Part shown: one piece after another, positions 1 to 64,000 of the stretch | Layout: each line of letters begins with the position of its first letter | How positions within the stretch are numbered: the first letter of the stretch is position 1 | NCBI GenBank assembly: GCA_913020435.1 | Contig: CAJVZZ010000005.1 | Location: 62,001-126,000 of the forward strand | Direction of reading: 5' to 3' | Length of the DNA stretch: 64,000 nt | Origin: an uncultured Flavobacteriales bacterium | GTDB taxonomy: Bacteria > Bacteroidota > Bacteroidia > Flavobacteriales_G > Salibacteraceae | The notes under the pieces: model-generated | What the model was told of the DNA's origin: nothing | The model's database searches: none | What the model saw: only the letters and a program-made list of their open reading frames with translations | Made by a program: the position numbers and the translations under genes

Positions 1-738
1 GGTGCACCCGAAATGAATCCAAACTTCCGTTGGTTTGTTGAAAGTGCGGTTGCAGCAGGAGTCAAGGAGGTTATTGTAAGGTCTAATCTCACTATAATTT
101 TAGCCAATCCAAAATATCACGATCTACCAGAGTTTTTTGCAAAAAATAGAGTTCGGGTGGCTTCTTCTTTACCTTATTATCAAAGAGGAAAAACCGATAG
201 ACAGCGAGGAGACGGTGTCTTTGACAAGTCGATTAAAGCTTTACAAATGTTGAATAAAGTGGGTTATGCAAATCCAGAAACCGGACTTTTTCTTGATTTA
301 GTTTACAATCCAAGTGGAGCATTTTTACCTGGTGACCAAGACCAGTTGCAAATGGAATTTAAATCTGCGCTAAAAGAAGATTTTGATATTGAATTCAATA
401 ACCTTTTTGCTATAACCAATTTACCCATATCAAGGTTTCTAGATTACTTAGTAGCTTCGGAAAACTACGAGGATTATATGGAGAAATTAGTTGGCGCTTT
501 TAATCCCTTAGCAGTTGATGGCCTTATGTGCAAGAATACCGTTTCAATTGATTGGAAAGGATACATGTACGATTGTGATTTTAACCAAATGCTAGAAATG
601 AAAACTGCGGGTGAAGGCAGTCAACACATTTCGGAATTCAATCTTGAGGCATTAAAAAAACGAAATATTTTAGTAAACAATCATTGTTTTGGTTGCGCCG
701 CAGGAGCTGGAAGTAGTTGTCAGGGAACAGTAGCTTAG
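1..738 (+). CDS. arsS: Arsenosugar biosynthesis radical SAM protein ArsS, 3' part
   Basis: The frame is open from the first base (Gly-Ala-Pro-Glu before the first Met), so the start and the radical SAM CxxxCxxC cluster lie outside the window. What remains is about 245 residues. It shows the conserved blocks PEMNPNFRWFV, DLVYNPSGAFLP, ITNLPISRFLDYL, YDCDFNQML and the Cys-rich end CFGCAAGAGSSCQG, which belong to the ArsS family with its C-terminal DUF3641 domain. Family members are radical SAM enzymes of arsenosugar synthesis that act on methylated arsenic in the cytoplasm. The substrate here is inferred from the family only. No terminator is visible after the stop. Family assignment is firm; the biochemical role of this copy is not shown. 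Confidence 0.88.
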   Translation, partial: GAPEMNPNFRWFVESAVAAGVKEVIVRSNLTIILANPKYHDLPEFFAKNRVRVASSLPYYQRGKTDRQRGDGVFDKSIKALQMLNKVGYANPETGLFLDLVYNPSGAFLPGDQDQLQMEFKSALKEDFDIEFNNLFAITNLPISRFLDYLVASENYEDYMEKLVGAFNPLAVDGLMCKNTVSIDWKGYMYDCDFNQMLEMKTAGEGSQHISEFNLEALKKRNILVNNHCFGCAAGAGSSCQGTVA

Positions 739-853
739 CTTATTCTCCGATAGTGATTTCGTAAAATGCGCCTCAAGTTTCAAGGAAAATCCTACATAAG
801 AGACTGAGCCAAATTCATTTGAATTTTTATTAATACTAACTTACCAGTTTTAA

Positions 854-1238
854 TCATCCCTTAGTAATGGAGACATTTGGGTTGAGTTTGTTCCACTGTT
901 TCTGAAATGGCAGTGCGAGCAACAAAGATTGATTTGTCTGTAATTCGTTCTCGCATTCAACTGGCGCGAAGGAAATTCCCTTTGTAAAGAGTTCTTCAAA
1001 AGCTCCATTTCCAATTACTGAATTGGAAACTTCCTTTGTGATTTTTATTGAAATTGGGGAACTACTTCCTTAAAGATCCAAAACATTAACTGACCAGTAG
1101 TATCCATATTAAAAACACATACGCCCTTATCTTAATCGGCTTTAGAATCATAATTTTCATTAGCTTTCTCAGTGCAGCCCTCAGAAATACAACTAGAAAT
1201 TAAAACTGAAAGAATTGCCCCAAAAAATAAAAATTCAT
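854..1238 (-). pseudogene. Decayed small lipoprotein gene
   Basis: This covers most of the 565-base spacer between arsS and the tRNA. Read on the minus strand, an ATG at 1238 is followed, after a one-base slip in an A run, by the hydrophobic stretch FLFFGAILSVLISSC, a typical lipoprotein signal ending at the lipobox Cys. The frame then meets a TAA after KANENYDSKAD, continues as DKGVCVFNMDTTGQLM up to KEVVP, and shifts by one base at a run of four C. The last segment, with VSNSVIGNGAFEELFTKG and LPFQKQWNKLNPN, stays open to the stop at 854. Three lesions in one plausible 125-residue lipoprotein point to a recently inactivated gene. The family is not recognised. Sequencing errors could mimic the two frameshifts but not the nonsense codon as easily. 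Confidence 0.6.
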
Positions 1239-1303
1239 GCTTTGTGTTTTAACAAGTTTGCAATGCAGTTATAAAACTAATTCCCTGAAAACTAACACAA
1301 AAG

Positions 1304-1375
1304 TGCCCCCAGTAAGAATCGAACTTACATCTAAAGTTTAGGAAACTTTTGTTCTATCCATTGAACTATGGGGGC
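1304..1375 (-). tRNA. tRNA-Arg (anticodon CCU)
   Basis: A full cloverleaf folds on the minus strand. The acceptor stem GCCCCCA/TGGGGGC is perfect, the D arm is GTTC-loop-GAAC, the anticodon arm is AAAGT-TTCCTAA-ACTTT, and the T arm is GTAAG-TTCGATT-CTTAC. The loop puts CCT at positions 34-36 (plus-strand 1342-1340), giving anticodon CCU, which reads AGG arginine codons. The discriminator base is A at 1304 and no CCA is encoded (CTT follows), so the end must be added post-transcriptionally. It lies just downstream of metG on the same strand. Confidence 0.95.
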
Positions 1376-1416
1376 TTTTAAACCTCAAGCAGAGACTCAA
1401 ACTAAAGACTTTTAGA

Positions 1417-3438
1417 CTAACTTATAGCGGATCCACTTTCTACGTCTTTCTCTGGCGAAACAAAGCTGAGTTCGCCTTCTGCATTTTCAGCCATTAGAAT
1501 CATACCCTGAGACTCAACACCTCGAATTTTACGTGGTTCAAGATTCAATAAAATACTTACCTTTTTTCCAATAACCTCTTCAGCTGAATAATGTTTGGCA
1601 ATACCACTTACAACAGTTCTTTTATCTATTCCCGTATAAACTAATAATTCCAGGAGCTTATCTGCTTTTGGAACTTTTTTTGCTTCTAATATAGTTCCTA
1701 CCCGAATATCCAATTTAGTAAAGTCCTCGAAATTTATTGCAGGCAATTGGCCTGCTTTTTCAGGTTCTGGTTCATTCATTATTTTGCTATTTGCTAATTT
1801 TTCAATTTGAACTTCGATGTCTTTATCCTCAATTTTCTGAAAAAGTAATTCTGGCTTAGCTAGCGTTTTTCTATCGTTCAAAAGCGAATTCAAACGATTA
1901 GATGTCTCCGGCAAAAATGGCCTGAACGTTTCCGATAACATTGAAACTAATTCAAGAGCCAAAGTCATTGTAACCTTAACTTTTTCTGGATCTGTTTTAA
2001 TCAATTTCCACGGCTCAACATCAGCTAAATATTTATTTCCAATTCTCGCAATTCCCATTGCTGTATTTTGTGCTTCTCGAAACTTAAATTGTTTAATTAA
2101 ATCGCCTGACTTTACTGCTAATTTTTTAGCTTGCTTTAGCACCTCGTTCTCTTCTTCTGAAAAATCCGCTGAAGGAATCTCACCCTCGTAATATTTATGA
2201 GTCAATACAGCAACTCGATTTACGAAATTTCCAAGTATGGCGACCAACTCGTTGTTTACCCGGGCTTGGTAATCTTTCCAAGTAAACTCGCTATCTTTAG
2301 ATTCTGGCGCTATTGAAGTTAGCACATAACGCAATTCATCTTGACGATTTGGAAAATCCTCCAAATATTCATGCAACCAAACTGCCCAATTTCTACTAGT
2401 AGAAATTTTATCACCTTCCAAGTTCAAGAATTCATTTGCGGGAACGTTAGTGGGCAATACAAAATCACCATGTGCTTTTAGAATAATTGGAAATATAATG
2501 GCATGAAAAACAATATTGTCTTTCCCTATAAAGTGAATCAACTCAGTATTCTCTGATTTCCAATAATCCTCCCAGTTTCTTCCATTCTCTTCAGCCCATT
2601 CTTTAGTTGCTGAAATATATCCAATGGGCGCATCCAACCAAACATATAGAACTTTACCATCAGCACCCTCAACTGGAACTTTTACACCCCAATCCAAATC
2701 ACGTGTCATCGCTCTTGGCTGCAATCCACCATCAATCCAAGATTTACACTGGCCAATTACCTGGTTTCGCCAAAGCTTTGAGTCATGATGAACCTTACCA
2801 TCAAGAATTCCATTTTCCACCCATTCTCTAAGCCAATCCTCGTCTTTTTGCATAGGTAAATACCAATGCGAAGTTTCTTTTAAAACTGGTATATTTCCAC
2901 TGATAGTTGATTTAGGGTTTATTAAATCTAAAGGATTCAATGTGCTGCCGCACTTTTCGCATTGATCTCCATATGCATTTCCGTAGTGACAATTTGGGCA
3001 TTCACCCGCTATATACCTATCTGCTAAAAATTGTTGATTTTCTTTATCATAAAACTGCTCAGAGGTTTGCTTTTCAAAAACACCTTTATCATTCAATACT
3101 TTAAAGAAATCTTGTGCCGTTTTCTTGTGTATCTCTTGAGTTGTTCTGCTATATTTATCAAATTGAATACCAAAATCTGCAAATGCATTTTTGTTTATTG
3201 CATGGTATTTATCTACAATCGCTTGTGGTGTTGTACTTTCCTTTTTAGCACGCAATGTAATCGCAGCACCGTGCTCATCAGATCCACAGATAAAAGCAAC
3301 ATCTTCACCAATAGATTTTAGATAGCGTACATATATGTCTGCGGGTAAATAAGCCCCAGCAATGTGCCCTATATGTAATGGCCCATTTGCATAAGGCAAT
3401 GCAGCTGTAACAAGATGTTTTTTGGTATGTTCGCTCAT
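1417..3438 (-). CDS. metG: Methionyl-tRNA synthetase
   Basis: The enzyme charges tRNA-Met with methionine in the cytoplasm. From the N-terminus it shows the class I signature HIGH ([12 protein letters not shown]), a zinc knuckle [18 protein letters not shown], the KMSKS-equivalent [13 protein letters not shown], the anticodon-binding helical domain, and a C-terminal EMAP-II/Trbp111-like tRNA-binding domain ([22 protein letters not shown]). The length of 673 residues is usual for the dimeric form with this C-terminal extension. The start at 3438 ([19 protein letters not shown]) is chosen because the frame upstream to 3480 adds a non-conserved leader that runs into the divergent neighbour. No partner gene forms an operon with it; the tRNA-Arg gene follows. 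Confidence 0.96.
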
Positions 3439-3496
3439 CGCTATTTCGCTACTTTTATAATGATTCAAAAAAGTGAACAAAAATATACTGAATCCT

Positions 3497-4402
3497 ATGA
3501 TTAGACCTTCATATTTACAAAAAGGAGATACCGTTGCAATTGTAAGCCCTGCGAAGAAAATTACTCCTCAAGAAATTCAATTTGCTATTCAATTTTTAAA
3601 AAGCTTTGGTTTAAAGGTTGTCCTTGGAAAAAATATCTATAACTCGTGGAATCGATTTTCGGGAACTGATTTAGAAAGAGCAACTGATTTTCAATGGGCA
3701 TTAGACTCAAATGAAGTAAAGGCAATTTTTTGTTCTCGCGGAGGATATGGTTCTGTGCGTATGATAGACCAAATCGACTTTGATGTATTTAATGTAAACC
3801 CAAAGTGGATAATTGGTTACAGTGACATTACCGTGTTTCACAATCATATAAATTCGAATCACTCCACAATGACTCTTCATGGGCCAATGCCATTGAATAT
3901 TATTAATAAAATTGAAGAGTTAGATTCTGCGAACAAGTTAATTCAGCTGCTTTTTGGAAAGAAACAGAAAACAAACTTTACTTATCACCCACTTAATAAA
4001 TTAGGAGAAACTTCAGGTAAATTAATCGGCGGTAATCTCTCCGTGCTTTCCGATTTAGTTGGGACGAACAGTGATTTTGAACCCTCTAATAGTATTCTTT
4101 TCCTTGAAGACCTATGTGAAGAAAACTATAAATTAGATAGAATGCTATTTCATCTTCAAAAAAGCCAGAAATTCAATAACATAAAAGGTGTTTTGATCGG
4201 TGGATTTACAGAGATGACAGATCTATCAAATTGGTTTTTTGAAGATAGTTATGAATTAATTGCCAAACGATTTTATGACTTATCTATTCCAATTGCTTTT
4301 GGTTTTCCCGCTGGCCATATGAGCACAAATACTCCGCTGTTGTTAGGAGCCACATATTCTTTAACTGTTGAGAAGTCTAACTCTAAATTGGAATTATTAT
4401 AA
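3497..4402 (+). CDS. LD-carboxypeptidase, peptidase family S66
   Basis: This resembles LdcA/MccF-type serine peptidases, which remove the terminal D-amino acid from murein tetrapeptides during cell-wall recycling. The N-terminus has the family pattern [14 protein letters not shown], followed by CSRGGYG, the nucleophile elbow GYSDIT with Ser109, the central [15 protein letters not shown] (likely catalytic Glu) and the C-terminal [10 protein letters not shown] (likely catalytic His). At 301 residues it has the normal family length. No signal peptide is visible, so it is probably cytoplasmic. ATG 3497 is preferred over an upstream GTG at 3473 because the conserved domain starts immediately after it. 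It is divergent from metG and ends in a strong hairpin. Substrate is inferred. Confidence 0.9.
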
Positions 4403-4403
4403 A

Positions 4404-4445
4404 ACAAAAAGCCGCTTTTCAATAATTTGAAAAGCGGCTTTTGTT
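4404..4445. terminator. Bidirectional intrinsic terminator
   Basis: A 12-bp perfect stem (AAGCCGCTTTTC at 4409-4420 with GAAAAGCGGCTT at 4429-4440) is flanked by A runs on one side and T runs on the other. It lies between the converging LD-carboxypeptidase gene and the FecR-like gene and can serve both. Confidence 0.9.
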
Positions 4446-4472
4446 AGATTTTTTTATCGTCTAGTTCTTTGA

Positions 4473-5366
4473 TTATTTTACTCCAGATAACTCTAAAAAA
4501 GCATCGTATTCAATACGTATCATTTCAGATTCTGGAGCAAGAGCCAATGCTTTTTCAAAATTAGTAACAGCATCGACGTATAGTCCATTCACTTTGCAAA
4601 ACTTTGCCATTAAAGCATAATACAAAGGTGACGATTCATCTTTATTCTTATCGATTTCAATTAAGTCTTGCTGGAACTGAGCTCTTTCTATTTTGGAAGG
4701 AACTTTTAAAATTAATTCACCAGACTTCATACTCGGATTTGTATTACTAACTACAATCAACTTATAGAATGCATCTTCTTCAAATTCCACTTTCGATAAA
4801 TCCAAGGTTACAGCGTTACCAGTAACAACTTGCTCAATAATAGGCTCATCAAACAAATTTAGAACCTGTACTTTACATTCACCCAATTCAGCTTCAGAAG
4901 CCCATTGAATGGTGGTTGCCTTTTGCATAAAGTAAGTGCTTTCTGGAGAGAAAAGACTAATTCCATTATTCTCTAATGATCGTTCAACAGAACCCGTTAT
5001 TGACATATTGTTAGTAATACCGCCATCGTCTGCTGTCATTTCGTTAAAAACATATGACAAATAACGTTGAGCTAAACCTGAATTATCAGCTTTAAAATTA
5101 CCAGCCACATCATTCATTGTATAGATCCCAGCTTTATTCAAATTAACGGTACTTCCATTAGCACTGCTTAACTCTACAGCGCCGCCTTCACCTAACATAA
5201 TCTTGGCATTTGCTGGCAATTTCATACCCGGTCCTAATGGTTCATATTCTGTACCTTTTTGAACTACGTTCTCACCTTTTGCAGACAAGACTGTGAATAC
5301 TCCTTGAGCGATACTCGAAACGCTGATCAAAAGGGAAAACACTATAGGTAACAATTTTGTTTTCAT
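4473..5366 (-). CDS. Secreted FecR-like protein with C-terminal TPR-like segment
   Basis: A 297-residue protein with a Sec signal peptide at its N-terminus (about residues 1-20, LLPIVFSLLISVSSIAQ). Residues about 22-90 look like a FecR-type sensing domain: VLSAKGENVVQKG, GPGMKLPANAKIMLGEGG, ELSSANGSTVNLNKAG. The middle, about 130-220, is beta-rich. The end, about 235-297, carries helical repeat residues (LYYALMAKFCKVNGLYVDAVTNFEKALALAPES) typical of one or two TPR units. It has no transmembrane anchor, so it is probably periplasmic. It is divergently transcribed from the CHASE2 gene with a 124-bp shared region, and FecR and CHASE2 domains are often neighbours in bacteria, which suggests a joint signalling role. 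That role is inference; ligand and output are unknown. Confidence 0.72.
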   Translation of the reverse strand: MKTKLLPIVFSLLISVSSIAQGVFTVLSAKGENVVQKGTEYEPLGPGMKLPANAKIMLGEGGAVELSSANGSTVNLNKAGIYTMNDVAGNFKADNSGLAQRYLSYVFNEMTADDGGITNNMSITGSVERSLENNGISLFSPESTYFMQKATTIQWASEAELGECKVQVLNLFDEPIIEQVVTGNAVTLDLSKVEFEEDAFYKLIVVSNTNPSMKSGELILKVPSKIERAQFQQDLIEIDKNKDESSPLYYALMAKFCKVNGLYVDAVTNFEKALALAPESEMIRIEYDAFLELSGVK

Positions 5367-5391
5367 GGGTTAGGATTTGGATTTTAAAAAA

Positions 5392-5423
5392 CAAATGTAA
5401 TCATACCTAGTATTACGCACAAA
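5392..5423 (-). promoter_or_regulatory. Promoter of the FecR-like gene
   Basis: On the minus strand TTTG (5423-5420) is followed after 20 bases by TACATTTG (5399-5392). This fits the Bacteroidota housekeeping promoter (TTTG, then TAnnTTTG). The element ends 25 bases before the ATG. Confidence 0.65.
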
Positions 5424-5465
5424 TAAACATTATGTTACTCCACAAATACTGTTATTTAAGTACTT

Positions 5466-5473
5466 TAGTTTTG
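5466..5473 (+). promoter_or_regulatory. Candidate -7 element of the CHASE2 gene
   Basis: TAGTTTTG matches TAnnTTTG, 17 bases before the ATG at 5491. No good -33 TTG is visible, so the promoter may be weak or activator-dependent. Confidence 0.45.
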
Positions 5474-5490
5474 CTAAAAATCTATTTGAA

Positions 5491-6768
5491 ATGAAATATT
5501 TATTTGGTCTAAATACCTTTTTGTGTACTGGTTACATTGGATTATTCGTATTTTTTTTCACTCACCTTCCGATTCAAACAGACCTATTTGATCCACTTGC
5601 AAAAGCGTTTGAAGATTTCGAGATGAGCGATCTGGTTTTTTCACAACCATCAGTAAACGAAAACTTGGCTTCTGATAAAGTAGAATACCTGCGTGACCCA
5701 TCAGAAATTGCTAGTGATACCAATGTGATACTTGTAAATATTCAATTTAAAAATAGAGCTAAAATTGCTCAAATGCTCGATATTATCAATAAATATGAGC
5801 CAAAGGTTGTGGCAATTGATGCCTTTTTCAGAAAAGAAAAAGGGCCTGCTCTTGATTTTCCATTAGCAATGGCATTATCTCAAACCAAAAACTTAGTGCT
5901 GGTTAATGAATTAGTAACCACTGATGATAAAAAAGACGTTTTTGATTCACTGCAATATTCCAACCCAATGTTTAATGAAACTTCTGACAATGGCTTTGCT
6001 AACGTATTAAGCAGCGCCAAAGGAGAAGGGTTTAGAACCGTTAGGGAATTTTATCCATTTCAATACCTTGGCAGCACCGATTCATTGTACCCCAATTTTT
6101 CGACAAAAATTGTTGAATTGGCTAACCCTGAAGCATACGAGTGCCTCAAATCGCGAGGCTATTTTAAGGAAACAATTAATTGGACCGGGAATTACAGAAA
6201 ATTCACTGCCTTTGATGCGCATCAAGTTCTTGGAGAAATTGGAGACCTATCAGTTATGAAGGACAAAATTGTTATCCTCGGTTATATTGGTCAGCAACTA
6301 GGAGCTCGTGATTTAGTTGATATTTTCTATACTCCTCAGAACCCTAGAGTAGCAGGAAGAGCCTATCCTGATACATACGGGGTCGTCGTGCATGCTAACA
6401 TTGTTTCTATGATAATGGAAAAAAAGTATATTCACCAAACTCCCGAATGGTTGACCATGCTAATTCTGGTGGTAATTACGTATTTAAATGTTGCCCTCTT
6501 TTTGTTTATCGCCGATAGAAGGAAAATGTACTATGACTTAATTACGAAGTCGATACAGTTGTTGGAAATTGCCCTGTTTATGGGTTTTATTGTAATACTT
6601 ATGCTTAAGTTTCAAATCAAAATTCACTTAACATTTGTGCTAGTAGCAGTGGCTCTTAGCGGTGATTTGACCGAGCTTTATGCGGGATCATTGCGTCCAA
6701 TAACTGAAAAATATTTATTAAAATTTGGTTTAATTAATTCAAAATTCGAAAACAATTCTGACGATTAA
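5491..6768 (+). CDS. CHASE2-domain membrane protein without output domain
   Basis: A 425-residue integral membrane protein. A first hydrophobic helix (about residues 3-25) is followed by a long extracytoplasmic CHASE2 sensory domain (about 60-320). Its hallmarks are visible: VILVNIQFKNRAKIAQMLDIINKYEPKVVAIDAFF, the VIVLGY-like KIVILGYIG, and DTYGVVVHANIVSMIMEKKYI. Three hydrophobic helices follow (about 323-345, 355-375, 378-396). The protein stops about 25 residues later. CHASE2 proteins usually carry a cyclase, kinase or phosphatase domain after these helices, and none is present here, so it may pass its signal to a separate partner. The divergent FecR-like gene is the obvious candidate. 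Domain call firm, function unknown. Confidence 0.8.
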   Translation: MKYLFGLNTFLCTGYIGLFVFFFTHLPIQTDLFDPLAKAFEDFEMSDLVFSQPSVNENLASDKVEYLRDPSEIASDTNVILVNIQFKNRAKIAQMLDIINKYEPKVVAIDAFFRKEKGPALDFPLAMALSQTKNLVLVNELVTTDDKKDVFDSLQYSNPMFNETSDNGFANVLSSAKGEGFRTVREFYPFQYLGSTDSLYPNFSTKIVELANPEAYECLKSRGYFKETINWTGNYRKFTAFDAHQVLGEIGDLSVMKDKIVILGYIGQQLGARDLVDIFYTPQNPRVAGRAYPDTYGVVVHANIVSMIMEKKYIHQTPEWLTMLILVVITYLNVALFLFIADRRKMYYDLITKSIQLLEIALFMGFIVILMLKFQIKIHLTFVLVAVALSGDLTELYAGSLRPITEKYLLKFGLINSKFENNSDD

Positions 6769-6812
6769 AATGTCATAATTTAGTACAATACTTGTCTTGC
6801 ACTCCCACAAAA

Positions 6813-8747
6813 ATGAATAACAAAAAATACTGTAACTCACTTACCCAATACAGTCGATTTAGAACACGAGAAGTAACGGTTGGAAATCTTAAAATCGGAG
6901 GTAATAATCCGATCGTGATTCAGTCTATGACCACAACTAATACAATGGATACAGAAGCCACGGTGGCTCAGTCAATCAGGATGATTGATGCTGGTTGTGG
7001 ACTTGTAAGAATAACTGCGCCTGGGAAGCGTGAAGCGGAAAATTTGCGTAATATAAAAGAAGAACTGGTAAAACGCGGCTACAATACACCGCTGGTAGCT
7101 GACATCCATTTTACTCCGATTGCTGCTGAAATCGCCGCTCAAATTGTAGAAAAAGTCCGAGTAAATCCAGGTAATTATGCTGACAGAAAGAAATTTGTTC
7201 ATATTGATTATACCGATGCTGAATATGACAAAGAATTGGCTAGAATACGAGTACGGTTTCTTCCGTTAGTAAAGTTGTGCAAAGAGCATGGAACAGCCAT
7301 GAGAATTGGCACAAATCACGGTTCTTTATCCGATAGAATTTTAAGCCGCTATGGAGATACGCCACTTGGAATGGTGGAATCGGCTATGGAATTCTTAAGG
7401 ATATGTGAATCTGAAGGTTATCATAATATTGTACTGAGCATGAAATCTTCCAATACTCAAGTAATGGTCGAAGCATACCGGATGTTGGTCAACTATATGA
7501 TAAAATCTGGAATGAATTATCCACTTCATTTGGGAGTTACAGAAGCTGGAGAGGGAGAGGATGGAAGAATAAAATCTGCTGTTGGAATTGGAACTTTATT
7601 GGAAGATGGCCTCGGTGATACTGTTCGTGTTTCATTAACAGAGGAACCTGAATTTGAAATTCCAGTAGCTCAAGCACTAGTCGCTCGATATAGCGGTAGA
7701 ATGAATCATGATACCATTCAAGAAATCGACAGCTATCCGATCAATCCGTTTGAGTACAAAAGAAGAATTACCAACCAAGTATCGAATATAGGTTCTGAAT
7801 CTGCACCGATTGTTATGGCAGACTTATCATTAAAAAAAGAGATAAAACCGGCTAGTTTGTTCGCCTATGGCTATCAATATTCTGTTCCATTAGACAAATG
7901 GAATATGACCGACCAGGCTGCTGATTATATTTTTGTGAATAACCATCAAGTTGACTTTGCTATTCCAGGTAATTTAGGTGTTGTTCAAACACATAAAACA
8001 TGGCTAGAAAACAAAGAAAAACCGCGCCATTTTCCTCTTTTAAATATTTCTGAATATCTAGGGAAAATGGAAAAATCAATCAAATTAAATTTTATTTATA
8101 CCTGTCTTTCAGACCTAAATAACGATTTTATTTCCTCACTTAAAACTGATAAAACAGCAGTCTTGTTATTAGATACATTTAATCAACATGGTATGGCTGA
8201 ACAGCGCAGGTTATTTGTGGAATTAATGAACGCTGAATGTAATACACCTGTTATTATAGGTCATACTTTTAGAAATTTGACGTTAGACCAACTGCAATTG
8301 CAGAGCGCAACAGATATGGGAGCCTTATTTATTGATGGACTTGGTGACGGCGTTTTCATTGCAGCCGAGAATTGTGGTCCGGAACAAATGATTAACCAAA
8401 CTGCTTTTGGAATTTTACAAGCAACAAGAACTCGAATTTCCAAAACCGAATATATTTCTTGCCCAAGCTGCGGTCGTACATTATTCGATTTACAAGAAGT
8501 AACTGCCAAAATTCGAGCTAGAACTGAGCATCTTAAGGGGGTTAAAATTGGTATAATGGGTTGCATTGTAAATGGCCCTGGAGAAATGGCTGATGCAGAT
8601 TATGGATATGTAGGCACTGGACCAGGAAAAATTTCACTTTATAAAGAAAAAGAAGTTGTTAAACGCAATGTTCCAGAAGATCAAGCCGTGGATGACCTTA
8701 TCGCACTAATCCAAGAACATGGAGACTGGGTTGACCTTCCTAACTAA
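6813..8747 (+). CDS. ispG: 4-hydroxy-3-methylbut-2-en-1-yl diphosphate synthase (long form)
   Basis: IspG (GcpE) catalyses the penultimate step of the MEP isoprenoid pathway, turning MEcPP into HMBPP with a [4Fe-4S] cluster. At 644 residues this is the long form found in Bacteroidota, Chlamydiae and plants, with an extra domain between the TIM barrel and the Fe-S domain. The N-terminal barrel shows REVTVGNLKIGGNNPIVIQSM and ADIHFTPIAAE. The C-terminal domain has the cluster ligands CPSCGRT and GCIVNGPGE with its conserved Glu. The start is set at ATG 6813, since the upstream in-frame TTG at 6792 adds only seven residues without support. The oxidoreductase at 8757 starts nine bases after the stop, suggesting cotranscription. 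No other MEP gene is nearby. Confidence 0.95.
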   Translation: MNNKKYCNSLTQYSRFRTREVTVGNLKIGGNNPIVIQSMTTTNTMDTEATVAQSIRMIDAGCGLVRITAPGKREAENLRNIKEELVKRGYNTPLVADIHFTPIAAEIAAQIVEKVRVNPGNYADRKKFVHIDYTDAEYDKELARIRVRFLPLVKLCKEHGTAMRIGTNHGSLSDRILSRYGDTPLGMVESAMEFLRICESEGYHNIVLSMKSSNTQVMVEAYRMLVNYMIKSGMNYPLHLGVTEAGEGEDGRIKSAVGIGTLLEDGLGDTVRVSLTEEPEFEIPVAQALVARYSGRMNHDTIQEIDSYPINPFEYKRRITNQVSNIGSESAPIVMADLSLKKEIKPASLFAYGYQYSVPLDKWNMTDQAADYIFVNNHQVDFAIPGNLGVVQTHKTWLENKEKPRHFPLLNISEYLGKMEKSIKLNFIYTCLSDLNNDFISSLKTDKTAVLLLDTFNQHGMAEQRRLFVELMNAECNTPVIIGHTFRNLTLDQLQLQSATDMGALFIDGLGDGVFIAAENCGPEQMINQTAFGILQATRTRISKTEYISCPSCGRTLFDLQEVTAKIRARTEHLKGVKIGIMGCIVNGPGEMADADYGYVGTGPGKISLYKEKEVVKRNVPEDQAVDDLIALIQEHGDWVDLPN

Positions 8748-8756
8748 CAACAAAAC

Positions 8757-9416
8757 ATGAATATTTTAATAGCAGGAGCGACGGGTTTAGTAGGAAATGA
8801 ATTACTTCAATTAGCACTTCAAAACGAGCTCATCAATTCCATTGATCTAGTAAGCAGAAGGACTATTAAGACTGAACACCCTAAATTAGAACAACATATA
8901 GTAGATTTTTCAGATTTAAAAAACTGGAGTTGCCAAGCTCCTATTGATACGGTTTTCTGCAGTTTAGGTACAACTATTAAAAATGCTGGTAGCCAAGAAA
9001 AATTCAAAGAAGTTGATTTTGAATATGTTATAAACCTAGCCAAATGGGCAGAATCGAATAAAGTGCAAAAATTCATAGTCGTAAGCTCAATGGGTGCTGA
9101 TGCCAAATCATCTATCTTTTATAAAAAAATAAAGGGTGAAATGCAGGAAGTATTATCTACTCTGCACATTCCTTCGATATCTATTTTGCAACCAAGCATA
9201 CTTATGGGTAATCGTCAAGAATTTAGGCTGGGAGAACAAATAGGGATTTCAATTATGAATATATTGAATGTCCTCTTTGTTGGGCCATTCAAAAAATACA
9301 AAGGAATTCACGCAATTACGGTAGCTACTGCTATGCTTAATTTGAGCAAAATGAAAGCCCCTGGGATATTAATTTCTGGTAATGACAAGCTCTTTGAGAT
9401 AGCCAAACTATACTAG
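8757..9416 (+). CDS. NAD(P)-binding oxidoreductase, HTATIP2/TIP30-like atypical SDR
   Basis: A 219-residue single-domain Rossmann protein. The N-terminus has the dinucleotide motif MNILIAGATGLVG, followed by SRR at the end of the second strand, which suggests NADPH. The conserved FCSLGTT, VSSMGAD and YKKIKGEMQ segments resemble the HTATIP2-like branch of the atypical short-chain dehydrogenases, where the YxxxK motif is present (FYKKIK). The substrate is unknown. It follows ispG after nine bases and overlaps the 3' end of the converging type IX cargo gene by four bases. There is no room for a terminator between them. Confidence 0.8.
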   Translation: MNILIAGATGLVGNELLQLALQNELINSIDLVSRRTIKTEHPKLEQHIVDFSDLKNWSCQAPIDTVFCSLGTTIKNAGSQEKFKEVDFEYVINLAKWAESNKVQKFIVVSSMGADAKSSIFYKKIKGEMQEVLSTLHIPSISILQPSILMGNRQEFRLGEQIGISIMNILNVLFVGPFKKYKGIHAITVATAMLNLSKMKAPGILISGNDKLFEIAKLY

Positions 9417-10714
9417 TTCTTTATAACCATTCGTGTTTCTCTTCCATGTTCAGTTATGGCTTCAACAATATAACTGCCTCGAGGCAATTCGTCCAATTCG
9501 ATTAATCCAGCATTACCATAAGTTGCGGCAACCGTTTGGCCTAAGTTGTCAATTAGTCTTATAGAAATGATTTTTGAAGATGATTCAACATTCAATTTAT
9601 TTGAAAAAGGATTAGGATAAATAGAAATGCCGTTACTCATTAAATTAGCCCCAATTGAAGATGTATTAATTTCTTCTTGTTTTTCTTTTACTTTGATATA
9701 ATCAACTTTAATACTCAGTTTAGTCCCATATCTATTTCTCTTTGTGAGTGATATGGAGTATTTTCCAACAGTTGTAAAGCTTAATAACAAAGAACTATCT
9801 CCTAAATTAGCACCTGCCCCAAGTGTATAGGTTTCTGGTGAAATTTCCCATTGTCTGAAAATTCCAGACATACTTGATGTGTCATTTAATTCTGTAGACT
9901 CATTTATTAATAACTCATTCTTAATAGCGTAGAATCCAATAATTTCTTTCTCTTCTTCTTGATATTTAACATTTGTAGGAGTAAAAGAGTTTCCTAATAA
10001 GGTGCCCGAAATAATGAGGATTGGGTTTTTAATCCCTGCTGCAAACCACTTGTATTCAATTCTTCTATTAGGTATCGGTATATTAATTCCCATAAATTTC
10101 AGAGAATCAAATCCATCAATAGTTGTCTTTATTTTTATGCAGTTTGAAAAGGTTTTGTAAGGTAGCTTAAGGTCTCCCCACCCTTCAACTTCATTAATCC
10201 TAGTTCCTTGCTGGACTATGGAACCTAAGCCTTGCAGGTTAAAAGAAACTTTAAATGTAGAAGTATCATTATCCCCATAATCCAAAGGGAACTTATAGAT
10301 CTCATCCTTGTCAGAATAATTCTGGGGTATTGGAAATCCATTATATTTTATACTTCGACCTTCTGCTTTGAAAGCACCGTTTGTCACATTGTATATATCA
10401 TAAATATCTCTCATCATTATAGCTCCAAAACCCAATGAATCAGCAACTTTTACTCCAAAATCCATAGTTAAAAAAAAGAAGTTTATTGACCTCGCAGACT
10501 TATACTCTTCCGAAGCTTGAAAAGCTAACGTTAAATCGGAATAGTCCCATGCAACACTGGCTCCTTTTGTTTCGTATGTTTTATCATTTCCAATTTCAGC
10601 ATTGGTATAGAAAACTTTATCACCACTTTTTGGCATAAAACTTCTATCAACCGTAATTTGACCCATTACCGATTGAAAAATAAATACAGAAACTATGGCT
10701 AAAATCGTTCTCAT
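9413..10714 (-). CDS. Secreted protein with type IX (por) C-terminal sorting domain
   Basis: A 433-residue exported protein. It begins with a signal peptide (MRTILAIVSVFIFQSVMGQ). The middle has no recognised enzyme motif; residues about 260-345 are beta-rich and PKD-like (LGDSSLLLSFTTVGKYSISLTKRN). The last 70 residues are a type A sorting domain of the type IX secretion system: ISIYPNPFSNKLNVES, IRLIDNLGQTV, LDELPRGSYIVEAIT and a terminal basic strand. Such proteins cross the outer membrane through the type IX machine and are usually surface-attached or released. Function is otherwise unknown. It lies alone on the minus strand between two plus-strand operons. Confidence 0.85.
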   Translation of the reverse strand: MRTILAIVSVFIFQSVMGQITVDRSFMPKSGDKVFYTNAEIGNDKTYETKGASVAWDYSDLTLAFQASEEYKSARSINFFFLTMDFGVKVADSLGFGAIMMRDIYDIYNVTNGAFKAEGRSIKYNGFPIPQNYSDKDEIYKFPLDYGDNDTSTFKVSFNLQGLGSIVQQGTRINEVEGWGDLKLPYKTFSNCIKIKTTIDGFDSLKFMGINIPIPNRRIEYKWFAAGIKNPILIISGTLLGNSFTPTNVKYQEEEKEIIGFYAIKNELLINESTELNDTSSMSGIFRQWEISPETYTLGAGANLGDSSLLLSFTTVGKYSISLTKRNRYGTKLSIKVDYIKVKEKQEEINTSSIGANLMSNGISIYPNPFSNKLNVESSSKIISIRLIDNLGQTVAATYGNAGLIELDELPRGSYIVEAITEHGRETRMVIKN

Positions 10715-10758
10715 AATTTGTTATTTTGACCTACAAATGTCATAAAATATTTGATAAC

Positions 10759-11301
10759 ATGAGAATATTAAAACAAGATACCAAATTGGTTGTCGTTGAC
10801 CTGCAAGAGCGACTCTTTCCGCATATCAACAATAACGAGCAACTCCTTCAAAAATGTAAAACACTCATAGAAGGCATTAAGCTTCTTAATATTCCAATAA
10901 TAGTAACAGAACAATACGTGAAGGGGTTGGGGAAAACACTTGAACGTGTATCTGAAAGTTTAGGCGAATTTGACCCTATTGAAAAAATGACTTTTTCTTG
11001 TATGGGCGAATCAAACTTCAATCTCAAAATTGAAGAACATTTTATAAAAAACGTACTTATTTGTGGAATTGAAAGTCACGTTTGTGTTTTACAAACGGCG
11101 ATAGACCTTCTAGAAGCAGGACATACTCCAATAGTTGTAGCGGATGCTATATCAAGCCGAAACCCATACGATAAGGAGATAGCACTTCAACGGTTTGCCA
11201 CCGAAGGTATTCGAGTTACAACTGTTGAGTCTATATTATTTGAACTTTGCAAAGTATCAGGGAATGAACAGTTTAAAGCTATTTCTAAGTTGGTGAAATA
11301 A
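10759..11301 (+). CDS. Isochorismatase-family cysteine hydrolase
   Basis: 180 residues with the cysteine-hydrolase fold. The likely triad is Asp14 (KLVVVDLQERL), Lys76 (DPIEKMTFSCMGE) and Cys109 (ICGIESHVCVLQT), in the expected spacing. The family includes isochorismatases, nicotinamidases and related amidases; the short IESHVCV form is closest to the ISOC1/YcaC-like group of unknown substrate. No signal peptide is present. ATG 10759 is used; an in-frame TTG at 10726 would add eleven non-conserved residues. The stop TAA is directly followed by the ATG of the cation transporter with no spacer, so the two are translationally linked, though a functional link is not obvious. Confidence 0.86.
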   Translation: MRILKQDTKLVVVDLQERLFPHINNNEQLLQKCKTLIEGIKLLNIPIIVTEQYVKGLGKTLERVSESLGEFDPIEKMTFSCMGESNFNLKIEEHFIKNVLICGIESHVCVLQTAIDLLEAGHTPIVVADAISSRNPYDKEIALQRFATEGIRVTTVESILFELCKVSGNEQFKAISKLVK

Positions 11302-12216
11302 ATGAATCGTCAACAACGTATTATTCGGGCTTCATGGATTGGAATTGGTATTAACTCCATTTTGGCTATTTCCAAAATAGGTGGTGGCTATTTATTTGAT
11401 TCATTAGCAGTTATTGGAGACGGTATCGACAGCGCAAATGACGTTGGAACCTATTTCATTACATTAATTGCCGCTAGAATAATTGTTCGGCCACCTGACC
11501 CTAAATTTCCATATGGATACAATCGTGCAGAAGCAGTTGCAACTAAACTATTGTCCTTCTTCATATTTTTCATAGGAGCTCAGCTTGTGTTTTCCTCCAT
11601 TATTGATCTATGGAACGGTACATCTAGACATGTGCCAGCATTTGGAGCAATAGTAGTAACGGTAATTTCAGTTCTAGTAAAACTCATTCTCTCTTATTGG
11701 CAAATGAAAGAAGGGAGATCTACTAGCAGTAAAATGCTCATTGCAAATGCTCATAATATGCGCAGCGACATTATTCTATCACTAGGCGTTTTAATTGGAG
11801 TAAGCTGTTCTTTTTTCTTCCAGCAAGATTGGCTAGATCATTTTATTGGACTGTTAGTTGGTGTTTGGATTCTCAAGGTTGCATTTGAGTTGTTTAGAGA
11901 AACTAGCTTCGAACTTATGGATAGTGTTGAAGACATCGCTATTTATACTAAAATTTTTGAAGCTGTAAATTCAATTAAAGAAGCGAACAATCCACACCGT
12001 TTGCGTGTTAGGAGATTGTCAAATTTACTGATGATAGATTTGGATATTGAATTAGAGGAATCGCTAACCATGAAAGACGCACATTTAATTGGTATTGACG
12101 TTGAAAACGCAATAAAAGATAACGTGGAAAATGTCTATGATATCATGATCCATTTTGAGCCATTAGGTAACATCGAAGAAGATGAAACCTACGGCGTTCA
12201 CCAGCGAGACATGTAG
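11302..12216 (+). CDS. Cation diffusion facilitator (CDF) metal efflux protein
   Basis: 304 residues with about six transmembrane helices and a cytoplasmic C-terminal domain. CDF proteins exchange divalent metal ions (Zn, Fe, Mn or Co) for protons across the inner membrane. Metal-site residues are visible in helix 2 (VIGDGIDSANDVG) and helix 5 (NAHNMRSD). The family motif PPDPKFPYGYNRAEA follows helix 2, and ELMDS ends helix 6. The C-terminal part (about 210-290) is the ferredoxin-like dimer domain. Asp at the first helix-2 position and Asn-His in helix 5 differ from the classic HD-HD zinc set, so the metal cannot be named. It follows the hydrolase with zero spacing and precedes the small Cys-rich gene. 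Confidence 0.88.
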   Translation: MNRQQRIIRASWIGIGINSILAISKIGGGYLFDSLAVIGDGIDSANDVGTYFITLIAARIIVRPPDPKFPYGYNRAEAVATKLLSFFIFFIGAQLVFSSIIDLWNGTSRHVPAFGAIVVTVISVLVKLILSYWQMKEGRSTSSKMLIANAHNMRSDIILSLGVLIGVSCSFFFQQDWLDHFIGLLVGVWILKVAFELFRETSFELMDSVEDIAIYTKIFEAVNSIKEANNPHRLRVRRLSNLLMIDLDIELEESLTMKDAHLIGIDVENAIKDNVENVYDIMIHFEPLGNIEEDETYGVHQRDM

Positions 12217-12223
12217 CTTAGGA

Positions 12224-12418
12224 ATGGGGCGAAATAAAAAGTGTTGTAAAAAATTTGAAGAGAAAGGAAAATCAGCGTGCTCTGACTGCCCTATAATACC
12301 GGAGTCAACAACGTTTAAGATCTCAAAAAAGGATAAAAAGAAAGGTCGGAAGAAAACTAAAAAAGAAAAAAAAGACAAGAAGAAAAAGAAAAAAAGTTCT
12401 AAAAATCGTCATCTTTAA
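12224..12418 (+). CDS. Small Cys-rich protein with polylysine tail
   Basis: A 64-residue ORF beginning seven bases after the CDF stop, with AGGA just before the ATG. The N-terminal third has four cysteines in the order CC-x10-C-x2-C (MGRNKKCCKKFEEKGKSACS followed by DCP), which suggests a metal site. The second half is almost pure lysine with a few Arg, Asp, Glu and Ser. Similar CC...CxxCP miniproteins occur in Bacteroidota to my knowledge, but none has a function I can name. It could bind nucleic acid through the tail. The last 20 bases overlap the 3' end of the AsmA-like gene on the other strand. A longer frame from 12182 exists but overlaps the CDF gene. Confidence 0.6.
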   Translation: MGRNKKCCKKFEEKGKSACSDCPIIPESTTFKISKKDKKKGRKKTKKEKKDKKKKKKSSKNRHL

Positions 12419-15068
12419 AATCAAAATACTCTTTCTCTTCCTCATTTGGATCTAACCATTTCCGTTTCTTTCTAGTCTTTGGGTTTTTAGAGTCTACGTT
12501 ACCCGCTGAAATAGTAGTTGTATCCTTATCTGCCTCCTCCCATTCTATTTCATATTTAATTTTATGTGAATCTTTTTTCAAACTTGTATCTTTATCAAAC
12601 CACCCAAACTCTTTGTGAAGAGCTTGCTTAAATTCCTGTCCTTCTGCGCTCCTCTGATGCTTCTTGAATGCCTTTTTTGATGTTTTATCAATCTCAATTT
12701 TCAGATTATCCGTAGTGCCTTTCACCAACATAAAAACTCGATATCTTCCTGTGCCATCATCCACCACCTCGCCATTTTCAGTTTCGAAACTCCTATCTCT
12801 TATAAGTAAATCAGAAATGTCAAAATCGACTTTATAATCTACACTATCATTAAAACTATGTTTGCCAGATACGTTAACATTTAGAATACTTGACTTTAAT
12901 TGAACTTTTGGGATGAAAAGAGCGCTATTCTTAACGAAAAATTCAGTCTCCAGTTGATCAAAACTGACACCCTTTAAACGCTCAGACAAATCATTTGCAC
13001 GAAATACCTTTTTGAGTACAATATTGCTTTTAAAATAATCAGATATACTTTGTAACGTACTGTAATTAATCAACTTACCGCGATAAATATCTAAATGTGC
13101 ATTAGCAAAAATCGAAGCCGGTAACATCTCAAAATTGTCATTTAACTTGCCTTCTAAATTCAACTTCAGATTGGTTATACCAGCAATATTCTCTGCCTTA
13201 ACCTCATCCTGTCCGAAATTTTCAAACTGTGTAAATAGTTCTTTAATATCAACAGACTCAAATTCGCCAATAAAACTCATATTATATCCTCCTTTCGGAT
13301 AACTTACCACGGCCATCTTTCCTCTTGCCTTGCCATTCATAGCGAGCAGTTTAATAGGATTTGCTTTCAAGCTTTTTTGCCCAACAAATAATTTAGTTTC
13401 AACGTTTTGTGCTTTAAAATTCTCATAACTCAATCTACCAATTTTTGCACTCAACTGCAATTCAACTCCTGGAATTGCGAGTGAGCGTGTAGTTCCTTTT
13501 TCGGAAGATGCTGAAACAGATAAAAATTCTTCCAAAATCAATTTATCAGCTTCTACCTCTGCTACTACTCTCAATAACTCATATTCTCCTAAAGCCCATT
13601 GAAACAAGTTATCGGCACTCCCATTCAGTATGAAGTTGGTTGAGTTTAATTGACCTTCACTTTTTTCGAAACGGACTTGTTGTTTGTCGAACTTTACTTT
13701 TCCTTGATAATTTTTTAAAGTAGAAACGCTAGATTTTAGTTTCAATGCAACACCTGTGAAGTCAATGGCCCCTTCTATTTTACTTTTAGACGTTACAACT
13801 GATTCTTGCAAGATCTTATCCCAATAAATATCACCATAAAGATTAAAGACAACATCCCCTTGACAAGTATCTATTTTCTCCAGCTTCAAAAATTGAGTAA
13901 GTTCATCTAATGCAAGACTTCCCTCTAAATTACCTTTTACTCTTAAATCATTAAAATTTGAAATCTTAGCACTTCCCTTAAATGAACCCGATGGGAATCC
14001 GCCAGAGAGTTCAGTTAATTCTAGGGTTGAGCTTTCTGCATTCCTCTGTTTTCCATTGGAATAAAATCCAATTAAGTTCAATGACTTAAGCTCTATTTTT
14101 TTCTCTCCTTTGGTCACTACGCTTCCATTTGACAACTCAAAACCTATATCAATATTGGGGGTTTCAGACGATTTTCCTGATATTTTAAAATTAATTTTCG
14201 CTATCCCATTTGGAGCATAATCTATCCAATAATTATCCCATGACTCCGGTAATAGGTTGAGTACTTGCTCAAGATTAGCCTTATCTGTTTTGGCAAAGAA
14301 TTGAAAAGATTCCGGGGCAACAAATCCTCCTAAATTCAAATCAACTGTTTCGTCAATAATTACCTCACCATTTTGCAATTCAAAGGTAGATTGATTGTTA
14401 TTATATATTATTCCTGAATTAATCTGGACAGACTGCCCTTTTAGCGCGTATGCCCCTGCGACTAATACCGTTGAATTTGTAGTTTTTCCTTTAAACTTCA
14501 ACTCTAGCTGATCCGCTGAAAAATCTCCTTGAATCTTGAGTTTATTTACCTCACATTTCACAAGAATTTTATTCCGTGCATCCTTATACAAATAGTGAAA
14601 GTTCGAAAGGTTAACAGCGTCTAATTGAAACGAAATATCAACTGCCGAACTGTCTTTACTGGGCTTCCATATCATATAGTTTGGAGTTCCCTTCTTATTT
14701 TGCTTCATATAACACTTGGCCGATTCAACATCTAAATGACGCAATTTGTACTTACCGTTATATACATCCCATAAATCAAACTGAAAACTCAAATTCTCAG
14801 CATAAACAAGTGTGTCTGGATTAGATGAAAAATTCTTGCTTTCTTTTATCAATACCCTTGAAAAGGAAAGGCTTAAGTAAGGGATTTTACGAAATGATGA
14901 AAACTCAATGGCCCCTACATTCACTTCAGCATTGAGACTATTGTTTAGTTCTTGCAGAACTATATTTTGAATCTTATCACTATATTTTTCAGACAAATAC
15001 CACCCTGCTCCCAAAAAAGCTAAAGTCAATAGTAGTAAAGTGATAAATATATATCGCAAAAATCGCAT
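12399..15068 (-). CDS. AsmA-like envelope protein
   Basis: 889 residues. One N-terminal membrane helix (residues about 4-26, YIFITLLLLTLAFLGAGWYL) is followed by the AsmA-type start (LQELNNSLNAEVNVGAIEFSSFRKIPYLSLSFSRVLIKES) and then a long run of amphipathic beta strands to about residue 800. AsmA and TamB proteins are inner-membrane-anchored periplasmic proteins thought to form lipid-carrying bridges to the outer membrane. The C-terminus is highly charged (from about residue 810) and may lie outside the beta structure. It has the usual length for the family in Bacteroidota. It is monocistronic and converges on the small Cys-rich gene. Role inferred from fold only. Confidence 0.8.
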   Translation of the reverse strand: MRFLRYIFITLLLLTLAFLGAGWYLSEKYSDKIQNIVLQELNNSLNAEVNVGAIEFSSFRKIPYLSLSFSRVLIKESKNFSSNPDTLVYAENLSFQFDLWDVYNGKYKLRHLDVESAKCYMKQNKKGTPNYMIWKPSKDSSAVDISFQLDAVNLSNFHYLYKDARNKILVKCEVNKLKIQGDFSADQLELKFKGKTTNSTVLVAGAYALKGQSVQINSGIIYNNNQSTFELQNGEVIIDETVDLNLGGFVAPESFQFFAKTDKANLEQVLNLLPESWDNYWIDYAPNGIAKINFKISGKSSETPNIDIGFELSNGSVVTKGEKKIELKSLNLIGFYSNGKQRNAESSTLELTELSGGFPSGSFKGSAKISNFNDLRVKGNLEGSLALDELTQFLKLEKIDTCQGDVVFNLYGDIYWDKILQESVVTSKSKIEGAIDFTGVALKLKSSVSTLKNYQGKVKFDKQQVRFEKSEGQLNSTNFILNGSADNLFQWALGEYELLRVVAEVEADKLILEEFLSVSASSEKGTTRSLAIPGVELQLSAKIGRLSYENFKAQNVETKLFVGQKSLKANPIKLLAMNGKARGKMAVVSYPKGGYNMSFIGEFESVDIKELFTQFENFGQDEVKAENIAGITNLKLNLEGKLNDNFEMLPASIFANAHLDIYRGKLINYSTLQSISDYFKSNIVLKKVFRANDLSERLKGVSFDQLETEFFVKNSALFIPKVQLKSSILNVNVSGKHSFNDSVDYKVDFDISDLLIRDRSFETENGEVVDDGTGRYRVFMLVKGTTDNLKIEIDKTSKKAFKKHQRSAEGQEFKQALHKEFGWFDKDTSLKKDSHKIKYEIEWEEADKDTTTISAGNVDSKNPKTRKKRKWLDPNEEEKEYFDFKDDDF

Positions 15069-15327
15069 AAGGCAAATCTAGAAGGCAATACAACTAAATA
15101 ATTGTGTCCTTTAGTATTCTGCTAACATCAAAGCGTTAAATTGAGTTTGTTGCTCCGTTTTTATTCCAAGCTAAGACAGAAAACTAGAATAATTGATCAC
15201 TTTCCAATACTCCTCATTCATTGAGATCTCTTATTCAACTAAAAGTTCATGTGCAATCTCTATATTCCATACGTTAAGATTGAACATATTAGCCTTCTTC
15301 ATTATCTTGCTACTATTTTTACCCAGC
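15069..15327. other. Non-coding spacer upstream of the ECF operon
   Basis: AT-rich stretch between two divergent genes. On the minus strand there is a short, once-interrupted reading (about 15160-15290, with MFNLNVWNIEIAHELLVE then a stop), too weak to call a gene. I see no RNA structure here. Confidence 0.4.
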
Positions 15328-15353
15328 TGTAACTTTTTTGAAAGTGTACCGTC
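15328..15353 (+). promoter_or_regulatory. ECF-type promoter of the sigma factor gene
   Basis: TGTAAC (15328-15333) and CGTC (15350-15353) are separated by exactly 16 bases, the classic -35/-10 layout of ECF sigma factors. It lies 21 bases before the sigma ATG and matches the promoter at 16954, pointing to autoregulation. Confidence 0.75.
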
Positions 15354-15374
15354 CTATCCCTGAGCTTAACATAA

Positions 15375-15863
15375 ATGACCCGAAAAGAATACAATACTGC
15401 GGTTGACTTGCATGCCGATGGACTTTATCGATTCATACTTAAAAGTATGAGTGATAATGAGGCGGCTAAAGACGTTGTACAAGATGTCTTTACTAAACTT
15501 TGGGTAAAGCATGAAAACGTAGAGTTCGAAAAGACCAAATCCTATTTGTTTACTGCTGGTTATAATACAATGATCGATGTCTTTAGAAAAAACAAAAGAC
15601 TAACTCAAATGGATGAGTCAGCAGTGAACCTGCACTCACATTCTGGTCAATATTCAGACTTAGAAGAAATATTAGAAAAGGCGCTTCAAATATTACCCGA
15701 AATCCAACGATCTGTTGTAATGCTGAGAGATTATGAAGGATACAATTATCAAGAAATTGGTGAAATAGTAAACCTTACTGAATCACAAGTCAAGGTGTAC
15801 ATTTTTAGAGGTCGCAAAGCGTTGCAACAGTATTTAAAAAGTATTGAAACGGTGTTAGAATGA
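15375..15863 (+). CDS. ECF RNA polymerase sigma factor
   Basis: 162 residues, the normal size for a two-domain ECF sigma factor. Region 2 is at about residues 7-75 (YNTAVDLHADGLYRFILKSM, DEAAKDVVQDVFTKLW, KSYLFTAGYNTMIDVFRKN). Region 4 is at about 98-155 (LEKALQILPEIQRSVVMLRD, the helix-turn-helix YNYQEIGEIVNLTESQVKVYIFRGRKAL). It directs RNA polymerase to a small regulon. The next gene overlaps it by four bases (ATGA) and has anti-sigma topology. The presence of matching TGTAAC-N16-CGTC sites before this gene and before the barrel gene at 17024 suggests it recognises its own promoter and that one. Confidence 0.93.
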   Translation: MTRKEYNTAVDLHADGLYRFILKSMSDNEAAKDVVQDVFTKLWVKHENVEFEKTKSYLFTAGYNTMIDVFRKNKRLTQMDESAVNLHSHSGQYSDLEEILEKALQILPEIQRSVVMLRDYEGYNYQEIGEIVNLTESQVKVYIFRGRKALQQYLKSIETVLE

Positions 15864-16951
15864 ACAAAATAGATCGACATAACTACGAAGCATTTTACCT
15901 AGATTATATCGAGGCAAACCTTAATGCCGAAGAAACTACAGAGCTATTATTGTTTCTTGAAAACCATACTGATTTAAAAAATGAATTCGAGGGTTTCGAA
16001 ATGATCACTTTGAACGCTAATGAAAAAATTAGCATTAACTTTTCTGATTTAAAAAAAGAGATAACACCTTTAAATGCAGAAGACTTCATAATCGGATCAA
16101 TTGAAAATCAACTGACTGAAGACGATGAAAAAGAGTTGGCTACTGTAATCTTTAAAAACAACAGTCTACAAAAATCAGCAACTCTTTACTCCAAAACTAT
16201 CCTTCCAAAATCTATAATTAAATTTCCAGAAAAAGCCAAGCTTAAAAGGAAAGCAGGAATACTAATTTTCATGACACCTTTGCGGCGATTTGCAGCTATT
16301 GGATTGTTGTTAATTGCCTTAGTTTCATTTTTAAATCGAGAAGCTAAGGTTGAGTTGGCCGATAATAAAAAACCGATTGATGATGTAACAAACGATAGTT
16401 CTCTTACTTTCAAAAAAAACAGTATTCCTTCTGAAACCGTTTTTGAAAAGTCTCCGAATCCAGTTAAAAGTAAAACAAAGCTTATTGCTAATAAAGTTAG
16501 GTCTACTTCTTCAACTATAACCAAAAATGAAATCGCTATTGCCAATCCAGAGTCTGCGAAAGAAAAGAAAAGTAAACCTAGTCTGCAGCTAGAATTGTTA
16601 GAACCAAAAAGACTTAAGAAAGTCTTGGTCACTAAATCAGAGGATGCTCTAGCAGTAAATAAAGTTGAAATATCGACCCCTTCTGAACCAATAGAATTGC
16701 TTGCAAAAGCCGAAACTGAAGCTCAAACTATAGGAGAATTCTTGAATCAAAACATTCGAAAAAAATTATTTAAAAATGACGAAGCTAAGGATGATAAAAT
16801 TCAAGGAAATGAACTGCTAGCGAGCGCAACAACATTACTTCAACAAAAAACAAACGCAAACATAGCATTCACTCACAGAGAAAGCGCATCAAGTACTTCT
16901 TACAGCTTTACGCTTGGAAAACTCAGCTTTTCGAAGACAAAAAACAACTAA
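15860..16951 (+). CDS. Putative anti-sigma factor, single-pass membrane protein
   Basis: 363 residues, overlapping the sigma gene by four bases, so translation is coupled. The N-terminal 140 residues are acidic and probably cytoplasmic, with two similar segments (YEAFYLDYIEANLNAEETTE and EDFIIGSIENQLTEDDEKE), each reminiscent of the start of an anti-sigma domain. One membrane helix follows at about 146-163 (FAAIGLLLIALVSFL). The rest is Lys/Ser/Thr-rich, low in complexity and probably periplasmic. No enzyme or known sensor domain is seen. Position and topology give the anti-sigma call; no direct homology to a named family was recognised. The doubled N-terminal motif is unusual. Confidence 0.65.
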   Translation: MNKIDRHNYEAFYLDYIEANLNAEETTELLLFLENHTDLKNEFEGFEMITLNANEKISINFSDLKKEITPLNAEDFIIGSIENQLTEDDEKELATVIFKNNSLQKSATLYSKTILPKSIIKFPEKAKLKRKAGILIFMTPLRRFAAIGLLLIALVSFLNREAKVELADNKKPIDDVTNDSSLTFKKNSIPSETVFEKSPNPVKSKTKLIANKVRSTSSTITKNEIAIANPESAKEKKSKPSLQLELLEPKRLKKVLVTKSEDALAVNKVEISTPSEPIELLAKAETEAQTIGEFLNQNIRKKLFKNDEAKDDKIQGNELLASATTLLQQKTNANIAFTHRESASSTSYSFTLGKLSFSKTKNN

Positions 16952-16953
16952 GC

Positions 16954-16979
16954 TGTAACAATCTATTAAGTCGGTCGTC
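16954..16979 (+). promoter_or_regulatory. ECF-type promoter of the barrel gene
   Basis: TGTAAC (16954-16959) and CGTC (16976-16979) are 16 bases apart, the same boxes and spacing as at 15328. Both are preceded by AGC. It starts right after the anti-sigma stop and lies 44 bases before the ATG at 17024. Confidence 0.75.
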
Positions 16980-17023
16980 TTACGACAAATCGCTACAAAC
17001 AAGAAATTTTAAACATTAGAACT

Positions 17024-17857
17024 ATGAAAACAATTACACTATTAATCGGACTATTAATTTGCACCTCAGGAGCTTTTGCTCAAAAAGACAGTTTAAAAGA
17101 AAAGGAGCCAGATACTACTAAAATCAAAATTGGAAATTCAACAGTTATTATCCTGAATAATGTTGATTCAGATGACTACGATTTCGATTTTAACTCAAAA
17201 GATTCTAGCAAAACATGCAAAGATGATAGCGACGACAATGATATGGGGTTAGCCCTTGATTTTGGAATGGCCGGTTATATGACTCCATCAAACTCTATCG
17301 CATTACCTGTAAATCAAAATTTAATGGAACTCAACTCTGCCCGCTCTCACAGCGTAGGACTTACAATCATGTTTAAAGAAGCAAGATTAGCTAAAGAAAG
17401 ACTGTATGTTCGGTCTGGTCTTGGTATTAACTGGACCAAATACCATTTCAAAAACAACATCAATATATCAACTTCCAACGATTCAACTGCATTCACCATG
17501 GACAGCATTAGAAGTTTTGATAAATACAAACTCAGAGCAACTTATTTGCAAGTTCCTTTATTAATTGGAATGCGATTGGGCGACTTGGACAATCCGTTAG
17601 GAATTCAATTTGGTGTAGTAGGAAGCTATAAAATTGGATCAATCATAAAACAGAAATATACGTTGGGAGAAACTACGATGAAAGAAAAAACCAAAGATGA
17701 CTTCAATTTAAACCCTTTCAAGTTTGAAGCATTAGCAAGAGTTTCAATGGATGACTTTGGTTTCTTCGCCAAATATTCTTTGACCGAATTATTTGAGTCA
17801 GGACGAGCTCCTGAACTCTATCCTTTTTCGATCGGCATTACAATTGGTGGGTTTTAA
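17024..17857 (+). CDS. Outer-membrane beta-barrel protein, PorT-like
   Basis: 277 residues with a signal peptide (MKTITLLIGLLICTSGAFAQ). An acidic linker rich in Asp (about 40-80, VDSDDYDFDFNSKDSSK and CKDDSDDND) is followed by about eight alternating amphipathic strands (about 85-277) ending in a Phe-containing strand (PFSIGITIGGF), as in small outer-membrane barrels of the PorT-like group. The Asp-rich linker might bind calcium; this is inference. It is the likely target of the upstream ECF sigma factor, having its own copy of the ECF promoter, and is closed by a terminator. Exact function unknown. Confidence 0.75.
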   Translation: MKTITLLIGLLICTSGAFAQKDSLKEKEPDTTKIKIGNSTVIILNNVDSDDYDFDFNSKDSSKTCKDDSDDNDMGLALDFGMAGYMTPSNSIALPVNQNLMELNSARSHSVGLTIMFKEARLAKERLYVRSGLGINWTKYHFKNNINISTSNDSTAFTMDSIRSFDKYKLRATYLQVPLLIGMRLGDLDNPLGIQFGVVGSYKIGSIIKQKYTLGETTMKEKTKDDFNLNPFKFEALARVSMDDFGFFAKYSLTELFESGRAPELYPFSIGITIGGF

Positions 17858-17868
17858 AAAATAATTGA

Positions 17869-17902
17869 AACAAAAAACGAGACCTTAGTCCCGTTTTTTG
17901 TT
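17869..17902. terminator. Bidirectional terminator
   Basis: AACAAAAAACG pairs perfectly with CGTTTTTTGTT, with an inner GAC/GTC pair around one mismatch. It separates the converging barrel gene and rluB-like gene, and both sides have T-rich ends. Confidence 0.8.
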
Positions 17903-17905
17903 CTT

Positions 17906-19006
17906 CTATTTTATCATTTTCAGCATTCCAATTTCGCGTTCATTCAAATGGCGAAATTTTCCTCTTAATATACCCTTTTTAGTCAAGCCAGCAAAACTTA
18001 CTCGATCCAGTTTTGTAACCTTGTACTCCAATGCTTCAAACATTCTCCTTACAATTCGGTTCTTTCCAGAATGCAATTCAACGCCTATTTCTTTTTTATT
18101 CTCACCATCACCAACATAAGCGATAGCATCAAATTTTGCTAAACCATCTTCAAGCTCAACACCATCTTCAGCCAATTTCTTCATTTCTGACTTACTTAAA
18201 GGCTTATCTGTATGAACATGATATATTTTTCGCACACCATGAGAAGGGTGTGTTAGCTTCTTAGCCAAATCACCATCATTAGTCAATAGTAACAAACCTG
18301 TTGTGTTCTTATCTAATCTTCCTACTGGATAGATTCGTTCTGAAATATGATTGTTCACCAATTCCATTACCGTTCTTCTACCTTGAGGATCTTCAACTGT
18401 GGTAATAAAATCTTTAGGCTTGTTCAGTAACACATAGATGTAACGCTCAAAAACAAGCTTTTCTCCTGCATAACGAACCTCATCTCCTGGCATTACTTTG
18501 GTTCCTAGTTGAGTAATAACCTCTCCATTAATGGTAATCATACCTTCAGATATCAGCTTATCAGCCTCTCTTCTACTGCAAATTCCACTTGTAGCAATGT
18601 ACTTATTCAGTCGCGTTTCATGAACCTCAGATTCAGTACGTTTTTTAGATGTTGGAGCATGTCTTCCTTCAGAAGGCGCGCCTTTTAGTCTTGGTCTGCG
18701 AACACGCTCTTCACCACTTGATTCATCCTTAAATCTTGGCTTGGAAGTTACAGTACGTGCTTCTTTTTTATCACCAATTTTAAAGCTTCGATCAAATTTC
18801 TTTTTCTCAAAAGGTTTCTTTTCGAATTTCTTAAATGGTTTTTTATCTTTTTCTTCTTCTACAGCATCTCTTCTTGAGCTACGTTTCGAATTTGGATTAC
18901 TTATTGGTTTTTTGTCGTCACTACTTTTACCAATACCGCTTGATGATCTTCGACTAATCTTTCCAGCACCTTTTAATCCGCTACGTTTTCCCCCACGTTT
19001 TTCCAT
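17906..19006 (-). CDS. rluB: 23S rRNA pseudouridine synthase, RluB/RsuA family
   Basis: 366 residues. The first 130 form a very basic, low-complexity extension (KRGGKRSGLKGAGKISRRSS, KKPFKKFEKKPFEKKKFD). Then comes an S4 RNA-binding domain (about 132-180, LNKYIATSGICSRREADKLI). The catalytic domain follows with GRLDKNTTGLLLLTNDG, where the Asp is the nucleophile, KIYHVHTDKPLS, and the RsuA-family end SGKNRIVRRMFEALEY. RluB modifies a uridine in helix 80-93 of 23S rRNA; RsuA-type 16S specificity cannot be excluded by eye. Long basic leaders are common in Bacteroidota homologues. It converges on the barrel gene with a terminator between. Confidence 0.85.
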   Translation of the reverse strand: MEKRGGKRSGLKGAGKISRRSSSGIGKSSDDKKPISNPNSKRSSRRDAVEEEKDKKPFKKFEKKPFEKKKFDRSFKIGDKKEARTVTSKPRFKDESSGEERVRRPRLKGAPSEGRHAPTSKKRTESEVHETRLNKYIATSGICSRREADKLISEGMITINGEVITQLGTKVMPGDEVRYAGEKLVFERYIYVLLNKPKDFITTVEDPQGRRTVMELVNNHISERIYPVGRLDKNTTGLLLLTNDGDLAKKLTHPSHGVRKIYHVHTDKPLSKSEMKKLAEDGVELEDGLAKFDAIAYVGDGENKKEIGVELHSGKNRIVRRMFEALEYKVTKLDRVSFAGLTKKGILRGKFRHLNEREIGMLKMIK

Positions 19007-19168
19007 ACCGCAAAAGTAGTATGAGTTATTAGATAACGCGTTTTATGTTTCATAAGTTAAAAGTTTTCCAATTTGCCACTAATAACCAGAGAATATCGCG
19101 ATTTCTATATTGTTCTTTTTTACCATTTTAAACCCTTTAAAACAAGGCTTTAATCCCGCAAAAACTGC

Positions 19169-19176
19169 TATTTTTG
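19169..19176 (+). promoter_or_regulatory. Candidate -7 element of secA
   Basis: TATTTTTG fits TAnnTTTG, 34 bases before the ATG at 19211. No clear -33 TTG is seen. Confidence 0.45.
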
Positions 19177-19210
19177 CACTCATTTTTAAAGTAAAAATAC
19201 ACCCCAAATA

Positions 19211-22200
19211 ATGGATTTTATAACGAACATTGCTGCAAAGTTTTTTGGCAACAAATCCGAAAAAGACATAGAGGAAATCACACCAATCGTTGAAAAAACC
19301 AACGCGGCCTATTCAGAACTTACTTCTTTAAGCAACGATGAATTGCGTGCAAAGACTCCGGAATTAAGAGCAAAAATTCATGCTAATTATCAAGACGAGC
19401 AAAAAGAAGTTGATGATTTAAAATCAAAAACTCAAGACAACGACTCACTTTCAATTGCGGATAAAGAAGCTGCCTACGCTCGAATTGATGAGCTAGACAA
19501 AGTTATTCTAGAAAAAGTTGAGGAAATATTATTAGAAATTTTACCTGAATCGTTTGCAGTAATAAAAGAGACCGCTCGTCGATTTACTGAAAACGAAAGT
19601 CTTGAAGTTCTTGCAACAGAAAATGACAAACGACTAGCTACGACTAAACCCCATATCGTTATAAATGGCGACAAGGCAAGTTGGAAAAATACATGGGACG
19701 CTGCTGGAACGGAGATTCTTTGGAATATGATTCACTATGATGTTCAAATCATTGGTGGAATGGTATTGCATCAAGGTAAAATTGCAGAGATGGCTACTGG
19801 AGAAGGTAAAACTCTTGTGGCTACCTTGCCAGTATTCCTAAATGCTCTTACTGGTCGTGGAGTTCATTTGGTAACTGTGAATGATTACTTAGCTAAACGT
19901 GATTCAGAATGGAATGCCCCAATTTTTGAATTTCATGGGTTAACTACTGATTGTATTGACAAACACCAACCCAATTCTGAAGACAGAAGACAAGCTTATT
20001 TATCGGACATTACTTACGGTACAAACAATGAGTTTGGCTTTGATTATCTTAGAGATAACATGGCCACTGCAGTTGAAGACTTGGTTCAACGGAAACCACA
20101 TTATGCGATTGTTGATGAAGTAGATTCTGTATTGATTGATGATGCAAGAACACCCTTAATTATCTCTGGTCCTACTCCGAAAGGAGACGAACATGAATTC
20201 ATGGAACTAAAGCCACGAATTGAAGTGTTGGTCAATCACCAGAAGAAATTATTGAATGCATTAATTGCTGAAGCAAAGAAAAAATTGGCTGATGGAGTTG
20301 ATAAAAAAACTCGTGAAGATGGCGGTTTAGCGCTTTATCGAGCTTTTCGTGCTATGCCGAAAAACAAGGCTTTAATTAAGTTCTTAAGTGAGCCTGGAAT
20401 CCGCGCGCAGTTAACAAAGACAGAGGGAATATACATTGCCGATCAAGGTAAAGAAATGCCATTTGTTGATTCAGAATTATTTTTTGTAATTGACGAAAAA
20501 CAGAATTCTGTTGAAATGTCTGACAAGGGAATTGAATTGGTCACTGGTGAATCAGAAGACCCTCACTTCTTTATCATGCCAGATATAGGTTTCGAGATTG
20601 ATAAAGTCGAGAAATCAGATCTTTCTGATGAAGAAAAACTATCTACAAAGGATTCTATTATAAGCGATTATTCTGCCAAAAGTCAACGAATTCACACTGT
20701 TAACCAATTACTTAAGGCTTATGCCATGTTTGAAATTGACGTGGAATATGTTGTAATGAATAATCAAGTTAAAATTGTTGATGAGCAAACTGGCCGTATC
20801 ATGGACGGACGTCGATACTCTGATGGACTGCACCAAGCGATTGAAGCAAAAGAGAATGTGAAAATTGAAGCAGCAACTCAGACTTACGCTACAGTTACCC
20901 TTCAGAATTATTTTAGAATGTACCACAAGTTAGCTGGAATGACGGGTACAGCAGAAACTGAAGCAGGTGAATTTCACGAGATTTATAAATTGGATGTTGT
21001 TGTTATTCCAACAAACCGACCGATTACAAGAGACGATAGACAAGATTTTGTATTCAAAACAGTTCGAGAAAAATTTAATGCTGTAATTGATGAAGCTGAG
21101 AAATTGGTGAAAGAAGGAAGACCCGTTTTGGTTGGTACTACTTCTGTTGAGATTTCCGAATTGTTGAGTAGAATGCTTCAACGAAAAAATATCAAACACC
21201 AAGTATTGAATGCTAAGTTGCACCAAAAAGAAGCAGACGTAGTTGCTGCTGCTGGTAAAGGTGGAACGGTAACGATTGCAACCAACATGGCTGGTCGTGG
21301 AACAGATATTAAACTGTCCGACGAAGTAAAAGCTGCTGGTGGTTTAGCAATTATTGGTACAGAACGTCACGAATCTCGTCGCGTTGACAGACAGTTACGT
21401 GGTCGGGCAGGACGTCAAGGAGATCCGGGTTCTTCTCAATTCTTTGTTTCGTTGGAAGATAATTTGATGCGTATGTTCGGTTCGGACAGGGTTGCAAAAC
21501 TTATGGATAGAATGGGCCTTGAAGAAGGTGAAGTTATTCAGCACAGCATGATTTCAAAATCGATTGAAAGAGCGCAGAAAAAAGTAGAAGAAAATAACTT
21601 TGGTGTGCGTAAACGATTGTTGGAATATGATGATGTAATGAACTCACAACGTGAGGTTATTTACACTAGAAGAAAGCATGCTCTTTACGGAGAAAGAATT
21701 CAAGTAGATGTTTCCAACATGATGAACGATGTCGCTTACGACATGGCTTACGCATATTCCGATATTAAGGATTACGAAAGCTTTAAACTAGAATTAGTCA
21801 AGGTTTTCGGAATCGAATCACCATTTAGCGAACAAGAATTTTTGACAACTGACCCTGAGCAATTAGGGGAAAAATTATTTGCTCAAGTTCGATCTCATTA
21901 CGAAGAAAAATCAAAATTAATCGCTCGAAGTGCATATCCAGTTATCAAGGGAATTGCAGATGAAAAAGAAAATACCTTTAAGCGTGTCGTAATCCCATTT
22001 ACCGATAAACGCAAGTCTATACAGGTTACTGCAGACATTGAACGAGGTGTAAAAACCGAAGGTGTTGAAGCAGTAAGAGCACTTGAAAAAGGTGTGATTT
22101 TAGCGATGATTGACCAACATTGGAAAGAACATTTGAGAGAAATGGATGATCTTAGACAGTCGGTACAATCTGCGGTTTACGAGCAAAAAGATCCTTTGTT

Positions 22201-22594
22201 GATTTACAAATTCGAATCGTTTGAATTGTTTAAAAAAGTATTGGCTAAAGTGAACAATGAGGTTACTTCATTTTTGGCGAAAGCTTCTTTACCGGAGGAT
22301 AATAGCGCTGTAAGACAAGGCGAAGCTCCAAGAAGACAGGCTCCTAGAACTCAAACCGGAAGAGGTTCTGTTCCTGGTGCACCAGAGCAATTGCCTACTG
22401 AAAAGAACTACAATGATCCTTCTGCTCAGCAACAAGAAAAAAGAGAACCTGTTCGTGTCGAAAAGAAAATAAACCGAAACGAAAAGATTGATATTCAGCA
22501 CGTAATGTCGGGTGAGAAAAAGAATTTGAAGTACAAACAAGCTGAGCCATTACTTGGAACTGGCGAGTGGGTAGTTGTGCAGCAACAGGCATAA
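19211..22594 (+). CDS. secA: Preprotein translocase ATPase SecA
   Basis: 1127 residues, typical of Bacteroidota SecA, which is longer than the 900-residue E. coli protein. SecA drives secretory proteins through SecYEG. It shows Walker A ([14 protein letters not shown]), the DEAD-like [44 protein letters not shown] and the helical scaffold end ([19 protein letters not shown]). Extra residues lie in the N-terminal region (about 55-100) and within the first nucleotide domain (about 330-460). The C-terminal tail ends in EWVVVQQQA with no Cys-rich zinc/SecB-binding motif, as expected where SecB dependence is absent. rnhB starts a few bases after the stop. Confidence 0.97.
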
Positions 22595-22598
22595 ACTT

Positions 22599-23192
22599 GT
22601 GCTCAAAAACTATTTTACCAAAGGATTAATCGAAGCAGGCTGCGATGAAGCTGGCAGAGGCTGCTTGGCAGGACCTGTGGCAGCGGCAGCAGTCATTCTT
22701 CCAAAGAACTTTAAACACAAACTGCTCAACGATTCCAAACAAGTTTCGGAATCAAATCGGAATGAACTACGTCATATAATTGAAGAAAAGGCACTGGCAT
22801 TTGGTGTTGCCTTTTTGGATCACCAAAAAATTGACGAAATCAATATTCTGCAAGCTTCCATTTTGGCCATGCACCATGCCTTGGACAAATTAGACATTAC
22901 GCCGGAGCACATTATTGTGGACGGAAATCGATTTAAACCCTACAAATTTATTCCGCATACCACGGTTGTAAAAGGAGATGCTAAGTTCCTCAGCATTGCA
23001 GCGGCATCCATTCTAGCGAAAACCTATCGAGATGAATACCTAGAAAAAATTGACGCTGAATTTCCAATGTACAATTGGAAACAGAATAAAGGATATCCAA
23101 CAAAACAACATAGAAACGGGATTCGTGAATTTGGCCCGAGCAAATACCACAGAATGACGTTTCGTTTATTGCCAGAATCGGAAAAGGGTTAA
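22599..23192 (+). CDS. rnhB: Ribonuclease HII
   Basis: About 197 residues. RNase HII cuts the RNA strand of RNA-DNA hybrids and starts removal of single ribonucleotides from DNA. The signature [19 protein letters not shown] carries the first Asp and Glu. The third acidic residue sits in [10 protein letters not shown], and the C-terminal block [20 protein letters not shown] is complete. No ATG fits: the frame offers GTG at 22575, inside secA, or GTG at 22599, five bases after the secA stop. I prefer 22599 because only a few residues precede the conserved core. Close spacing suggests cotranscription with secA. Confidence 0.93.
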
Positions 23193-23287
23193 AATTGAAG
23201 AAAGATTTCTGACCAGACAGCTATGGGAACTCAATGATGACAGTGAAAATCAAAAGTGAGTCTTTATTTTTAGATTATAAAGAGGAG

Positions 23288-23308
23288 ATGCTGAAATAAA
23301 TTCAGCAT
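23288..23308. repeat. Palindromic intergenic element, REP-like
   Basis: ATGCTGAA-ATAAA-TTCAGCAT is a perfect 8-bp stem with a 5-base loop in the 250-bp spacer after rnhB. Its core (CATGCTGAA...TTCAGCATC on the minus strand) resembles dispersed palindromes I know from other Bacteroidota genomes. It could also act as a weak terminator of rnhB. Confidence 0.5.
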
Positions 23309-23442
23309 GACCTTATTTTAATGACACTTCACCCTATTACTTTTTCATTACACTATCAAACGTCCATGTTTAATAACTCCTGTCTATTATATGGTAACAA
23401 TCAAGCCCTAGTTATACATTTACACAGAATTTTTGCATTTCT

Positions 23443-26196
23443 ATGATTCGAAAAATCCTACTTTTTCTTCTACTTATAATCTTTGGCGGATTGGTGTTCT
23501 TTATGTACACTCGATTCAATGAAAACAAAAGAACAACCGAAGACTACTTTGCGGCTGTGCCCTATCAAGCAGCAATGGTTTACGATATTAAAAATCCTAA
23601 ACAATTTTTCCAATCCGTTTCTACTACCAATCTTATTTATGACGAATTCAAACAAATTGGTTGGACAAAAAACATCGATGACCGACTTTATAAATTGGAC
23701 AGTTTAATATCAAATGATCCTTTCTTTGATTTAAGTTGGGAAAAAACACGATTAGTAGCCTCTCTCGTTCCTACAGGAAAGGATAAACATTCATGGCTTT
23801 TTTCAGTCCTTATTCCCAATCAGGTTTCAACCAAAGCACTAAAAAAGAAGGTGAATAATACATTCGGACAAGGCGCTTTGAAGCATGAAGAGCAATACGA
23901 CGGAGCAAATATCCAAACCTATTTATCTAAAGACAATGAAACTTGGTTTGTAAGCTTTTACGAAAATTATTTTTTAGTTTCAGATGCGCAAATGGGCGTT
24001 GAGGATGCTATTCGCCAAGTTAACAGCAATATTAGCTTGAAAGTTGATGACGCTGGATTTATGAAAGTATACGCCACTGCTGGACAATCCAAAGACATAA
24101 ATCTATATATCAATCAAAAATATTTTTCTCAATTCCTAAGCAAGTACTTTGAGAAAAACGGTAAAAAAGCATTCACTAGGTTAGAGACTTTTGCTGGTTG
24201 GACAGAGCTGGATATCATAGCAAAATCTAACGGCATTTTATTGAATGGCTACAGCCATGCAATTGATTCCATGGGTGGCTTTCTAACTGTTTTTGACGAT
24301 CAGGCTTCCCAAAATATTGATGTCTTGGATATTCTTCCTGCCTCAACTTCATTCTTATTGCATTATGGAATCAGTGATTACAAATCCTATGACGCAGCAT
24401 ATCAAAACTACTTGATGGTCCGCAATAAACTCAGCTCAAGAAATCAAGCCTTGGAAACTTTAAAATCTGCAGGAGTGAACATCAACGAATTACTGAAAAA
24501 GCACATGGTAGGAGAAGTCGCTATGTGTATTTCTGAAGTTCAAACCGAAATAAAAGGTCAGGGAATTGGCGCAATTCAGTCCAAAACCTTTGGATTGATA
24601 CGAATCATAAACAAAACAGCATTTTCAGAAAGCATGCGTCCTTTATTGGGCACAGATGGGGACGCTGATTCACTAACTACTTATCGAGATGTTGAAATTT
24701 TCGCCATGCGCTACCCTGCATTTATGCGTCAAGCCTTTGGGCAACCTTTTGAGGCAGTAGCATGTAACTATTTGATGTTTGCAAACAACTATGTAGTATT
24801 CGGTGACCAACTTGCGGCAATGCGTGATTTTATAAATAATTGGAAGGGCAATAAGACCCTCACAAATGATGAACATTTTGATGGTTTCAGGGATCATCTC
24901 TCAGACCAATCCAACATTACTCTTTATAGTAACATTGCCAGGAGCCCGAATCTCCTGCACTATTTTTTACAAGGTTCCTATGCCGATTCTGTAAAGAATA
25001 ACCTTGACTTTTTCAGGAAGTTTGGTGGTGTTTCTTTACAAATCGAAAAAGGAAAAAATAACCTTTACTATAACAGCGTTTACTTGAAACATAATCCTAG
25101 TTACAAGAAAATTTCAAGCAGTTTATGGGAGGTTCCTTTGGATACTGTTTTGGCTAGTATTCCATCGCCATTTACCAATCACTACACTAAGGCAAAGGAT
25201 ATTCTAGTGCAAGACGCAAAGGGGAAAATTTACCTAATCTCTAATACTGGCAGAGTACTTTGGTCGAGAGCATTAGGATTGCCAATTATGGGTAGTGTGC
25301 AAGAGGTAGATCGTTACAAAAACGAAAAGTATCAGCTACTCTTTAATACGAAAGAAAAAATTTATATGCTGGACCGTAACGGCAAAAATGTCGAGGGATA
25401 TCCGGTAAAGTTAAAAAATGAAATTTGCCAACCCCTTTCACTTTTAGATTATGACAACAATAGAAAGTATAGAATATTTGTTCCTCAATCTAACGGCTCA
25501 GTTCAATGCTTAGACGTTAACGGGAAATTTGTAAAAGGATGGAAGTTCAGAAAAAGCAAACCACTTATTAAGCCGCTCATTTATGCACGTTTAAACAAAA
25601 AAGATTATTTGATTGGATTACAAAATAATGGCGCCTTGAAAATCGTAAACCGCAAAGGTGAAACTCGATTAAAGTTGAAGCGAAGGTTAGAGACCTTTCC
25701 TAATTCTAGTTTTAGTGTAGAAACAGGAAAAGACCTGACTAGCACCTACATAATTTGTTCTGATAGCAATGGGGTGGTCTATCGCTTAAGCTTAAATGAC
25801 AAACTGGAAACAGCTCAAATTAAACAGACCGAGGGATTAGATGCGTTTGATCTATTGGATATCAACTTTGATGGTAAACTTGATTATTGTTTTACAGATA
25901 AAAACTCGCTTAAAGTCTATAATTCGGAGTTTAAATTGATATGGGAATATGAAACTAAAAGCAACATTGTTCCTTCACTGAAAGTGTATCAGGAAAAATC
26001 AGAATCGAAAGGATTCATTAGTTTTTCAGATGAAAGTAATGCCGCTTATATTTTTGATGGCAAACAAAATCAAAGCGGAGGAAGTCCGTTTTACGGATTA
26101 GGAGCAGCGCTCATTTCGGACGTAAATATTGACGGACGATTTGAGTTGATAGTTGGCAGCAAAGAAGGCTCGCTATACTGCTATATTCTAAATTGA
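23443..26196 (+). CDS. Membrane-anchored protein with C-terminal beta-propeller-like repeats
   Basis: 917 residues. An N-terminal membrane anchor (about 4-22, ILLFLLLIIFGGLVFFMYT) leads to a large extracytoplasmic part. Residues about 30-560 are alpha/beta without a motif I can name with confidence; the layout vaguely recalls DUF3352-type proteins. Residues about 580-917 hold repeated blades of the PQQ/VCBS kind: DAKGKIYLISNTGRVLWSRA, YMLDRNGKNVEGYPVKL, QCLDVNGKFVKGWKF, DINFDGKLDYCF and DVNIDGRFELIVGSKEG, the last two with Asp patterns that could bind calcium. It probably faces the periplasm as a binding or scaffold protein. The next operon starts about 75 bases on, in the same direction. Confidence 0.6.
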   Translation: MIRKILLFLLLIIFGGLVFFMYTRFNENKRTTEDYFAAVPYQAAMVYDIKNPKQFFQSVSTTNLIYDEFKQIGWTKNIDDRLYKLDSLISNDPFFDLSWEKTRLVASLVPTGKDKHSWLFSVLIPNQVSTKALKKKVNNTFGQGALKHEEQYDGANIQTYLSKDNETWFVSFYENYFLVSDAQMGVEDAIRQVNSNISLKVDDAGFMKVYATAGQSKDINLYINQKYFSQFLSKYFEKNGKKAFTRLETFAGWTELDIIAKSNGILLNGYSHAIDSMGGFLTVFDDQASQNIDVLDILPASTSFLLHYGISDYKSYDAAYQNYLMVRNKLSSRNQALETLKSAGVNINELLKKHMVGEVAMCISEVQTEIKGQGIGAIQSKTFGLIRIINKTAFSESMRPLLGTDGDADSLTTYRDVEIFAMRYPAFMRQAFGQPFEAVACNYLMFANNYVVFGDQLAAMRDFINNWKGNKTLTNDEHFDGFRDHLSDQSNITLYSNIARSPNLLHYFLQGSYADSVKNNLDFFRKFGGVSLQIEKGKNNLYYNSVYLKHNPSYKKISSSLWEVPLDTVLASIPSPFTNHYTKAKDILVQDAKGKIYLISNTGRVLWSRALGLPIMGSVQEVDRYKNEKYQLLFNTKEKIYMLDRNGKNVEGYPVKLKNEICQPLSLLDYDNNRKYRIFVPQSNGSVQCLDVNGKFVKGWKFRKSKPLIKPLIYARLNKKDYLIGLQNNGALKIVNRKGETRLKLKRRLETFPNSSFSVETGKDLTSTYIICSDSNGVVYRLSLNDKLETAQIKQTEGLDAFDLLDINFDGKLDYCFTDKNSLKVYNSEFKLIWEYETKSNIVPSLKVYQEKSESKGFISFSDESNAAYIFDGKQNQSGGSPFYGLGAALISDVNIDGRFELIVGSKEGSLYCYILN

Positions 26197-26269
26197 GCTG
26201 AACTTTTTACTATCTATAATTGACTGAAAATATAAGGCTACATTTCTTAACTTTGTGAAAACCAGCGGA

Positions 26270-27793
26270 ATGAAAACATTAAAATCGACACTTACCCTAA
26301 CGCTCCTTATAGTTCTTACAAACGCCTGCATAAACAAGGATCATTTCGATTTCAAAAACATTAATGACACTTCTTGGAATCCTAAATTCGCTATTCCTTT
26401 ACTAAAAGCTAATGTCGGTGTTTACAATTTATTTGGAGCAACCGACAGTAATGCTGTTTCCTTTAACGGTAAAGATGTAAGCCTGATTTATCAAAGTAAA
26501 GCAGTTAGTTTACAAATGGACGATATTATTAATCTGCAGGACATATCCACTCCAGATGTGCAAGTAGGTTACAGTACTCCCAATCCAATTAGAATACCAT
26601 TGGATTCTTCTTTGAATAAAATTGAATCTATACATTTATCGACTGGTAAAATGACAATTAACACCCGTATCCAAGGAACTGCGGACCAATTAACTTTTAC
26701 TTTTTTAGATATTAAAGATGACAATAACCGGGAATTAGAAATCCAAATAACGGAAGGGCAATCAGAAACTGCTTCATTACTTAATCATTCGATTATTCCG
26801 GATAATGGATCTGTTCGCTTCTCAATTACCAGCCTTTCTGCAGGAACTTGTAATGCCCAAATTTCAATGACCGGATTAGACTTTAAGAGTGTTACTGGTG
26901 ATTTTAATTTCGGAGAGATACGTTTACCAAAAGATTCCTTTGAGTTGTACTTGTTTCAAAATATTGCAGCAAAAGGTAATATCTCAATTAATAACCCCAT
27001 CCTTTCTATCAAAGCAAAAAACAGCATTGGTATTGCTTTAGAGCCACTATTTGACAGGGTTGAATCACGAAACCCTGCCTCCGATGATGTCACTCCACTA
27101 ATTATCAAAGCTTCTTCAACTATTAACGATATTAAAGCAGGAACGCAAACTGGAAATATAGTTGAAAGTGAAATCAGATTGGATAATTCCAATTCTAACC
27201 TACGAGATTTCGTTAGTTTAAGTCCTAAGTTTTTAACTTATGAACTGGGATTCAATATCAAAAACAACTCTTCAAAACCGAGTACCATTTTCAAAAACTC
27301 ATCTTGCGAATTGGAAATGGATATTGAATTGCCTTTGGAAGGTAGGGTTTCCGCATTTGAAGTGCTCGACACGATTGACATGCAGGTAACTAGCGATTTA
27401 ACCCTTATCAAAGAGTTTCTAATCAAAACATACACCAACAATGGCTTTCCGTTGGATACAAAAATTACAATTCTTCTTATGGATGAAAATCGTCAACTGA
27501 TGCGCAAAGAAGACGGATCTGTAATGATTCTTCTGGATAAAGTTTTTACTGCTGCAGCGCAAGTTGATGGAGATGGCATTGTGATTCAAAGTACTATTGT
27601 CAGCTCTGATAATCCTCTGTTGGATGAAGAAATACTGGCAAGTTTACCGTTGGCAAAGTATGGTCAAATGAGGGCTTCAATGACAACCACTAACGATGGC
27701 AATGATGTTGTGAAAATTCAATCTGACTACAATTTAGAAGTTAGAGTAGGAGTGAAAGTTACTGGAAACATTAATTTAACCGAAAAGGAATGA
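26270..27793 (+). CDS. Large lipoprotein, partner of DUF5723 barrel
   Basis: About 507 residues. The lipoprotein signal (TLTLTLLIVLTNAC) puts the acylated Cys near residue 20. The mature part is almost entirely beta-structured, with Ile/Asn/Ser-rich strands and no catalytic motif. ATG 26270 is used; a GTG five codons upstream is possible. The stop overlaps the ATG of the DUF5723 gene by four bases, and this pairing suggests that the two proteins work together at the outer membrane. I do not recognise a named family. First gene of a three-gene coupled operon with the barrel and the CHAT protease. Confidence 0.65.
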   Translation: MKTLKSTLTLTLLIVLTNACINKDHFDFKNINDTSWNPKFAIPLLKANVGVYNLFGATDSNAVSFNGKDVSLIYQSKAVSLQMDDIINLQDISTPDVQVGYSTPNPIRIPLDSSLNKIESIHLSTGKMTINTRIQGTADQLTFTFLDIKDDNNRELEIQITEGQSETASLLNHSIIPDNGSVRFSITSLSAGTCNAQISMTGLDFKSVTGDFNFGEIRLPKDSFELYLFQNIAAKGNISINNPILSIKAKNSIGIALEPLFDRVESRNPASDDVTPLIIKASSTINDIKAGTQTGNIVESEIRLDNSNSNLRDFVSLSPKFLTYELGFNIKNNSSKPSTIFKNSSCELEMDIELPLEGRVSAFEVLDTIDMQVTSDLTLIKEFLIKTYTNNGFPLDTKITILLMDENRQLMRKEDGSVMILLDKVFTAAAQVDGDGIVIQSTIVSSDNPLLDEEILASLPLAKYGQMRASMTTTNDGNDVVKIQSDYNLEVRVGVKVTGNINLTEKE

Positions 27794-29166
27794 GAAAATT
27801 AGCTAGCGTCTTAATACTTGTTCTTTCGTTATTTTTAAATGGAACTGCACAGCAAGACCTTACCTTATACGAATTAAGAGCGGCGCCACAATCGCACTCC
27901 TTAAACCCCTCTAAATTACCTTTATGTACTGGCTATTTGTTATTGCCAGGAATCAGCGGTGCTTATACCTCAATTAATAGTGAAGGCTTTACTTATGCCG
28001 ATGCTTTTCAATTGAATAGTGACAAAACAATTGACATAAAGCTGAACGACGCAATTGAAAAAATGAAAGACTTGAACAATATCAGTTTCGATTTTAAGGC
28101 ACCAATATTCGGCGTTGGCTTTAGAATGGGTGCTGGTTTTGCATCTTTTGGAATCGAAACTAAAGGATCAAGTCGATTTACTATTCCAAAAACTTTAGCA
28201 GAATTTATTTGGTTAGGCAACGCTGATGAAAAATTTCTTGGTAAACGAGCAAATTTCGATGGATTAGGAATTGATCTCATGCAATACACTGCAATTGCCT
28301 TTGGATACGCGCGTGATTTTAATGAAAAGTGGACATTTGGAATTAAAGCAAAGTACTTAAGTGGTCAGGCTTTCTTGCGAACGACCAAGAGCAGCATAGG
28401 CATTTCTACAAATTCAGAAAACTATGCGATAACACTTGATGGTCAATTACAAATACAATCAGCAGGGGTGGCCGGACTAGTCATTGATTCATTATTAAAT
28501 TTTAATGGATTTAACTTCAGTGATATTGGAAATCAATTAACCAATGCTGGGTCAGGTAATCATGGCGGTGCTATTGACCTAGGAGCAACCTACCGAATTA
28601 ATGAAAAAATCTCTTTTAATGCTTCTGTAATAGATTTAGGATTTATTAATTGGGCAGCATCTGCAGTTACAAAAACCTCTAAACCCACTAGCTATACCTA
28701 TGATGGAATAGCTATTACAGATATTGCAAGCGGAAAAGATGAAACTGAGAGTATTATTGGATCTTTAGACACCCTTTTCAAAAGTATCGAGTTCGACGAA
28801 AAACAAGAGTCCTTCACTACGACTTTACCAATTAAAATATATGCTGGTGGAAATTATCGGATACTTCCGAAAACAGATCTTTCAATAATTACATACAACG
28901 AACTTTACAATGGTAGATTTAAAACTTCTTTGCGTTTTGGTGTAACACAGCGCGTTAGAAATTTCTTAATGGCTACCTTAAACTATTCGGTTTATGGAAA
29001 TAGTGCTGCTAATATCGGAGCTGGATTTACTATTAATGCCGGACCCGTGCAATTGTATACTGTTACAGATAATGTAATCGCATTTATGTTGCCAAAAAAG
29101 AGCAAAAACTTTCACCTACGAATTGGAATAAACCTAACGTTTGGAAACAATTTTAGCCAGAACTAA
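27790..29166 (+). CDS. DUF5723-type outer-membrane beta-barrel protein
   Basis: 458 residues with signal peptide MRKLASVLILVLSLFLNGTAQ. The mature protein has the FadL-like look of DUF5723 proteins: NPSKLP, LLLPGISGAY, LWLGNADEKFLG-like EFIWLGNADEKFLGKRANFDG, ALGYARDF-like AFGYARDFNEKWTFGIKAKYLSGQ, and DLGATYRINEKISFNASVIDLGFINW. About fourteen amphipathic strands are likely. Such proteins are placed in the outer membrane of Bacteroidota, function unknown. The ATG overlaps the upstream lipoprotein stop (ATGA), and the CHAT gene begins three bases after its stop, so all three should be made together. Confidence 0.8.
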   Translation: MRKLASVLILVLSLFLNGTAQQDLTLYELRAAPQSHSLNPSKLPLCTGYLLLPGISGAYTSINSEGFTYADAFQLNSDKTIDIKLNDAIEKMKDLNNISFDFKAPIFGVGFRMGAGFASFGIETKGSSRFTIPKTLAEFIWLGNADEKFLGKRANFDGLGIDLMQYTAIAFGYARDFNEKWTFGIKAKYLSGQAFLRTTKSSIGISTNSENYAITLDGQLQIQSAGVAGLVIDSLLNFNGFNFSDIGNQLTNAGSGNHGGAIDLGATYRINEKISFNASVIDLGFINWAASAVTKTSKPTSYTYDGIAITDIASGKDETESIIGSLDTLFKSIEFDEKQESFTTTLPIKIYAGGNYRILPKTDLSIITYNELYNGRFKTSLRFGVTQRVRNFLMATLNYSVYGNSAANIGAGFTINAGPVQLYTVTDNVIAFMLPKKSKNFHLRIGINLTFGNNFSQN

Positions 29167-29169
29167 AAA

Positions 29170-32100
29170 ATGACAAAATCTTTCTTTTCAATTTTAAAAC
29201 TACTCCCTTTCTGCGTGGTTCTTTTGTTGTTGTCAACTCAGATTTACGCTCAATCAAAGTGGGTCAAAAAAGGGGAAAAAGTTGTAGAAAAAAACGAGCG
29301 AGATTTCAAAAAAGGAGATTATTTAACCGCAAAAATGAGAGCAAGTCGTTTGCTTAAAAAAATGAGGAAAAACGGCCAGATGTCTACTCAATATTATACT
29401 TATATTTCGCTCTTAAATACCCGTAATATTGAAGGTTTGGGGCAATTAATGGCAGTAAGAGATAGTTTAGAAAACGGGATTTTCTATTTTAATATGTTCA
29501 TTCGCCCAGACAGCTCTTTATATACTCCATGCCTTCTCGCAATAGGTGAGGCATATTTAGAAAATGGTAATTATATCAAATCAGAACAATATCTTAAGCG
29601 GGTTGAAGAGCAAGTCACAGAACGGCTAAAGAACGCAACCGCTTTAACCATTCCGGATTCACTGGAAAATAGGGCACGAAAGAAACGCGCTTTTTATGTA
29701 TCGGACCCTATGAACAATACGGATTCAGTATTATACAATTATGTCCGTAAATTAAAATTGAGAATTAAAATGCAACGTGGCTTTTTCAACGAAGCAGAAG
29801 GAGCAATTGAAAATCTAATAGTATATCAAGCCAAAATATCACAACGTACCTTTTGTAATGCTGATACCAGTGCAAAAAGACCAATGGTCAAAATCAAAAA
29901 AAGAGAATACAAAAAAAGACAAATAACTCTCGCAGACTTATACGTTACTAAAGCAGATTTCTATCGACTTTCTGGGAATTATCAAAAAGCAGCAACATTA
30001 TACTATGAAAATGAGACTTCCTTCAAAAAAACAGTGTCTAAAAAGAGCCTTCCTTTTGTGAAAAACAATTTCGGAAAAGCTGTTATGGCAGAAAGCGATG
30101 GACGCCTTGAAAAACCCTATAAATATTACAAGGCGATTAAAAAGCAGGTTATCAAAAGCGGTCAAATCTCTAACTACCACAAATTCTATAACGAAGTAGC
30201 CGAAAAAGAAATAGAATCCTATTTATCAGAGGATAAAGATAAAAAAGCGCGTCATCTATATTTAAAGTATAAGCTGGATAATCAGCATAAATACGGAACT
30301 AAAAGCGTCTATTTCCTTCGAGCAATTATGCTTGAAAATGAATATTATTCTCAAAAATCAAGGTACAAAAAAGCGGTAAAGCGAGAGGATAAATTAAAAG
30401 AGGGAATCCGAAAGGTAATTCCTTACGACAACATCGCTCATCTTCAATTCAACGACCACTTCTACAATTTCTATTCTAAAAACAACCGAATAGAAGAGGC
30501 GAGAATAGAGCGAGAAACCAACGAGTGGATTGCAGGGTTGAATATGAATAAAAATGCTCCAAATTATTCCATAGAAAAAATAAAACTTGCTGATTTCAAT
30601 ATTAAAAATCAAGACAAATTTGCTGAGGCTAAAGCAGTATATGAGAAACACTTTGAAGGCGTTTTTAGAAAACAATTTCATTCGCAACATCCTATTTACA
30701 GTGAGTTCCTTGAGTCTTATAGCCTTCTTAAGACTTACATTGATGAATATGACGAAGCTTACCGCTTAGCAGGCGAACGATTAAAAATAGCTAATGAAAA
30801 ATATGGACCGGAGAGTGAAGGTTATGCTTTGGCATTAATTCAACTTAGTGAAATAAATATTTTAAAAGGTGAGTATGACCAGGCCGAGTCACAATTAGAA
30901 GCAGCCTCCGGAATCATTAAAAATGAGTCTAGTAAAAAGAGTAAAGCATATTATATTTCACTCAAGAACCTTGCGGATATATACATGATCAACGGTAAGT
31001 ATCAAGAAGCTGAAAACACCTACAAAAAGGCTTTTAAACTGCTTAAAAAATCAGGTGAAGGTGGGAACTTAGATATCAAATCATCTGAAGATATGGCCAA
31101 ATTATATATGACAACTGGCCAATATAAAGATGCTGAAAATATAATTAAGCAGTCTATTTCTGCAAATGAAATAAAGTTTGGAGGTGATCACTTCAAACTT
31201 GTGAAACCATTGAATTTATACGCTCAACTATTCCTCATATTAGGTGAATATATCGAAGCTGAAAAAAGAACCAGCAGAGCTATTGATATTGCTGAGAAAA
31301 GCTTGGGAGATACTAGCGTTGCGTATATGGATAACTTGATGTTATTAGGAGAAGTCTACATTAAAATGGGTAATTATAATGATGCTCAAAAAATATATGA
31401 AGATGCTTTAATTCTTATTCGTAAAAAATTCGGTGAAGAAAACATACGTGAGGCAGACATATTAAAGTCGCTTGCCGATGCTAACTTTAGATCTAAAGAC
31501 GCGGATTTAGAAACTATTAATGGCTATCTCGATCGCGCTAAGGACATCGTGATTACTAGCTTTAACCCTGCACATCCAGATTATGGCGCATTACTAGAAT
31601 ATCAAGGTAGAGTATTTATGCTTTTCGAAAAATATCCTGAAGCCAATTTAATGCTAAAAGATGCACAGTTTATTTGGTTGCAAAAGTTTGGAAAGAACGA
31701 CATAAACACGGCACGAAACGAAATGCTCGTTGGTGATCTAAAGTACTTGCAAGAAAAATACGAAGAGGCTGGAGAAAGCTATGAAAATGCCGCGCAATCC
31801 TATAAATCTTTATTTAATGATAACCATCCTGGCTACTTGGAAGCAAAAAGTAAACAAGCAAAAAGTTATTACGCAGAAGGTAACTTAACCAAAGCTAAAG
31901 TAGTTTATGACCGAACTACAGAGAGCTATTTAGGTTACATCAAAGATTACTTTCCTGCGCTTTCAGAATCGGAAAAAGGCAAATATTGGAATTCTATTAA
32001 ACGTGATTTTGAAATCTACAATTCACTCGCTTTGGCCACTTACAATAAAAACAACAAAGCTTTACGTAATGTTTACAACTTCAAACTATCTACTAAAGCA

Positions 32101-33519
32101 ATTCTCCAAAGTAGTTCTACAAAGCTTAAATCTAGAATTCTAAATTCTAACGATGGAAATCTAATTTACCGTTTCGATCAATATAACGAAATGAAAGACA
32201 TGCGGACTAAAGGTTTAGCAATGTCAGCTAATGAGCGAGAGGTAAATGGCATTAATATGTCCAAATTGAGCAAAGACATTAATGCATTGGAAAAAGAACT
32301 GAGTGAAGAATCTGAAGACTTTGCTGGAGCAGTGGATGGAGAACAATTTACATGGAAAGATGTAAAGAAAAGCCTAAATGAAAATGAATACGCAATGGAA
32401 ATTATTCGTTTCAGACATTTTGACAAACGGCTTACTGACAGCGTATTATACGCGGCGCTTATTATAAACCACAAATCAAAAGGCCCTGAGCTAGTATTGT
32501 TGAATAATGGCAATAAGTTGGAAAAAAAATACTTTAAAGGCTATAGAAACAGTATAAAGTACAAAGTCAATAAGGACAAGTACAGCTACCCTAATTTTTG
32601 GAAAGCAATTGATGAAAAAATCGCAGATGACGCTAAAATTTTTGTCTCGGCTGATGGTGTTTATAACCAATTAAATATTGAAACGCTTCAAGATGAAAAT
32701 GGGAAATTCATAATAGAGAAAAATGAAATCTATAACCTGAGCAATACCAAGGATCTTGTATTAGCTCGTCGTGAAGAATACAAAGAAACCTACGACAAAT
32801 CAACCGCCATGCTTATGGGTAATCCAAGTTTTGCAGCTGCTGGAAGCGACATTAACATGGGGAATAAAGTAACATCAATTGATGCATTACCCGGTGCTGA
32901 AGAAGAAATAAAACAAGTTGGTAAATTACTCAATGGAAAAGAGTGGCAAACCCAAATAATGGTTCAAGAAGAAGCTACAGAGCAAGCATTGAAAAAAATG
33001 AACAGCCCTAGGGTGTGTCACATTGCAACCCACGGTTTCTTTATGCAAAAGTCTAAAGTGGATTATAAAAAAAATGAAATTACTGGTGACTTTGCGGATA
33101 ATCCTCTGTTGCGTTCAGGACTTTTATTTACTGGAGCAGGTGAATTATTAGAGAACAACAACATTTACGACTTCAATAAAAAAGACGGAATCTTGACTGC
33201 TTATGAAGCCATGAACTTAAATCTTGACCATACTGAATTGGTTGTTTTAAGTGCTTGTGAAACTGGTGTTGGAGAGATTAAATCGGGTGAAGGAGTGTAT
33301 GGTTTACAACGTTCATTTATTGTTGCTGGTGCTAAAAACGTAATTATGACTTTGTTCAAAGTAAATGATCAAGTGACTCAAGAACTTATGAATGACTTCT
33401 ATAAACAATGGCTAGAAACAGGTGATATGAGAATGGCTTTCCAAAATGCGAAAATAAAAATTAAAAACAAATATCAAAAACCGGTATACTGGGGAAGTTT
33501 TGTGCTGATTGGAATGTAA
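29170..33519 (+). CDS. Exported TPR-CHAT caspase-like protease
   Basis: 1449 residues. A signal peptide (about 1-29, LLPFCVVLLLLSTQIYAQ) is followed by many TPR-like helical repeats over about 30-930, for example YQEAENTYKKAFKLLKK, YKDAENIIKQSI, YIEAEKRTSRAIDIAEKSLGD and YNDAQKIYEDALILIRKKFGE. A helical linker with coiled-coil character (about 960-1070) precedes the CHAT domain at about 1085-1449. The caspase-type dyad is intact: His1288 in CHIATHGFF and Cys1363 in VVLSACETGVGE, with the closing block PVYWGSFVLIGM. CHAT domains are clan CD peptidases, best known in defence and signalling. A secreted one, coupled to an outer-membrane lipoprotein and barrel, suggests periplasmic or surface proteolysis. 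Substrate unknown. yraN overlaps by one base. Confidence 0.88.
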   Translation: MTKSFFSILKLLPFCVVLLLLSTQIYAQSKWVKKGEKVVEKNERDFKKGDYLTAKMRASRLLKKMRKNGQMSTQYYTYISLLNTRNIEGLGQLMAVRDSLENGIFYFNMFIRPDSSLYTPCLLAIGEAYLENGNYIKSEQYLKRVEEQVTERLKNATALTIPDSLENRARKKRAFYVSDPMNNTDSVLYNYVRKLKLRIKMQRGFFNEAEGAIENLIVYQAKISQRTFCNADTSAKRPMVKIKKREYKKRQITLADLYVTKADFYRLSGNYQKAATLYYENETSFKKTVSKKSLPFVKNNFGKAVMAESDGRLEKPYKYYKAIKKQVIKSGQISNYHKFYNEVAEKEIESYLSEDKDKKARHLYLKYKLDNQHKYGTKSVYFLRAIMLENEYYSQKSRYKKAVKREDKLKEGIRKVIPYDNIAHLQFNDHFYNFYSKNNRIEEARIERETNEWIAGLNMNKNAPNYSIEKIKLADFNIKNQDKFAEAKAVYEKHFEGVFRKQFHSQHPIYSEFLESYSLLKTYIDEYDEAYRLAGERLKIANEKYGPESEGYALALIQLSEINILKGEYDQAESQLEAASGIIKNESSKKSKAYYISLKNLADIYMINGKYQEAENTYKKAFKLLKKSGEGGNLDIKSSEDMAKLYMTTGQYKDAENIIKQSISANEIKFGGDHFKLVKPLNLYAQLFLILGEYIEAEKRTSRAIDIAEKSLGDTSVAYMDNLMLLGEVYIKMGNYNDAQKIYEDALILIRKKFGEENIREADILKSLADANFRSKDADLETINGYLDRAKDIVITSFNPAHPDYGALLEYQGRVFMLFEKYPEANLMLKDAQFIWLQKFGKNDINTARNEMLVGDLKYLQEKYEEAGESYENAAQSYKSLFNDNHPGYLEAKSKQAKSYYAEGNLTKAKVVYDRTTESYLGYIKDYFPALSESEKGKYWNSIKRDFEIYNSLALATYNKNNKALRNVYNFKLSTKAILQSSSTKLKSRILNSNDGNLIYRFDQYNEMKDMRTKGLAMSANEREVNGINMSKLSKDINALEKELSEESEDFAGAVDGEQFTWKDVKKSLNENEYAMEIIRFRHFDKRLTDSVLYAALIINHKSKGPELVLLNNGNKLEKKYFKGYRNSIKYKVNKDKYSYPNFWKAIDEKIADDAKIFVSADGVYNQLNIETLQDENGKFIIEKNEIYNLSNTKDLVLARREEYKETYDKSTAMLMGNPSFAAAGSDINMGNKVTSIDALPGAEEEIKQVGKLLNGKEWQTQIMVQEEATEQALKKMNSPRVCHIATHGFFMQKSKVDYKKNEITGDFADNPLLRSGLLFTGAGELLENNNIYDFNKKDGILTAYEAMNLNLDHTELVVLSACETGVGEIKSGEGVYGLQRSFIVAGAKNVIMTLFKVNDQVTQELMNDFYKQWLETGDMRMAFQNAKIKIKNKYQKPVYWGSFVLIGM

Positions 33520-33878
33520 TGGACAACAAGGCCACTGGAAATAAAGGAGAGGCTATTGCAAAGGAGCTTCTAATTTCAAAAGGTTATAGAATAAAATCCA
33601 CCAACTGGAGGCACTCCTACTTAGAGGTCGATATTATTTGCGAAACAGAAAAAGAAATCATTTTTGTTGAAGTAAAAACACGCTCAAATGGTTACTTCGG
33701 AGATCCTATCCAATCTGTTTCTAAAAAGCAACAAAAAAATTTAATTGACGCAGCAGAAGCCTACATTGACCAATTCGAAATTGATAAAGAGTTTAGATTT
33801 GATATTATTGGTATTTTAAATGAAAATCAATTTCCTGAAATCAATCATGTTGAGGACGCTTTTGGGCCTGAATTCTAG
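33519..33878 (+). CDS. yraN: YraN family (UPF0102) endonuclease-like protein
   Basis: 119 residues, the family length. It has the restriction-endonuclease-like core: GNKGEAIAKELLISKGYRI, then the D-ExK-type site in YLEVDIICETEKEIIFVEVKTRS, then YFGDPIQSVSKKQQKNL. YraN is predicted to act on DNA, possibly in recombination or repair, but its role is unproven. Its ATG shares one base with the stop of the CHAT gene (TAATG), so it may be translated by re-initiation although the functions look unrelated. Confidence 0.9.
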   Translation: MDNKATGNKGEAIAKELLISKGYRIKSTNWRHSYLEVDIICETEKEIIFVEVKTRSNGYFGDPIQSVSKKQQKNLIDAAEAYIDQFEIDKEFRFDIIGILNENQFPEINHVEDAFGPEF

Positions 33879-33962
33879 TTGATCGTCAATTTAACTGAAC
33901 CCTAAATACTAATCACTTGTTAGTACTTAATATTAACTTAAATCTGCGAAATTTGTACCGCG

Positions 33963-34142
33963 ATGGGAGATTTTAATCAATATAAAAAATTAGACTCCGA
34001 GGACTTTTACAAGCACCCCGATGGCTTTATTATTTTTACTGAAAAGTATCACCTGAAACGCGGATACTGTTGCAAAAATACGTGCAAGCATTGCCCTTAC
34101 GGATTTAAGAATAAACGAAAAGAAAACAAGAATGACGTTTAA
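33963..34142 (+). CDS. DUF5522 small Cys-rich protein
   Basis: A 59-residue ORF. It reads MGDFNQYKKL, then DFYKHPDGFIIFTEKYHLKRG and YCCKNTCKHCPYGFKNKRK. The block EKYHLKRGYCC-x3-CxxCPYG is the DUF5522 signature. Four closely spaced cysteines imply a metal site. Proteins of this family are found mainly in Bacteroidota and have no known function. The last 11 bases overlap the start of hutU in another frame, so the two are translationally coupled, and association with urocanate hydratase is a clue to study. It is shorter than common ORF cut-offs and easily missed. Confidence 0.82.
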   Translation: MGDFNQYKKLDSEDFYKHPDGFIIFTEKYHLKRGYCCKNTCKHCPYGFKNKRKENKNDV

Positions 34143-36120
34143 AGAAGAAGTAATTCAAGGAATTCCAAATATTTTACCTGAACCGAAACCATTCGACCCT
34201 AATATTAATCACGCGCCAAAGCGGAAAGAAATACTTAATGATAAAGAGAAAAAACTCGCGTTAAAAAATGCCTTGCGTTACTTCCCTAAAGCGCAGCACG
34301 TCGTTTTACTTCCAGAATTTAAAAATGAACTAGAAACCTACGGTAGAATTTACATGTATCGTTTGCGTCCGGATTATACCATTACTTCACGTTCATTGGA
34401 AGAGTTTCCACATCAATCGAAACAGGCAGCTGGTATTATGCTGATGTTGAGTAATAACTTAGATTATGCAGTAGCTCAGCACCCGCACGAACTGATCACT
34501 TACGGTGGTAATGGAGCTGTTTTTCAGAATTGGGCACAGTATTTATTAACGATGCAGTATCTGGCTCAAATGACCGATGAGCAAACGTTAGCAATGTATT
34601 CTGGTCATCCTATGGGTTTATTTCCATCACACAAAGATGCACCACGAGTAGTAGTGACGAATGGAATGATGATTCCTAATTACTCGAAACCAGATGATTG
34701 GGAGAAGTTTAATGCTTTAGGCGTTACCCAATACGGTCAAATGACAGCTGGTTCCTTTATGTATATAGGCCCTCAGGGAATCGTTCATGGAACAGCTATA
34801 ACATTACTAAATGCAGGCCGAAAAATTTCAAAAAATGGCGAGGGATTAGAAGGAAAGGTTTTCCTTACCGCTGGCTTAGGCGGTATGAGCGGTGCCCAAC
34901 CAAAAGCTGGAAATATAGCAGGCTGTATTACAATATGTGCTGAAGTAAATACAAAAGCAACCTACACAAGACATTCACAAGGCTGGGTAGATGAAGTCAT
35001 TGACAATCTCGATGACCTCATGGATAGAGTTCGCCTTGCAAAAGCTAACAAAGAAGTTATTTCTATTGCATACCAAGGTAACGTTGTTGAGATCTGGGAG
35101 CGATTTGCAACTGAAGGCATTCTAATAGATCTGGGTAGTGACCAAACCTCCTTGCACAACCCATGGGCTGGCGGATATTACCCAGTTGGATTAACCTTTG
35201 AGGAATCCAATGAAATGATGGCAAGCAACCCCATTAAATTTAAAGAACACGTCCAAGAATCACTTCGGCGACACGTAGCTGCAGTAAACAAATGTGTCTC
35301 TAATGGAACTTATTTCTTCGATTACGGAAATGCGTTCTTATTAGAGTCTAGCAGAGCCAAAGCAGATATTCTAAAACAAGATGGCGATTTTAAATATCCG
35401 TCTTATGTTCAAGACATAATGGGACCGATGTGTTTCGATTATGGATTTGGACCATTCAGATGGGTTTGTTCCAGTAACGATCCAAAAGATTTGGCAATTA
35501 CAGATCGAATAGCTGCAGAAGTTTTGACCAAAATAAAGGCGCACTCCCCTACTGAAATTCAGCAACAAATGGATGACAATATTCGATGGATTAAAGCTGC
35601 TGGAGACAATAAAATGGTCGTAGGTTCTCAGGCAAGAATTTTATATGCTGACGCCGAAGGACGAATGAAAATTGCTGAAGCATTTAATAATGCAATTGCC
35701 ACAGGCGAAATTTCTGCACCCGTAATCTTGGGGAGAGACCATCACGATGTTTCAGGTACCGATTCTCCATACCGAGAAACCAGTAATATTTACGACGGTT
35801 CTCAATTTACAGCTGATATGGCTGTTCAAAATTTTGTAGGCGATGGTTTTAGAGGAGCTACATGGATCTCATTGCACAATGGCGGCGGCGTTGGTTGGGG
35901 TGAAGTTATGAATGGTGGTTTCGGGATGTTAATAGATGGCTCTAGTGATGCGGATAGAAGACTTAAAATGATGCTGCATTGGGATGTAAACAACGGTATT
36001 GCGAGAAGAAGTTGGGCAAGAAACGAACCTGCAATCTTTGCTATAAAGCGCGCCATGGAAAACGAACCTTTATTAAAAGTTACGTTGCCGAATATTGTGG
36101 ATGACGATTTGTTGGACTAA
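34132..36120 (+). CDS. hutU: Urocanate hydratase
   Basis: 662 residues. The enzyme adds water to urocanate in histidine breakdown, with NAD+ as an electrophilic cofactor. Seen: YGGNGAVFQNWAQYLLTMQYLAQM, SGHPMGLFPSH, the NAD site GLGGMSGAQPKAGNIAGC, GRDHHDVSGTDSPYRETS and ISLHNGGGVGWGEVMNGGFGM. It is about 100 residues longer than the E. coli-type enzyme, as in the long form I know from Bacteroidota. No hutH, hutI or hutG lies in the window, so the pathway must be completed elsewhere or this copy acts alone. Coupled to the DUF5522 ORF upstream; the HAD gene follows after four bases. Confidence 0.96.
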   Translation: MTFKEEVIQGIPNILPEPKPFDPNINHAPKRKEILNDKEKKLALKNALRYFPKAQHVVLLPEFKNELETYGRIYMYRLRPDYTITSRSLEEFPHQSKQAAGIMLMLSNNLDYAVAQHPHELITYGGNGAVFQNWAQYLLTMQYLAQMTDEQTLAMYSGHPMGLFPSHKDAPRVVVTNGMMIPNYSKPDDWEKFNALGVTQYGQMTAGSFMYIGPQGIVHGTAITLLNAGRKISKNGEGLEGKVFLTAGLGGMSGAQPKAGNIAGCITICAEVNTKATYTRHSQGWVDEVIDNLDDLMDRVRLAKANKEVISIAYQGNVVEIWERFATEGILIDLGSDQTSLHNPWAGGYYPVGLTFEESNEMMASNPIKFKEHVQESLRRHVAAVNKCVSNGTYFFDYGNAFLLESSRAKADILKQDGDFKYPSYVQDIMGPMCFDYGFGPFRWVCSSNDPKDLAITDRIAAEVLTKIKAHSPTEIQQQMDDNIRWIKAAGDNKMVVGSQARILYADAEGRMKIAEAFNNAIATGEISAPVILGRDHHDVSGTDSPYRETSNIYDGSQFTADMAVQNFVGDGFRGATWISLHNGGGVGWGEVMNGGFGMLIDGSSDADRRLKMMLHWDVNNGIARRSWARNEPAIFAIKRAMENEPLLKVTLPNIVDDDLLD

Positions 36121-36124
36121 CAAC

Positions 36125-37111
36125 ATGGAAGAGCTCTACATTTCTGATCTTGACGGAACACTGCTAAACTCTTCTGGCGTATTGTCGCATAACAGCATCG
36201 AAATTCTAAATTCGTTAATCGAGAATGGGCTCAATTTCACAATTGCAACGGCACGTTCATTAGATTCTGCTATGCCTCTTATTGGAGAATTGAATCTAAA
36301 ATTACCAATGGTGCTATACAATGGTGTTTTGGTATACGACCCAATACAAAAAATTAATATCCACGAAAACTTTATTGATAAACAGCACAAAAAATTTATT
36401 ATAGAGGCATTTGAACAAGAAGGCCTTGAACCGATTGTATTTACACTTAACCAGCTTAATAAACCCTCCGCTTTTTACAGAACAATTATTAATCCTCACA
36501 TGGCCGGATGCACAAACAATAGGTTGTCGCAAAAAGACAAGCGATTTAATAAAGTAGATGGTTTTAGCCAGCTCGATGAACCCGATTTCAAGCAGGTAAA
36601 CAGTTCCTCTGATTTTCATAAAACAATCTCCAATCCTCACATGACCAACTATATAAATAATAGGTTGTCGCAAAAAGACAAACGATTTAAGAAAGTAGAG
36701 GATTTTAACCAAGCACTTTTCCAGAATGTAATAACCGTTATTTCAATCGGAGATAAAACAACTTTACTTGCGGTAAAAAATCGTGTTGAAAATGCGTTGG
36801 AAATAGAAATACACTTTGCTGAAGACGTTTATAATAAAGAAGCATATTGGTTGGAATTTGCAGCGCCAAATTCATCAAAAAAAGATGGTGTATCATTTCT
36901 TAAAAAACAGTTGAATGCTAAACGGACAATTTGCTTTGGAGATAACCTGAACGATATTCCTATGTTTGAAATAGCCGATGAAAAATACGCTACTTCAAAT
37001 GCCAAGAACGAATTAAAAGCTATCGCCACTGAAGTCATAGGGAAAAACAACGATGATGCGGTGGCTCGATTCCTTCAAAACAGAAGTCAAATAAAGAATC
37101 TATGGGTTTAA
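36125..37111 (+). CDS. Cof-type HAD hydrolase with duplicated cap segment
   Basis: 328 residues. HAD motif I is at the N-terminus (ISDLDGTLLNSSG) and motif IV near the end (CFGDNLNDIPMFEIADEKYAT), as in the Cof/YbiV group of sugar-phosphate and cofactor phosphatases. Normal members have about 265-280 residues; this one is longer because a 47-residue block of the cap domain occurs twice in tandem (residues 115-161 and 162-208, both with NNRLSQKDKRF). The second copy joins smoothly to the next conserved strand, while the end of the first is divergent. ATG 36125 is chosen over upstream TTG 36095. It starts four bases after hutU and overlaps trmL by ten bases, so it sits in a hutU-HAD-trmL run. 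Substrate unknown. Confidence 0.88.
   Translation: MEELYISDLDGTLLNSSGVLSHNSIEILNSLIENGLNFTIATARSLDSAMPLIGELNLKLPMVLYNGVLVYDPIQKINIHENFIDKQHKKFIIEAFEQEGLEPIVFTLNQLNKPSAFYRTIINPHMAGCTNNRLSQKDKRFNKVDGFSQLDEPDFKQVNSSSDFHKTISNPHMTNYINNRLSQKDKRFKKVEDFNQALFQNVITVISIGDKTTLLAVKNRVENALEIEIHFAEDVYNKEAYWLEFAAPNSSKKDGVSFLKKQLNAKRTICFGDNLNDIPMFEIADEKYATSNAKNELKAIATEVIGKNNDDAVARFLQNRSQIKNLWV
36467..36748 (+). repeat. In-frame 141-bp tandem duplication inside the HAD gene
   Basis: Unit 1 is 36467-36607 and unit 2 is 36608-36748, each exactly 47 codons. 25 of 47 residues are identical, and 23 of the first 35. The best conserved DNA is an exact stretch around 36518 and 36659 (AATAGGTTGTCGCAAAAAGA). The last twelve residues of unit 1 have diverged strongly. 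Confidence 0.92.
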
Positions 37112-37563
37112 ACATTGTTCTCCTTGAACCAGAAATCCCTAATAACACTGGAAACATAGGCCGGCTAAGCCTTGCATCTGGGAGTAGTTTGCATCTTATA
37201 AAACCCCTTGGCTTCGAAATAGATGATTCGAGGGTCAAACGAGCAGGGTTAGACTATTGGAAGCATGTCGATTTGTATATTCATGAATCTTGGGAAACCT
37301 TTGTAGAAAAATATCCCAATGCAGATTTAGCATTTATGAGTAGCCATGGAAAAAACAACTTCTACTCCATTAGTTTTAAGGACGATATGTTTTTGGTTTT
37401 CGGAAAAGAATCTGTAGGTCTGCCCAGGGAATTACTCTCAAACTATACTGACAAAACCTTTAAAATACCATTGCATAGCCCGCATATTCGTAGCTTAAAC
37501 TTAGCTAATTCAGTTGGTATTGTCGTTTTCGAAGGACTACGCCAGCTTAACATAAAGTTATAA
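37102..37563 (+). CDS. trmL: tRNA (cytidine(34)-2'-O)-methyltransferase
   Basis: 153 residues, the normal length for TrmL, a SPOUT methyltransferase that methylates the ribose of the wobble base in tRNA-Leu isoacceptors. It shows the N-terminal NIVLLEPEIPNNTGNIGRL, then LVFGKESVGLPRELL and the knot region KIPLHSPHIRSLNLANSVGIVVFEG. The start lies ten bases inside the end of the HAD gene. Its stop is only four bases from the stop of pheT on the other strand, with no terminator between. Confidence 0.93.
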   Translation: MGLNIVLLEPEIPNNTGNIGRLSLASGSSLHLIKPLGFEIDDSRVKRAGLDYWKHVDLYIHESWETFVEKYPNADLAFMSSHGKNNFYSISFKDDMFLVFGKESVGLPRELLSNYTDKTFKIPLHSPHIRSLNLANSVGIVVFEGLRQLNIKL

Positions 37564-37567
37564 TCGG

Positions 37568-39994
37568 CTACAACTCGCCGGCTCTTAACTGAGCACCAAC
37601 TTGCTTTTGTAGCTGTTCGTAAATCTTTTTGATAGACTTGTCGACTACTTTATCTGTTAACGTCTGATTTGGGTCTAAAAACTCGAATCCAAGTGCGCAA
37701 CTTTTAGTCCCTGGCTCTAGTCCTTTCCCTTGATAAACATCAAAAATGGAAACCTCTTTCAATAAGTTTCTTTCGGTCTGAAGTGCAACATTTCGAATGT
37801 CTTGAAAGTCTACCTTCTGATCTACAACTAAAGCTAAATCTCTTCTTGTCCCTGGAAATTTAGGAACAGACTTATACTTTATTTTTTTTGCTGAAAGTAC
37901 TTTTACAATATTTTCCCAGCTCAACTCTAAATAGAACACGGATTGTTTTACACCAAAATCAGAGCAATTTTTCTTATTAACCATTCCAAGAGAACCCAAA
38001 TTCAGTTTGCCAGAAAACAAATCCAAGCCATAGCTCAACGCTTCTTTCTTGGTAGGTTTTGATTTAAATGCCATTGGAGAAACTCCAATTTTTAGAAGTA
38101 AATTTTCTGCTATTCCTTTCAATTCAAAAAACTCGGCATCCGCTGATTTTCCAGTCCAGCTGGCAATAGTTTGCTTTCCGGTTAAATAGGCAACTAGCCA
38201 TTCTTTTTCTTCACGCTTGTCTGAATATTGGTGATAGGTTTTTCCAAATTCAAATACTTTTAAATCGGATTGACCACGATTTTGGTTGTAGGCGATAGTT
38301 TCCAATCCTTGAAACAACATATTAGCTCTTAAAACAGACAAGTCGTTGCTCAATGGATTCAATATCTTTATAACGTCACTATCTTCCCCATAAAAATCTT
38401 TTGACGTGAGGCTATTGTGAATCATTTCAGAATAACCTGTTGAAGTTAAGTGATCGTAAAGCTTCCTGCGCAGCACTTCAACATTTACAGTAGGAGTCGG
38501 CGATATTGATATCCCCATTCTTTCAGGAAATGGAATAGCATTGTAGCCGTATATTCTTAGAATTTCTTCTACAATGTCTGCGGGTCTCAAAACATCATTT
38601 CTATATGCAGGAACATTAAGTTCCATTCCGTCCTCATTTCTGTTTAGAACAGAAATCTCTAAACTTTCCAAAATGGACTGAATAGTATCTCTTTCAATCT
38701 TAGAACCAATAAGCGAATCGCAATACTTATAATCCAACTGGATTTTAGTGCCTTCAATTTTGGAAGGATATAAATCTAACAATTCAGAAGACACGTCTCC
38801 ACCCGCCAACTCTTGTATTAAAAGGGCCGCACGTTTTGCTGCAATAACTGTGATATCTGGATCAATTCCTCTTTCAAAACGGAAAGAAGCATCGGTATTC
38901 AACGCGTGTCTTTTGGCTGTTTTACGAACTGAGACCGGGTTAAAATAAGCAGACTCCAAAAATATTTCAGTTGTTGTTTCGGTAACTCCGGATTTGCTTC
39001 CGCCAAAAACTCCAGCTATGCACATTCCTTCAGATTCGTTACAAATCATAAGATCCTTATCAGACAATTCCCGTTCTACTCCATCTAAAGTTTCGAAAAT
39101 AGTCCCATTAGATAATTCCTGAACAAGAACTTTATCCCCTTTTATTTTCGCTGTATCAAAAGCATGCAAAGGCTGCCCTAATTCATGCATTACATAATTA
39201 GTAACATCAACTACATTATTAATCGTACTTAATCCTATTGCTTTTAATCGATTTTGCAGCCACTCTGGTGAATCCGATATCTTTAAATTTGAGATCTTTA
39301 CTCCAACATATCTTGGACAAGCTTCATTGTCTTTTACTTCAATGTTAAGCTTAGTCTTTCCTTCTTTAAAACTGGTTAACTCTGGAAAATTAAGTTTACC
39401 ACATGGAATGTTTTTATGCTGCAATGCGGCGGCTAAATCCCTAGCAACTCCGTAGTGGCTCATTCCATCGGCACGATTGGGAGTTAAGCCAATCTCAATG
39501 GTATAATCTGATGACAAATCAAAGTACTCTGCTGCAGGCATTCCTACTTGAGCATCTTCCTTGAGCACCATAATCCCATCATGCCCTTTACCCAAGCCTA
39601 TTTCATCTTCGGCGCAAATCATTCCTTCAGAAACTTCGCCTCTAATTTTAGATTTTTTGATTTCGAACTCTTCTCCTTCAGTTGGATAAAGTTTAGCGCC
39701 TACAGTTGCTACAATAACCTTTTGTCCTTTGGCTACATTGGGAGCACCACATACAATTGGTAAGTTAGTATCGGTTCCTATATTAATCTCGGTTACCTTC
39801 AATCGATCTGCGTTGGTGTGTTGTTCGCAAGAAACCACAACTCCAATTACCAGACCTTTTAGGCCTCCCTTAACTTGATCAAATTCTTCAATTCCCTCAA
39901 CCTCTAGACCGGTATCAGTAAGTAATTCTCCAACGCGCACAGGAGATAAATCAAAGTCTAAATAATCTTTAAGCCAATTGTAAGAAATCTTCAT
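37568..39994 (-). CDS. pheT: Phenylalanyl-tRNA synthetase beta subunit
   Basis: About 808 residues. PheT pairs with PheS to charge tRNA-Phe and carries the editing site. Domains in order: N-terminal start MKISYNWLKDYLDFD, the EMAP-like tRNA-binding domain (about 40-150, GLVIGVVVSCEQHTNADRLKV), B3/B4 editing domain (about 210-380, NVVDVTNYVMHELGQPLHAFD), B5 (about 405-475), the catalytic-like core, and the C-terminal anticodon-binding fold (KFPGTRRDLALVVDQKVDF). ATG 39994 is used; upstream codons to 40051 are not conserved. pheS is not in the window, so the two subunit genes are unlinked, as is common in this phylum. Confidence 0.96.
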   Translation of the reverse strand: MKISYNWLKDYLDFDLSPVRVGELLTDTGLEVEGIEEFDQVKGGLKGLVIGVVVSCEQHTNADRLKVTEINIGTDTNLPIVCGAPNVAKGQKVIVATVGAKLYPTEGEEFEIKKSKIRGEVSEGMICAEDEIGLGKGHDGIMVLKEDAQVGMPAAEYFDLSSDYTIEIGLTPNRADGMSHYGVARDLAAALQHKNIPCGKLNFPELTSFKEGKTKLNIEVKDNEACPRYVGVKISNLKISDSPEWLQNRLKAIGLSTINNVVDVTNYVMHELGQPLHAFDTAKIKGDKVLVQELSNGTIFETLDGVERELSDKDLMICNESEGMCIAGVFGGSKSGVTETTTEIFLESAYFNPVSVRKTAKRHALNTDASFRFERGIDPDITVIAAKRAALLIQELAGGDVSSELLDLYPSKIEGTKIQLDYKYCDSLIGSKIERDTIQSILESLEISVLNRNEDGMELNVPAYRNDVLRPADIVEEILRIYGYNAIPFPERMGISISPTPTVNVEVLRRKLYDHLTSTGYSEMIHNSLTSKDFYGEDSDVIKILNPLSNDLSVLRANMLFQGLETIAYNQNRGQSDLKVFEFGKTYHQYSDKREEKEWLVAYLTGKQTIASWTGKSADAEFFELKGIAENLLLKIGVSPMAFKSKPTKKEALSYGLDLFSGKLNLGSLGMVNKKNCSDFGVKQSVFYLELSWENIVKVLSAKKIKYKSVPKFPGTRRDLALVVDQKVDFQDIRNVALQTERNLLKEVSIFDVYQGKGLEPGTKSCALGFEFLDPNQTLTDKVVDKSIKKIYEQLQKQVGAQLRAGEL

Positions 39995-40016
39995 AATAAA
40001 TGCTTTTCGAGCGTGG

Positions 40017-40024
40017 CAAAAGTA
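40017..40024 (-). promoter_or_regulatory. Candidate -7 element of pheT
   Basis: On the minus strand TACTTTTG fits TAnnTTTG, 22 bases before the ATG at 39994. A TTTG lies 16 bases further upstream, slightly closer than the usual spacing. Confidence 0.5.
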
Positions 40025-40113
40025 ATGATTTGAATGCGTCCAAAGCTGCAATCAGAGTAGTATTGGAGCCGATAAAACTCTTAATTTAGCGCCACTCAAA
40101 AAAAATACAAAAG

Positions 40114-40962
40114 ATGATTCGAAAGGCCTTTAATTTTTTACTTATTTCAATTCTTATTTTTTCTGTTTTTAGTTGCTCAGAAGACAATTCTAAAAAGACA
40201 ATTAAAATTGGGAATGAACAGTGGGCAGTGAGTCGCTCATTGAATTACTTGGGTAAAATTATTCTTGAAGAAAATGGATTCCCAGCTGAAATTGTCAATA
40301 CAGATATTGAGAATATTTATCGCGGTTTAAATAAAGGAAAAATTGACCTTTTTCTAGATACTTGGGTAGAAGGTCATGATGTTTATTTATATGAGTACAA
40401 GGACGTGGAAGACCTTGGAGCTATATATAAAGGGTGTCGCTTAGGAATAGCAGTTCCTTCCTATTTTGATGCAGACTCAATAGTTGATTTAATGCGAGAT
40501 TCATCAATATATGGTAATGTGTTTTATGGTGTAAGCAAAGATGCAGGTGTTATGATCAGTTCAATCACTGCAATGAAACAACACGGCATGAGTCCAGAGA
40601 TTATTAATATGACTGAAGATCAGTTGGTAAAACAATTAGAACTGATGACCAATCAGAAACAAAACTTTGTGACAGGTGCTTGGAATCCTCATTGGAAAAT
40701 TAAGCAATATGACCTCAAATTTTTGGTCGATACTACTCATTCGTTTATAGAAAGCGATGAAATCCATAAGTATGCAAAAGCTGGATTTAGAGAAACCTAC
40801 CCGCAAGCGGCTTCAATTCTTTCGAAGATATTCTTTACTGATGATGAATTTTCAGATTACTTATTAGTTCTAAAAGATGCGACTGAACCTGCAGACATTG
40901 AAGCAAGAATAAGAAATTGGATGAAGGACAACCCTGAGAAAGTAGCTTCTTGGATTAATTAG
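40114..40962 (+). CDS. Glycine betaine/proline-type ABC substrate-binding lipoprotein
   Basis: 282 residues. The lipoprotein signal ISILIFSVFSC puts the acylated Cys at about residue 21. The rest matches the OpuAC/ProX fold: KIGNEQWAVSRSLNYLGKIIL, DLFLDTWVEGHD, YGVSKDAGVM, NFVTGAWNPHWKIKQYDLKFLVD and the end RIRNWMKDNPEKVASWI. Trp residues in QWAV, DTWV and GAWNPHW are the usual aromatic cage for quaternary amines. No permease or ATPase gene is adjacent, so it is an orphan binding protein that may serve a transporter encoded elsewhere. Ligand (betaine, proline betaine or choline) is inferred. Confidence 0.88.
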   Translation: MIRKAFNFLLISILIFSVFSCSEDNSKKTIKIGNEQWAVSRSLNYLGKIILEENGFPAEIVNTDIENIYRGLNKGKIDLFLDTWVEGHDVYLYEYKDVEDLGAIYKGCRLGIAVPSYFDADSIVDLMRDSSIYGNVFYGVSKDAGVMISSITAMKQHGMSPEIINMTEDQLVKQLELMTNQKQNFVTGAWNPHWKIKQYDLKFLVDTTHSFIESDEIHKYAKAGFRETYPQAASILSKIFFTDDEFSDYLLVLKDATEPADIEARIRNWMKDNPEKVASWIN

Positions 40963-41480
40963 GGTTATTGTAACGAATAGTCTAGGGTTTCTGAGCCTCC
41001 CGAAAGGTGCTATGCATATTGTAGTCAAACGTTTTTTCTGTTGTTAAATATTATTTGAGTCATAACTATTACGACTTACTATGATAACATAAATTTTTCG
41101 GATTGTAAATCGTGTTATCCTATTGCAAACTCGTAATTTTTTAATGTTTGGTCTAATTATAGACTAGACTACTCATAATTTTTTCATCAAATCGACACAA
41201 CTATTTTATTAACTTTTACTTTAACTGACATATTTACCGATGTGATTTTTTTTATAAAGTTCTCTTGAATATACCTCTGAAGTTATACTTTGCTATCATT
41301 AGAGGACTGCAGGATGATTTTTATATTTTAAACTGATCAATTTATTGGTTTGTAACAATTCATTCCAGTTTTATAGGTTGTTGGCTTGATTTTAGCTGCT
41401 ATTTTATAATGAGTTTAATCTAAAATGTTTGCTGCGTAAGAATTATGCAAAGAGTATTTTTTAAAATTAAATAATATAGT
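40963..41480. other. AT-rich spacer without visible gene
   Basis: 518 bases between the binding protein and the SlyD-like gene, with many stops in all frames. No tRNA-like fold, no strong terminator and no convincing promoter motif were found. Confidence 0.5.
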
Positions 41481-41927
41481 ATGAATCAAGTTAAGGAAAA
41501 CAACACAGTAAAAGTAAATTACACAGGTAAGTTATCTGACGGACAGGTTTTTGATAGTTCTGAAGGAAAAGAACCGTTAGAATTTACTTTAGGACAAGGA
41601 CAATTAATACCTGGTTTTGAGAAAGGGTTAATCGACATGAAGTTAAAAGAAAAAAAAACTATCACAATTGATAAAGAGGATGCCTACGGAAAAATCAATG
41701 ATGATTTAATACATGAAGTAAATAAAAATGAACTCCCTAAGGATATGACTCCAGAAGTTGGTATGGGACTAGTTTCTAAATCTCCAGATGGACAAGAAAC
41801 GAATTTGCGTGTGGTTGAGGTTAAAGAAGAAAGCGTCGTTATAGATGGAAATCATCCTTTAGCCGGTAAAGACCTCATTTTTGATCTTGAAGTTGTAGAT
41901 ATTAAAGATACAGAGATTACAAAATAG
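41481..41927 (+). CDS. SlyD-like FKBP peptidyl-prolyl isomerase
   Basis: 148 residues, cytoplasmic. The FKBP part (VKVNYTGKLSDGQVFDSSEG, LEFTLGQGQLIPGFEKGLIDMK) is split by the IF chaperone insert (about 70-125, DAYGKINDDLIHEVNKNELP, NHPLAGKDLIFDLEVVDI), which is the SlyD arrangement. It lacks the His/Cys-rich metal-binding tail of E. coli SlyD, so it is likely a folding helper without the nickel role. Monocistronic, in a region of repeats. Confidence 0.92.
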   Translation: MNQVKENNTVKVNYTGKLSDGQVFDSSEGKEPLEFTLGQGQLIPGFEKGLIDMKLKEKKTITIDKEDAYGKINDDLIHEVNKNELPKDMTPEVGMGLVSKSPDGQETNLRVVEVKEESVVIDGNHPLAGKDLIFDLEVVDIKDTEITK

Positions 41928-41938
41928 AGTAAGTTACC

Positions 41939-42010
41939 TGTTTTGAGTTGTCTAACAGGCTTTGCTTAAAATTGTTTAACAAAGACTGTTTAGAATTATG
42001 TAGCCTTTTT
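41939..42010. repeat. Three imperfect 24-bp tandem repeats
   Basis: Units at 41939-41962, 41963-41986 and 41987-42010 start TGTTTTGAG, TGCTTAAAA and TGTTTAGAA. The exact 24-base period keeps a frame, and on the minus strand it reads as the 8-residue repeat KQSLLNNF/KQSLLDNS. It starts 11 bases after the slyD-like stop. Confidence 0.65.
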
Positions 42011-42041
42011 TCAGGACGAGTCATAATGCTTGCCAACACAT

Positions 42042-42089
42042 ACCTAAACGAAGTTTTTGTCCCACGTGGGGCAGAAACGAAGTTTAGGT
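42042..42089. repeat. 48-bp interrupted palindrome
   Basis: ACCTAAAC at 42042-42049 pairs with GTTTAGGT at 42082-42089. After three mismatched positions the pairing resumes, apart from G-T pairs, into the perfect centre CCCACGTGGG (42061-42070). It could form a long hairpin or cruciform, be a transcription stop for the slyD-like gene, or be a dispersed palindromic element. Confidence 0.7.
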
Positions 42090-42129
42090 GATGTTGTAGC
42101 ATCGTTTGTTTTAATATTTAAACCAGCTT

Positions 42130-42575
42130 TTAGAGCATCTGTTTCAATTTCGAATGCACCACATTAATATCAAACTTTTCATTTTCGTTTCGACCCGGAG
42201 GAAGTCTTAGGGTAATATGGAAAGGAGGGAAGTGGTCAGCTTTTGAATTCAATTCAGAATCATTCCGCAGTCTTCTACTGCAAGATAATTTTTTCTGGAT
42301 TTAACAACATCCATATTAATCCAAATTAGAACTAATCCAACCTGAAAAATCTTGGTGCAAGTTTCTTCTAGGCTAAACTCTTTCTCTTTGACTTCATTTA
42401 ATTTTGTTAGCACTTCTAATTAAATGTCCTTCAGGTAGTCGCTTGCAGCGGGAAAATTAGCTTTAATGTCACACTTAACATTCTTAGACAATTTATTTAA
42501 AACTTGGCTTTGAGCGAACTCAAGAAGAAACTTGGTTGCCTTATTCAGTCTCGAAATAAATTCTTCTAACTCCAT
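42130..42575 (-). pseudogene. Broken ORF of unknown family
   Basis: From ATG 42575 on the minus strand the frame reads MELEEFISRLNKATKFLLEF and on to SDYLKDI, stops at a TAA (42420-42422), then continues in the same frame as LEVLTKLNEVKEKEFSLEET through KSRKNYLAVEDC. A frameshift near 42260 joins it to RNDSELNSKADHFPPFHITL and RLPPGRNENEKFDINVVHSK, ending at 42130. Codon use looks coding throughout, so a protein of about 145 residues has been disabled by one nonsense and one frame change. No family recognised. It lies just downstream of the DUF1990 gene on the same strand, 42 bases away. Confidence 0.6.
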
Positions 42576-42604
42576 TTGTTTTTGTAGTGCACTAAAACGT
42601 TTAC

Positions 42605-42622
42605 TGTAAAATGCGTTTTACA
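42605..42622. terminator. Short hairpin at the end of the DUF1990 gene
   Basis: TGTAAAA-TGCG-TTTTACA is a perfect 7-bp stem that contains the stop codon of the DUF1990 gene. Weak terminator or part of a repeat; no long T run follows on the minus strand. Confidence 0.35.
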
Positions 42623-43202
42623 CATTGTTGTACTGCGTTTTTATTTTTTCAATTCTTTCTTTAACATTATTCAATGCCTTTGTAGTGCAAAAAGATTGAT
42701 AAGGCACCGAGAAGATTGGGCCAACCAAACTAGTTAACAGATTACCAGGTTTAGAAAATGTATGAATTTTGAAAATTGATTTTTCCATGTTTTTTTCAAT
42801 CGTAAAAATTGAAATTCCTTTTTCAACATGTCCATCTAATGTTTCATAACTAAACCCCTTTCTTTCTGGTTGCTTAATTATTTCACTAATTCTCACTGCA
42901 AAAATTACTTTTTGTGAAAAGGCTTTAATAGGAGGTAAGAATGCTTGTTGAGCAATTGTATCACCAATTTTCATCTTTCTATTCTCATGATTCCACTGAC
43001 AGAGAGAGTCCATTATGTAATCAGGGAAAATCTCATAATTGAAGAAGAAATCAAGATTAATCTTTGAAAATTCACAGTCAACTTCCACTGAAGTAATCTT
43101 CTCATTGAGATTAGTCCTTACATATTCCATAACCCCTTGACTCTTGAAATATTCAAGGTGTTTTGTGAATTTTGAGTCTTGATTGGTTAGATAAATCTTC
43201 AT
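42618..43202 (-). CDS. DUF1990 family protein
   Basis: About 194 residues. The N-terminal half is variable. The second half has the DUF1990 features: WNHENRKMKIGDTI, VIFAVRISEI, then GFSYETLDGHVEKGISIFTI, FKIHTFSKPGNLLTSLVGPI and FSVPYQSFCTTKALNNVKE. DUF1990 proteins are small, SRPBCC-like and of unknown biochemical role in bacteria and plants. ATG 43202 is preferred over the TTG six bases upstream. The gene is embedded between an inverted repeat upstream (43225-43295) and a hairpin at its stop, next to a broken ORF, which looks like accessory DNA. Confidence 0.7.
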   Translation of the reverse strand: MKIYLTNQDSKFTKHLEYFKSQGVMEYVRTNLNEKITSVEVDCEFSKINLDFFFNYEIFPDYIMDSLCQWNHENRKMKIGDTIAQQAFLPPIKAFSQKVIFAVRISEIIKQPERKGFSYETLDGHVEKGISIFTIEKNMEKSIFKIHTFSKPGNLLTSLVGPIFSVPYQSFCTTKALNNVKERIEKIKTQYNNV

Positions 43203-43224
43203 TTTCAATGCTGTACAACGGTTA

Positions 43225-43295
43225 GTATAAGAATAGTAGCGAATTTTAAGATGCTTACTTTCATTTTATTACTAAAACCGCTATTATTTTTATAC
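43225..43295. repeat. Paired 17-bp inverted repeat upstream of the DUF1990 gene
   Basis: GTATAAGAATAGTAGCG (43225-43241) faces CGCTATTATTTTTATAC (43279-43295), matching at 15 of 17 positions, with a 37-base loop. Flanks are CTGTACAACG on the left and GTGTTCTAAGGCG on the right. The size recalls a recombination site of the attC kind, but the canonical end boxes are not present. Confidence 0.55.
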
Positions 43296-43330
43296 AGTGT
43301 TCTAAGGCGTTTTCCTTCATTTTTCATTTC

Positions 43331-43374
43331 TTGACTATAGTCAATGAATAAGATATAGCCAGAATTTACTTTTG
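43331..43374 (+). promoter_or_regulatory. FNR/CRP-type box plus -7 element of the barrel gene at 43398
   Basis: TTGACTATAGTCAA (43331-43344) is a perfect 14-bp palindrome with the FNR/CRP half-site layout TTGA-N6-TCAA. The -7 element TACTTTTG is at 43367-43374. The box centre would fall about 41 bases before the expected start, the class II activator position. A Crp/Fnr-family gene lies two genes' ends away at 44015. Confidence 0.68.
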
Positions 43375-43397
43375 TAGTATACAAATAAATATGTTCT

Positions 43398-44018
43398 ATG
43401 ACGCTTAGAGGAAAATTACTAATTATTTTAATGTTTTATGTATCATTTGCATTTGGACAGAATAACTCATCAATAGATTCTTTGCCAATTCAAAAGGACA
43501 GCCTAATTAAGAATAGGCATACTTTGGGTTCTTCCTTTTTTATGTTGGGCAATTTTCTTTCTGATTCTCCCGATTATTATTTACTGACTTATGGATATCG
43601 ACTCACTAAAAAAGATAGATTTTTTGTAGAGTTTAATACGTGGAAATATTCTGAACCTTTAGGTACATATGGAAAATCAAAAGAGTTTTACCCCGGTTAT
43701 GTAAGAGCTTTTGGGGTTGGTGTAGGATATCAACGATTTCATTGGAAGAGTTTGTTTACTACTATACAAGCAACTCCTTTTATTAAGCAGTATTACAATA
43801 CTGATAATGATAAAATTCAAAAAGGTTTTCAGTTGTATCTTCAAGGGGTAGCAGGTTATCGGTTTGAATTTTTTAAGAAACGATGGTATGTGGAACCTGC
43901 ACTTGCTCTAAAATATTGGCCTATTGATACGAATTATCCAACTGACTTTGCAGAAATTGAAAAGGGAACTCCTAAATATATATTTGAGCCTAGCCTTAAT
44001 TTCGGTTTTAAGTTTTAA
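43398..44018 (+). CDS. Probable outer-membrane beta-barrel protein
   Basis: 206 residues. Signal peptide (MTLRGKLLIILMFYVSFAFGQ), then a Ser-rich linker and about eight amphipathic strands with many aromatic residues: YYLLTYGYRLTKKDRFFVEF, VRAFGVGVGYQRFHW, GYRFEFFKKRWYVEPALAL and the closing strand FEPSLNFGFKF ending in Phe. No family name is recognised. It ends convergent with the Crp/Fnr regulator gene, overlapping by four bases, and its promoter has an FNR-type box, so that neighbour is its likely regulator. Confidence 0.65.
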   Translation: MTLRGKLLIILMFYVSFAFGQNNSSIDSLPIQKDSLIKNRHTLGSSFFMLGNFLSDSPDYYLLTYGYRLTKKDRFFVEFNTWKYSEPLGTYGKSKEFYPGYVRAFGVGVGYQRFHWKSLFTTIQATPFIKQYYNTDNDKIQKGFQLYLQGVAGYRFEFFKKRWYVEPALALKYWPIDTNYPTDFAEIEKGTPKYIFEPSLNFGFKF

Positions 44019-44593
44019 TCACTAAGTGAAACCCTCTTTCGAATTCGGCTAAGAGTTTCTGGCTTAATTCCAAGATAACTTGCTAATTGATATTGCGGAA
44101 CTCGTTGCATTAAATCGGGGCGGTTTTTGAGTAAGTTTAAATATCTCTCTTTGGGAGTTGAATTGATAAATGATGACATTTCTTCTTGACTTTCACCAAG
44201 CATCTTTTCCATTTCTACTCGACATACTTCTCCAAAACGAGGAAATTTTTTATAAAGAGCACTTTCTTTTTTAGAATTAAGAATTGCTACTGTTGTATCT
44301 TCTGTACAAGTAAAATAATATTTTGAAGGGCTTTGATTTGCCATACTATCAAAATTAATAGCAGATTGAAATTCAGTATAAAATGCAGAAGTTTTTTCTT
44401 CACCATCTTTAATAGAATATTTTCTTAAACAGCCATTTATTACCAAAAATGCGTCTTTAGCAATTTGACCTTCTTTAAGTAAATTTGTTTCTTTCGTATA
44501 TGTTTTAATCGGAATAGCTTCTAAAATTCCTTGTTTTTCTTCATCAGTCAACTCGATAAAGTTTGACATCATATTAACTAAAGTGTTTTCCAT
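44015..44593 (-). CDS. Crp/Fnr family transcription regulator
   Basis: 192 residues, the common Bacteroidota length. The N-terminal cyclic-nucleotide-binding fold (about 10-125: IPIKTYTKETNLLKEGQIAKDAFLVINGCLRKYSI, EEKTSAFYTEFQSAIN) lacks the phosphate-binding Arg cassette and has no FNR-type Cys cluster, so the signal is unknown. The C-terminal winged helix has the recognition region VPQYQLASYLGIKPETLSRIRKR. It probably binds the TTGA-N6-TCAA box upstream of the convergent barrel gene. No box of that form was seen before its own start. Confidence 0.88.
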   Translation of the reverse strand: MENTLVNMMSNFIELTDEEKQGILEAIPIKTYTKETNLLKEGQIAKDAFLVINGCLRKYSIKDGEEKTSAFYTEFQSAINFDSMANQSPSKYYFTCTEDTTVAILNSKKESALYKKFPRFGEVCRVEMEKMLGESQEEMSSFINSTPKERYLNLLKNRPDLMQRVPQYQLASYLGIKPETLSRIRKRVSLSD

Positions 44594-44771
44594 TTATTAT
44601 TATATGACCGAAATTCTTTAATGACATGGAAGAGATCGCTATATGTAACATTTCGTATATCCACCATTTACAAACACAAATATATTTAATCTAAAAGGCG
44701 CTTAATTGTTCTTTGGTTATCCTCAGCAACGGCTCGGCTTTGTGTTGTGAAGAATTTAAAAAGAAGAGTTG

Positions 44772-45683
44772 TCATTGTGTTTCTTTTTTCTTTCGCCGCC
44801 GCTTTTGAATGGATTTTAAAGCTGAGTTTCCCAAAACTGTAGAAAAGATTATAAGTGCGCCAAGGTAAAAACCCGGTGTCATTTGTTCACTTTCACCAAA
44901 AAATATAAGCGCCAACACAATTGCGTAAATCGGCTCCATATTGATGCTAATACTGACTGTAAAAGGTGATAATTCCTTCATTACCTCAACGCTCACCACA
45001 AAAGCTACAGCAGTACAAACCAACCCTAGAATGAGCAGATAAATAATGTCATTTATACCTGGTGAAAAGTCTGTAATTGTTGGAGATTCGAATAACAGGG
45101 TATAAATAGAAATACCTATGACTCCGCCTACCATTTCGTAGAAAGTAATGATTCTGGATTTATTCTCACGAATTAAAAGACCATTAATAGTACTAAAAAG
45201 CGCCGCTAAAAACGCCGATGATAGTGCTAGAAGTATTCCGAGGGCATATTGGCTTTCAAAATTAAATATGAGTGAAAGTCCTACTATTACTGCTAATCCA
45301 AAAAGCAGTTCGTAAAGAATCAATTTGCGTTTAAAAAAAATAGGCTCCAAAATAGCAACAAAAAGAGACGCAGAGGCCAAGGTTGTTAGTACAACAGAAA
45401 CATTTGAAACTTTAAGCGCTTGAAAAAATGTACTCCAATGCGCTGCTACAATAAATCCTACAAAAATAAAAATAAGCGCTTTTTTAAAGGATATTTTCAG
45501 TTGGGCTTTCGTCGATATTGCATACATGGCTATACCAAAAGCTGCAATAAGCATTCTGTACCAAACAATAGAGTAATACGGAACTTCAATGAGTTTACCC
45601 AATATTCCTGTAAAACCCCAGATAAAAACTGTAGCGTGAAGCGCTATTTGATAGCGATAATCAATAATGAATTTTTTGAACAT
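44772..45683 (-). CDS. EamA family (DMT superfamily) transporter
   Basis: 303 residues with ten predicted membrane helices in two EamA repeats (about 13-135 and 150-290). Family patterns are visible: HATVFIWGFTGILGKLI, TLASASLFVAILEPIFFKRKL, and in the second half LGLVCTAVAFVVSVEVMKEL and SISINMEPIYAIVLALIFFGE. Members export amino acids or other metabolites across the inner membrane; the substrate cannot be read. It is the last gene of a short minus-strand run (MmcQ/YjbR, DUF502, EamA), starting three bases after the DUF502 stop. Confidence 0.9.
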   Translation of the reverse strand: MFKKFIIDYRYQIALHATVFIWGFTGILGKLIEVPYYSIVWYRMLIAAFGIAMYAISTKAQLKISFKKALIFIFVGFIVAAHWSTFFQALKVSNVSVVLTTLASASLFVAILEPIFFKRKLILYELLFGLAVIVGLSLIFNFESQYALGILLALSSAFLAALFSTINGLLIRENKSRIITFYEMVGGVIGISIYTLLFESPTITDFSPGINDIIYLLILGLVCTAVAFVVSVEVMKELSPFTVSISINMEPIYAIVLALIFFGESEQMTPGFYLGALIIFSTVLGNSALKSIQKRRRKKKETQ

Positions 45684-45686
45684 CTC

Positions 45687-46262
45687 TTAATCTTCCATTT
45701 GAGATTCGGCTACCCCACCACTTAAAATGATTTTCATCATTTCGGCAGGCTTAACATTTAACGGCGTTACATTCTTTTTGGGCACAATAAATATATTTCC
45801 CGTAAATCCATAGCTATGAGGAAGGTACACCATTACTTTTTCACCTTCAATGCCCCAAGTACTTAAATCAGACTGGGTTACAAAGCCTGGCTTTTCTACA
45901 TCTGGACTTAACTTTACGAGCACAGGTTTTGAAAATTTCTTTTTCTTACCGCCAAGGATCGCTTCGGTAAAATCCATTATTGAAGTATAAATAGACTTAA
46001 TAACAGGCGCTTTATTTAAAAGACGCTTAAACCAATAATTGATTGGTTTTGCTACGACAGTATTTCCCAAAAACCCAATTACCGTAATCATAACGACCAA
46101 AATAACGAGTCCTAAACCCGGGATATCAATTTTGAAAGGCAGAATGGTAGGAAGTATAGCATCTATAAAACCCAATAATGCAAATATTACGTAAAGCGTA
46201 ACGGCCAATGGCACGGTAAACAATACGCCTTGTAAAAAGTAGGTTCCTATTTTCTTAAGCAT
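45687..46262 (-). CDS. DUF502 membrane protein
   Basis: 191 residues with two membrane helices (about 10-30 and 48-68) around the pattern GVLFTVPLAVTLYVIF and GLGLVILVVMITVIGFLGNTVVAKPI. Then the DUF502 core: APVIKSIYTSIMDFTEAILG, KPVLVKLSPD, PGFVTQSD and MVYLPHSYGFTGNIFIVPKKNVTPL. The family is widespread and of unknown function; plant homologues are called COV1-like. It overlaps the MmcQ/YjbR gene by eight bases. Confidence 0.9.
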   Translation of the reverse strand: MLKKIGTYFLQGVLFTVPLAVTLYVIFALLGFIDAILPTILPFKIDIPGLGLVILVVMITVIGFLGNTVVAKPINYWFKRLLNKAPVIKSIYTSIMDFTEAILGGKKKKFSKPVLVKLSPDVEKPGFVTQSDLSTWGIEGEKVMVYLPHSYGFTGNIFIVPKKNVTPLNVKPAEMMKIILSGGVAESQMED

Positions 46263-46611
46263 CTTTTAATAGTTTTTCGTGGTCTGATTTTTTAAGCCCT
46301 TTTACAACTAAACTATAGGAATGATCTATCATTTTTATAGCAAGTTTGTCATCAACATCTGATCTTAAATTTACTGTATTCCAATGTTTTTTATTCATAT
46401 GAAAGCCTTCTCTAATTCCGTTGAATTCCTCGCGCAGTTCGATAGCCCATTCAGGGCGACATTTTACGTTATAGCTTTTAAAATTATCGACATCACATAA
46501 CGCGTAGATTTTCCCAATTACTTTAAAAACCAATGTTTTATTATCAAAAGGAAACTCTTCAGTGGTTCCCTCTTTTGATAAACAATAATCTCTAAATTCA
46601 ATAATGTCCAA
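46255..46611 (-). CDS. MmcQ/YjbR family protein
   Basis: 118 residues, the family length. Seen: FRDYCLSKEGTTEEFPFDNKTLVFKVIGKIYAL, then NVKCRPEWAIELREEF and HMNKKHWNTVNLRSDVDD, which follow the YjbR CyaY-like fold pattern. Proposed DNA-binding activity of the family is not well supported. First gene of the minus-strand trio; divergent from the histidine kinase with about 140 bases between starts. Confidence 0.9.
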   Translation of the reverse strand: MDIIEFRDYCLSKEGTTEEFPFDNKTLVFKVIGKIYALCDVDNFKSYNVKCRPEWAIELREEFNGIREGFHMNKKHWNTVNLRSDVDDKLAIKMIDHSYSLVVKGLKKSDHEKLLKDA

Positions 46612-46755
46612 AGCTATGCCGATTCTAATAAGCGTTAAAAATACAATAAGGTCATAGATTCTAAATTTTCCGGTTCATCCTTTTTGAAGGCATATTTATT
46701 GTGTTCTGTTCAGAATGAAAATCAAAGTACAAGTCTCGATAAATTACTTTTGTCT

Positions 46756-48216
46756 ATGAAAATGATATCAGATAGAATAAGCTTACGCAATCGCATATAC
46801 TTCTCACTTACCCTGTTGGTGGTAATTAGCTTTCTAATTATTGGGGCAGTTACCATATGGTACACGCACATTGAAAACGAGCGCTACCATAACCAGAGAC
46901 TTGAACGAAAAGAAAAAGCCATTACGTCTGCTTTGAATTATTTTTTAGAAGATAAGGTTGAGGATATCTACGCACTATACACTAGAAGTTTTCACGAGAA
47001 AATTGTTGAATTAGCCGACATACATGGGCTAGAAGTAAACCTATATGACATGGAAGGCAAATGGATTGCCTCTTCCAATTTTGATTATTTCGACCAAGGT
47101 ATTTTACCAGAAATTCTTGACGATCAGCTCATGCAAACCATTTTTGATAATAGAGGGCATTATGTAACGGATCGTTATGTAGGTGAAGAAGATTTGCTAA
47201 CAGCTTTCACTTTTGTACGTGGCGCAAATGAAGAGCCAATTGCATTGGTAAGCGTACCTTATTTTACAAGTAATGAAATTCAAAAAAATGAAACGTATGA
47301 ACTTTTATATAGACTTGGTCAAATCTATTTACTGCTGATGTTGGGAGCATTGGTAATTGCATTCTTCCTTTCTAATTATATTACCAAAAGCTTGCAATCG
47401 ATAACTCAAAAAATTCGAACGTTAAGTCTGACAGAAGCGAACGAAGAAATTAACTGGGAAACAAATGATGAAATTGGAGAATTGATAACCGAATACAATA
47501 AAAAAGTAAGAGAGTTAAAGATAAGTGCTGAGTTATTGGCGAAAAGTGAGCGCGAAGGAGCCTGGAGAGAAATGGCCCGTCAGGTTGCCCACGAAATAAA
47601 AAACCCACTTACGCCAATGAAGTTATCGGTTCAACAATTGGAAAGAAGTTGGAAAGATGGCAAAGAGGATTTCTCGATTCGAATGAAACGCTTTAATGAA
47701 ACAATGACTCAGCAAATCGATACTTTATCAGATATAGCAACTGAGTTTTCGAATTTTGCCCGACTCAATAAATCAAATCCAGAAAAAATTGAGCTTATAG
47801 AGAATTTAAAAAACTGCGTTAAACTATTTGATGGAGAATCAATTGATATTCAATTTTCAAGTTCAGATACTAAAGCAGAAATACTTATTGATAAAACTCA
47901 TTTTAGTCGGATTTTCACCAACCTCATTACCAATGCTATAGAAGCTATTTCAGAAGGAGTAGCTGGGCATTTGAAAATTGCAGTCTCTGTAAAAGAAAAT
48001 GAGATTACTGTTTCATTGTCAGATAATGGAGTGGGTATTGAACAAGAGAAGCTAGATAGAATATTCGAACCTAATTTTACTACTAAATCAACAGGAACAG
48101 GTCTTGGGTTGGCAATGGTAAAAGGAATGCTTGATGCTGCAGAGGCAGCAATAACTGTAAGGTCTATAGCAAGTAAGGGCTCAACATTTACACTTTCGTT
48201 TCCGAAAATTACTTAG
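46756..48216 (+). CDS. Membrane sensor histidine kinase, NtrY-like with HAMP
   Basis: About 486 residues. Two membrane helices (about 18-38 and 185-208) bracket a periplasmic sensor region of about 145 residues. A HAMP domain follows (about 208-262, SNYITKSLQSITQKIRTL), then the dimerisation helix with the phosphorylated His in RQVAHEIKNPLTPMKLSVQQ, the N box FTNLITNAIEAI, and G boxes SDNGVGI and GTGLGLAMVKGM. The H box HEIKNPLTP is that of the NtrY group. No response regulator gene is adjacent, so the partner is elsewhere. ATG 46756 is preferred over an upstream TTG at 46684; the TTG frame adds a hydrophilic leader. Confidence 0.9.
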   Translation: MKMISDRISLRNRIYFSLTLLVVISFLIIGAVTIWYTHIENERYHNQRLERKEKAITSALNYFLEDKVEDIYALYTRSFHEKIVELADIHGLEVNLYDMEGKWIASSNFDYFDQGILPEILDDQLMQTIFDNRGHYVTDRYVGEEDLLTAFTFVRGANEEPIALVSVPYFTSNEIQKNETYELLYRLGQIYLLLMLGALVIAFFLSNYITKSLQSITQKIRTLSLTEANEEINWETNDEIGELITEYNKKVRELKISAELLAKSEREGAWREMARQVAHEIKNPLTPMKLSVQQLERSWKDGKEDFSIRMKRFNETMTQQIDTLSDIATEFSNFARLNKSNPEKIELIENLKNCVKLFDGESIDIQFSSSDTKAEILIDKTHFSRIFTNLITNAIEAISEGVAGHLKIAVSVKENEITVSLSDNGVGIEQEKLDRIFEPNFTTKSTGTGLGLAMVKGMLDAAEAAITVRSIASKGSTFTLSFPKIT

Positions 48217-48516
48217 TTCTAATTTTAGAGATTCTAACATTACCTGCGCTCTTATACATCTTCTCACAAGTATATTTATTAAAATTCTCGCAAGATGAAG
48301 TAGCTCGAAATGTGGCAATTACTTCTGTTCCATTTGAAAGATGATCCACTTTACTCTCGTTGCAACCCAAATTCGACCTGTTTTATCTTGGGCGATATCA
48401 TAGATTTCATTGCTAGCGATTCCCTCTGTTTTTCCATAATGGTTAAACAAAGCTTCTTGAGCCATTAATAAATTCGCTGCTAAAAGCAAGGTCGATATAA
48501 ATGTGATAATCCTCAT
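48209..48516 (-). pseudogene. Remnant of a sensor-propeller gene joined to a foreign 3' end
   Basis: From ATG 48516 the frame gives a signal peptide (MRIITFISTLLLAANLLMAQ) and then the first blade of a two-component-regulator propeller: FNHYGKTEGIASNEIYDIAQ, DKTGRIWVAT. The frame breaks there. In another frame the sequence goes on as ESKVDHLSNGTEVIATFRAT and CEKMYKSAGNVRISKIRTK to a stop at 48209, which no longer resembles the propeller family. A full gene of that family would have about 1000 or more codons, so an internal deletion appears to have removed nearly all of it. The 3' end overlaps the end of the kinase gene by eight bases. Confidence 0.65.
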
Positions 48517-48616
48517 TGGTAAGATGAAAGTATTACAAATCAAAGTCCCAAGAGACGAATAAAATTAGAAATTGGCTTTTAATAAATAATCGGTTGGTTT
48601 ATGGAAATGAGTGGGA

Positions 48617-49132
48617 TTACTTCGGCCGTTTAAAAACTGGAACAGTACTGCAAGGCTCTCCAAACATCAACGACTTTGCAACCGGTTGCAGCTTATTTGT
48701 AATTTCTACCCAAGCTGCTTCCGAAACTGTTCTATCACCACAACCTTTAATAACTATTCGAGTATCGATATATTCTTCTGAATTTATCGAGCGAATAGAA
48801 CGCAATAGTAATTGCTGTTCAACTCCTTGTTTGCTACCAAAATGGATTGTTAAAGCAAATTCCTGCAGGGCGGAACTTAACAGCATATAAGACCAACTTG
48901 GAATTATGGCATCAACAGAACAAGTCAAGGCGATGTGTTTATTCTGATAAACTGACCAGTCATTTTCTTTAATAAATGCTCTAAAATCCTTTTCTTTTAA
49001 TGCAATTTCTTCCCAAAGATTTTGAGCAATATCGTATTCTACAATTTCTTCTTTTACGAAAAAATCAGCCATGTCTAGTTGAACTAAACCAGACTTAGCA
49101 ACTTTGTTTATAATTTCAACTGATTCTGACAT
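48617..49132 (-). CDS. DUF2480 family protein
   Basis: 171 residues, cytoplasmic. Seen: INKVAKSGLVQLDMADFF, FIKENDWSVYQNKHIALTCSVDAIIPSWSYMLL, and the Cys-containing end VIKGCGDRTVSEAAWVEITNKLQPVAKSLMFGEPCSTVPVFKR. DUF2480 is a Bacteroidota family that tends to sit at the end of suf operons, and its conserved Cys residues fit a role in Fe-S assembly, which is inference. It shares one base with the DUF59 gene upstream. Confidence 0.85.
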   Translation of the reverse strand: MSESVEIINKVAKSGLVQLDMADFFVKEEIVEYDIAQNLWEEIALKEKDFRAFIKENDWSVYQNKHIALTCSVDAIIPSWSYMLLSSALQEFALTIHFGSKQGVEQQLLLRSIRSINSEEYIDTRIVIKGCGDRTVSEAAWVEITNKLQPVAKSLMFGEPCSTVPVFKRPK

Positions 49133-49443
49133 TACATAAATCCTAATTCCAACTGTGCTTCTTCAGACATCATATCCTTTTCCCAAGCTGGTTCAAAAGT
49201 GATTGTCACTTTTGCGTCACTTACTATTTGGATTCCCTTAACTTTTTCTTCCACCTCAGCCGGCAAGCTTTCGGCAACAGGACAGCTAGGTGATGTTAAC
49301 GTCATAAGCACATCTACTTGCGCAGTGTCGCTCACAGCAATATCATAAATTAATCCCAGCTCATAAATATCAACTGGAATTTCTGGGTCAAAAACCGTTT
49401 TTAAAACCTCTATTACCGTATTCTCAATTACTTTTTTATCCAT
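49132..49443 (-). CDS. sufT: DUF59/MIP18-like Fe-S assembly protein
   Basis: 103 residues. The MIP18-type core is complete: VIEVLKTVFDPEIPVDIYELGLIYDI, LMTLTSPSCPVAESLP with the reactive Cys, and VTITFEPAWEKDMMSEEAQLELGF. Such proteins help load Fe-S clusters on targets; in suf operons the name SufT or SUF-associated DUF59 is used. It lies one base after sufE and overlaps the DUF2480 gene by one base. Confidence 0.88.
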   Translation of the reverse strand: MDKKVIENTVIEVLKTVFDPEIPVDIYELGLIYDIAVSDTAQVDVLMTLTSPSCPVAESLPAEVEEKVKGIQIVSDAKVTITFEPAWEKDMMSEEAQLELGFM

Positions 49444-49444
49444 C

Positions 49445-49870
49445 TTAAATTGCTTTTGCTGAATAAGCTAAGGCGTATGTTTTAATTTTTTTAATCATTG
49501 ATACCAAACCATTAGAACGGGTTGGCGATAAATGCTCTTTTAATCCAATTTTATCCACGAAATATAAATCCGATTTTAATATTTCATCTGCTGATGAGTT
49601 ATTCAAAACTCTTACAACCATTCCTACAATTCCTTTAGTAATAATGGCATCAGAATCCGCCTGAAATTGCAAAATTCCGTTCTCTTGAGCTGGAATCAAC
49701 CAAACTCTACTCTGACAACCCCTCACTAGATAATCATCCGACTTTAATTCTTCTGTAAGACCAATGACATCCTTCCCCATATCTATGATGTACTCATACT
49801 TTTCCATCCAGTCATCGAACATCGAAAACTCTTCAATAAGCTCGTCTTGTCTTTCGTTTATGGACATCAT
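49445..49870 (-). CDS. sufE: Cysteine desulfuration protein SufE
   Basis: 141 residues. SufE accepts persulfide sulfur from SufS and passes it to SufB. The acceptor Cys is in YLVRGCQSRVWL; the fold pattern FSMFDDWMEKYEYIIDMG and ADSDAIITKGIVGMVVRVLN is typical. The start ATG-ATG overlaps the stop of sufS by four bases, so a one-to-one ratio by coupling is likely. Confidence 0.95.
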   Translation of the reverse strand: MMSINERQDELIEEFSMFDDWMEKYEYIIDMGKDVIGLTEELKSDDYLVRGCQSRVWLIPAQENGILQFQADSDAIITKGIVGMVVRVLNNSSADEILKSDLYFVDKIGLKEHLSPTRSNGLVSMIKKIKTYALAYSAKAI

Positions 49871-51096
49871 GAAAACATTTTTTTAACCCTTAACAATCCT
49901 TCGTATAGAGCATCAATTTCTTCTTTCGTATTGTAAAAAGCGAAAGACGCTCTTACCGTACCCGGTATTCCAAATCGCGTCATAACTGGCTGGGTGCAAT
50001 GATGGCCAGTTCTTACTGCAATTCCTAATTTATCTAAGATAGTTCCAGCATCATAAGGGTGAATTCCATCCAACAAGAATGAAATCACTGAAGCCTTATT
50101 TTTTGCAGTTCCGTATATCTTAAGCCCTTCGATTTGACTTAATTTTTCTGTTCCGTATTCCAACAATTCTTGCTCGTAATCAGAAATAGCACCAAGACCA
50201 ATTTCGTTTACGTAATCGATTGCTGTTTTCAAACCTATAACTCCTGCAATATTTGGTGTTCCAGCTTCAAACTTAAATGGCAGTTCATTGTAAGTGGTCT
50301 TTTCAAAAGACACCGTCTTAATCATATCACCACCGCCTTGATAAGGAGGTAGTTTATTCAACCACTCTTCTTTGCCGTACAAAACACCTACGCCTGTTGG
50401 GCCAAATAACTTGTGGCCGGACATTACATAAAAATCGCAATCTAATGCTTGAACATCAACGGCCATGTGAGGAACAGCTTGAGCCCCATCCAATAAAACT
50501 GGAATTCCTTTTGAATGCGCTGCTTCGATTACATCAGTAATTGGGTTCATCGTTCCTAACGCATTGGAAACATGATTTACTGCAATAATTTTAGTTCTAT
50601 CAGACAATAAGTTATGAAATTCCTTCATAATCCATTCACCCGAATCGGTAATTGGAATCACTTTGAGCTTCGCTCCAGTTTGCTCACAGGCCATTTGCCA
50701 AGGCACAATGTTCGAATGATGTTCTAACTCTGAAACGATAACCTCATCACCTTCTTTTAGAAAGCTTTTAGCAAAACCATTGGCTACTAAATTGATTCCG
50801 TCAGTAGTTCCTTTATTAAATACTATTTCGTGGTCAAATTTCGCATTAAAATGAGCTTGAACCGCTTTCCGCGCAAGTTCATATTCCTCAGTAGCCGCAG
50901 CCGATAAAGAATGAACACCTCGGTGAATATTAGAGTGCTCATTAGAATAATAATCCGCCACTCTATCAATAACCACTTTTGGTTTTTGAGTAGAAGCTGC
51001 ATTGTCAAAATACACCAAAGGTTTACCGTTAACTTCCTGTTGAAGAATGGGGAACTCTTTTCTAATTTGCTCTATGTTCAATTCAGTTTTTACCAC
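49867..51096 (-). CDS. sufS: Cysteine desulfurase SufS
   Basis: 409 residues. A PLP enzyme that takes sulfur from cysteine. Seen: DNAASTQKP, GTTDGINLVANGF, the PLP-binding Lys in MSGHKLFGPTGVGVLYG, and the catalytic Cys in RTGHHCTQPVM. The short loop around that Cys and the RxGHHC form mark the SufS class rather than IscS. It starts two bases after sufD. Confidence 0.96.
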   Translation of the reverse strand: MVKTELNIEQIRKEFPILQQEVNGKPLVYFDNAASTQKPKVVIDRVADYYSNEHSNIHRGVHSLSAAATEEYELARKAVQAHFNAKFDHEIVFNKGTTDGINLVANGFAKSFLKEGDEVIVSELEHHSNIVPWQMACEQTGAKLKVIPITDSGEWIMKEFHNLLSDRTKIIAVNHVSNALGTMNPITDVIEAAHSKGIPVLLDGAQAVPHMAVDVQALDCDFYVMSGHKLFGPTGVGVLYGKEEWLNKLPPYQGGGDMIKTVSFEKTTYNELPFKFEAGTPNIAGVIGLKTAIDYVNEIGLGAISDYEQELLEYGTEKLSQIEGLKIYGTAKNKASVISFLLDGIHPYDAGTILDKLGIAVRTGHHCTQPVMTRFGIPGTVRASFAFYNTKEEIDALYEGLLRVKKMFS

Positions 51097-51098
51097 AC

Positions 51099-52325
51099 TT
51101 ATACTTTAAAATTTTCATCTACTAATTCTTCAACATGCGTTCTAAATGAGTCTAATTTAATCTCATCTAGAACATCAAATACAAATGCTCGGATTAACAT
51201 TTTTTTTGCACTTATTTCACTTACACCTCTAGTTTTCAGGTAGAAAAGCGCTTCTTCATCCAATTGCCCTGTTGTTGAGCCGTGAGAACATAAAACGTCA
51301 TCAGCGTAAATCTCTAATTCTGGTTTTGAATTAATGGTTGCATCATCACTCAATAAGATATTTTGATTGCTTTGAAACGCATTAATCTTCTGAGCATCAG
51401 GCTGCACCATAACTTTTCCATTAAAAACTGCAGTAGCTTTATCATCGATAATGCCTTTATAGTTTTCGCTTGAGTTACAATTTGGAGCAATGTGATCTAC
51501 ATAAGTATGATTGTCAAAATGCTGCTTCCCAGAAGCAAGGTAAACTCCATTTAATTTGGTTTCGCAGTTCTGTCCTTCAACTGCAATATTCAAATTATTT
51601 CTAAGGATTTTTCCTTCTAAACAAATGGTATGAATTGCAAATCGACTGTCTCTTTTTTGTTGAACCGCGATTGTGTTGATTAGGTAATTCTCATCTCCGC
51701 CCTGTTGCAATTGGTGCACATTCAATTCTGCATTTTTTGCCACTTTCATTTCCGAAACTACATTCCAAAAATTATTTTCATTGCCCTCGTTTTGAAAATT
51801 GAAAATAAACTGAGCAGAAGCACTTTTTGCTACTTCAATTTTAATTCTAGGTTGAGCTTGAATTCCGCTACTGGCATTCACAAAATTCAGTTGAATCGAA
51901 TTGTCCATTACCACGCCTTCAGCAACTTTAATTCGGATACCTGAGGTAAAGTAGGCGGTATTCAATGCAGCAAAAAACTCGTGCTGATATTCTACCAATG
52001 AATTCCGAACTTCCTCAATAGGGGAAATTTCAATTCCTTCAGGTAACTTTCCAATTAAATCTCCAAAAAAGCCGTTTACACAATTGATATGTGCCCCCTT
52101 TTCATCAATTGACAGAACCTTCACATCATCGTTAGATTCTTCAATCGAAAATGAACTGTTCTGGATTTTTGTTAATCGTGTATACTTCCAATACTCATCC
52201 CGAGTAGAAGGAAAGGCCAGGTTCTGCAGAGCAATTTGTGCTGCTATACTTTCTCCTGAAAGTCCTTCAGAAACTCTGAACTGCTCTAAAAACAATTCCT
52301 TTTTATCTTTTACAACTACAGACAT
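51099..52325 (-). CDS. sufD: Fe-S scaffold subunit SufD
   Basis: 408 residues. SufD pairs with SufB on the SufC dimer to form the scaffold. Beta-helix core with GKQHFDNHTYVDHIAPNC, NYKGIIDDKATAVFNGKVMV, ELEIYADDVLCSHGSTTGQLDEEALFYLKTRG are family hallmarks, including the conserved His in SHG. The start codon overlaps the sufC stop by one base. Confidence 0.95.
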   Translation of the reverse strand: MSVVVKDKKELFLEQFRVSEGLSGESIAAQIALQNLAFPSTRDEYWKYTRLTKIQNSSFSIEESNDDVKVLSIDEKGAHINCVNGFFGDLIGKLPEGIEISPIEEVRNSLVEYQHEFFAALNTAYFTSGIRIKVAEGVVMDNSIQLNFVNASSGIQAQPRIKIEVAKSASAQFIFNFQNEGNENNFWNVVSEMKVAKNAELNVHQLQQGGDENYLINTIAVQQKRDSRFAIHTICLEGKILRNNLNIAVEGQNCETKLNGVYLASGKQHFDNHTYVDHIAPNCNSSENYKGIIDDKATAVFNGKVMVQPDAQKINAFQSNQNILLSDDATINSKPELEIYADDVLCSHGSTTGQLDEEALFYLKTRGVSEISAKKMLIRAFVFDVLDEIKLDSFRTHVEELVDENFKV

Positions 52326-53083
52326 TACGCTAGTTCTTTATCTTCTTTAGTCAACCAATCGTACCCTTTTTCTTCTAATTCTAGTGCTAATTCTTTACCA
52401 CCAGTTTTTACAATCCTCCCTTGATACAATACATGTACAAAGTCCGGGACTACATAATCCAAAAGTCTTTGATAGTGCGTAATAACTATGGTTGCATTGT
52501 CCTTAGTTTTAAGTTTGTTTACTCCGTTTGCAACAATTCTTAAGGCATCGATATCTAGCCCCGAATCTGTTTCATCAAGTATGGCTAATCTAGGATCAAG
52601 CATTGCCATTTGGAAAATCTCGTTACGCTTCTTTTCACCACCAGAGAAACCTTCATTGACAGAACGGCTCGCTAAATTATCTTTTAGTTCAACCAATTCC
52701 TTTTTCTCTTTTACTCTCTTCAAGAATTCTTTTGCAGACATTCTTTCAAGGCCTTTGTATGCCCTTACTTCGTTTATTGCTGCTTTCAGGAAATTGATGT
52801 TGCTGACTCCAGGAATTTCAACTGGGTATTGAAAAGCTAAAAACAACCCTTCGGCTGCTCTTTCTTCAGGAGCTAATTCCAGCATATCTTTTCCATCAAA
52901 AGAAACTGTTCCTCCATCAACTTTGTAATCTTCTCTTCCAGCTAAAACTGAAGCCAAGGTGCTTTTTCCAGAACCGTTAGGTCCCATTATCGCATGAACT
53001 TCGCCTGCTTTTACTTCTAAATTTAAGCCTTTAAGGATTTCCTTTCCTTCTACGCTTGCTTTAAGGTCTTTTATTGATAACAT
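52325..53083 (-). CDS. sufC: Fe-S assembly ATPase SufC
   Basis: 252 residues. An ABC-type ATPase that powers the SufBCD scaffold. Walker A GPNGSGKSTLASVLAG, the signature SGGEKKRNEIFQMA and Walker B ILDETDSGLDIDAL are all intact, followed by the switch His ITHYQRLLDY. A 175-base gap separates it from sufB, the only real break in this operon; the gap holds two short stem-loops (GGTGG...CCGCC near 53136 and ATAAC...GTTAT near 53152). Confidence 0.96.
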   Translation of the reverse strand: MLSIKDLKASVEGKEILKGLNLEVKAGEVHAIMGPNGSGKSTLASVLAGREDYKVDGGTVSFDGKDMLELAPEERAAEGLFLAFQYPVEIPGVSNINFLKAAINEVRAYKGLERMSAKEFLKRVKEKKELVELKDNLASRSVNEGFSGGEKKRNEIFQMAMLDPRLAILDETDSGLDIDALRIVANGVNKLKTKDNATIVITHYQRLLDYVVPDFVHVLYQGRIVKTGGKELALELEEKGYDWLTKEDKELA

Positions 53084-53258
53084 AGCTTCCTTGCTTGAGA
53101 ATTAATCCTCTTTGTTTTAAAATAAAATATTGAAGGTGGTAAAGCCGCCATAACGTCTTGTTATGTATTGCTGCATCTGCACCTTGTCCTAGTCCGATAA
53201 TTTATCGTGACTGTTTGAATATTGTTCCTGTTTTAATATCCATTTCTTTTCTGATAAC

Positions 53259-54716
53259 CTATCCTACTGAACCTTCTAACGAAATATCCAACAATTTCTG
53301 AGCTTCAACTGCAAACTCCATTGGTAACTGATTCAAGACATCTTTACAATATCCGTTTACTATTAAACCAATTGCTTTCTCGGTATTAATTCCGCGTTGG
53401 TTACAGTAAAATATTTGATCCTCACCAATTTTAGAGGTCGTAGCCTCATGTTCAACTTTCGCCGTTTTATTGGAGGTTTCTATATATGGAAAAGTATGTG
53501 CTCCGCAAGTATCACCCAACAACAATGAATCGCATTGTGAAAAATTACGTGCATTTATAGCACTCTTATTAATCTTAACTAATCCTCGATAGGAATTACT
53601 GCTTTTTCCAGCAGAAATACCTTTCGAAATGATGGTAGACTTGGTGTTTTTACCAATGTGAATCATCTTCGTACCCGTATCTGCTTGCTGGTAATTGTTA
53701 GTTACCGCAACACTATAAAACTCACCTACCGAATAATCACCTTTCAATATACAACTTGGGTACTTCCAAGTCACAGCAGAACCCGTTTCAACTTGGGTCC
53801 AAGCAATTTTTGAATGGTCTCCTTCGCAAAGGCCTCGCTTAGTAACAAAGTTGTAGATACCTCCTACTCCTTCCGCATTACCCGGATACCAGTTCTGAAC
53901 AGTAGAATATTTTACCTCGGCACCTTTGTGCGTAACTATTTCTACAACTGCTGCATGCAATTGATTTTCATCTCGCATTGGCGCTGTACATCCTTCTAAG
54001 TAACTTACATAACTATCTTCATCTGCAATGATCAAAGTTCTTTCGAATTGACCCGTATTTGCTTCGTTGATTCTAAAGTAAGTAGACAATTCCATTGGGC
54101 ATCTAGTACCTTTTGGAATGTAGCAAAAGGACCCATCAGTAAATACTGCTGAATTCAATGCTGCATAATAGTTGTCGTTTACCGGCACTACTGAAGCCAT
54201 ATATTCTTGCACCAAATCGGGGTGATTCTTAACCGCCTCAGAAAACGAACAGAAAATAATTCCCTTTTCAGCTAGCGTTTCTTTAAAGGTAGTCGCTACA
54301 GACACTGAATCCATAACAATGTCAACAGCCACGTTAGATAGTCGCTTTTGCTCATCGATTGAAATACCTAATTTTTTGAAAGTTTCCAATAATTCCGGAT
54401 CTACTTCATCCAAACTATCTAGCTTTTTCTTAGGCTTTGGAGCTGCATAAAATATTAGATCCTGAAGATTAGGCTTAGGATATTTAACATGTCCCCATTC
54501 AGGTTCAGTTAAGGTCTGAAATTTCTCGAAAGCATCCAGTCTAAATTTCAATAACCATTCAGGTTCATCTTTCTTTTTGGAAATAAAACGAATGATCTCT
54601 GCATTTAGACCTTTTGGCGCATTATCAGATTCAATATCGGTTGTAAAACCGTATTTATATTCTGAGTTTATATATTCGTCAAGAGCTAAGTCTTGTTGAG
54701 CTAACTTATCTGGCAT
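53259..54716 (-). CDS. sufB: Fe-S scaffold subunit SufB
   Basis: 485 residues. SufB receives sulfur from SufE and builds the cluster. Seen: [64 protein letters not shown] with the acceptor Cys, [20 protein letters not shown], and the C-terminal [10 protein letters not shown] and [16 protein letters not shown]. Six bases separate it from sufA. Confidence 0.96.
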
Positions 54717-54722
54717 ATCTAA

Positions 54723-55049
54723 TTAAATTGAAAAACTTTCCCCGCAACCACAGGTGCGCGAAGCGTTCGGATTGTTAAAAGCAAAACCTTTTCCGTTGAG
54801 GCCTCCACTGTATTCTAAAACAGTTCCTGCTAAATACAAGAAACTCTTTTTGTCTACGGCTATCTTGATGCCTTGATCTTCAAAGATTTTATCGTCCACT
54901 TTCGATTCCGATTCAAAATTCATTTGATAGGTAAGGCCACTACAACCGCCACCTTCTACACCAACACGTATAACAGCATTCTGAGGAATCTTATCTTCTG
55001 CCATAAGGCGAAGGACTTCTTCTTTTGCTTCTTCTGATACTTTTATCAT
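54723..55049 (-). CDS. sufA: A-type Fe-S carrier SufA/HesB-like
   Basis: 108 residues. The three ligand cysteines are in GGGCSGLTYQMNF and the C-terminal SRTCGCGESF. A-type carriers move clusters from the scaffold to targets. The start is placed at MIKVSEEAKEEV (55049) since the upstream in-frame codons to 55094 lie inside the promoter. First gene of the suf operon. Confidence 0.94.
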   Translation of the reverse strand: MIKVSEEAKEEVLRLMAEDKIPQNAVIRVGVEGGGCSGLTYQMNFESESKVDDKIFEDQGIKIAVDKKSFLYLAGTVLEYSGGLNGKGFAFNNPNASRTCGCGESFSI

Positions 55050-55091
55050 AATCTTGTAACAATTAGGCAAACTGCATAGTTCGCTAGAGTG

Positions 55092-55117
55092 CAAAGTTAT
55101 TTAGAATAGTTCTAAAT
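55092..55117 (-). promoter_or_regulatory. Promoter and palindromic operator of the suf operon
   Basis: On the minus strand TAACTTTG (55099-55092) is a good -7 element, 42 bases before the sufA ATG. Directly upstream, ATTTAGAATAGTTCTAAAT (55099-55117) is a perfect 8+8-bp palindrome with a 3-base centre, placed where a repressor would block RNA polymerase. A further TAGGT-N9-ACCTA inverted repeat lies at 55128-55146. The regulator is not known; a DtxR/Fur-like iron sensor is a reasonable guess. Confidence 0.65.
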
Positions 55118-55237
55118 AAAAAAAAAATAGGTTAATAATATACCTAATAGTAGGTAGAAGGAATTTCTTCCAACACAAAACGCCGACTATTGATTTTAGG
55201 TCAGGTAGTTAGTTTGTAACTGCAAAGAAATATAAAC

Positions 55238-56260
55238 ATAAAATCAATAAGAAAAATTAACCATAGACTGCTGATATTAATATCAATTACAATCCTTTCT
55301 TGTAAAAAAGAAAGATATACCGATGCAACAGCGACTAATTACAATTCAAAAGCAATAAAAAAATAATGGCACTTATTTGAGCCAAAAAAAACAACTCCCA
55401 CAAACTCTAATAAACTATCCAGTGTATGGCTACATTTGAACTAGAAAAGTCTAAACGGAAACATTTGCTTCCCTTGACGCTTTCAGAAAAGCAACCGCAA
55501 TACCATTCGAGACTTTTAGCTTCAATGCATCTGAAAGCGGAAATTTCACTGCATCATAAGGAACTGTAATAAACGGTTACCCTAATTCACTATTAGGCTT
55601 TCCTGGAAATCCAGAGTTTTAAGACCTAGTGTTGCGCATAGAAAGAACTGTCTAGTATATGAGACATTATTACCTCTGACGTCTATACTGGTTCTAATGG
55701 AACATACTTGGAATCAGGAGGCAAGGTTTTCATAGATGCCAAATCTAACGGGACTTTATTAACAGTAGCTCCTGGAAAATCCGCAGGAAATTCAATGCCT
55801 GCGGAGACTACTGCAACAGGAATGCAGCTTTTTACTGGAGATCAAAGTGCGGATAGAAGCGCTAGATGTACCATTTTTGACTCAACTGTCGCTAACTATC
55901 GTTTTGACTATCCGCAAATTACCCCCCTCCATTTTTATATGAAATAAAACTTGGAATTTTAGGCTGAATAAACATTGATCGAGACTTACATAGTGGCCAA
56001 ACCGTTACTATGAATTTGAAGTTACAACCCTTCCTAAACGATGCCCCTGGAACACAAAATTTGTTGGTATAGTGAACGATGTTCATTCTATTTGAGGAGG
56101 AGGATGAGGAAAGTACTCTGGAATTGGAGGTAAAGTTAGAATCACTGCCAACAGAATAATACCATTGCTGCCCTCATTTGATTTATACAATTTTCAGTGA
56201 GTACAATTTAATATGTTTTGTTAGAAGATGCAACTGACTAAATCGATTTAAATCAGATTA
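55238..56260 (+). pseudogene. Heavily decayed secreted lipoprotein gene
   Basis: This explains most of the 1.5-kb gap after suf. A lipoprotein start without ATG (ATA at 55238) reads HRLLILISITILSCKKE, followed by DATATNYNSKAIKK and a stop. Later fragments in shifting frames read ATAIPFETFSFNASESGNFT, GTVINGYPNSLLGFPGNP, then an open 79-codon piece at 55708-55947 (ESGGKVFIDAKSNGTLLTVA, MQLFTGDQSADRS), then INIDRDLHSGQTVTMNLKLQ and NTKFVGIVNDVHSI. The order of these pieces follows a large Bacteroidota secreted protein type with GTxIxIPxNAF and LGWINxDRF motifs; the Trp of LGWIN is now TGA. At least five frame changes and several stops are needed, so the gene is dead. The exact end is uncertain. 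From there to 56563 no gene is seen. Confidence 0.6.
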
Positions 56261-56563
56261 TCATAAAACATAACAAGTGCAGGATTATATGATATGATCA
56301 ATCATCTAAAATAGGATAATGAACTAATCAATAGCGTTTCAATAATTTTTGAAAGTGCGAAATGACGATTGATTTTAAAATTATGATTTCGCTCTTTTAT
56401 TTATTGGAACTTATCTTGAAGTCTTTAATGGAGGAAAACAGCAGCGAGCTTTACGTTTAATACATGGCTTACAACCTTAATATTTCAGTTGCACAGTTTG
56501 CTAGAAAAGCTTGAAACAAGAGATTGAAGAAAAAGAATTAGCTCAGAATATAAAGTTGATCAA

Positions 56564-56977
56564 TTAGGACGGCAAGTGTTTTTCCACTAAACCATATACA
56601 AACGTGCCTATTGTTGCTCCAATAATTGCTAAAATCATAATGGAATATCCTGCACCCGTTATAGCAAACAAAGGCGCTGGACAAGCCCCTGTGAGTGCCC
56701 ACCCGAATCCGAAACAAATTCCACCAACCAAGTTTCCAACTTTCTTAAGTGGCTTGGGGTTCAATACTATTGGCTCTCCCTCTATCGATTTTAAATTGAA
56801 TTTTTTAATCAATTGAATAGATATAGCCCCAACAGCAATTGCACTTCCAATAACACCATACATATGGAATGCGTCGAACAAAAACATTTCTTGAATACGA
56901 AACCAAGAAACAACTTCTGCTTTTATCAAAAGAATACCGAAGCTAATACCGAGCATTAAAAATTTCGCGTACCTCAT
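56564..56977 (-). CDS. YeeE/YedE-type half transporter (DUF6691)
   Basis: 137 residues with four membrane helices. The family pattern is LMLGISFGILLIKAEVVSWFRIQEMF, then GNLVGGICFGFGWALTGACPAPLFA with a Cys in a membrane helix, then a last helix IIGATIGTFVYGLVEK. Together with the gene before it, this forms the two halves of a YeeE/YedE protein, which imports thiosulfate or related sulfur species using membrane Cys residues. It starts three bases after the stop of its partner. Confidence 0.88.
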   Translation of the reverse strand: MRYAKFLMLGISFGILLIKAEVVSWFRIQEMFLFDAFHMYGVIGSAIAVGAISIQLIKKFNLKSIEGEPIVLNPKPLKKVGNLVGGICFGFGWALTGACPAPLFAITGAGYSIMILAIIGATIGTFVYGLVEKHLPS

Positions 56978-56980
56978 TGT

Positions 56981-57544
56981 TTATAGTGTTAAAATAGTTG
57001 GGAGTATAAAATAGGACATAAGTAAACCTCCAATAAAAAATCCAATTACAGCAATAAGCGATGCCAGTTGAAACAAAGACAAGCCCATAATGGCATGACC
57101 CGACGTGCAGCCTCCTGCATATCTAGCACCAAACCCGACAAAAAACCCTCCAATTATAGTTATAATAAACGTGCGAAGAGTAAAGAGTTCGTCCCAATTA
57201 AAAATCTCCTGAGGCAATAGGGTATTGAAGTCTGTAATTCCCATACTAGTAAGCCGCTCAACGGTCGCTTCACCAAGAAGAACAGGATTACCGTCATTCA
57301 TAAAGTTTCCTGCGATTATGCCGCCTATCAGTATTCCAACTAAAAATACTAGATTCCAAATATCGTTTTTCCAGTCATTTTTTCGATATAAGTCTGCATT
57401 TATGGGCACACACATCGAGCAAACCGAACGAAGTGTGGCAGAAACTCCAAACGGCTTGTTTCCGATGTACAACATAACGGGAACCATTAGCCCTATAAGT
57501 GGGCCAGAAACGTACCATGGCCAAGGAGAAAATATAAAATCCAT
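56981..57544 (-). CDS. YeeE/YedE-type half transporter
   Basis: 187 residues with about five membrane helices. The Cys-containing signature GFGARYAGGCTSGHAIMGLSLFQLASL is clear, and a second Cys pair is in VCSMCVPINADLYRKNDWKN. It makes the other half of the sulfur transporter above. The divergent spacing to feoA (330 bases) leaves room for promoters of both; I saw none with confidence for this side. A 69-codon frame on the minus strand in that spacer looks spurious. Confidence 0.9.
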   Translation of the reverse strand: MDFIFSPWPWYVSGPLIGLMVPVMLYIGNKPFGVSATLRSVCSMCVPINADLYRKNDWKNDIWNLVFLVGILIGGIIAGNFMNDGNPVLLGEATVERLTSMGITDFNTLLPQEIFNWDELFTLRTFIITIIGGFFVGFGARYAGGCTSGHAIMGLSLFQLASLIAVIGFFIGGLLMSYFILPTILTL

Positions 57545-57817
57545 ATAAAATAATTTTAAATGCGAATTAAGTACCTGTTTTATTCGTTTACTGTAAAATT
57601 CAAAGTATTGACGTTAACTTGACCTAAGTTAGCTCCATTTACAAAACAGAACTCACAACGGCTAAATTTGTAAACATAACTTTTTAGTTGGATTACCTTT
57701 TTGAAAAGTCTGTAAAAAAGCAATTTATAAATGCTTAGGCCCAATATTTCACAATTACTTTTTCGAAAGTGAATTGTCTGGAACTTCAAAATTTCGGAAC
57801 TACTCTATCTCTACTAT

Positions 57818-57835
57818 ATACCATTAGATAGGTAT
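57818..57835. promoter_or_regulatory. Inverted repeat before feoA
   Basis: ATACC-N8-GGTAT lies 39 bases before the feoA ATG. It could be an operator for an iron regulator. It is not the same as the suf palindrome, though the extra suf repeat TAGGT-N9-ACCTA uses similar bases in the opposite order. Confidence 0.35.
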
Positions 57836-57873
57836 TGTATAATCGAAGAAAGCTTCACACATTTGCAATACAA

Positions 57874-58104
57874 ATGAAATTAACTCAGGCGCCTTTCAAT
57901 AAACCCCTTCTGGTAATAAAAATAAGTGATACTGCTCTTGAAATTAAGTTGTTGGAATTGGGCTTTGGCGTTAACACCCAATTCAACTTATTGAGGCAAG
58001 CGCCTTTTAATGGCCCTTATACGCTCAACAATGAAAAAACACAAATAATTTTGAGAAGTGAGGATGCTAATAGGATCGAAGTTTCAATACCACTAAGTAA
58101 ATGA
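57874..58104 (+). CDS. feoA: FeoA-like SH3 domain protein
   Basis: 76 residues. Seen: PLLVIKISDTALEIKLLELGFGVNTQFNLLRQAPFNGPYTL and VSIPL, the FeoA SH3-like fold. FeoA assists FeoB in ferrous iron uptake at the inner membrane. ATG 57874 replaces an upstream TTG at 57835 which falls in the operator region. The stop overlaps the start of feoB by four bases. Confidence 0.9.
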   Translation: MKLTQAPFNKPLLVIKISDTALEIKLLELGFGVNTQFNLLRQAPFNGPYTLNNEKTQIILRSEDANRIEVSIPLSK

Positions 58105-60089
58105 ACGTTGTATTAGCGGGAAACCCAAACTGCGGTAAAACTTCTTTATTCAATCGGTTTACCGGTATGAATCAAAAAGTAGGTAACTACCCTGGAATTA
58201 CTGTAAGTAAAAGAGAGGGTTCCTTTAAAATTGACAGCGAAGCTTGTTTAATCACTGACTTACCAGGTATTTATAGTTTATATGCCGGAAGTGAAGACGA
58301 ACAAATATCGGTAAACACACTATTAGATCTTCAAAAAATAGAAAAGCCTCCAATTATACTTTGCATAATAGATATTCAAAGTCCACATAAAAATCTGCTT
58401 CTACTTTCTCAACTTATCGAATTAGGAATGCCTGTTATCGGTGTTTTTAATTATCGTAAAAAAACTACGACATCTGAAATAAGCGATTGGATCAAAAAGT
58501 TAAAGGCGAAATATCTTATTCCTTTTTTAGCTTTAAATGCCAACTCCGGCGAAGGGGTAAATGCACTAAAGGAAGAATTAAAAAACAACAAGAACAATGA
58601 AGCAGTAAGTGGTGATCCAAATTCCAAAGTAGCGGAATTTGCGACGTGGATAAAACAAGCCAACGAGAGCGATACAGAATCAAATATTCTAAAAATAACC
58701 AAAGACCTAAGGGCTCGACTTGAGGATGTAGACAATAGTTTCCCGTCAAAAACTTACAGCCCTGAACTCAAACCAGATTCTACTCAAAAAACCCACAGCA
58801 AAACTTCCTATCTAGATAAATTACTCATGCACCACATATGGGGTTATTTGATTTTTGGGATTTCATTAATTGTAATATTTCAAGCAGTATTTTCTTGGTC
58901 GGCCTATCCAATGGAATGGATTGAAGAAGGCTTTGGGTTATTATCTGCCTTTACCCAGAACTATTTACCCTCTAATTTTTATACAAATGCAATAAGCGAT
59001 GGAATCATTCCTGGGCTTGCAGGCATTGTTGTTTTTGTGCCGCAAATTTCCTTTCTATTCTTGTTTATTGCCTTGTTCGAAGAGTCTGGTTACATGACGC
59101 GCGTGGTGTATTTAATGGATAGACTGGTAAAACCTTTTGGTCTATCCGGTAGGAGTGTAGTGCCTTTAATTTCGGGTTATGCCTGTTCAATACCTGCAAT
59201 CATGGCTACTCGAACCATAAAAAACCCCAGAGAAAAGCTGATTACCATGCTCGTAATCCCTTTTATGACCTGTTCTGCCAGAATACCAGTGTATACAACA
59301 CTTATCGCGCTTATGATGTCTTCAGAGGCCAGTGTGGGTGTCTTTAACTCTCAAGGATTGGTGCTATTTGCCCTGTATTTGTTTGGTGCTTTTATGTCCT
59401 TTTTTACTGCGTTAGTCGCTCATAAAATAATGAAGCGCGGCGGCAGGTCTGTGCTCATCATGGAACTCCCAAACTACAAAATACCAAGTTTCAATAATGT
59501 GATGCTTACTATTTATGAAAAAAGTAAATCCTTTGTATTTCAGGCGGGTAAAATAATTATCCTCGTTTCTCTTGCTTTATACTTAATGTCAAATATTGGA
59601 TTCAACGATACGTTTGAGAAAATTGAAGATAATGATACAGAATTTGTAAATCAATTCACACCCAATGAATTAGCTCAGTTAAAACTGGAGAATAGTGTGA
59701 TAGGTCAACTCGGAAAATTCATTGAACCCGCCATTAGACCATTAGGATACGATTGGAAAATTGGAATTTCGCTCATCACCTCCTTTGCGGCAAGAGAGGT
59801 TTTTGTGGGAACAATGAGTACCATCTATGCATTGGAAGATGCCGGTGACGATACAACCTCTATCATTCAGAAAATGCAGTCGGACAAAAATCCAGACGGA
59901 ACAGCAAAATACAGCCTTGCAGTAGTACTTTCTTTATTGGCGTTTTATGCATTAGCCATGCAATGCCTCAGCACAATAGCGGTTATGTATAAAGAAACTG
60001 GAGGTTGGAAGTGGCCCTCAATTCAGTTTATTGTTTCTACAGGCAGCGCCTATTTATTGGCGTTGTTGATATATCAACTTATGAGTTAA
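58101..60089 (+). CDS. feoB: Ferrous iron transporter FeoB with altered G4 motif
   Basis: 662 residues, on the short side for FeoB. The N-terminal G domain has G1 GNPNCGKTSLFNRFTG, switch GNYPGITVSKREG and G3 DLPGIYSL. At the G4 position, where NMxD gives guanine specificity, it reads FNYRKK with no Asp. A charged linker of about 80 residues (about 165-240) leads to the membrane part with two gate regions: SGRSVVPLISGYACSIPAIMATRTI, MTCSARIPVY, and the second near SFAAREVFVGTMSTIYAL. About eight membrane helices. Coupled with feoA (ATGA overlap). Confidence 0.93.
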   Translation: MNVVLAGNPNCGKTSLFNRFTGMNQKVGNYPGITVSKREGSFKIDSEACLITDLPGIYSLYAGSEDEQISVNTLLDLQKIEKPPIILCIIDIQSPHKNLLLLSQLIELGMPVIGVFNYRKKTTTSEISDWIKKLKAKYLIPFLALNANSGEGVNALKEELKNNKNNEAVSGDPNSKVAEFATWIKQANESDTESNILKITKDLRARLEDVDNSFPSKTYSPELKPDSTQKTHSKTSYLDKLLMHHIWGYLIFGISLIVIFQAVFSWSAYPMEWIEEGFGLLSAFTQNYLPSNFYTNAISDGIIPGLAGIVVFVPQISFLFLFIALFEESGYMTRVVYLMDRLVKPFGLSGRSVVPLISGYACSIPAIMATRTIKNPREKLITMLVIPFMTCSARIPVYTTLIALMMSSEASVGVFNSQGLVLFALYLFGAFMSFFTALVAHKIMKRGGRSVLIMELPNYKIPSFNNVMLTIYEKSKSFVFQAGKIIILVSLALYLMSNIGFNDTFEKIEDNDTEFVNQFTPNELAQLKLENSVIGQLGKFIEPAIRPLGYDWKIGISLITSFAAREVFVGTMSTIYALEDAGDDTTSIIQKMQSDKNPDGTAKYSLAVVLSLLAFYALAMQCLSTIAVMYKETGGWKWPSIQFIVSTGSAYLLALLIYQLMS

Positions 60090-60134
60090 TTTATTGAAAT
60101 AAATGCTTACTAGATTTTGTGTTTTTCCAAATCT

Positions 60135-60685
60135 ATGCGCTCAATCAAACGTTCTTGTCACTTAGTGTTTTCCTTAATTCTATTACTCAGCAACCTGAAT
60201 ATATCTGGTCAAACGGATCCTTTTACAATAAAAGGTGATAAAAAGCAGCAACTGATCGGAGCATAATCATCATTGTAGGAACTGACAACTTAAAAGAACT
60301 AAAATTGGAAAAAGATGCACTTTTCAGCTTTATCTTAGAATACGTATATAATTCTACGGTCCTTTTTGGAGGTAAAGATGTTTATTCCAAAAGTGTTTTT
60401 ATTAATTTAAGAAATGTCGCTGAGTCAGACGTAAATATTGGGTGTCACTCAAGTGAAGTCGATATTGCTTTTACCTCAAGCTCCAAATATCCTGAAAAAC
60501 CAATTGAAGCACTACTCACTGGAAGAATAATATTTAAACCCGAAGTCCAATGTTTTGATTGGCCCCTGTTAGAGCCAAATGAGGTATTCTTGGACTACGA
60601 AAGGTTTCAAAAAGAACTTACACATGAAAAACCTAAGAATAAACGAGTTGATTACGCAAACGCTGGAAATAATAAATTGTACTAA
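60135..60685 (+). pseudogene. Frameshifted small secreted-protein gene
   Basis: ATG 60135 gives a signal peptide (HLVFSLILLLSNLNISGQ) and then TDPFTIKGDKKQQLIGA up to TAA 60264. In another frame the sequence goes on from about 60265 as IIIIVGTDNLKELKLEKDAL and FSFILEYVYNSTVLFGGKDV to a stop at 60685, with coding-like character and no ATG of its own (only TTG 60305). One frame change would join the two into a protein of about 183 residues. Family not recognised. It could be intact and split only by a sequence error. Confidence 0.55.
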
Positions 60686-60719
60686 CCATAGTTCTTACAA
60701 AGGCTAATATTGCCCTTTA

Positions 60720-63041
60720 ATGACAAACAATTCAACATACCTCAATATTCTGTTTTTTGCAGTCGTGCTTTCCTTTTTTACTAAAAATGGAAATACGCAA
60801 CAAGTTGTGATTAACGAAATTATGAGTTCCAACTATTCGTCTTGGTATGACGAAAACCAAAATACTCCTGATTGGATTGAGCTTTACAACCCCTCCAACT
60901 CTTCAGTTAATTTATCTAATTATGCGTTATCAGATAAAAGGGATAACTTAAGAAAATGGGTGTTTTTAAATGATACAATTGGAGCAAACGGCTTCCTAAT
61001 TATTGCCGCTTCAGGAGAGAATAAAAAACAACCCAGTTCAACTTTACATACTAATTTCAAAATTAGCGCAGAAGGAGAACGTCTTTTTCTGACCAATAAT
61101 ACGGGTGTTATTATTGATAGTACTCCAGAAATTCATTTACCTGTAAATCATAGTCATGGAAGAATAAAAGACGGAAATGATACCACAGGCGTTTTTTTTC
61201 AATCCACTCCCAATGCCTCTAATAGTAGTAGCTTTTTTATTGAGGAAATATCCTTTTCAAGGAAATTTGGTTTTTATGCTGCCCCTTTCAATTTACAATT
61301 GACTTGTTTAGACTCTATATATTATTCTATTGATGGATCAGAACCCTCAACCCAATCAAAATTGTACGCCAACACAATTCGAATTGATGCCAAGCCAAAG
61401 AGTGCTCTTAGTTTAATCCCAACCACGCATATTAGAAATGACACTGAAAGCCAGCTTGAAAATCAATTTGGATTCAAGGTTCCTGATAAAGAAACACGCA
61501 GAGGAGTCGCTTTTCGTGCTCAATCATTTAAAAATGGACAACCTACAAGTAAAATCTATTCAGGCACGTTTTTTACCAATGCAGACAAATATTCATTCCC
61601 TGTAATTTCACTTATTCTAGACTCTAATCAACTTTTCAATTACGCCAGAGGGATTTACGTTCCTGGAATTCATTGGGATGAATCTAACGTTGGTTGGACG
61701 GGAAATTATTATCAACGTGGACGTGATTGGGAACGTATAGCCAGTATGGAGTTTTTTAATGAACACCGCTTCAAACAATTTTCAGAAACTATTGGATTGC
61801 GCATTTCTGGTAACAAATCAAGAGATTATCCACAAAAATCGCTACGAATTTATTTTAGAAAGGACTATGGAATGTCAGAAATTCCAAATTATTTCTTTCA
61901 GCAAAGGGCGTATGAAAAATTAAAACGAATAAGTCTAAGGTCATCTTTCACGTATTGGAATGACCGAAATTTATTATTTCAAGACGACGTAATTCACGAA
62001 TTAGCATGGCGGTCAGGGCTTAACATAGATGTTCAACATTCTCAGCCTTCTATAGTTTTTATTAACGGAGAATATTGGGGAATTCATAATATTCGTGAGC
62101 GACAAGACAATGATCATATAAGTAACTTATATGATATCCCAAAAAACGGAGTCAATATTATTTCGGGCAACCTAAATTTAGAGGAAGGAGACCCTAAGTC
62201 TTTTAAAGATCTTTTGGATTTTACAACAATAAATGAACTGAGTAATCTTACAAATTATGCTCACGTAGAATCAATAATTGATATGGATAGTTATGTTGAC
62301 TATTTCATTATTGAAACCTTTTTTGGAAATGCCGATTGGCCTGACAATAACATGAAAATGTGGCGTAAAAACGAAGAAGAGTCTAAATGGAGGTGGCTTC
62401 TCTATGATTTAGATGCTACAGGTGTCTACCCAAACAATAATCCCTTCATTTTCCTAAAAGATACAGCAAACGATCAAGTTCAACTTTTTAGATCTCTCAT
62501 GGAAAATGAAATTTTTGTAGAGCGATTTACTAATCGATATTTCGAATTACTTTCCACATCATTTTTACCTTTTCGGATTCAAGAAATGGTAAAAATTAAA
62601 ATGGACTTATATGGGCCGGAGATATCGGCTCATATAGACCGTTGGGGCAATCCTGTTTCCTATGAAAACTGGATAGAGAGTTGTAAGCAGTTTCTTGATT
62701 TTCTAGACAAACGTCCATGTGTTGTTCAACAAGCTCTAATTGATGTTTTTAAATTACCGAAAAAAGATATTCTTAATTGTATTGAAGAACCTGAAGCAAT
62801 AACCCAGTTAAGTATTTATCCAAATCCAAGTTCAGCTTTCATTGAAGTAAAAACCAATGCTACCATTAAGGAACCACTAATTTTTGAAATATTCTATAGT
62901 AATGGACTTCTTATACAATCTTATAGACTGACAGAAAATAAGCACAACATCAATCTAGGCAACTATAGTGATGGATTATACATTGGAAAAACAACAATAA
63001 ATGGGCGAAGCAATGTTTTAAAATTTGTAATCGCAGATTAG
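60720..63041 (+). CDS. CotH-kinase secreted protein with lamin-tail and type IX sorting domains
   Basis: 773 residues. Signal peptide, then a lamin-tail domain (about 28-140, VVINEIMSSNYSSWYDENQN, DWIELYNPSNSSVNLSNYAL). Next is a chitobiase-C-like segment (about 180-225, YYSIDGSEPSTQSKLYA). Then the CotH-like kinase fold (about 290-650): GLRISGNKSRDYPQKSLRIYF, FINGEYWGIHNIRERQDNDH, YVDYFIIETFFGNADWPDNN, WRWLLYDLDATG with the Asp residues of the active site. The C-terminal 75 residues are a type A sorting domain (LSIYPNPSSAFIEVKT). CotH kinases phosphorylate proteins outside the cell; here target unknown. The type IX tail places it on the surface. Confidence 0.9.
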   Translation: MTNNSTYLNILFFAVVLSFFTKNGNTQQVVINEIMSSNYSSWYDENQNTPDWIELYNPSNSSVNLSNYALSDKRDNLRKWVFLNDTIGANGFLIIAASGENKKQPSSTLHTNFKISAEGERLFLTNNTGVIIDSTPEIHLPVNHSHGRIKDGNDTTGVFFQSTPNASNSSSFFIEEISFSRKFGFYAAPFNLQLTCLDSIYYSIDGSEPSTQSKLYANTIRIDAKPKSALSLIPTTHIRNDTESQLENQFGFKVPDKETRRGVAFRAQSFKNGQPTSKIYSGTFFTNADKYSFPVISLILDSNQLFNYARGIYVPGIHWDESNVGWTGNYYQRGRDWERIASMEFFNEHRFKQFSETIGLRISGNKSRDYPQKSLRIYFRKDYGMSEIPNYFFQQRAYEKLKRISLRSSFTYWNDRNLLFQDDVIHELAWRSGLNIDVQHSQPSIVFINGEYWGIHNIRERQDNDHISNLYDIPKNGVNIISGNLNLEEGDPKSFKDLLDFTTINELSNLTNYAHVESIIDMDSYVDYFIIETFFGNADWPDNNMKMWRKNEEESKWRWLLYDLDATGVYPNNNPFIFLKDTANDQVQLFRSLMENEIFVERFTNRYFELLSTSFLPFRIQEMVKIKMDLYGPEISAHIDRWGNPVSYENWIESCKQFLDFLDKRPCVVQQALIDVFKLPKKDILNCIEEPEAITQLSIYPNPSSAFIEVKTNATIKEPLIFEIFYSNGLLIQSYRLTENKHNINLGNYSDGLYIGKTTINGRSNVLKFVIAD

Positions 63042-63057
63042 ATTATATATCTATTCG

Positions 63058-64000
63058 CTAAATCATCACCCCAATAACGCAAACATCATCAACTTGCTCG
63101 AGATCGTTTCGCCATTTTTCGAATACTTCATTTAGTATTTGTTGCTGTTTACTATTAGGTTCCTTCATTACTTCAGAAAGTAATTTCTTGAACGGTCCAT
63201 ATTTAAATTTCCTAGAATTTGCGCCACCAAATTGATCGGCAAAGCCATCAGAAAAAATGAAAATATACTCCCCTTTTTGCGTTTGAATAGTTGTACTAGT
63301 AAATGGTTTTTCATCTACATATCTGCCAACTGGTTGCCTATCTCCTTTGTATTCGTTAAGAATATGAGTCTTATTAAATACTCCTTTTTCACTAGGAACC
63401 TCGCCCTCTTTTAAGTGTCTAAAGTGGTAAAGTGGACTTTTGGCGCCAGTAAATTGAACTTCCAAAGTTTTATTGTCCAGACGACACAATGCAATGTCCA
63501 TCCCATCTTGAATTTCATCGTCTCCCTTTGAAAGGGTAGAAACGACAATTTTACGAACCAAATCTAAAATTTCACTAGTTTCTGTGAGCTTTAACTCAAC
63601 GGTAGCTCTATTAAGAGCTGCAGTGCACACCATACTTACCATTGCTCCCGGAACTCCATGCCCAGTGCAATCTGCAGCAGCAAAATAGGTGTATTGCTTA
63701 GAGTTGTGGATCCAATAAAAATCACCTGCAACAATGTCTTTTGGTTTGAAAAAAACAACAGGATTCCCAAGGAATTCTTCAAAAGATTTTCTAGAAGGAA
63801 GTACTGCTGACTGTATCCTTTTAGCATAAGTAATAGAATCTAAAATCTCTTGATTTTTTTCTTCTACCAGTGACTTTTGTCGAGCAAGTTGTTTGTTTGA
63901 ATGCTCCAATTGTAATCTAGAAATAATACTCGATTTCGTGAGTCTGTAACGCACATCAACCAAAAAAATAAAGATTACCATTACTAATAAAGTAAGCGCG
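63058..64000 (-). CDS. SpoIIE-type PP2C phosphatase, 5' end beyond the window
   Basis: The frame is open to the last base of the window, so the N-terminus is missing. A membrane helix (ALTLLVMVIFIFLV) is followed by a coiled coil (LQLEHSNKQLARQKSLVEEK) and the phosphatase domain: GDFYWIHNSKQYTYFAAADCTGHGVPGAM, IFSDGFADQFGG and VDDVCVIGV, with metal-binding Asp residues intact. Related Bacteroidota proteins usually have periplasmic sensor or TPR parts before the helix. It dephosphorylates Ser/Thr on anti-anti-sigma-like or other targets, inferred. Confidence 0.9.
   Translation of the reverse strand, partial: ALTLLVMVIFIFLVDVRYRLTKSSIISRLQLEHSNKQLARQKSLVEEKNQEILDSITYAKRIQSAVLPSRKSFEEFLGNPVVFFKPKDIVAGDFYWIHNSKQYTYFAAADCTGHGVPGAMVSMVCTAALNRATVELKLTETSEILDLVRKIVVSTLSKGDDEIQDGMDIALCRLDNKTLEVQFTGAKSPLYHFRHLKEGEVPSEKGVFNKTHILNEYKGDRQPVGRYVDEKPFTSTTIQTQKGEYIFIFSDGFADQFGGANSRKFKYGPFKKLLSEVMKEPNSKQQQILNEVFEKWRNDLEQVDDVCVIGVMI

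Follow-up and report, generated by a model that had tools for sequence, protein, structure and literature searches.

The locus described here lies within a window of 64 kb (the whole stretch of DNA that was analyzed, 36% G+C), which forms part of a 2.95-Mb genome in 50 contigs. Three genes follow one another on the forward strand. The first (positions 15375-15863) encodes an ECF sigma factor of 162 aa that consists of regions 2 and 4 only, with matches to PF04542 (1e-9) and PF08281 (5e-16) that both exceed the cut-off. The second (15860-16951) encodes a putative anti-sigma factor of 363 aa, and its start overlaps the end of the sigma gene by 4 nt (ATGA). The third (17024-17857) encodes an outer-membrane beta-barrel protein of 277 aa (PF13568, 1.7e-6; AF2 pTM 0.64), and beyond it, at 17871-17901, a putative terminator was picked out by eye from the sequence, an imperfect hairpin with runs of A and T on its flanks. 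Among named relatives the nearest is an uncultured Flavobacteriales bacterium, whose sigma factor is 86% identical. The nearest curated sigma family is NF058625 of NCBIfam (sigma_PG0214; GFO_1088 family, PG0214 of Porphyromonas gingivalis); all 14 aligned members match it, and the window sigma, at 113.8 bits, falls under its curated cut-off of 130.

Several other genes of the window may be mentioned in passing. Divergent from the sigma gene, on the reverse strand (12399-15068), lies the gene for a protein of 889 aa that has an N-terminal membrane anchor and no Pfam match, and that looks by eye like an envelope protein of the AsmA/TamB type. Farther along, positions 29170-33519 encode a protein of 1449 aa that combines numerous TPR repeats with a CHAT (caspase-like) domain at its C-terminus, after a DUF5723 protein (27790-29166). 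At 60720-63041 lies the gene for a T9SS-sorted protein of 773 aa that contains CotH kinase and lamin-tail domains.

The initial annotation of the locus pointed to two identical ECF promoters, and both sites are borne out. The first, P1 (15328-15356, forward strand), precedes the sigma/anti-sigma operon; it has TGTAAC at 15328-15333, a spacer of 16 nt and CGTC at 15350-15353 (TGTAACTTTTTTGAAAGTGTACCGTC at 15328-15353), and the CTA that comes next fits a conserved NYA. From this CGTC to the ATG of the sigma gene there are 21 nt. The second, P2 (16954-16982, forward strand), precedes the barrel gene with the same -35 TGTAAC, 16-nt spacer and -10 CGTC (TGTAACAATCTATTAAGTCGGTCGTC at 16954-16979), followed by TTA, and here 44 nt separate CGTC from the ATG. 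These are the only two exact occurrences of TGTAAC-N16-CGTC in the window, where 0.14 would be expected, and none of 100 shuffles reached two; a search of the window for the same boxes with other spacers, from 12 to 21 nt, gave no match. Each of the two is also preceded by AGC, as had been noted at the outset. AGC as a promoter element was rejected as a local coincidence, since it stands at just 19 of 168 sites in relatives, where only C at -1 is common (63-81%).

Across the whole 2.95-Mb genome the exact motif has four matches, two of them P1 and P2, so that the concern raised with the first proposal, that the motif might be common at random, does not hold. The other two matches are antisense and lie within coding ORFs of 496 and 544 aa. 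When one mismatch was allowed and NYA was included, six matches were found genome-wide as against ten for the reversed control, which is no excess. A larger regulon in the source genome was rejected on these two grounds, and the motif search indicates a regulon confined to the sigma/anti-sigma/barrel locus. The earlier description of the regulon as "closed" thus fits the source genome as far as motif search can tell; it does not extend to relatives, which have further targets (see below).

The distribution of the locus was followed through its proteins. The anti-sigma protein is present in 20 of the 35 genomes of the window's family and, by profile, in 27 of 42 genomes of the order and in 155 of 295 genomes sampled in the class, and the barrel profile, which also counts paralogous barrels, has matches in 235 of the 295. 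When named genomes were searched with an alignment of the sigma factor, 80 loci came up, most of them in metagenome bins of Bacteroidales and Flavobacteriales, along with two isolates, Carboxylicivirga linearis and Ancylomarina sp., and in all 80 the anti-sigma profile adjoins the sigma gene. With near-identical sigma sequences removed, the pooled set comprises 158 distinct Bacteroidota sigma loci, and the anti-sigma gene adjoins the sigma gene in 157 of them. The loci were picked by similarity to the window proteins, and the counts therefore describe this sigma/anti-sigma family rather than ECF systems at large.

The exact motif, with a spacer of 16 or 17 nt, stands before the sigma gene in 115 of 156 distinct loci and before the adjacent barrel gene in 53 of 95, and 50 loci have both promoters; in the same upstream regions the reversed motif was found zero times and the opposite strand gave one match. 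By a count of exact matches, it is absent from 26% of the sigma loci and 44% of the adjacent barrels. The full consensus is YTGTAAC-N16/17-CGTCNYA, or YTGTAAC-WWW-N13/14-CGTC-NYA when the sites are pooled, and the third base after CGTC is an A in 97% of sigma promoters and 100% of barrel promoters. The boxes are conserved across families and before very different proteins, and the sequence of the spacer is not. P2 starts 3 nt past the anti-sigma stop codon, and a coincidence at the end of a gene is conceivable on that account. The low expectation in the window, the conservation of boxes but not spacers and the empty reversed control all argue against it, and it is exceedingly improbable that the two matching boxes reflect chance or a shared coding constraint, in agreement with the view first put forward.

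A second alternative is that the motif is the promoter of some other ECF sigma factor, of which the local sigma gene is merely a target. Boxes with AAC at -35 and CGT at -10 are common to ECF sigma factors in general, and the source genome encodes a number of others (16 region-4 matches). Within the window's family, however, the motif tracks the locus: TGTAACN16-17CGTCNYA has 68 sites across the 20 genomes that encode the anti-sigma protein, but 14 that lack it have just three between them, each within coding sequence. (The remaining genome, G013, was kept apart from the 14; it lacks the anti-sigma protein yet has the sigma promoter, and contains two matches.) The motif also recurs before the gene of the same sigma at most of the distinct loci, and the spacer length changes together at the two sites: of the 50 loci with both promoters, 37 have spacers of equal length (Fisher p 3e-4, kinship uncorrected). 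Most loci of the window's own family have 16/16 spacers and three have 17/17. Such joint changes are expected if one sigma factor reads both promoters, and control by a different sigma is improbable. In nine genomes (G228, G279, G254, G103, G142, G101, G264, G116 and G175) the barrel gene has a location separate from that of the sigma gene, and the motif is retained both before it and before the sigma/anti-sigma pair. The conservation of the promoter pair over much of Bacteroidota and the agreement of the spacers thus provide strong comparative support for what was first proposed from the two boxes, namely that the sigma factor regulates its own gene and has the barrel gene as a direct target.

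The additional sites in relatives suggest what else such a sigma factor may control. Beyond the main locus there are 35 sites, of which 20 lie entirely between genes, compared with 14% of random 29-nt segments from the same loci (p 3e-9). The genes that follow them largely encode exported proteins, although their functions were named by eye rather than by profile. They include secreted proteins of small size (about 100-120 aa), which form a tandem pair in two genomes, proteins that start like carboxypeptidase-regulatory-domain proteins, and an enzyme resembling prolyl oligopeptidases, the last two again judged by eye. Searching genomes for the motif before envelope genes therefore favors an envelope regulon, and because the genes behind these additional sites in relatives are mostly for exported proteins, the system can reasonably be regarded as an envelope stress circuit, as had been suggested. 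The tandem pairs lie at loci L396 and L405 of two related genomes (G014:C6 and G021:C6), where the genes encode 102-aa secreted proteins and each has its own TGTAAC-N16-CGTCATA promoter. A further oddity is found in G013 (L192, C23), where a single ORF at 3785-4891 runs from a sigma factor truncated in region 4 into the barrel. The anti-sigma gene is missing there and the promoter motif in front is intact; this may be a deletion or an assembly error. For comparison, Dma3 of Bacteroides is described with a sigma domain in the same chain.

The 363-aa protein has no accepted match in Pfam or NCBIfam, and Pfam searches with ten of its relatives returned only chance matches below the cut-off. The HxxxCxxC zinc motif is found in 0 of 157 relatives, and with neither this motif nor a Pfam anti-sigma domain in its sequence the window protein does not qualify as a class I anti-sigma factor of the zinc type. 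Searches of the PDB were likewise negative: a fold search with the anti-sigma model gave nothing below E 0.1, and sequence searches with the anti-sigma and barrel proteins were unproductive. The two similar acidic segments that had been noticed in its N-terminal half are real, and correspond to a tandem repeat of a three-helix module in the AF2 model (pLDDT 80-88 over residues 9-50 and 73-113). Repeat 1 (15878-16009, residues 7-50) has predicted helices at residues 9-17, 23-35 and 37-50, and repeat 2 (16070-16201, residues 71-114) has them at 73-81, 87-99 and 101-113. A profile of repeat 1 detects repeat 2 with E 5e-3 in the window protein and up to 3e-10 in relatives; it recovers 4/4 repeat-2 sequences (after a length filter), and the repeat-2 profile recovers 16/16 repeat-1 sequences. 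The repeats had been called unusual, which is fair with respect to the tandem helical modules themselves. Within the family repetition is the rule, with one to six copies: among the 157 relatives one copy was detected in 34 proteins, two in 92, three in 26, five in 2 and six in 1, and none in 2.

After the modules comes a predicted transmembrane helix (16277-16339, residues 140-160), and a stretch of this kind is present in 154 of the 157 relatives. The periplasmic part would then begin with a tether (16340-16729, residues 161-290) that is predicted to be disordered, with pLDDT below 50 over residues 159-289, and end with a C-terminal segment (16730-16945, residues 291-362) that AF2 models, with low to moderate confidence (pLDDT about 50-70), as a pair of helices and a meander of three strands. 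The part after the membrane helix has a median of 197 aa (167-232 aa for the 5-95% range) in the 157 relatives, a nearly constant length despite a poorly conserved sequence, and it is the cytoplasmic part that varies with the number of repeats. A tail consensus near "WDIAxxGvxgixkltG...-aGkFxisR", drawn up by eye, recurs throughout the class, even where no barrel gene is adjacent. The position of its gene, its predicted topology and its helical modules indicate that the 363-aa protein probably restrains the sigma factor. The fixed length of the tether and the conserved tail suggest, in addition, that it reaches the outer membrane, where it may touch the barrel.

The barrel protein begins with a hydrophobic, signal-like stretch, followed by a short hairpin, an acidic disordered linker that runs to residue 72 and about ten strands. 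Its PF13568 (OMP_b-brl_2) score is 28.7 bits, over the gathering cut-off of 27, and a fold search with the AF2 model places it among small barrels of the OmpA/Ail/OmpX type. The Asp-rich linker had been offered as a possible cation sensor. It is indeed acidic, but among relatives it varies freely, with an acidic fraction of 16-40% and no conserved acidic positions, and cation sensing by the linker was rejected as unsupported. In many families a DUF2807/GIN head domain replaces the short linker, and this domain is what was found in barrel ORFs of 470-530 aa that had been considered as candidate fusions with the anti-sigma protein. No ORF matching both profiles was present at any locus, and in 22 further genomes no fused proteins were found, all barrels being secreted and separate. 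The source genome has a second barrel of the same profile (L147, G000:C18:53036-53728) with neither an adjacent sigma gene nor the motif. More distant barrels of this profile (loci L304-L333) are often encoded downstream of ECF sigma factors from another, divergent group, which hints that trios of sigma, anti-sigma and barrel genes recur within the class.

The nearest known counterpart in design is the Dma/Das system of Bacteroides. There an anti-sigma domain, a membrane helix, a disordered tether and a barrel are joined in one chain, encoded beside an ECF21 sigma factor (PMC13088901), and deletion of dma2 raises the expression of its own operon (PMC13088901; Pardue 2024 as cited there). The two systems share their occurrence in Bacteroidota, an ECF sigma gene beside an anti-sigma (putative in the window) that has an N-terminal anti-sigma domain, one membrane helix and a long disordered tether, and, as a further part, a barrel of the outer membrane; in the model of the window protein the corresponding parts are the helical modules (residues 9-113), to which sigma binding would fall, the helix (140-160) and the disorder (159-289). 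Unlike in Dma, the anti-sigma and the barrel of the window are separate ORFs (the first ends with a stop at 16951), the barrel has its own promoter and start, tandem modules and a periplasmic C-terminal segment are present in the anti-sigma, and the barrel is sometimes unlinked in relatives. The window system is therefore not a Dma, whose defining feature is a single polypeptide, since its barrel is a separate protein with a promoter of its own and no fused form was found at any locus; the comparison is one of architecture, not sequence. A similar distinction applies to M0N98_03761/03760 of Phocaeicola vulgatus, whose sigma gene is raised 33-fold under an envelope-damaging toxin (PMC9308784), and to EcfO of B. 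fragilis (cited in PMC9308784). These too are envelope-stress ECF sigma factors whose anti-sigma reaches the outer membrane, but there the anti-sigma is fused to a C-terminal barrel, whereas the window system consists of two proteins.

Other systems offer more general parallels. In Flavobacterium psychrophilum, the SM6 promoters, defined by mapped transcription starts, share a CGT box at -10, and one of them lies before the ECF sigma/anti-sigma pair THC0290_1774/1773 (PMC9723704), which offers a precedent for autoregulation of this kind. That class also covers T9SS genes, may serve several sigma factors and is described in the text without a TGTAAC box (PMC9723704). The sigma-E/RseA system and other autoregulated ECF units resemble the window system in having an autoregulated operon, a membrane anti-sigma and envelope targets. 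They differ from it in that the window anti-sigma has tandem three-helix modules and no accepted Pfam match, and its family lacks the HxxxCxxC motif.

Two views of the barrel can be weighed against this background. The window system might be a Dma in two pieces, in which the C-terminal segment of the anti-sigma docks on the periplasmic N-terminus of the barrel and the barrel itself takes part in sensing. The parts occur in the same order as in Dma, the periplasmic length of the anti-sigma is nearly constant, its tail is alike across the class, loci with unlinked barrels included, and the barrel gene is the most constant target. The lack of any fused ORF at these loci tells against such a sensor, the likeness to Dma is one of architecture, and a barrel that is simply an abundant product need not sense anything; we would put its chances somewhat short of even. 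The barrel may instead be an effector only, an ordinary outer-membrane protein made under stress, with proteolysis of the anti-sigma conveying the signal in the manner of sigma-E/RseA. Its generic small OmpA/OmpX-type fold, the exchange of the linker for a DUF2807/GIN head in many families and the extra sites before other secreted proteins in relatives would all be in keeping with an effector, although a pure effector role leaves unexplained both the fixed tether length and the retention of the barrel, alone among targets, nearly everywhere. This, too, is possible, with the balance leaning slightly against it.

The genes probably constitute an autoregulated unit of an ECF sigma and a membrane anti-sigma, with the outer-membrane barrel as a linked target. 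Its gene order, both promoters with their conservation and co-variation, the repeats, the membrane helix and the tether length emerge from comparison of sequences; the sigma binding, release mechanism, barrel contact and signal that we infer would be as follows. Transcription by the sigma factor would start at P1 for its own operon and at P2 for the barrel gene. The tandem cytoplasmic three-helix modules of the 363-aa protein would hold the sigma at the inner membrane, while the membrane helix, the disordered tether of fixed length and the C-terminal segment would monitor the outer envelope. Disturbance of the outer membrane would free the sigma, probably via proteolysis or loss of contact, leading to more sigma, anti-sigma and barrel, and in relatives also to further exported proteins. 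New barrel would then repair the envelope, re-engage the C-terminal segment, or both, turning the circuit off, and the extra anti-sigma would reset it.

The original proposal of a circuit "of a new type" overstates the case for an ECF sigma/anti-sigma unit so near to Dma in design; the system is a widespread and apparently undescribed variant, one whose sigma group or promoter might already be listed in an ECF classification or in the 2024 Dma paper. More tentatively, the system may exemplify an undescribed, Bacteroidota-wide class of anti-sigma factors with a variable three-helix array that holds the sigma, a fixed periplasmic ruler and a tail that reads a separate barrel, in effect the two-piece counterpart of Dma, although the odds are perhaps slightly against it. 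The consensus promoter provides a direct handle on the regulon in any genome with the system, and the combination of a variable repeat number with a fixed periplasmic length leads to testable predictions on how a signal passes across the envelope. A recognizable class I anti-sigma domain lies beside only 6% of Bacteroidetes ECF sigma factors, compared with 32% over all phyla, and the survey that reported these values suggested that other anti-sigma classes dominate in Bacteroidetes (PMC7406223). If the proposed class is real, it would explain some of the ECF sigma factors of Bacteroidetes for which no anti-sigma is apparent. The 363-aa family, whose gene adjoins the sigma gene at 157 of 158 loci and which was detected in 155 of the 295 genomes sampled, is contained in neither Pfam nor NCBIfam; it is a candidate for one of these other classes and could partly fill this gap.
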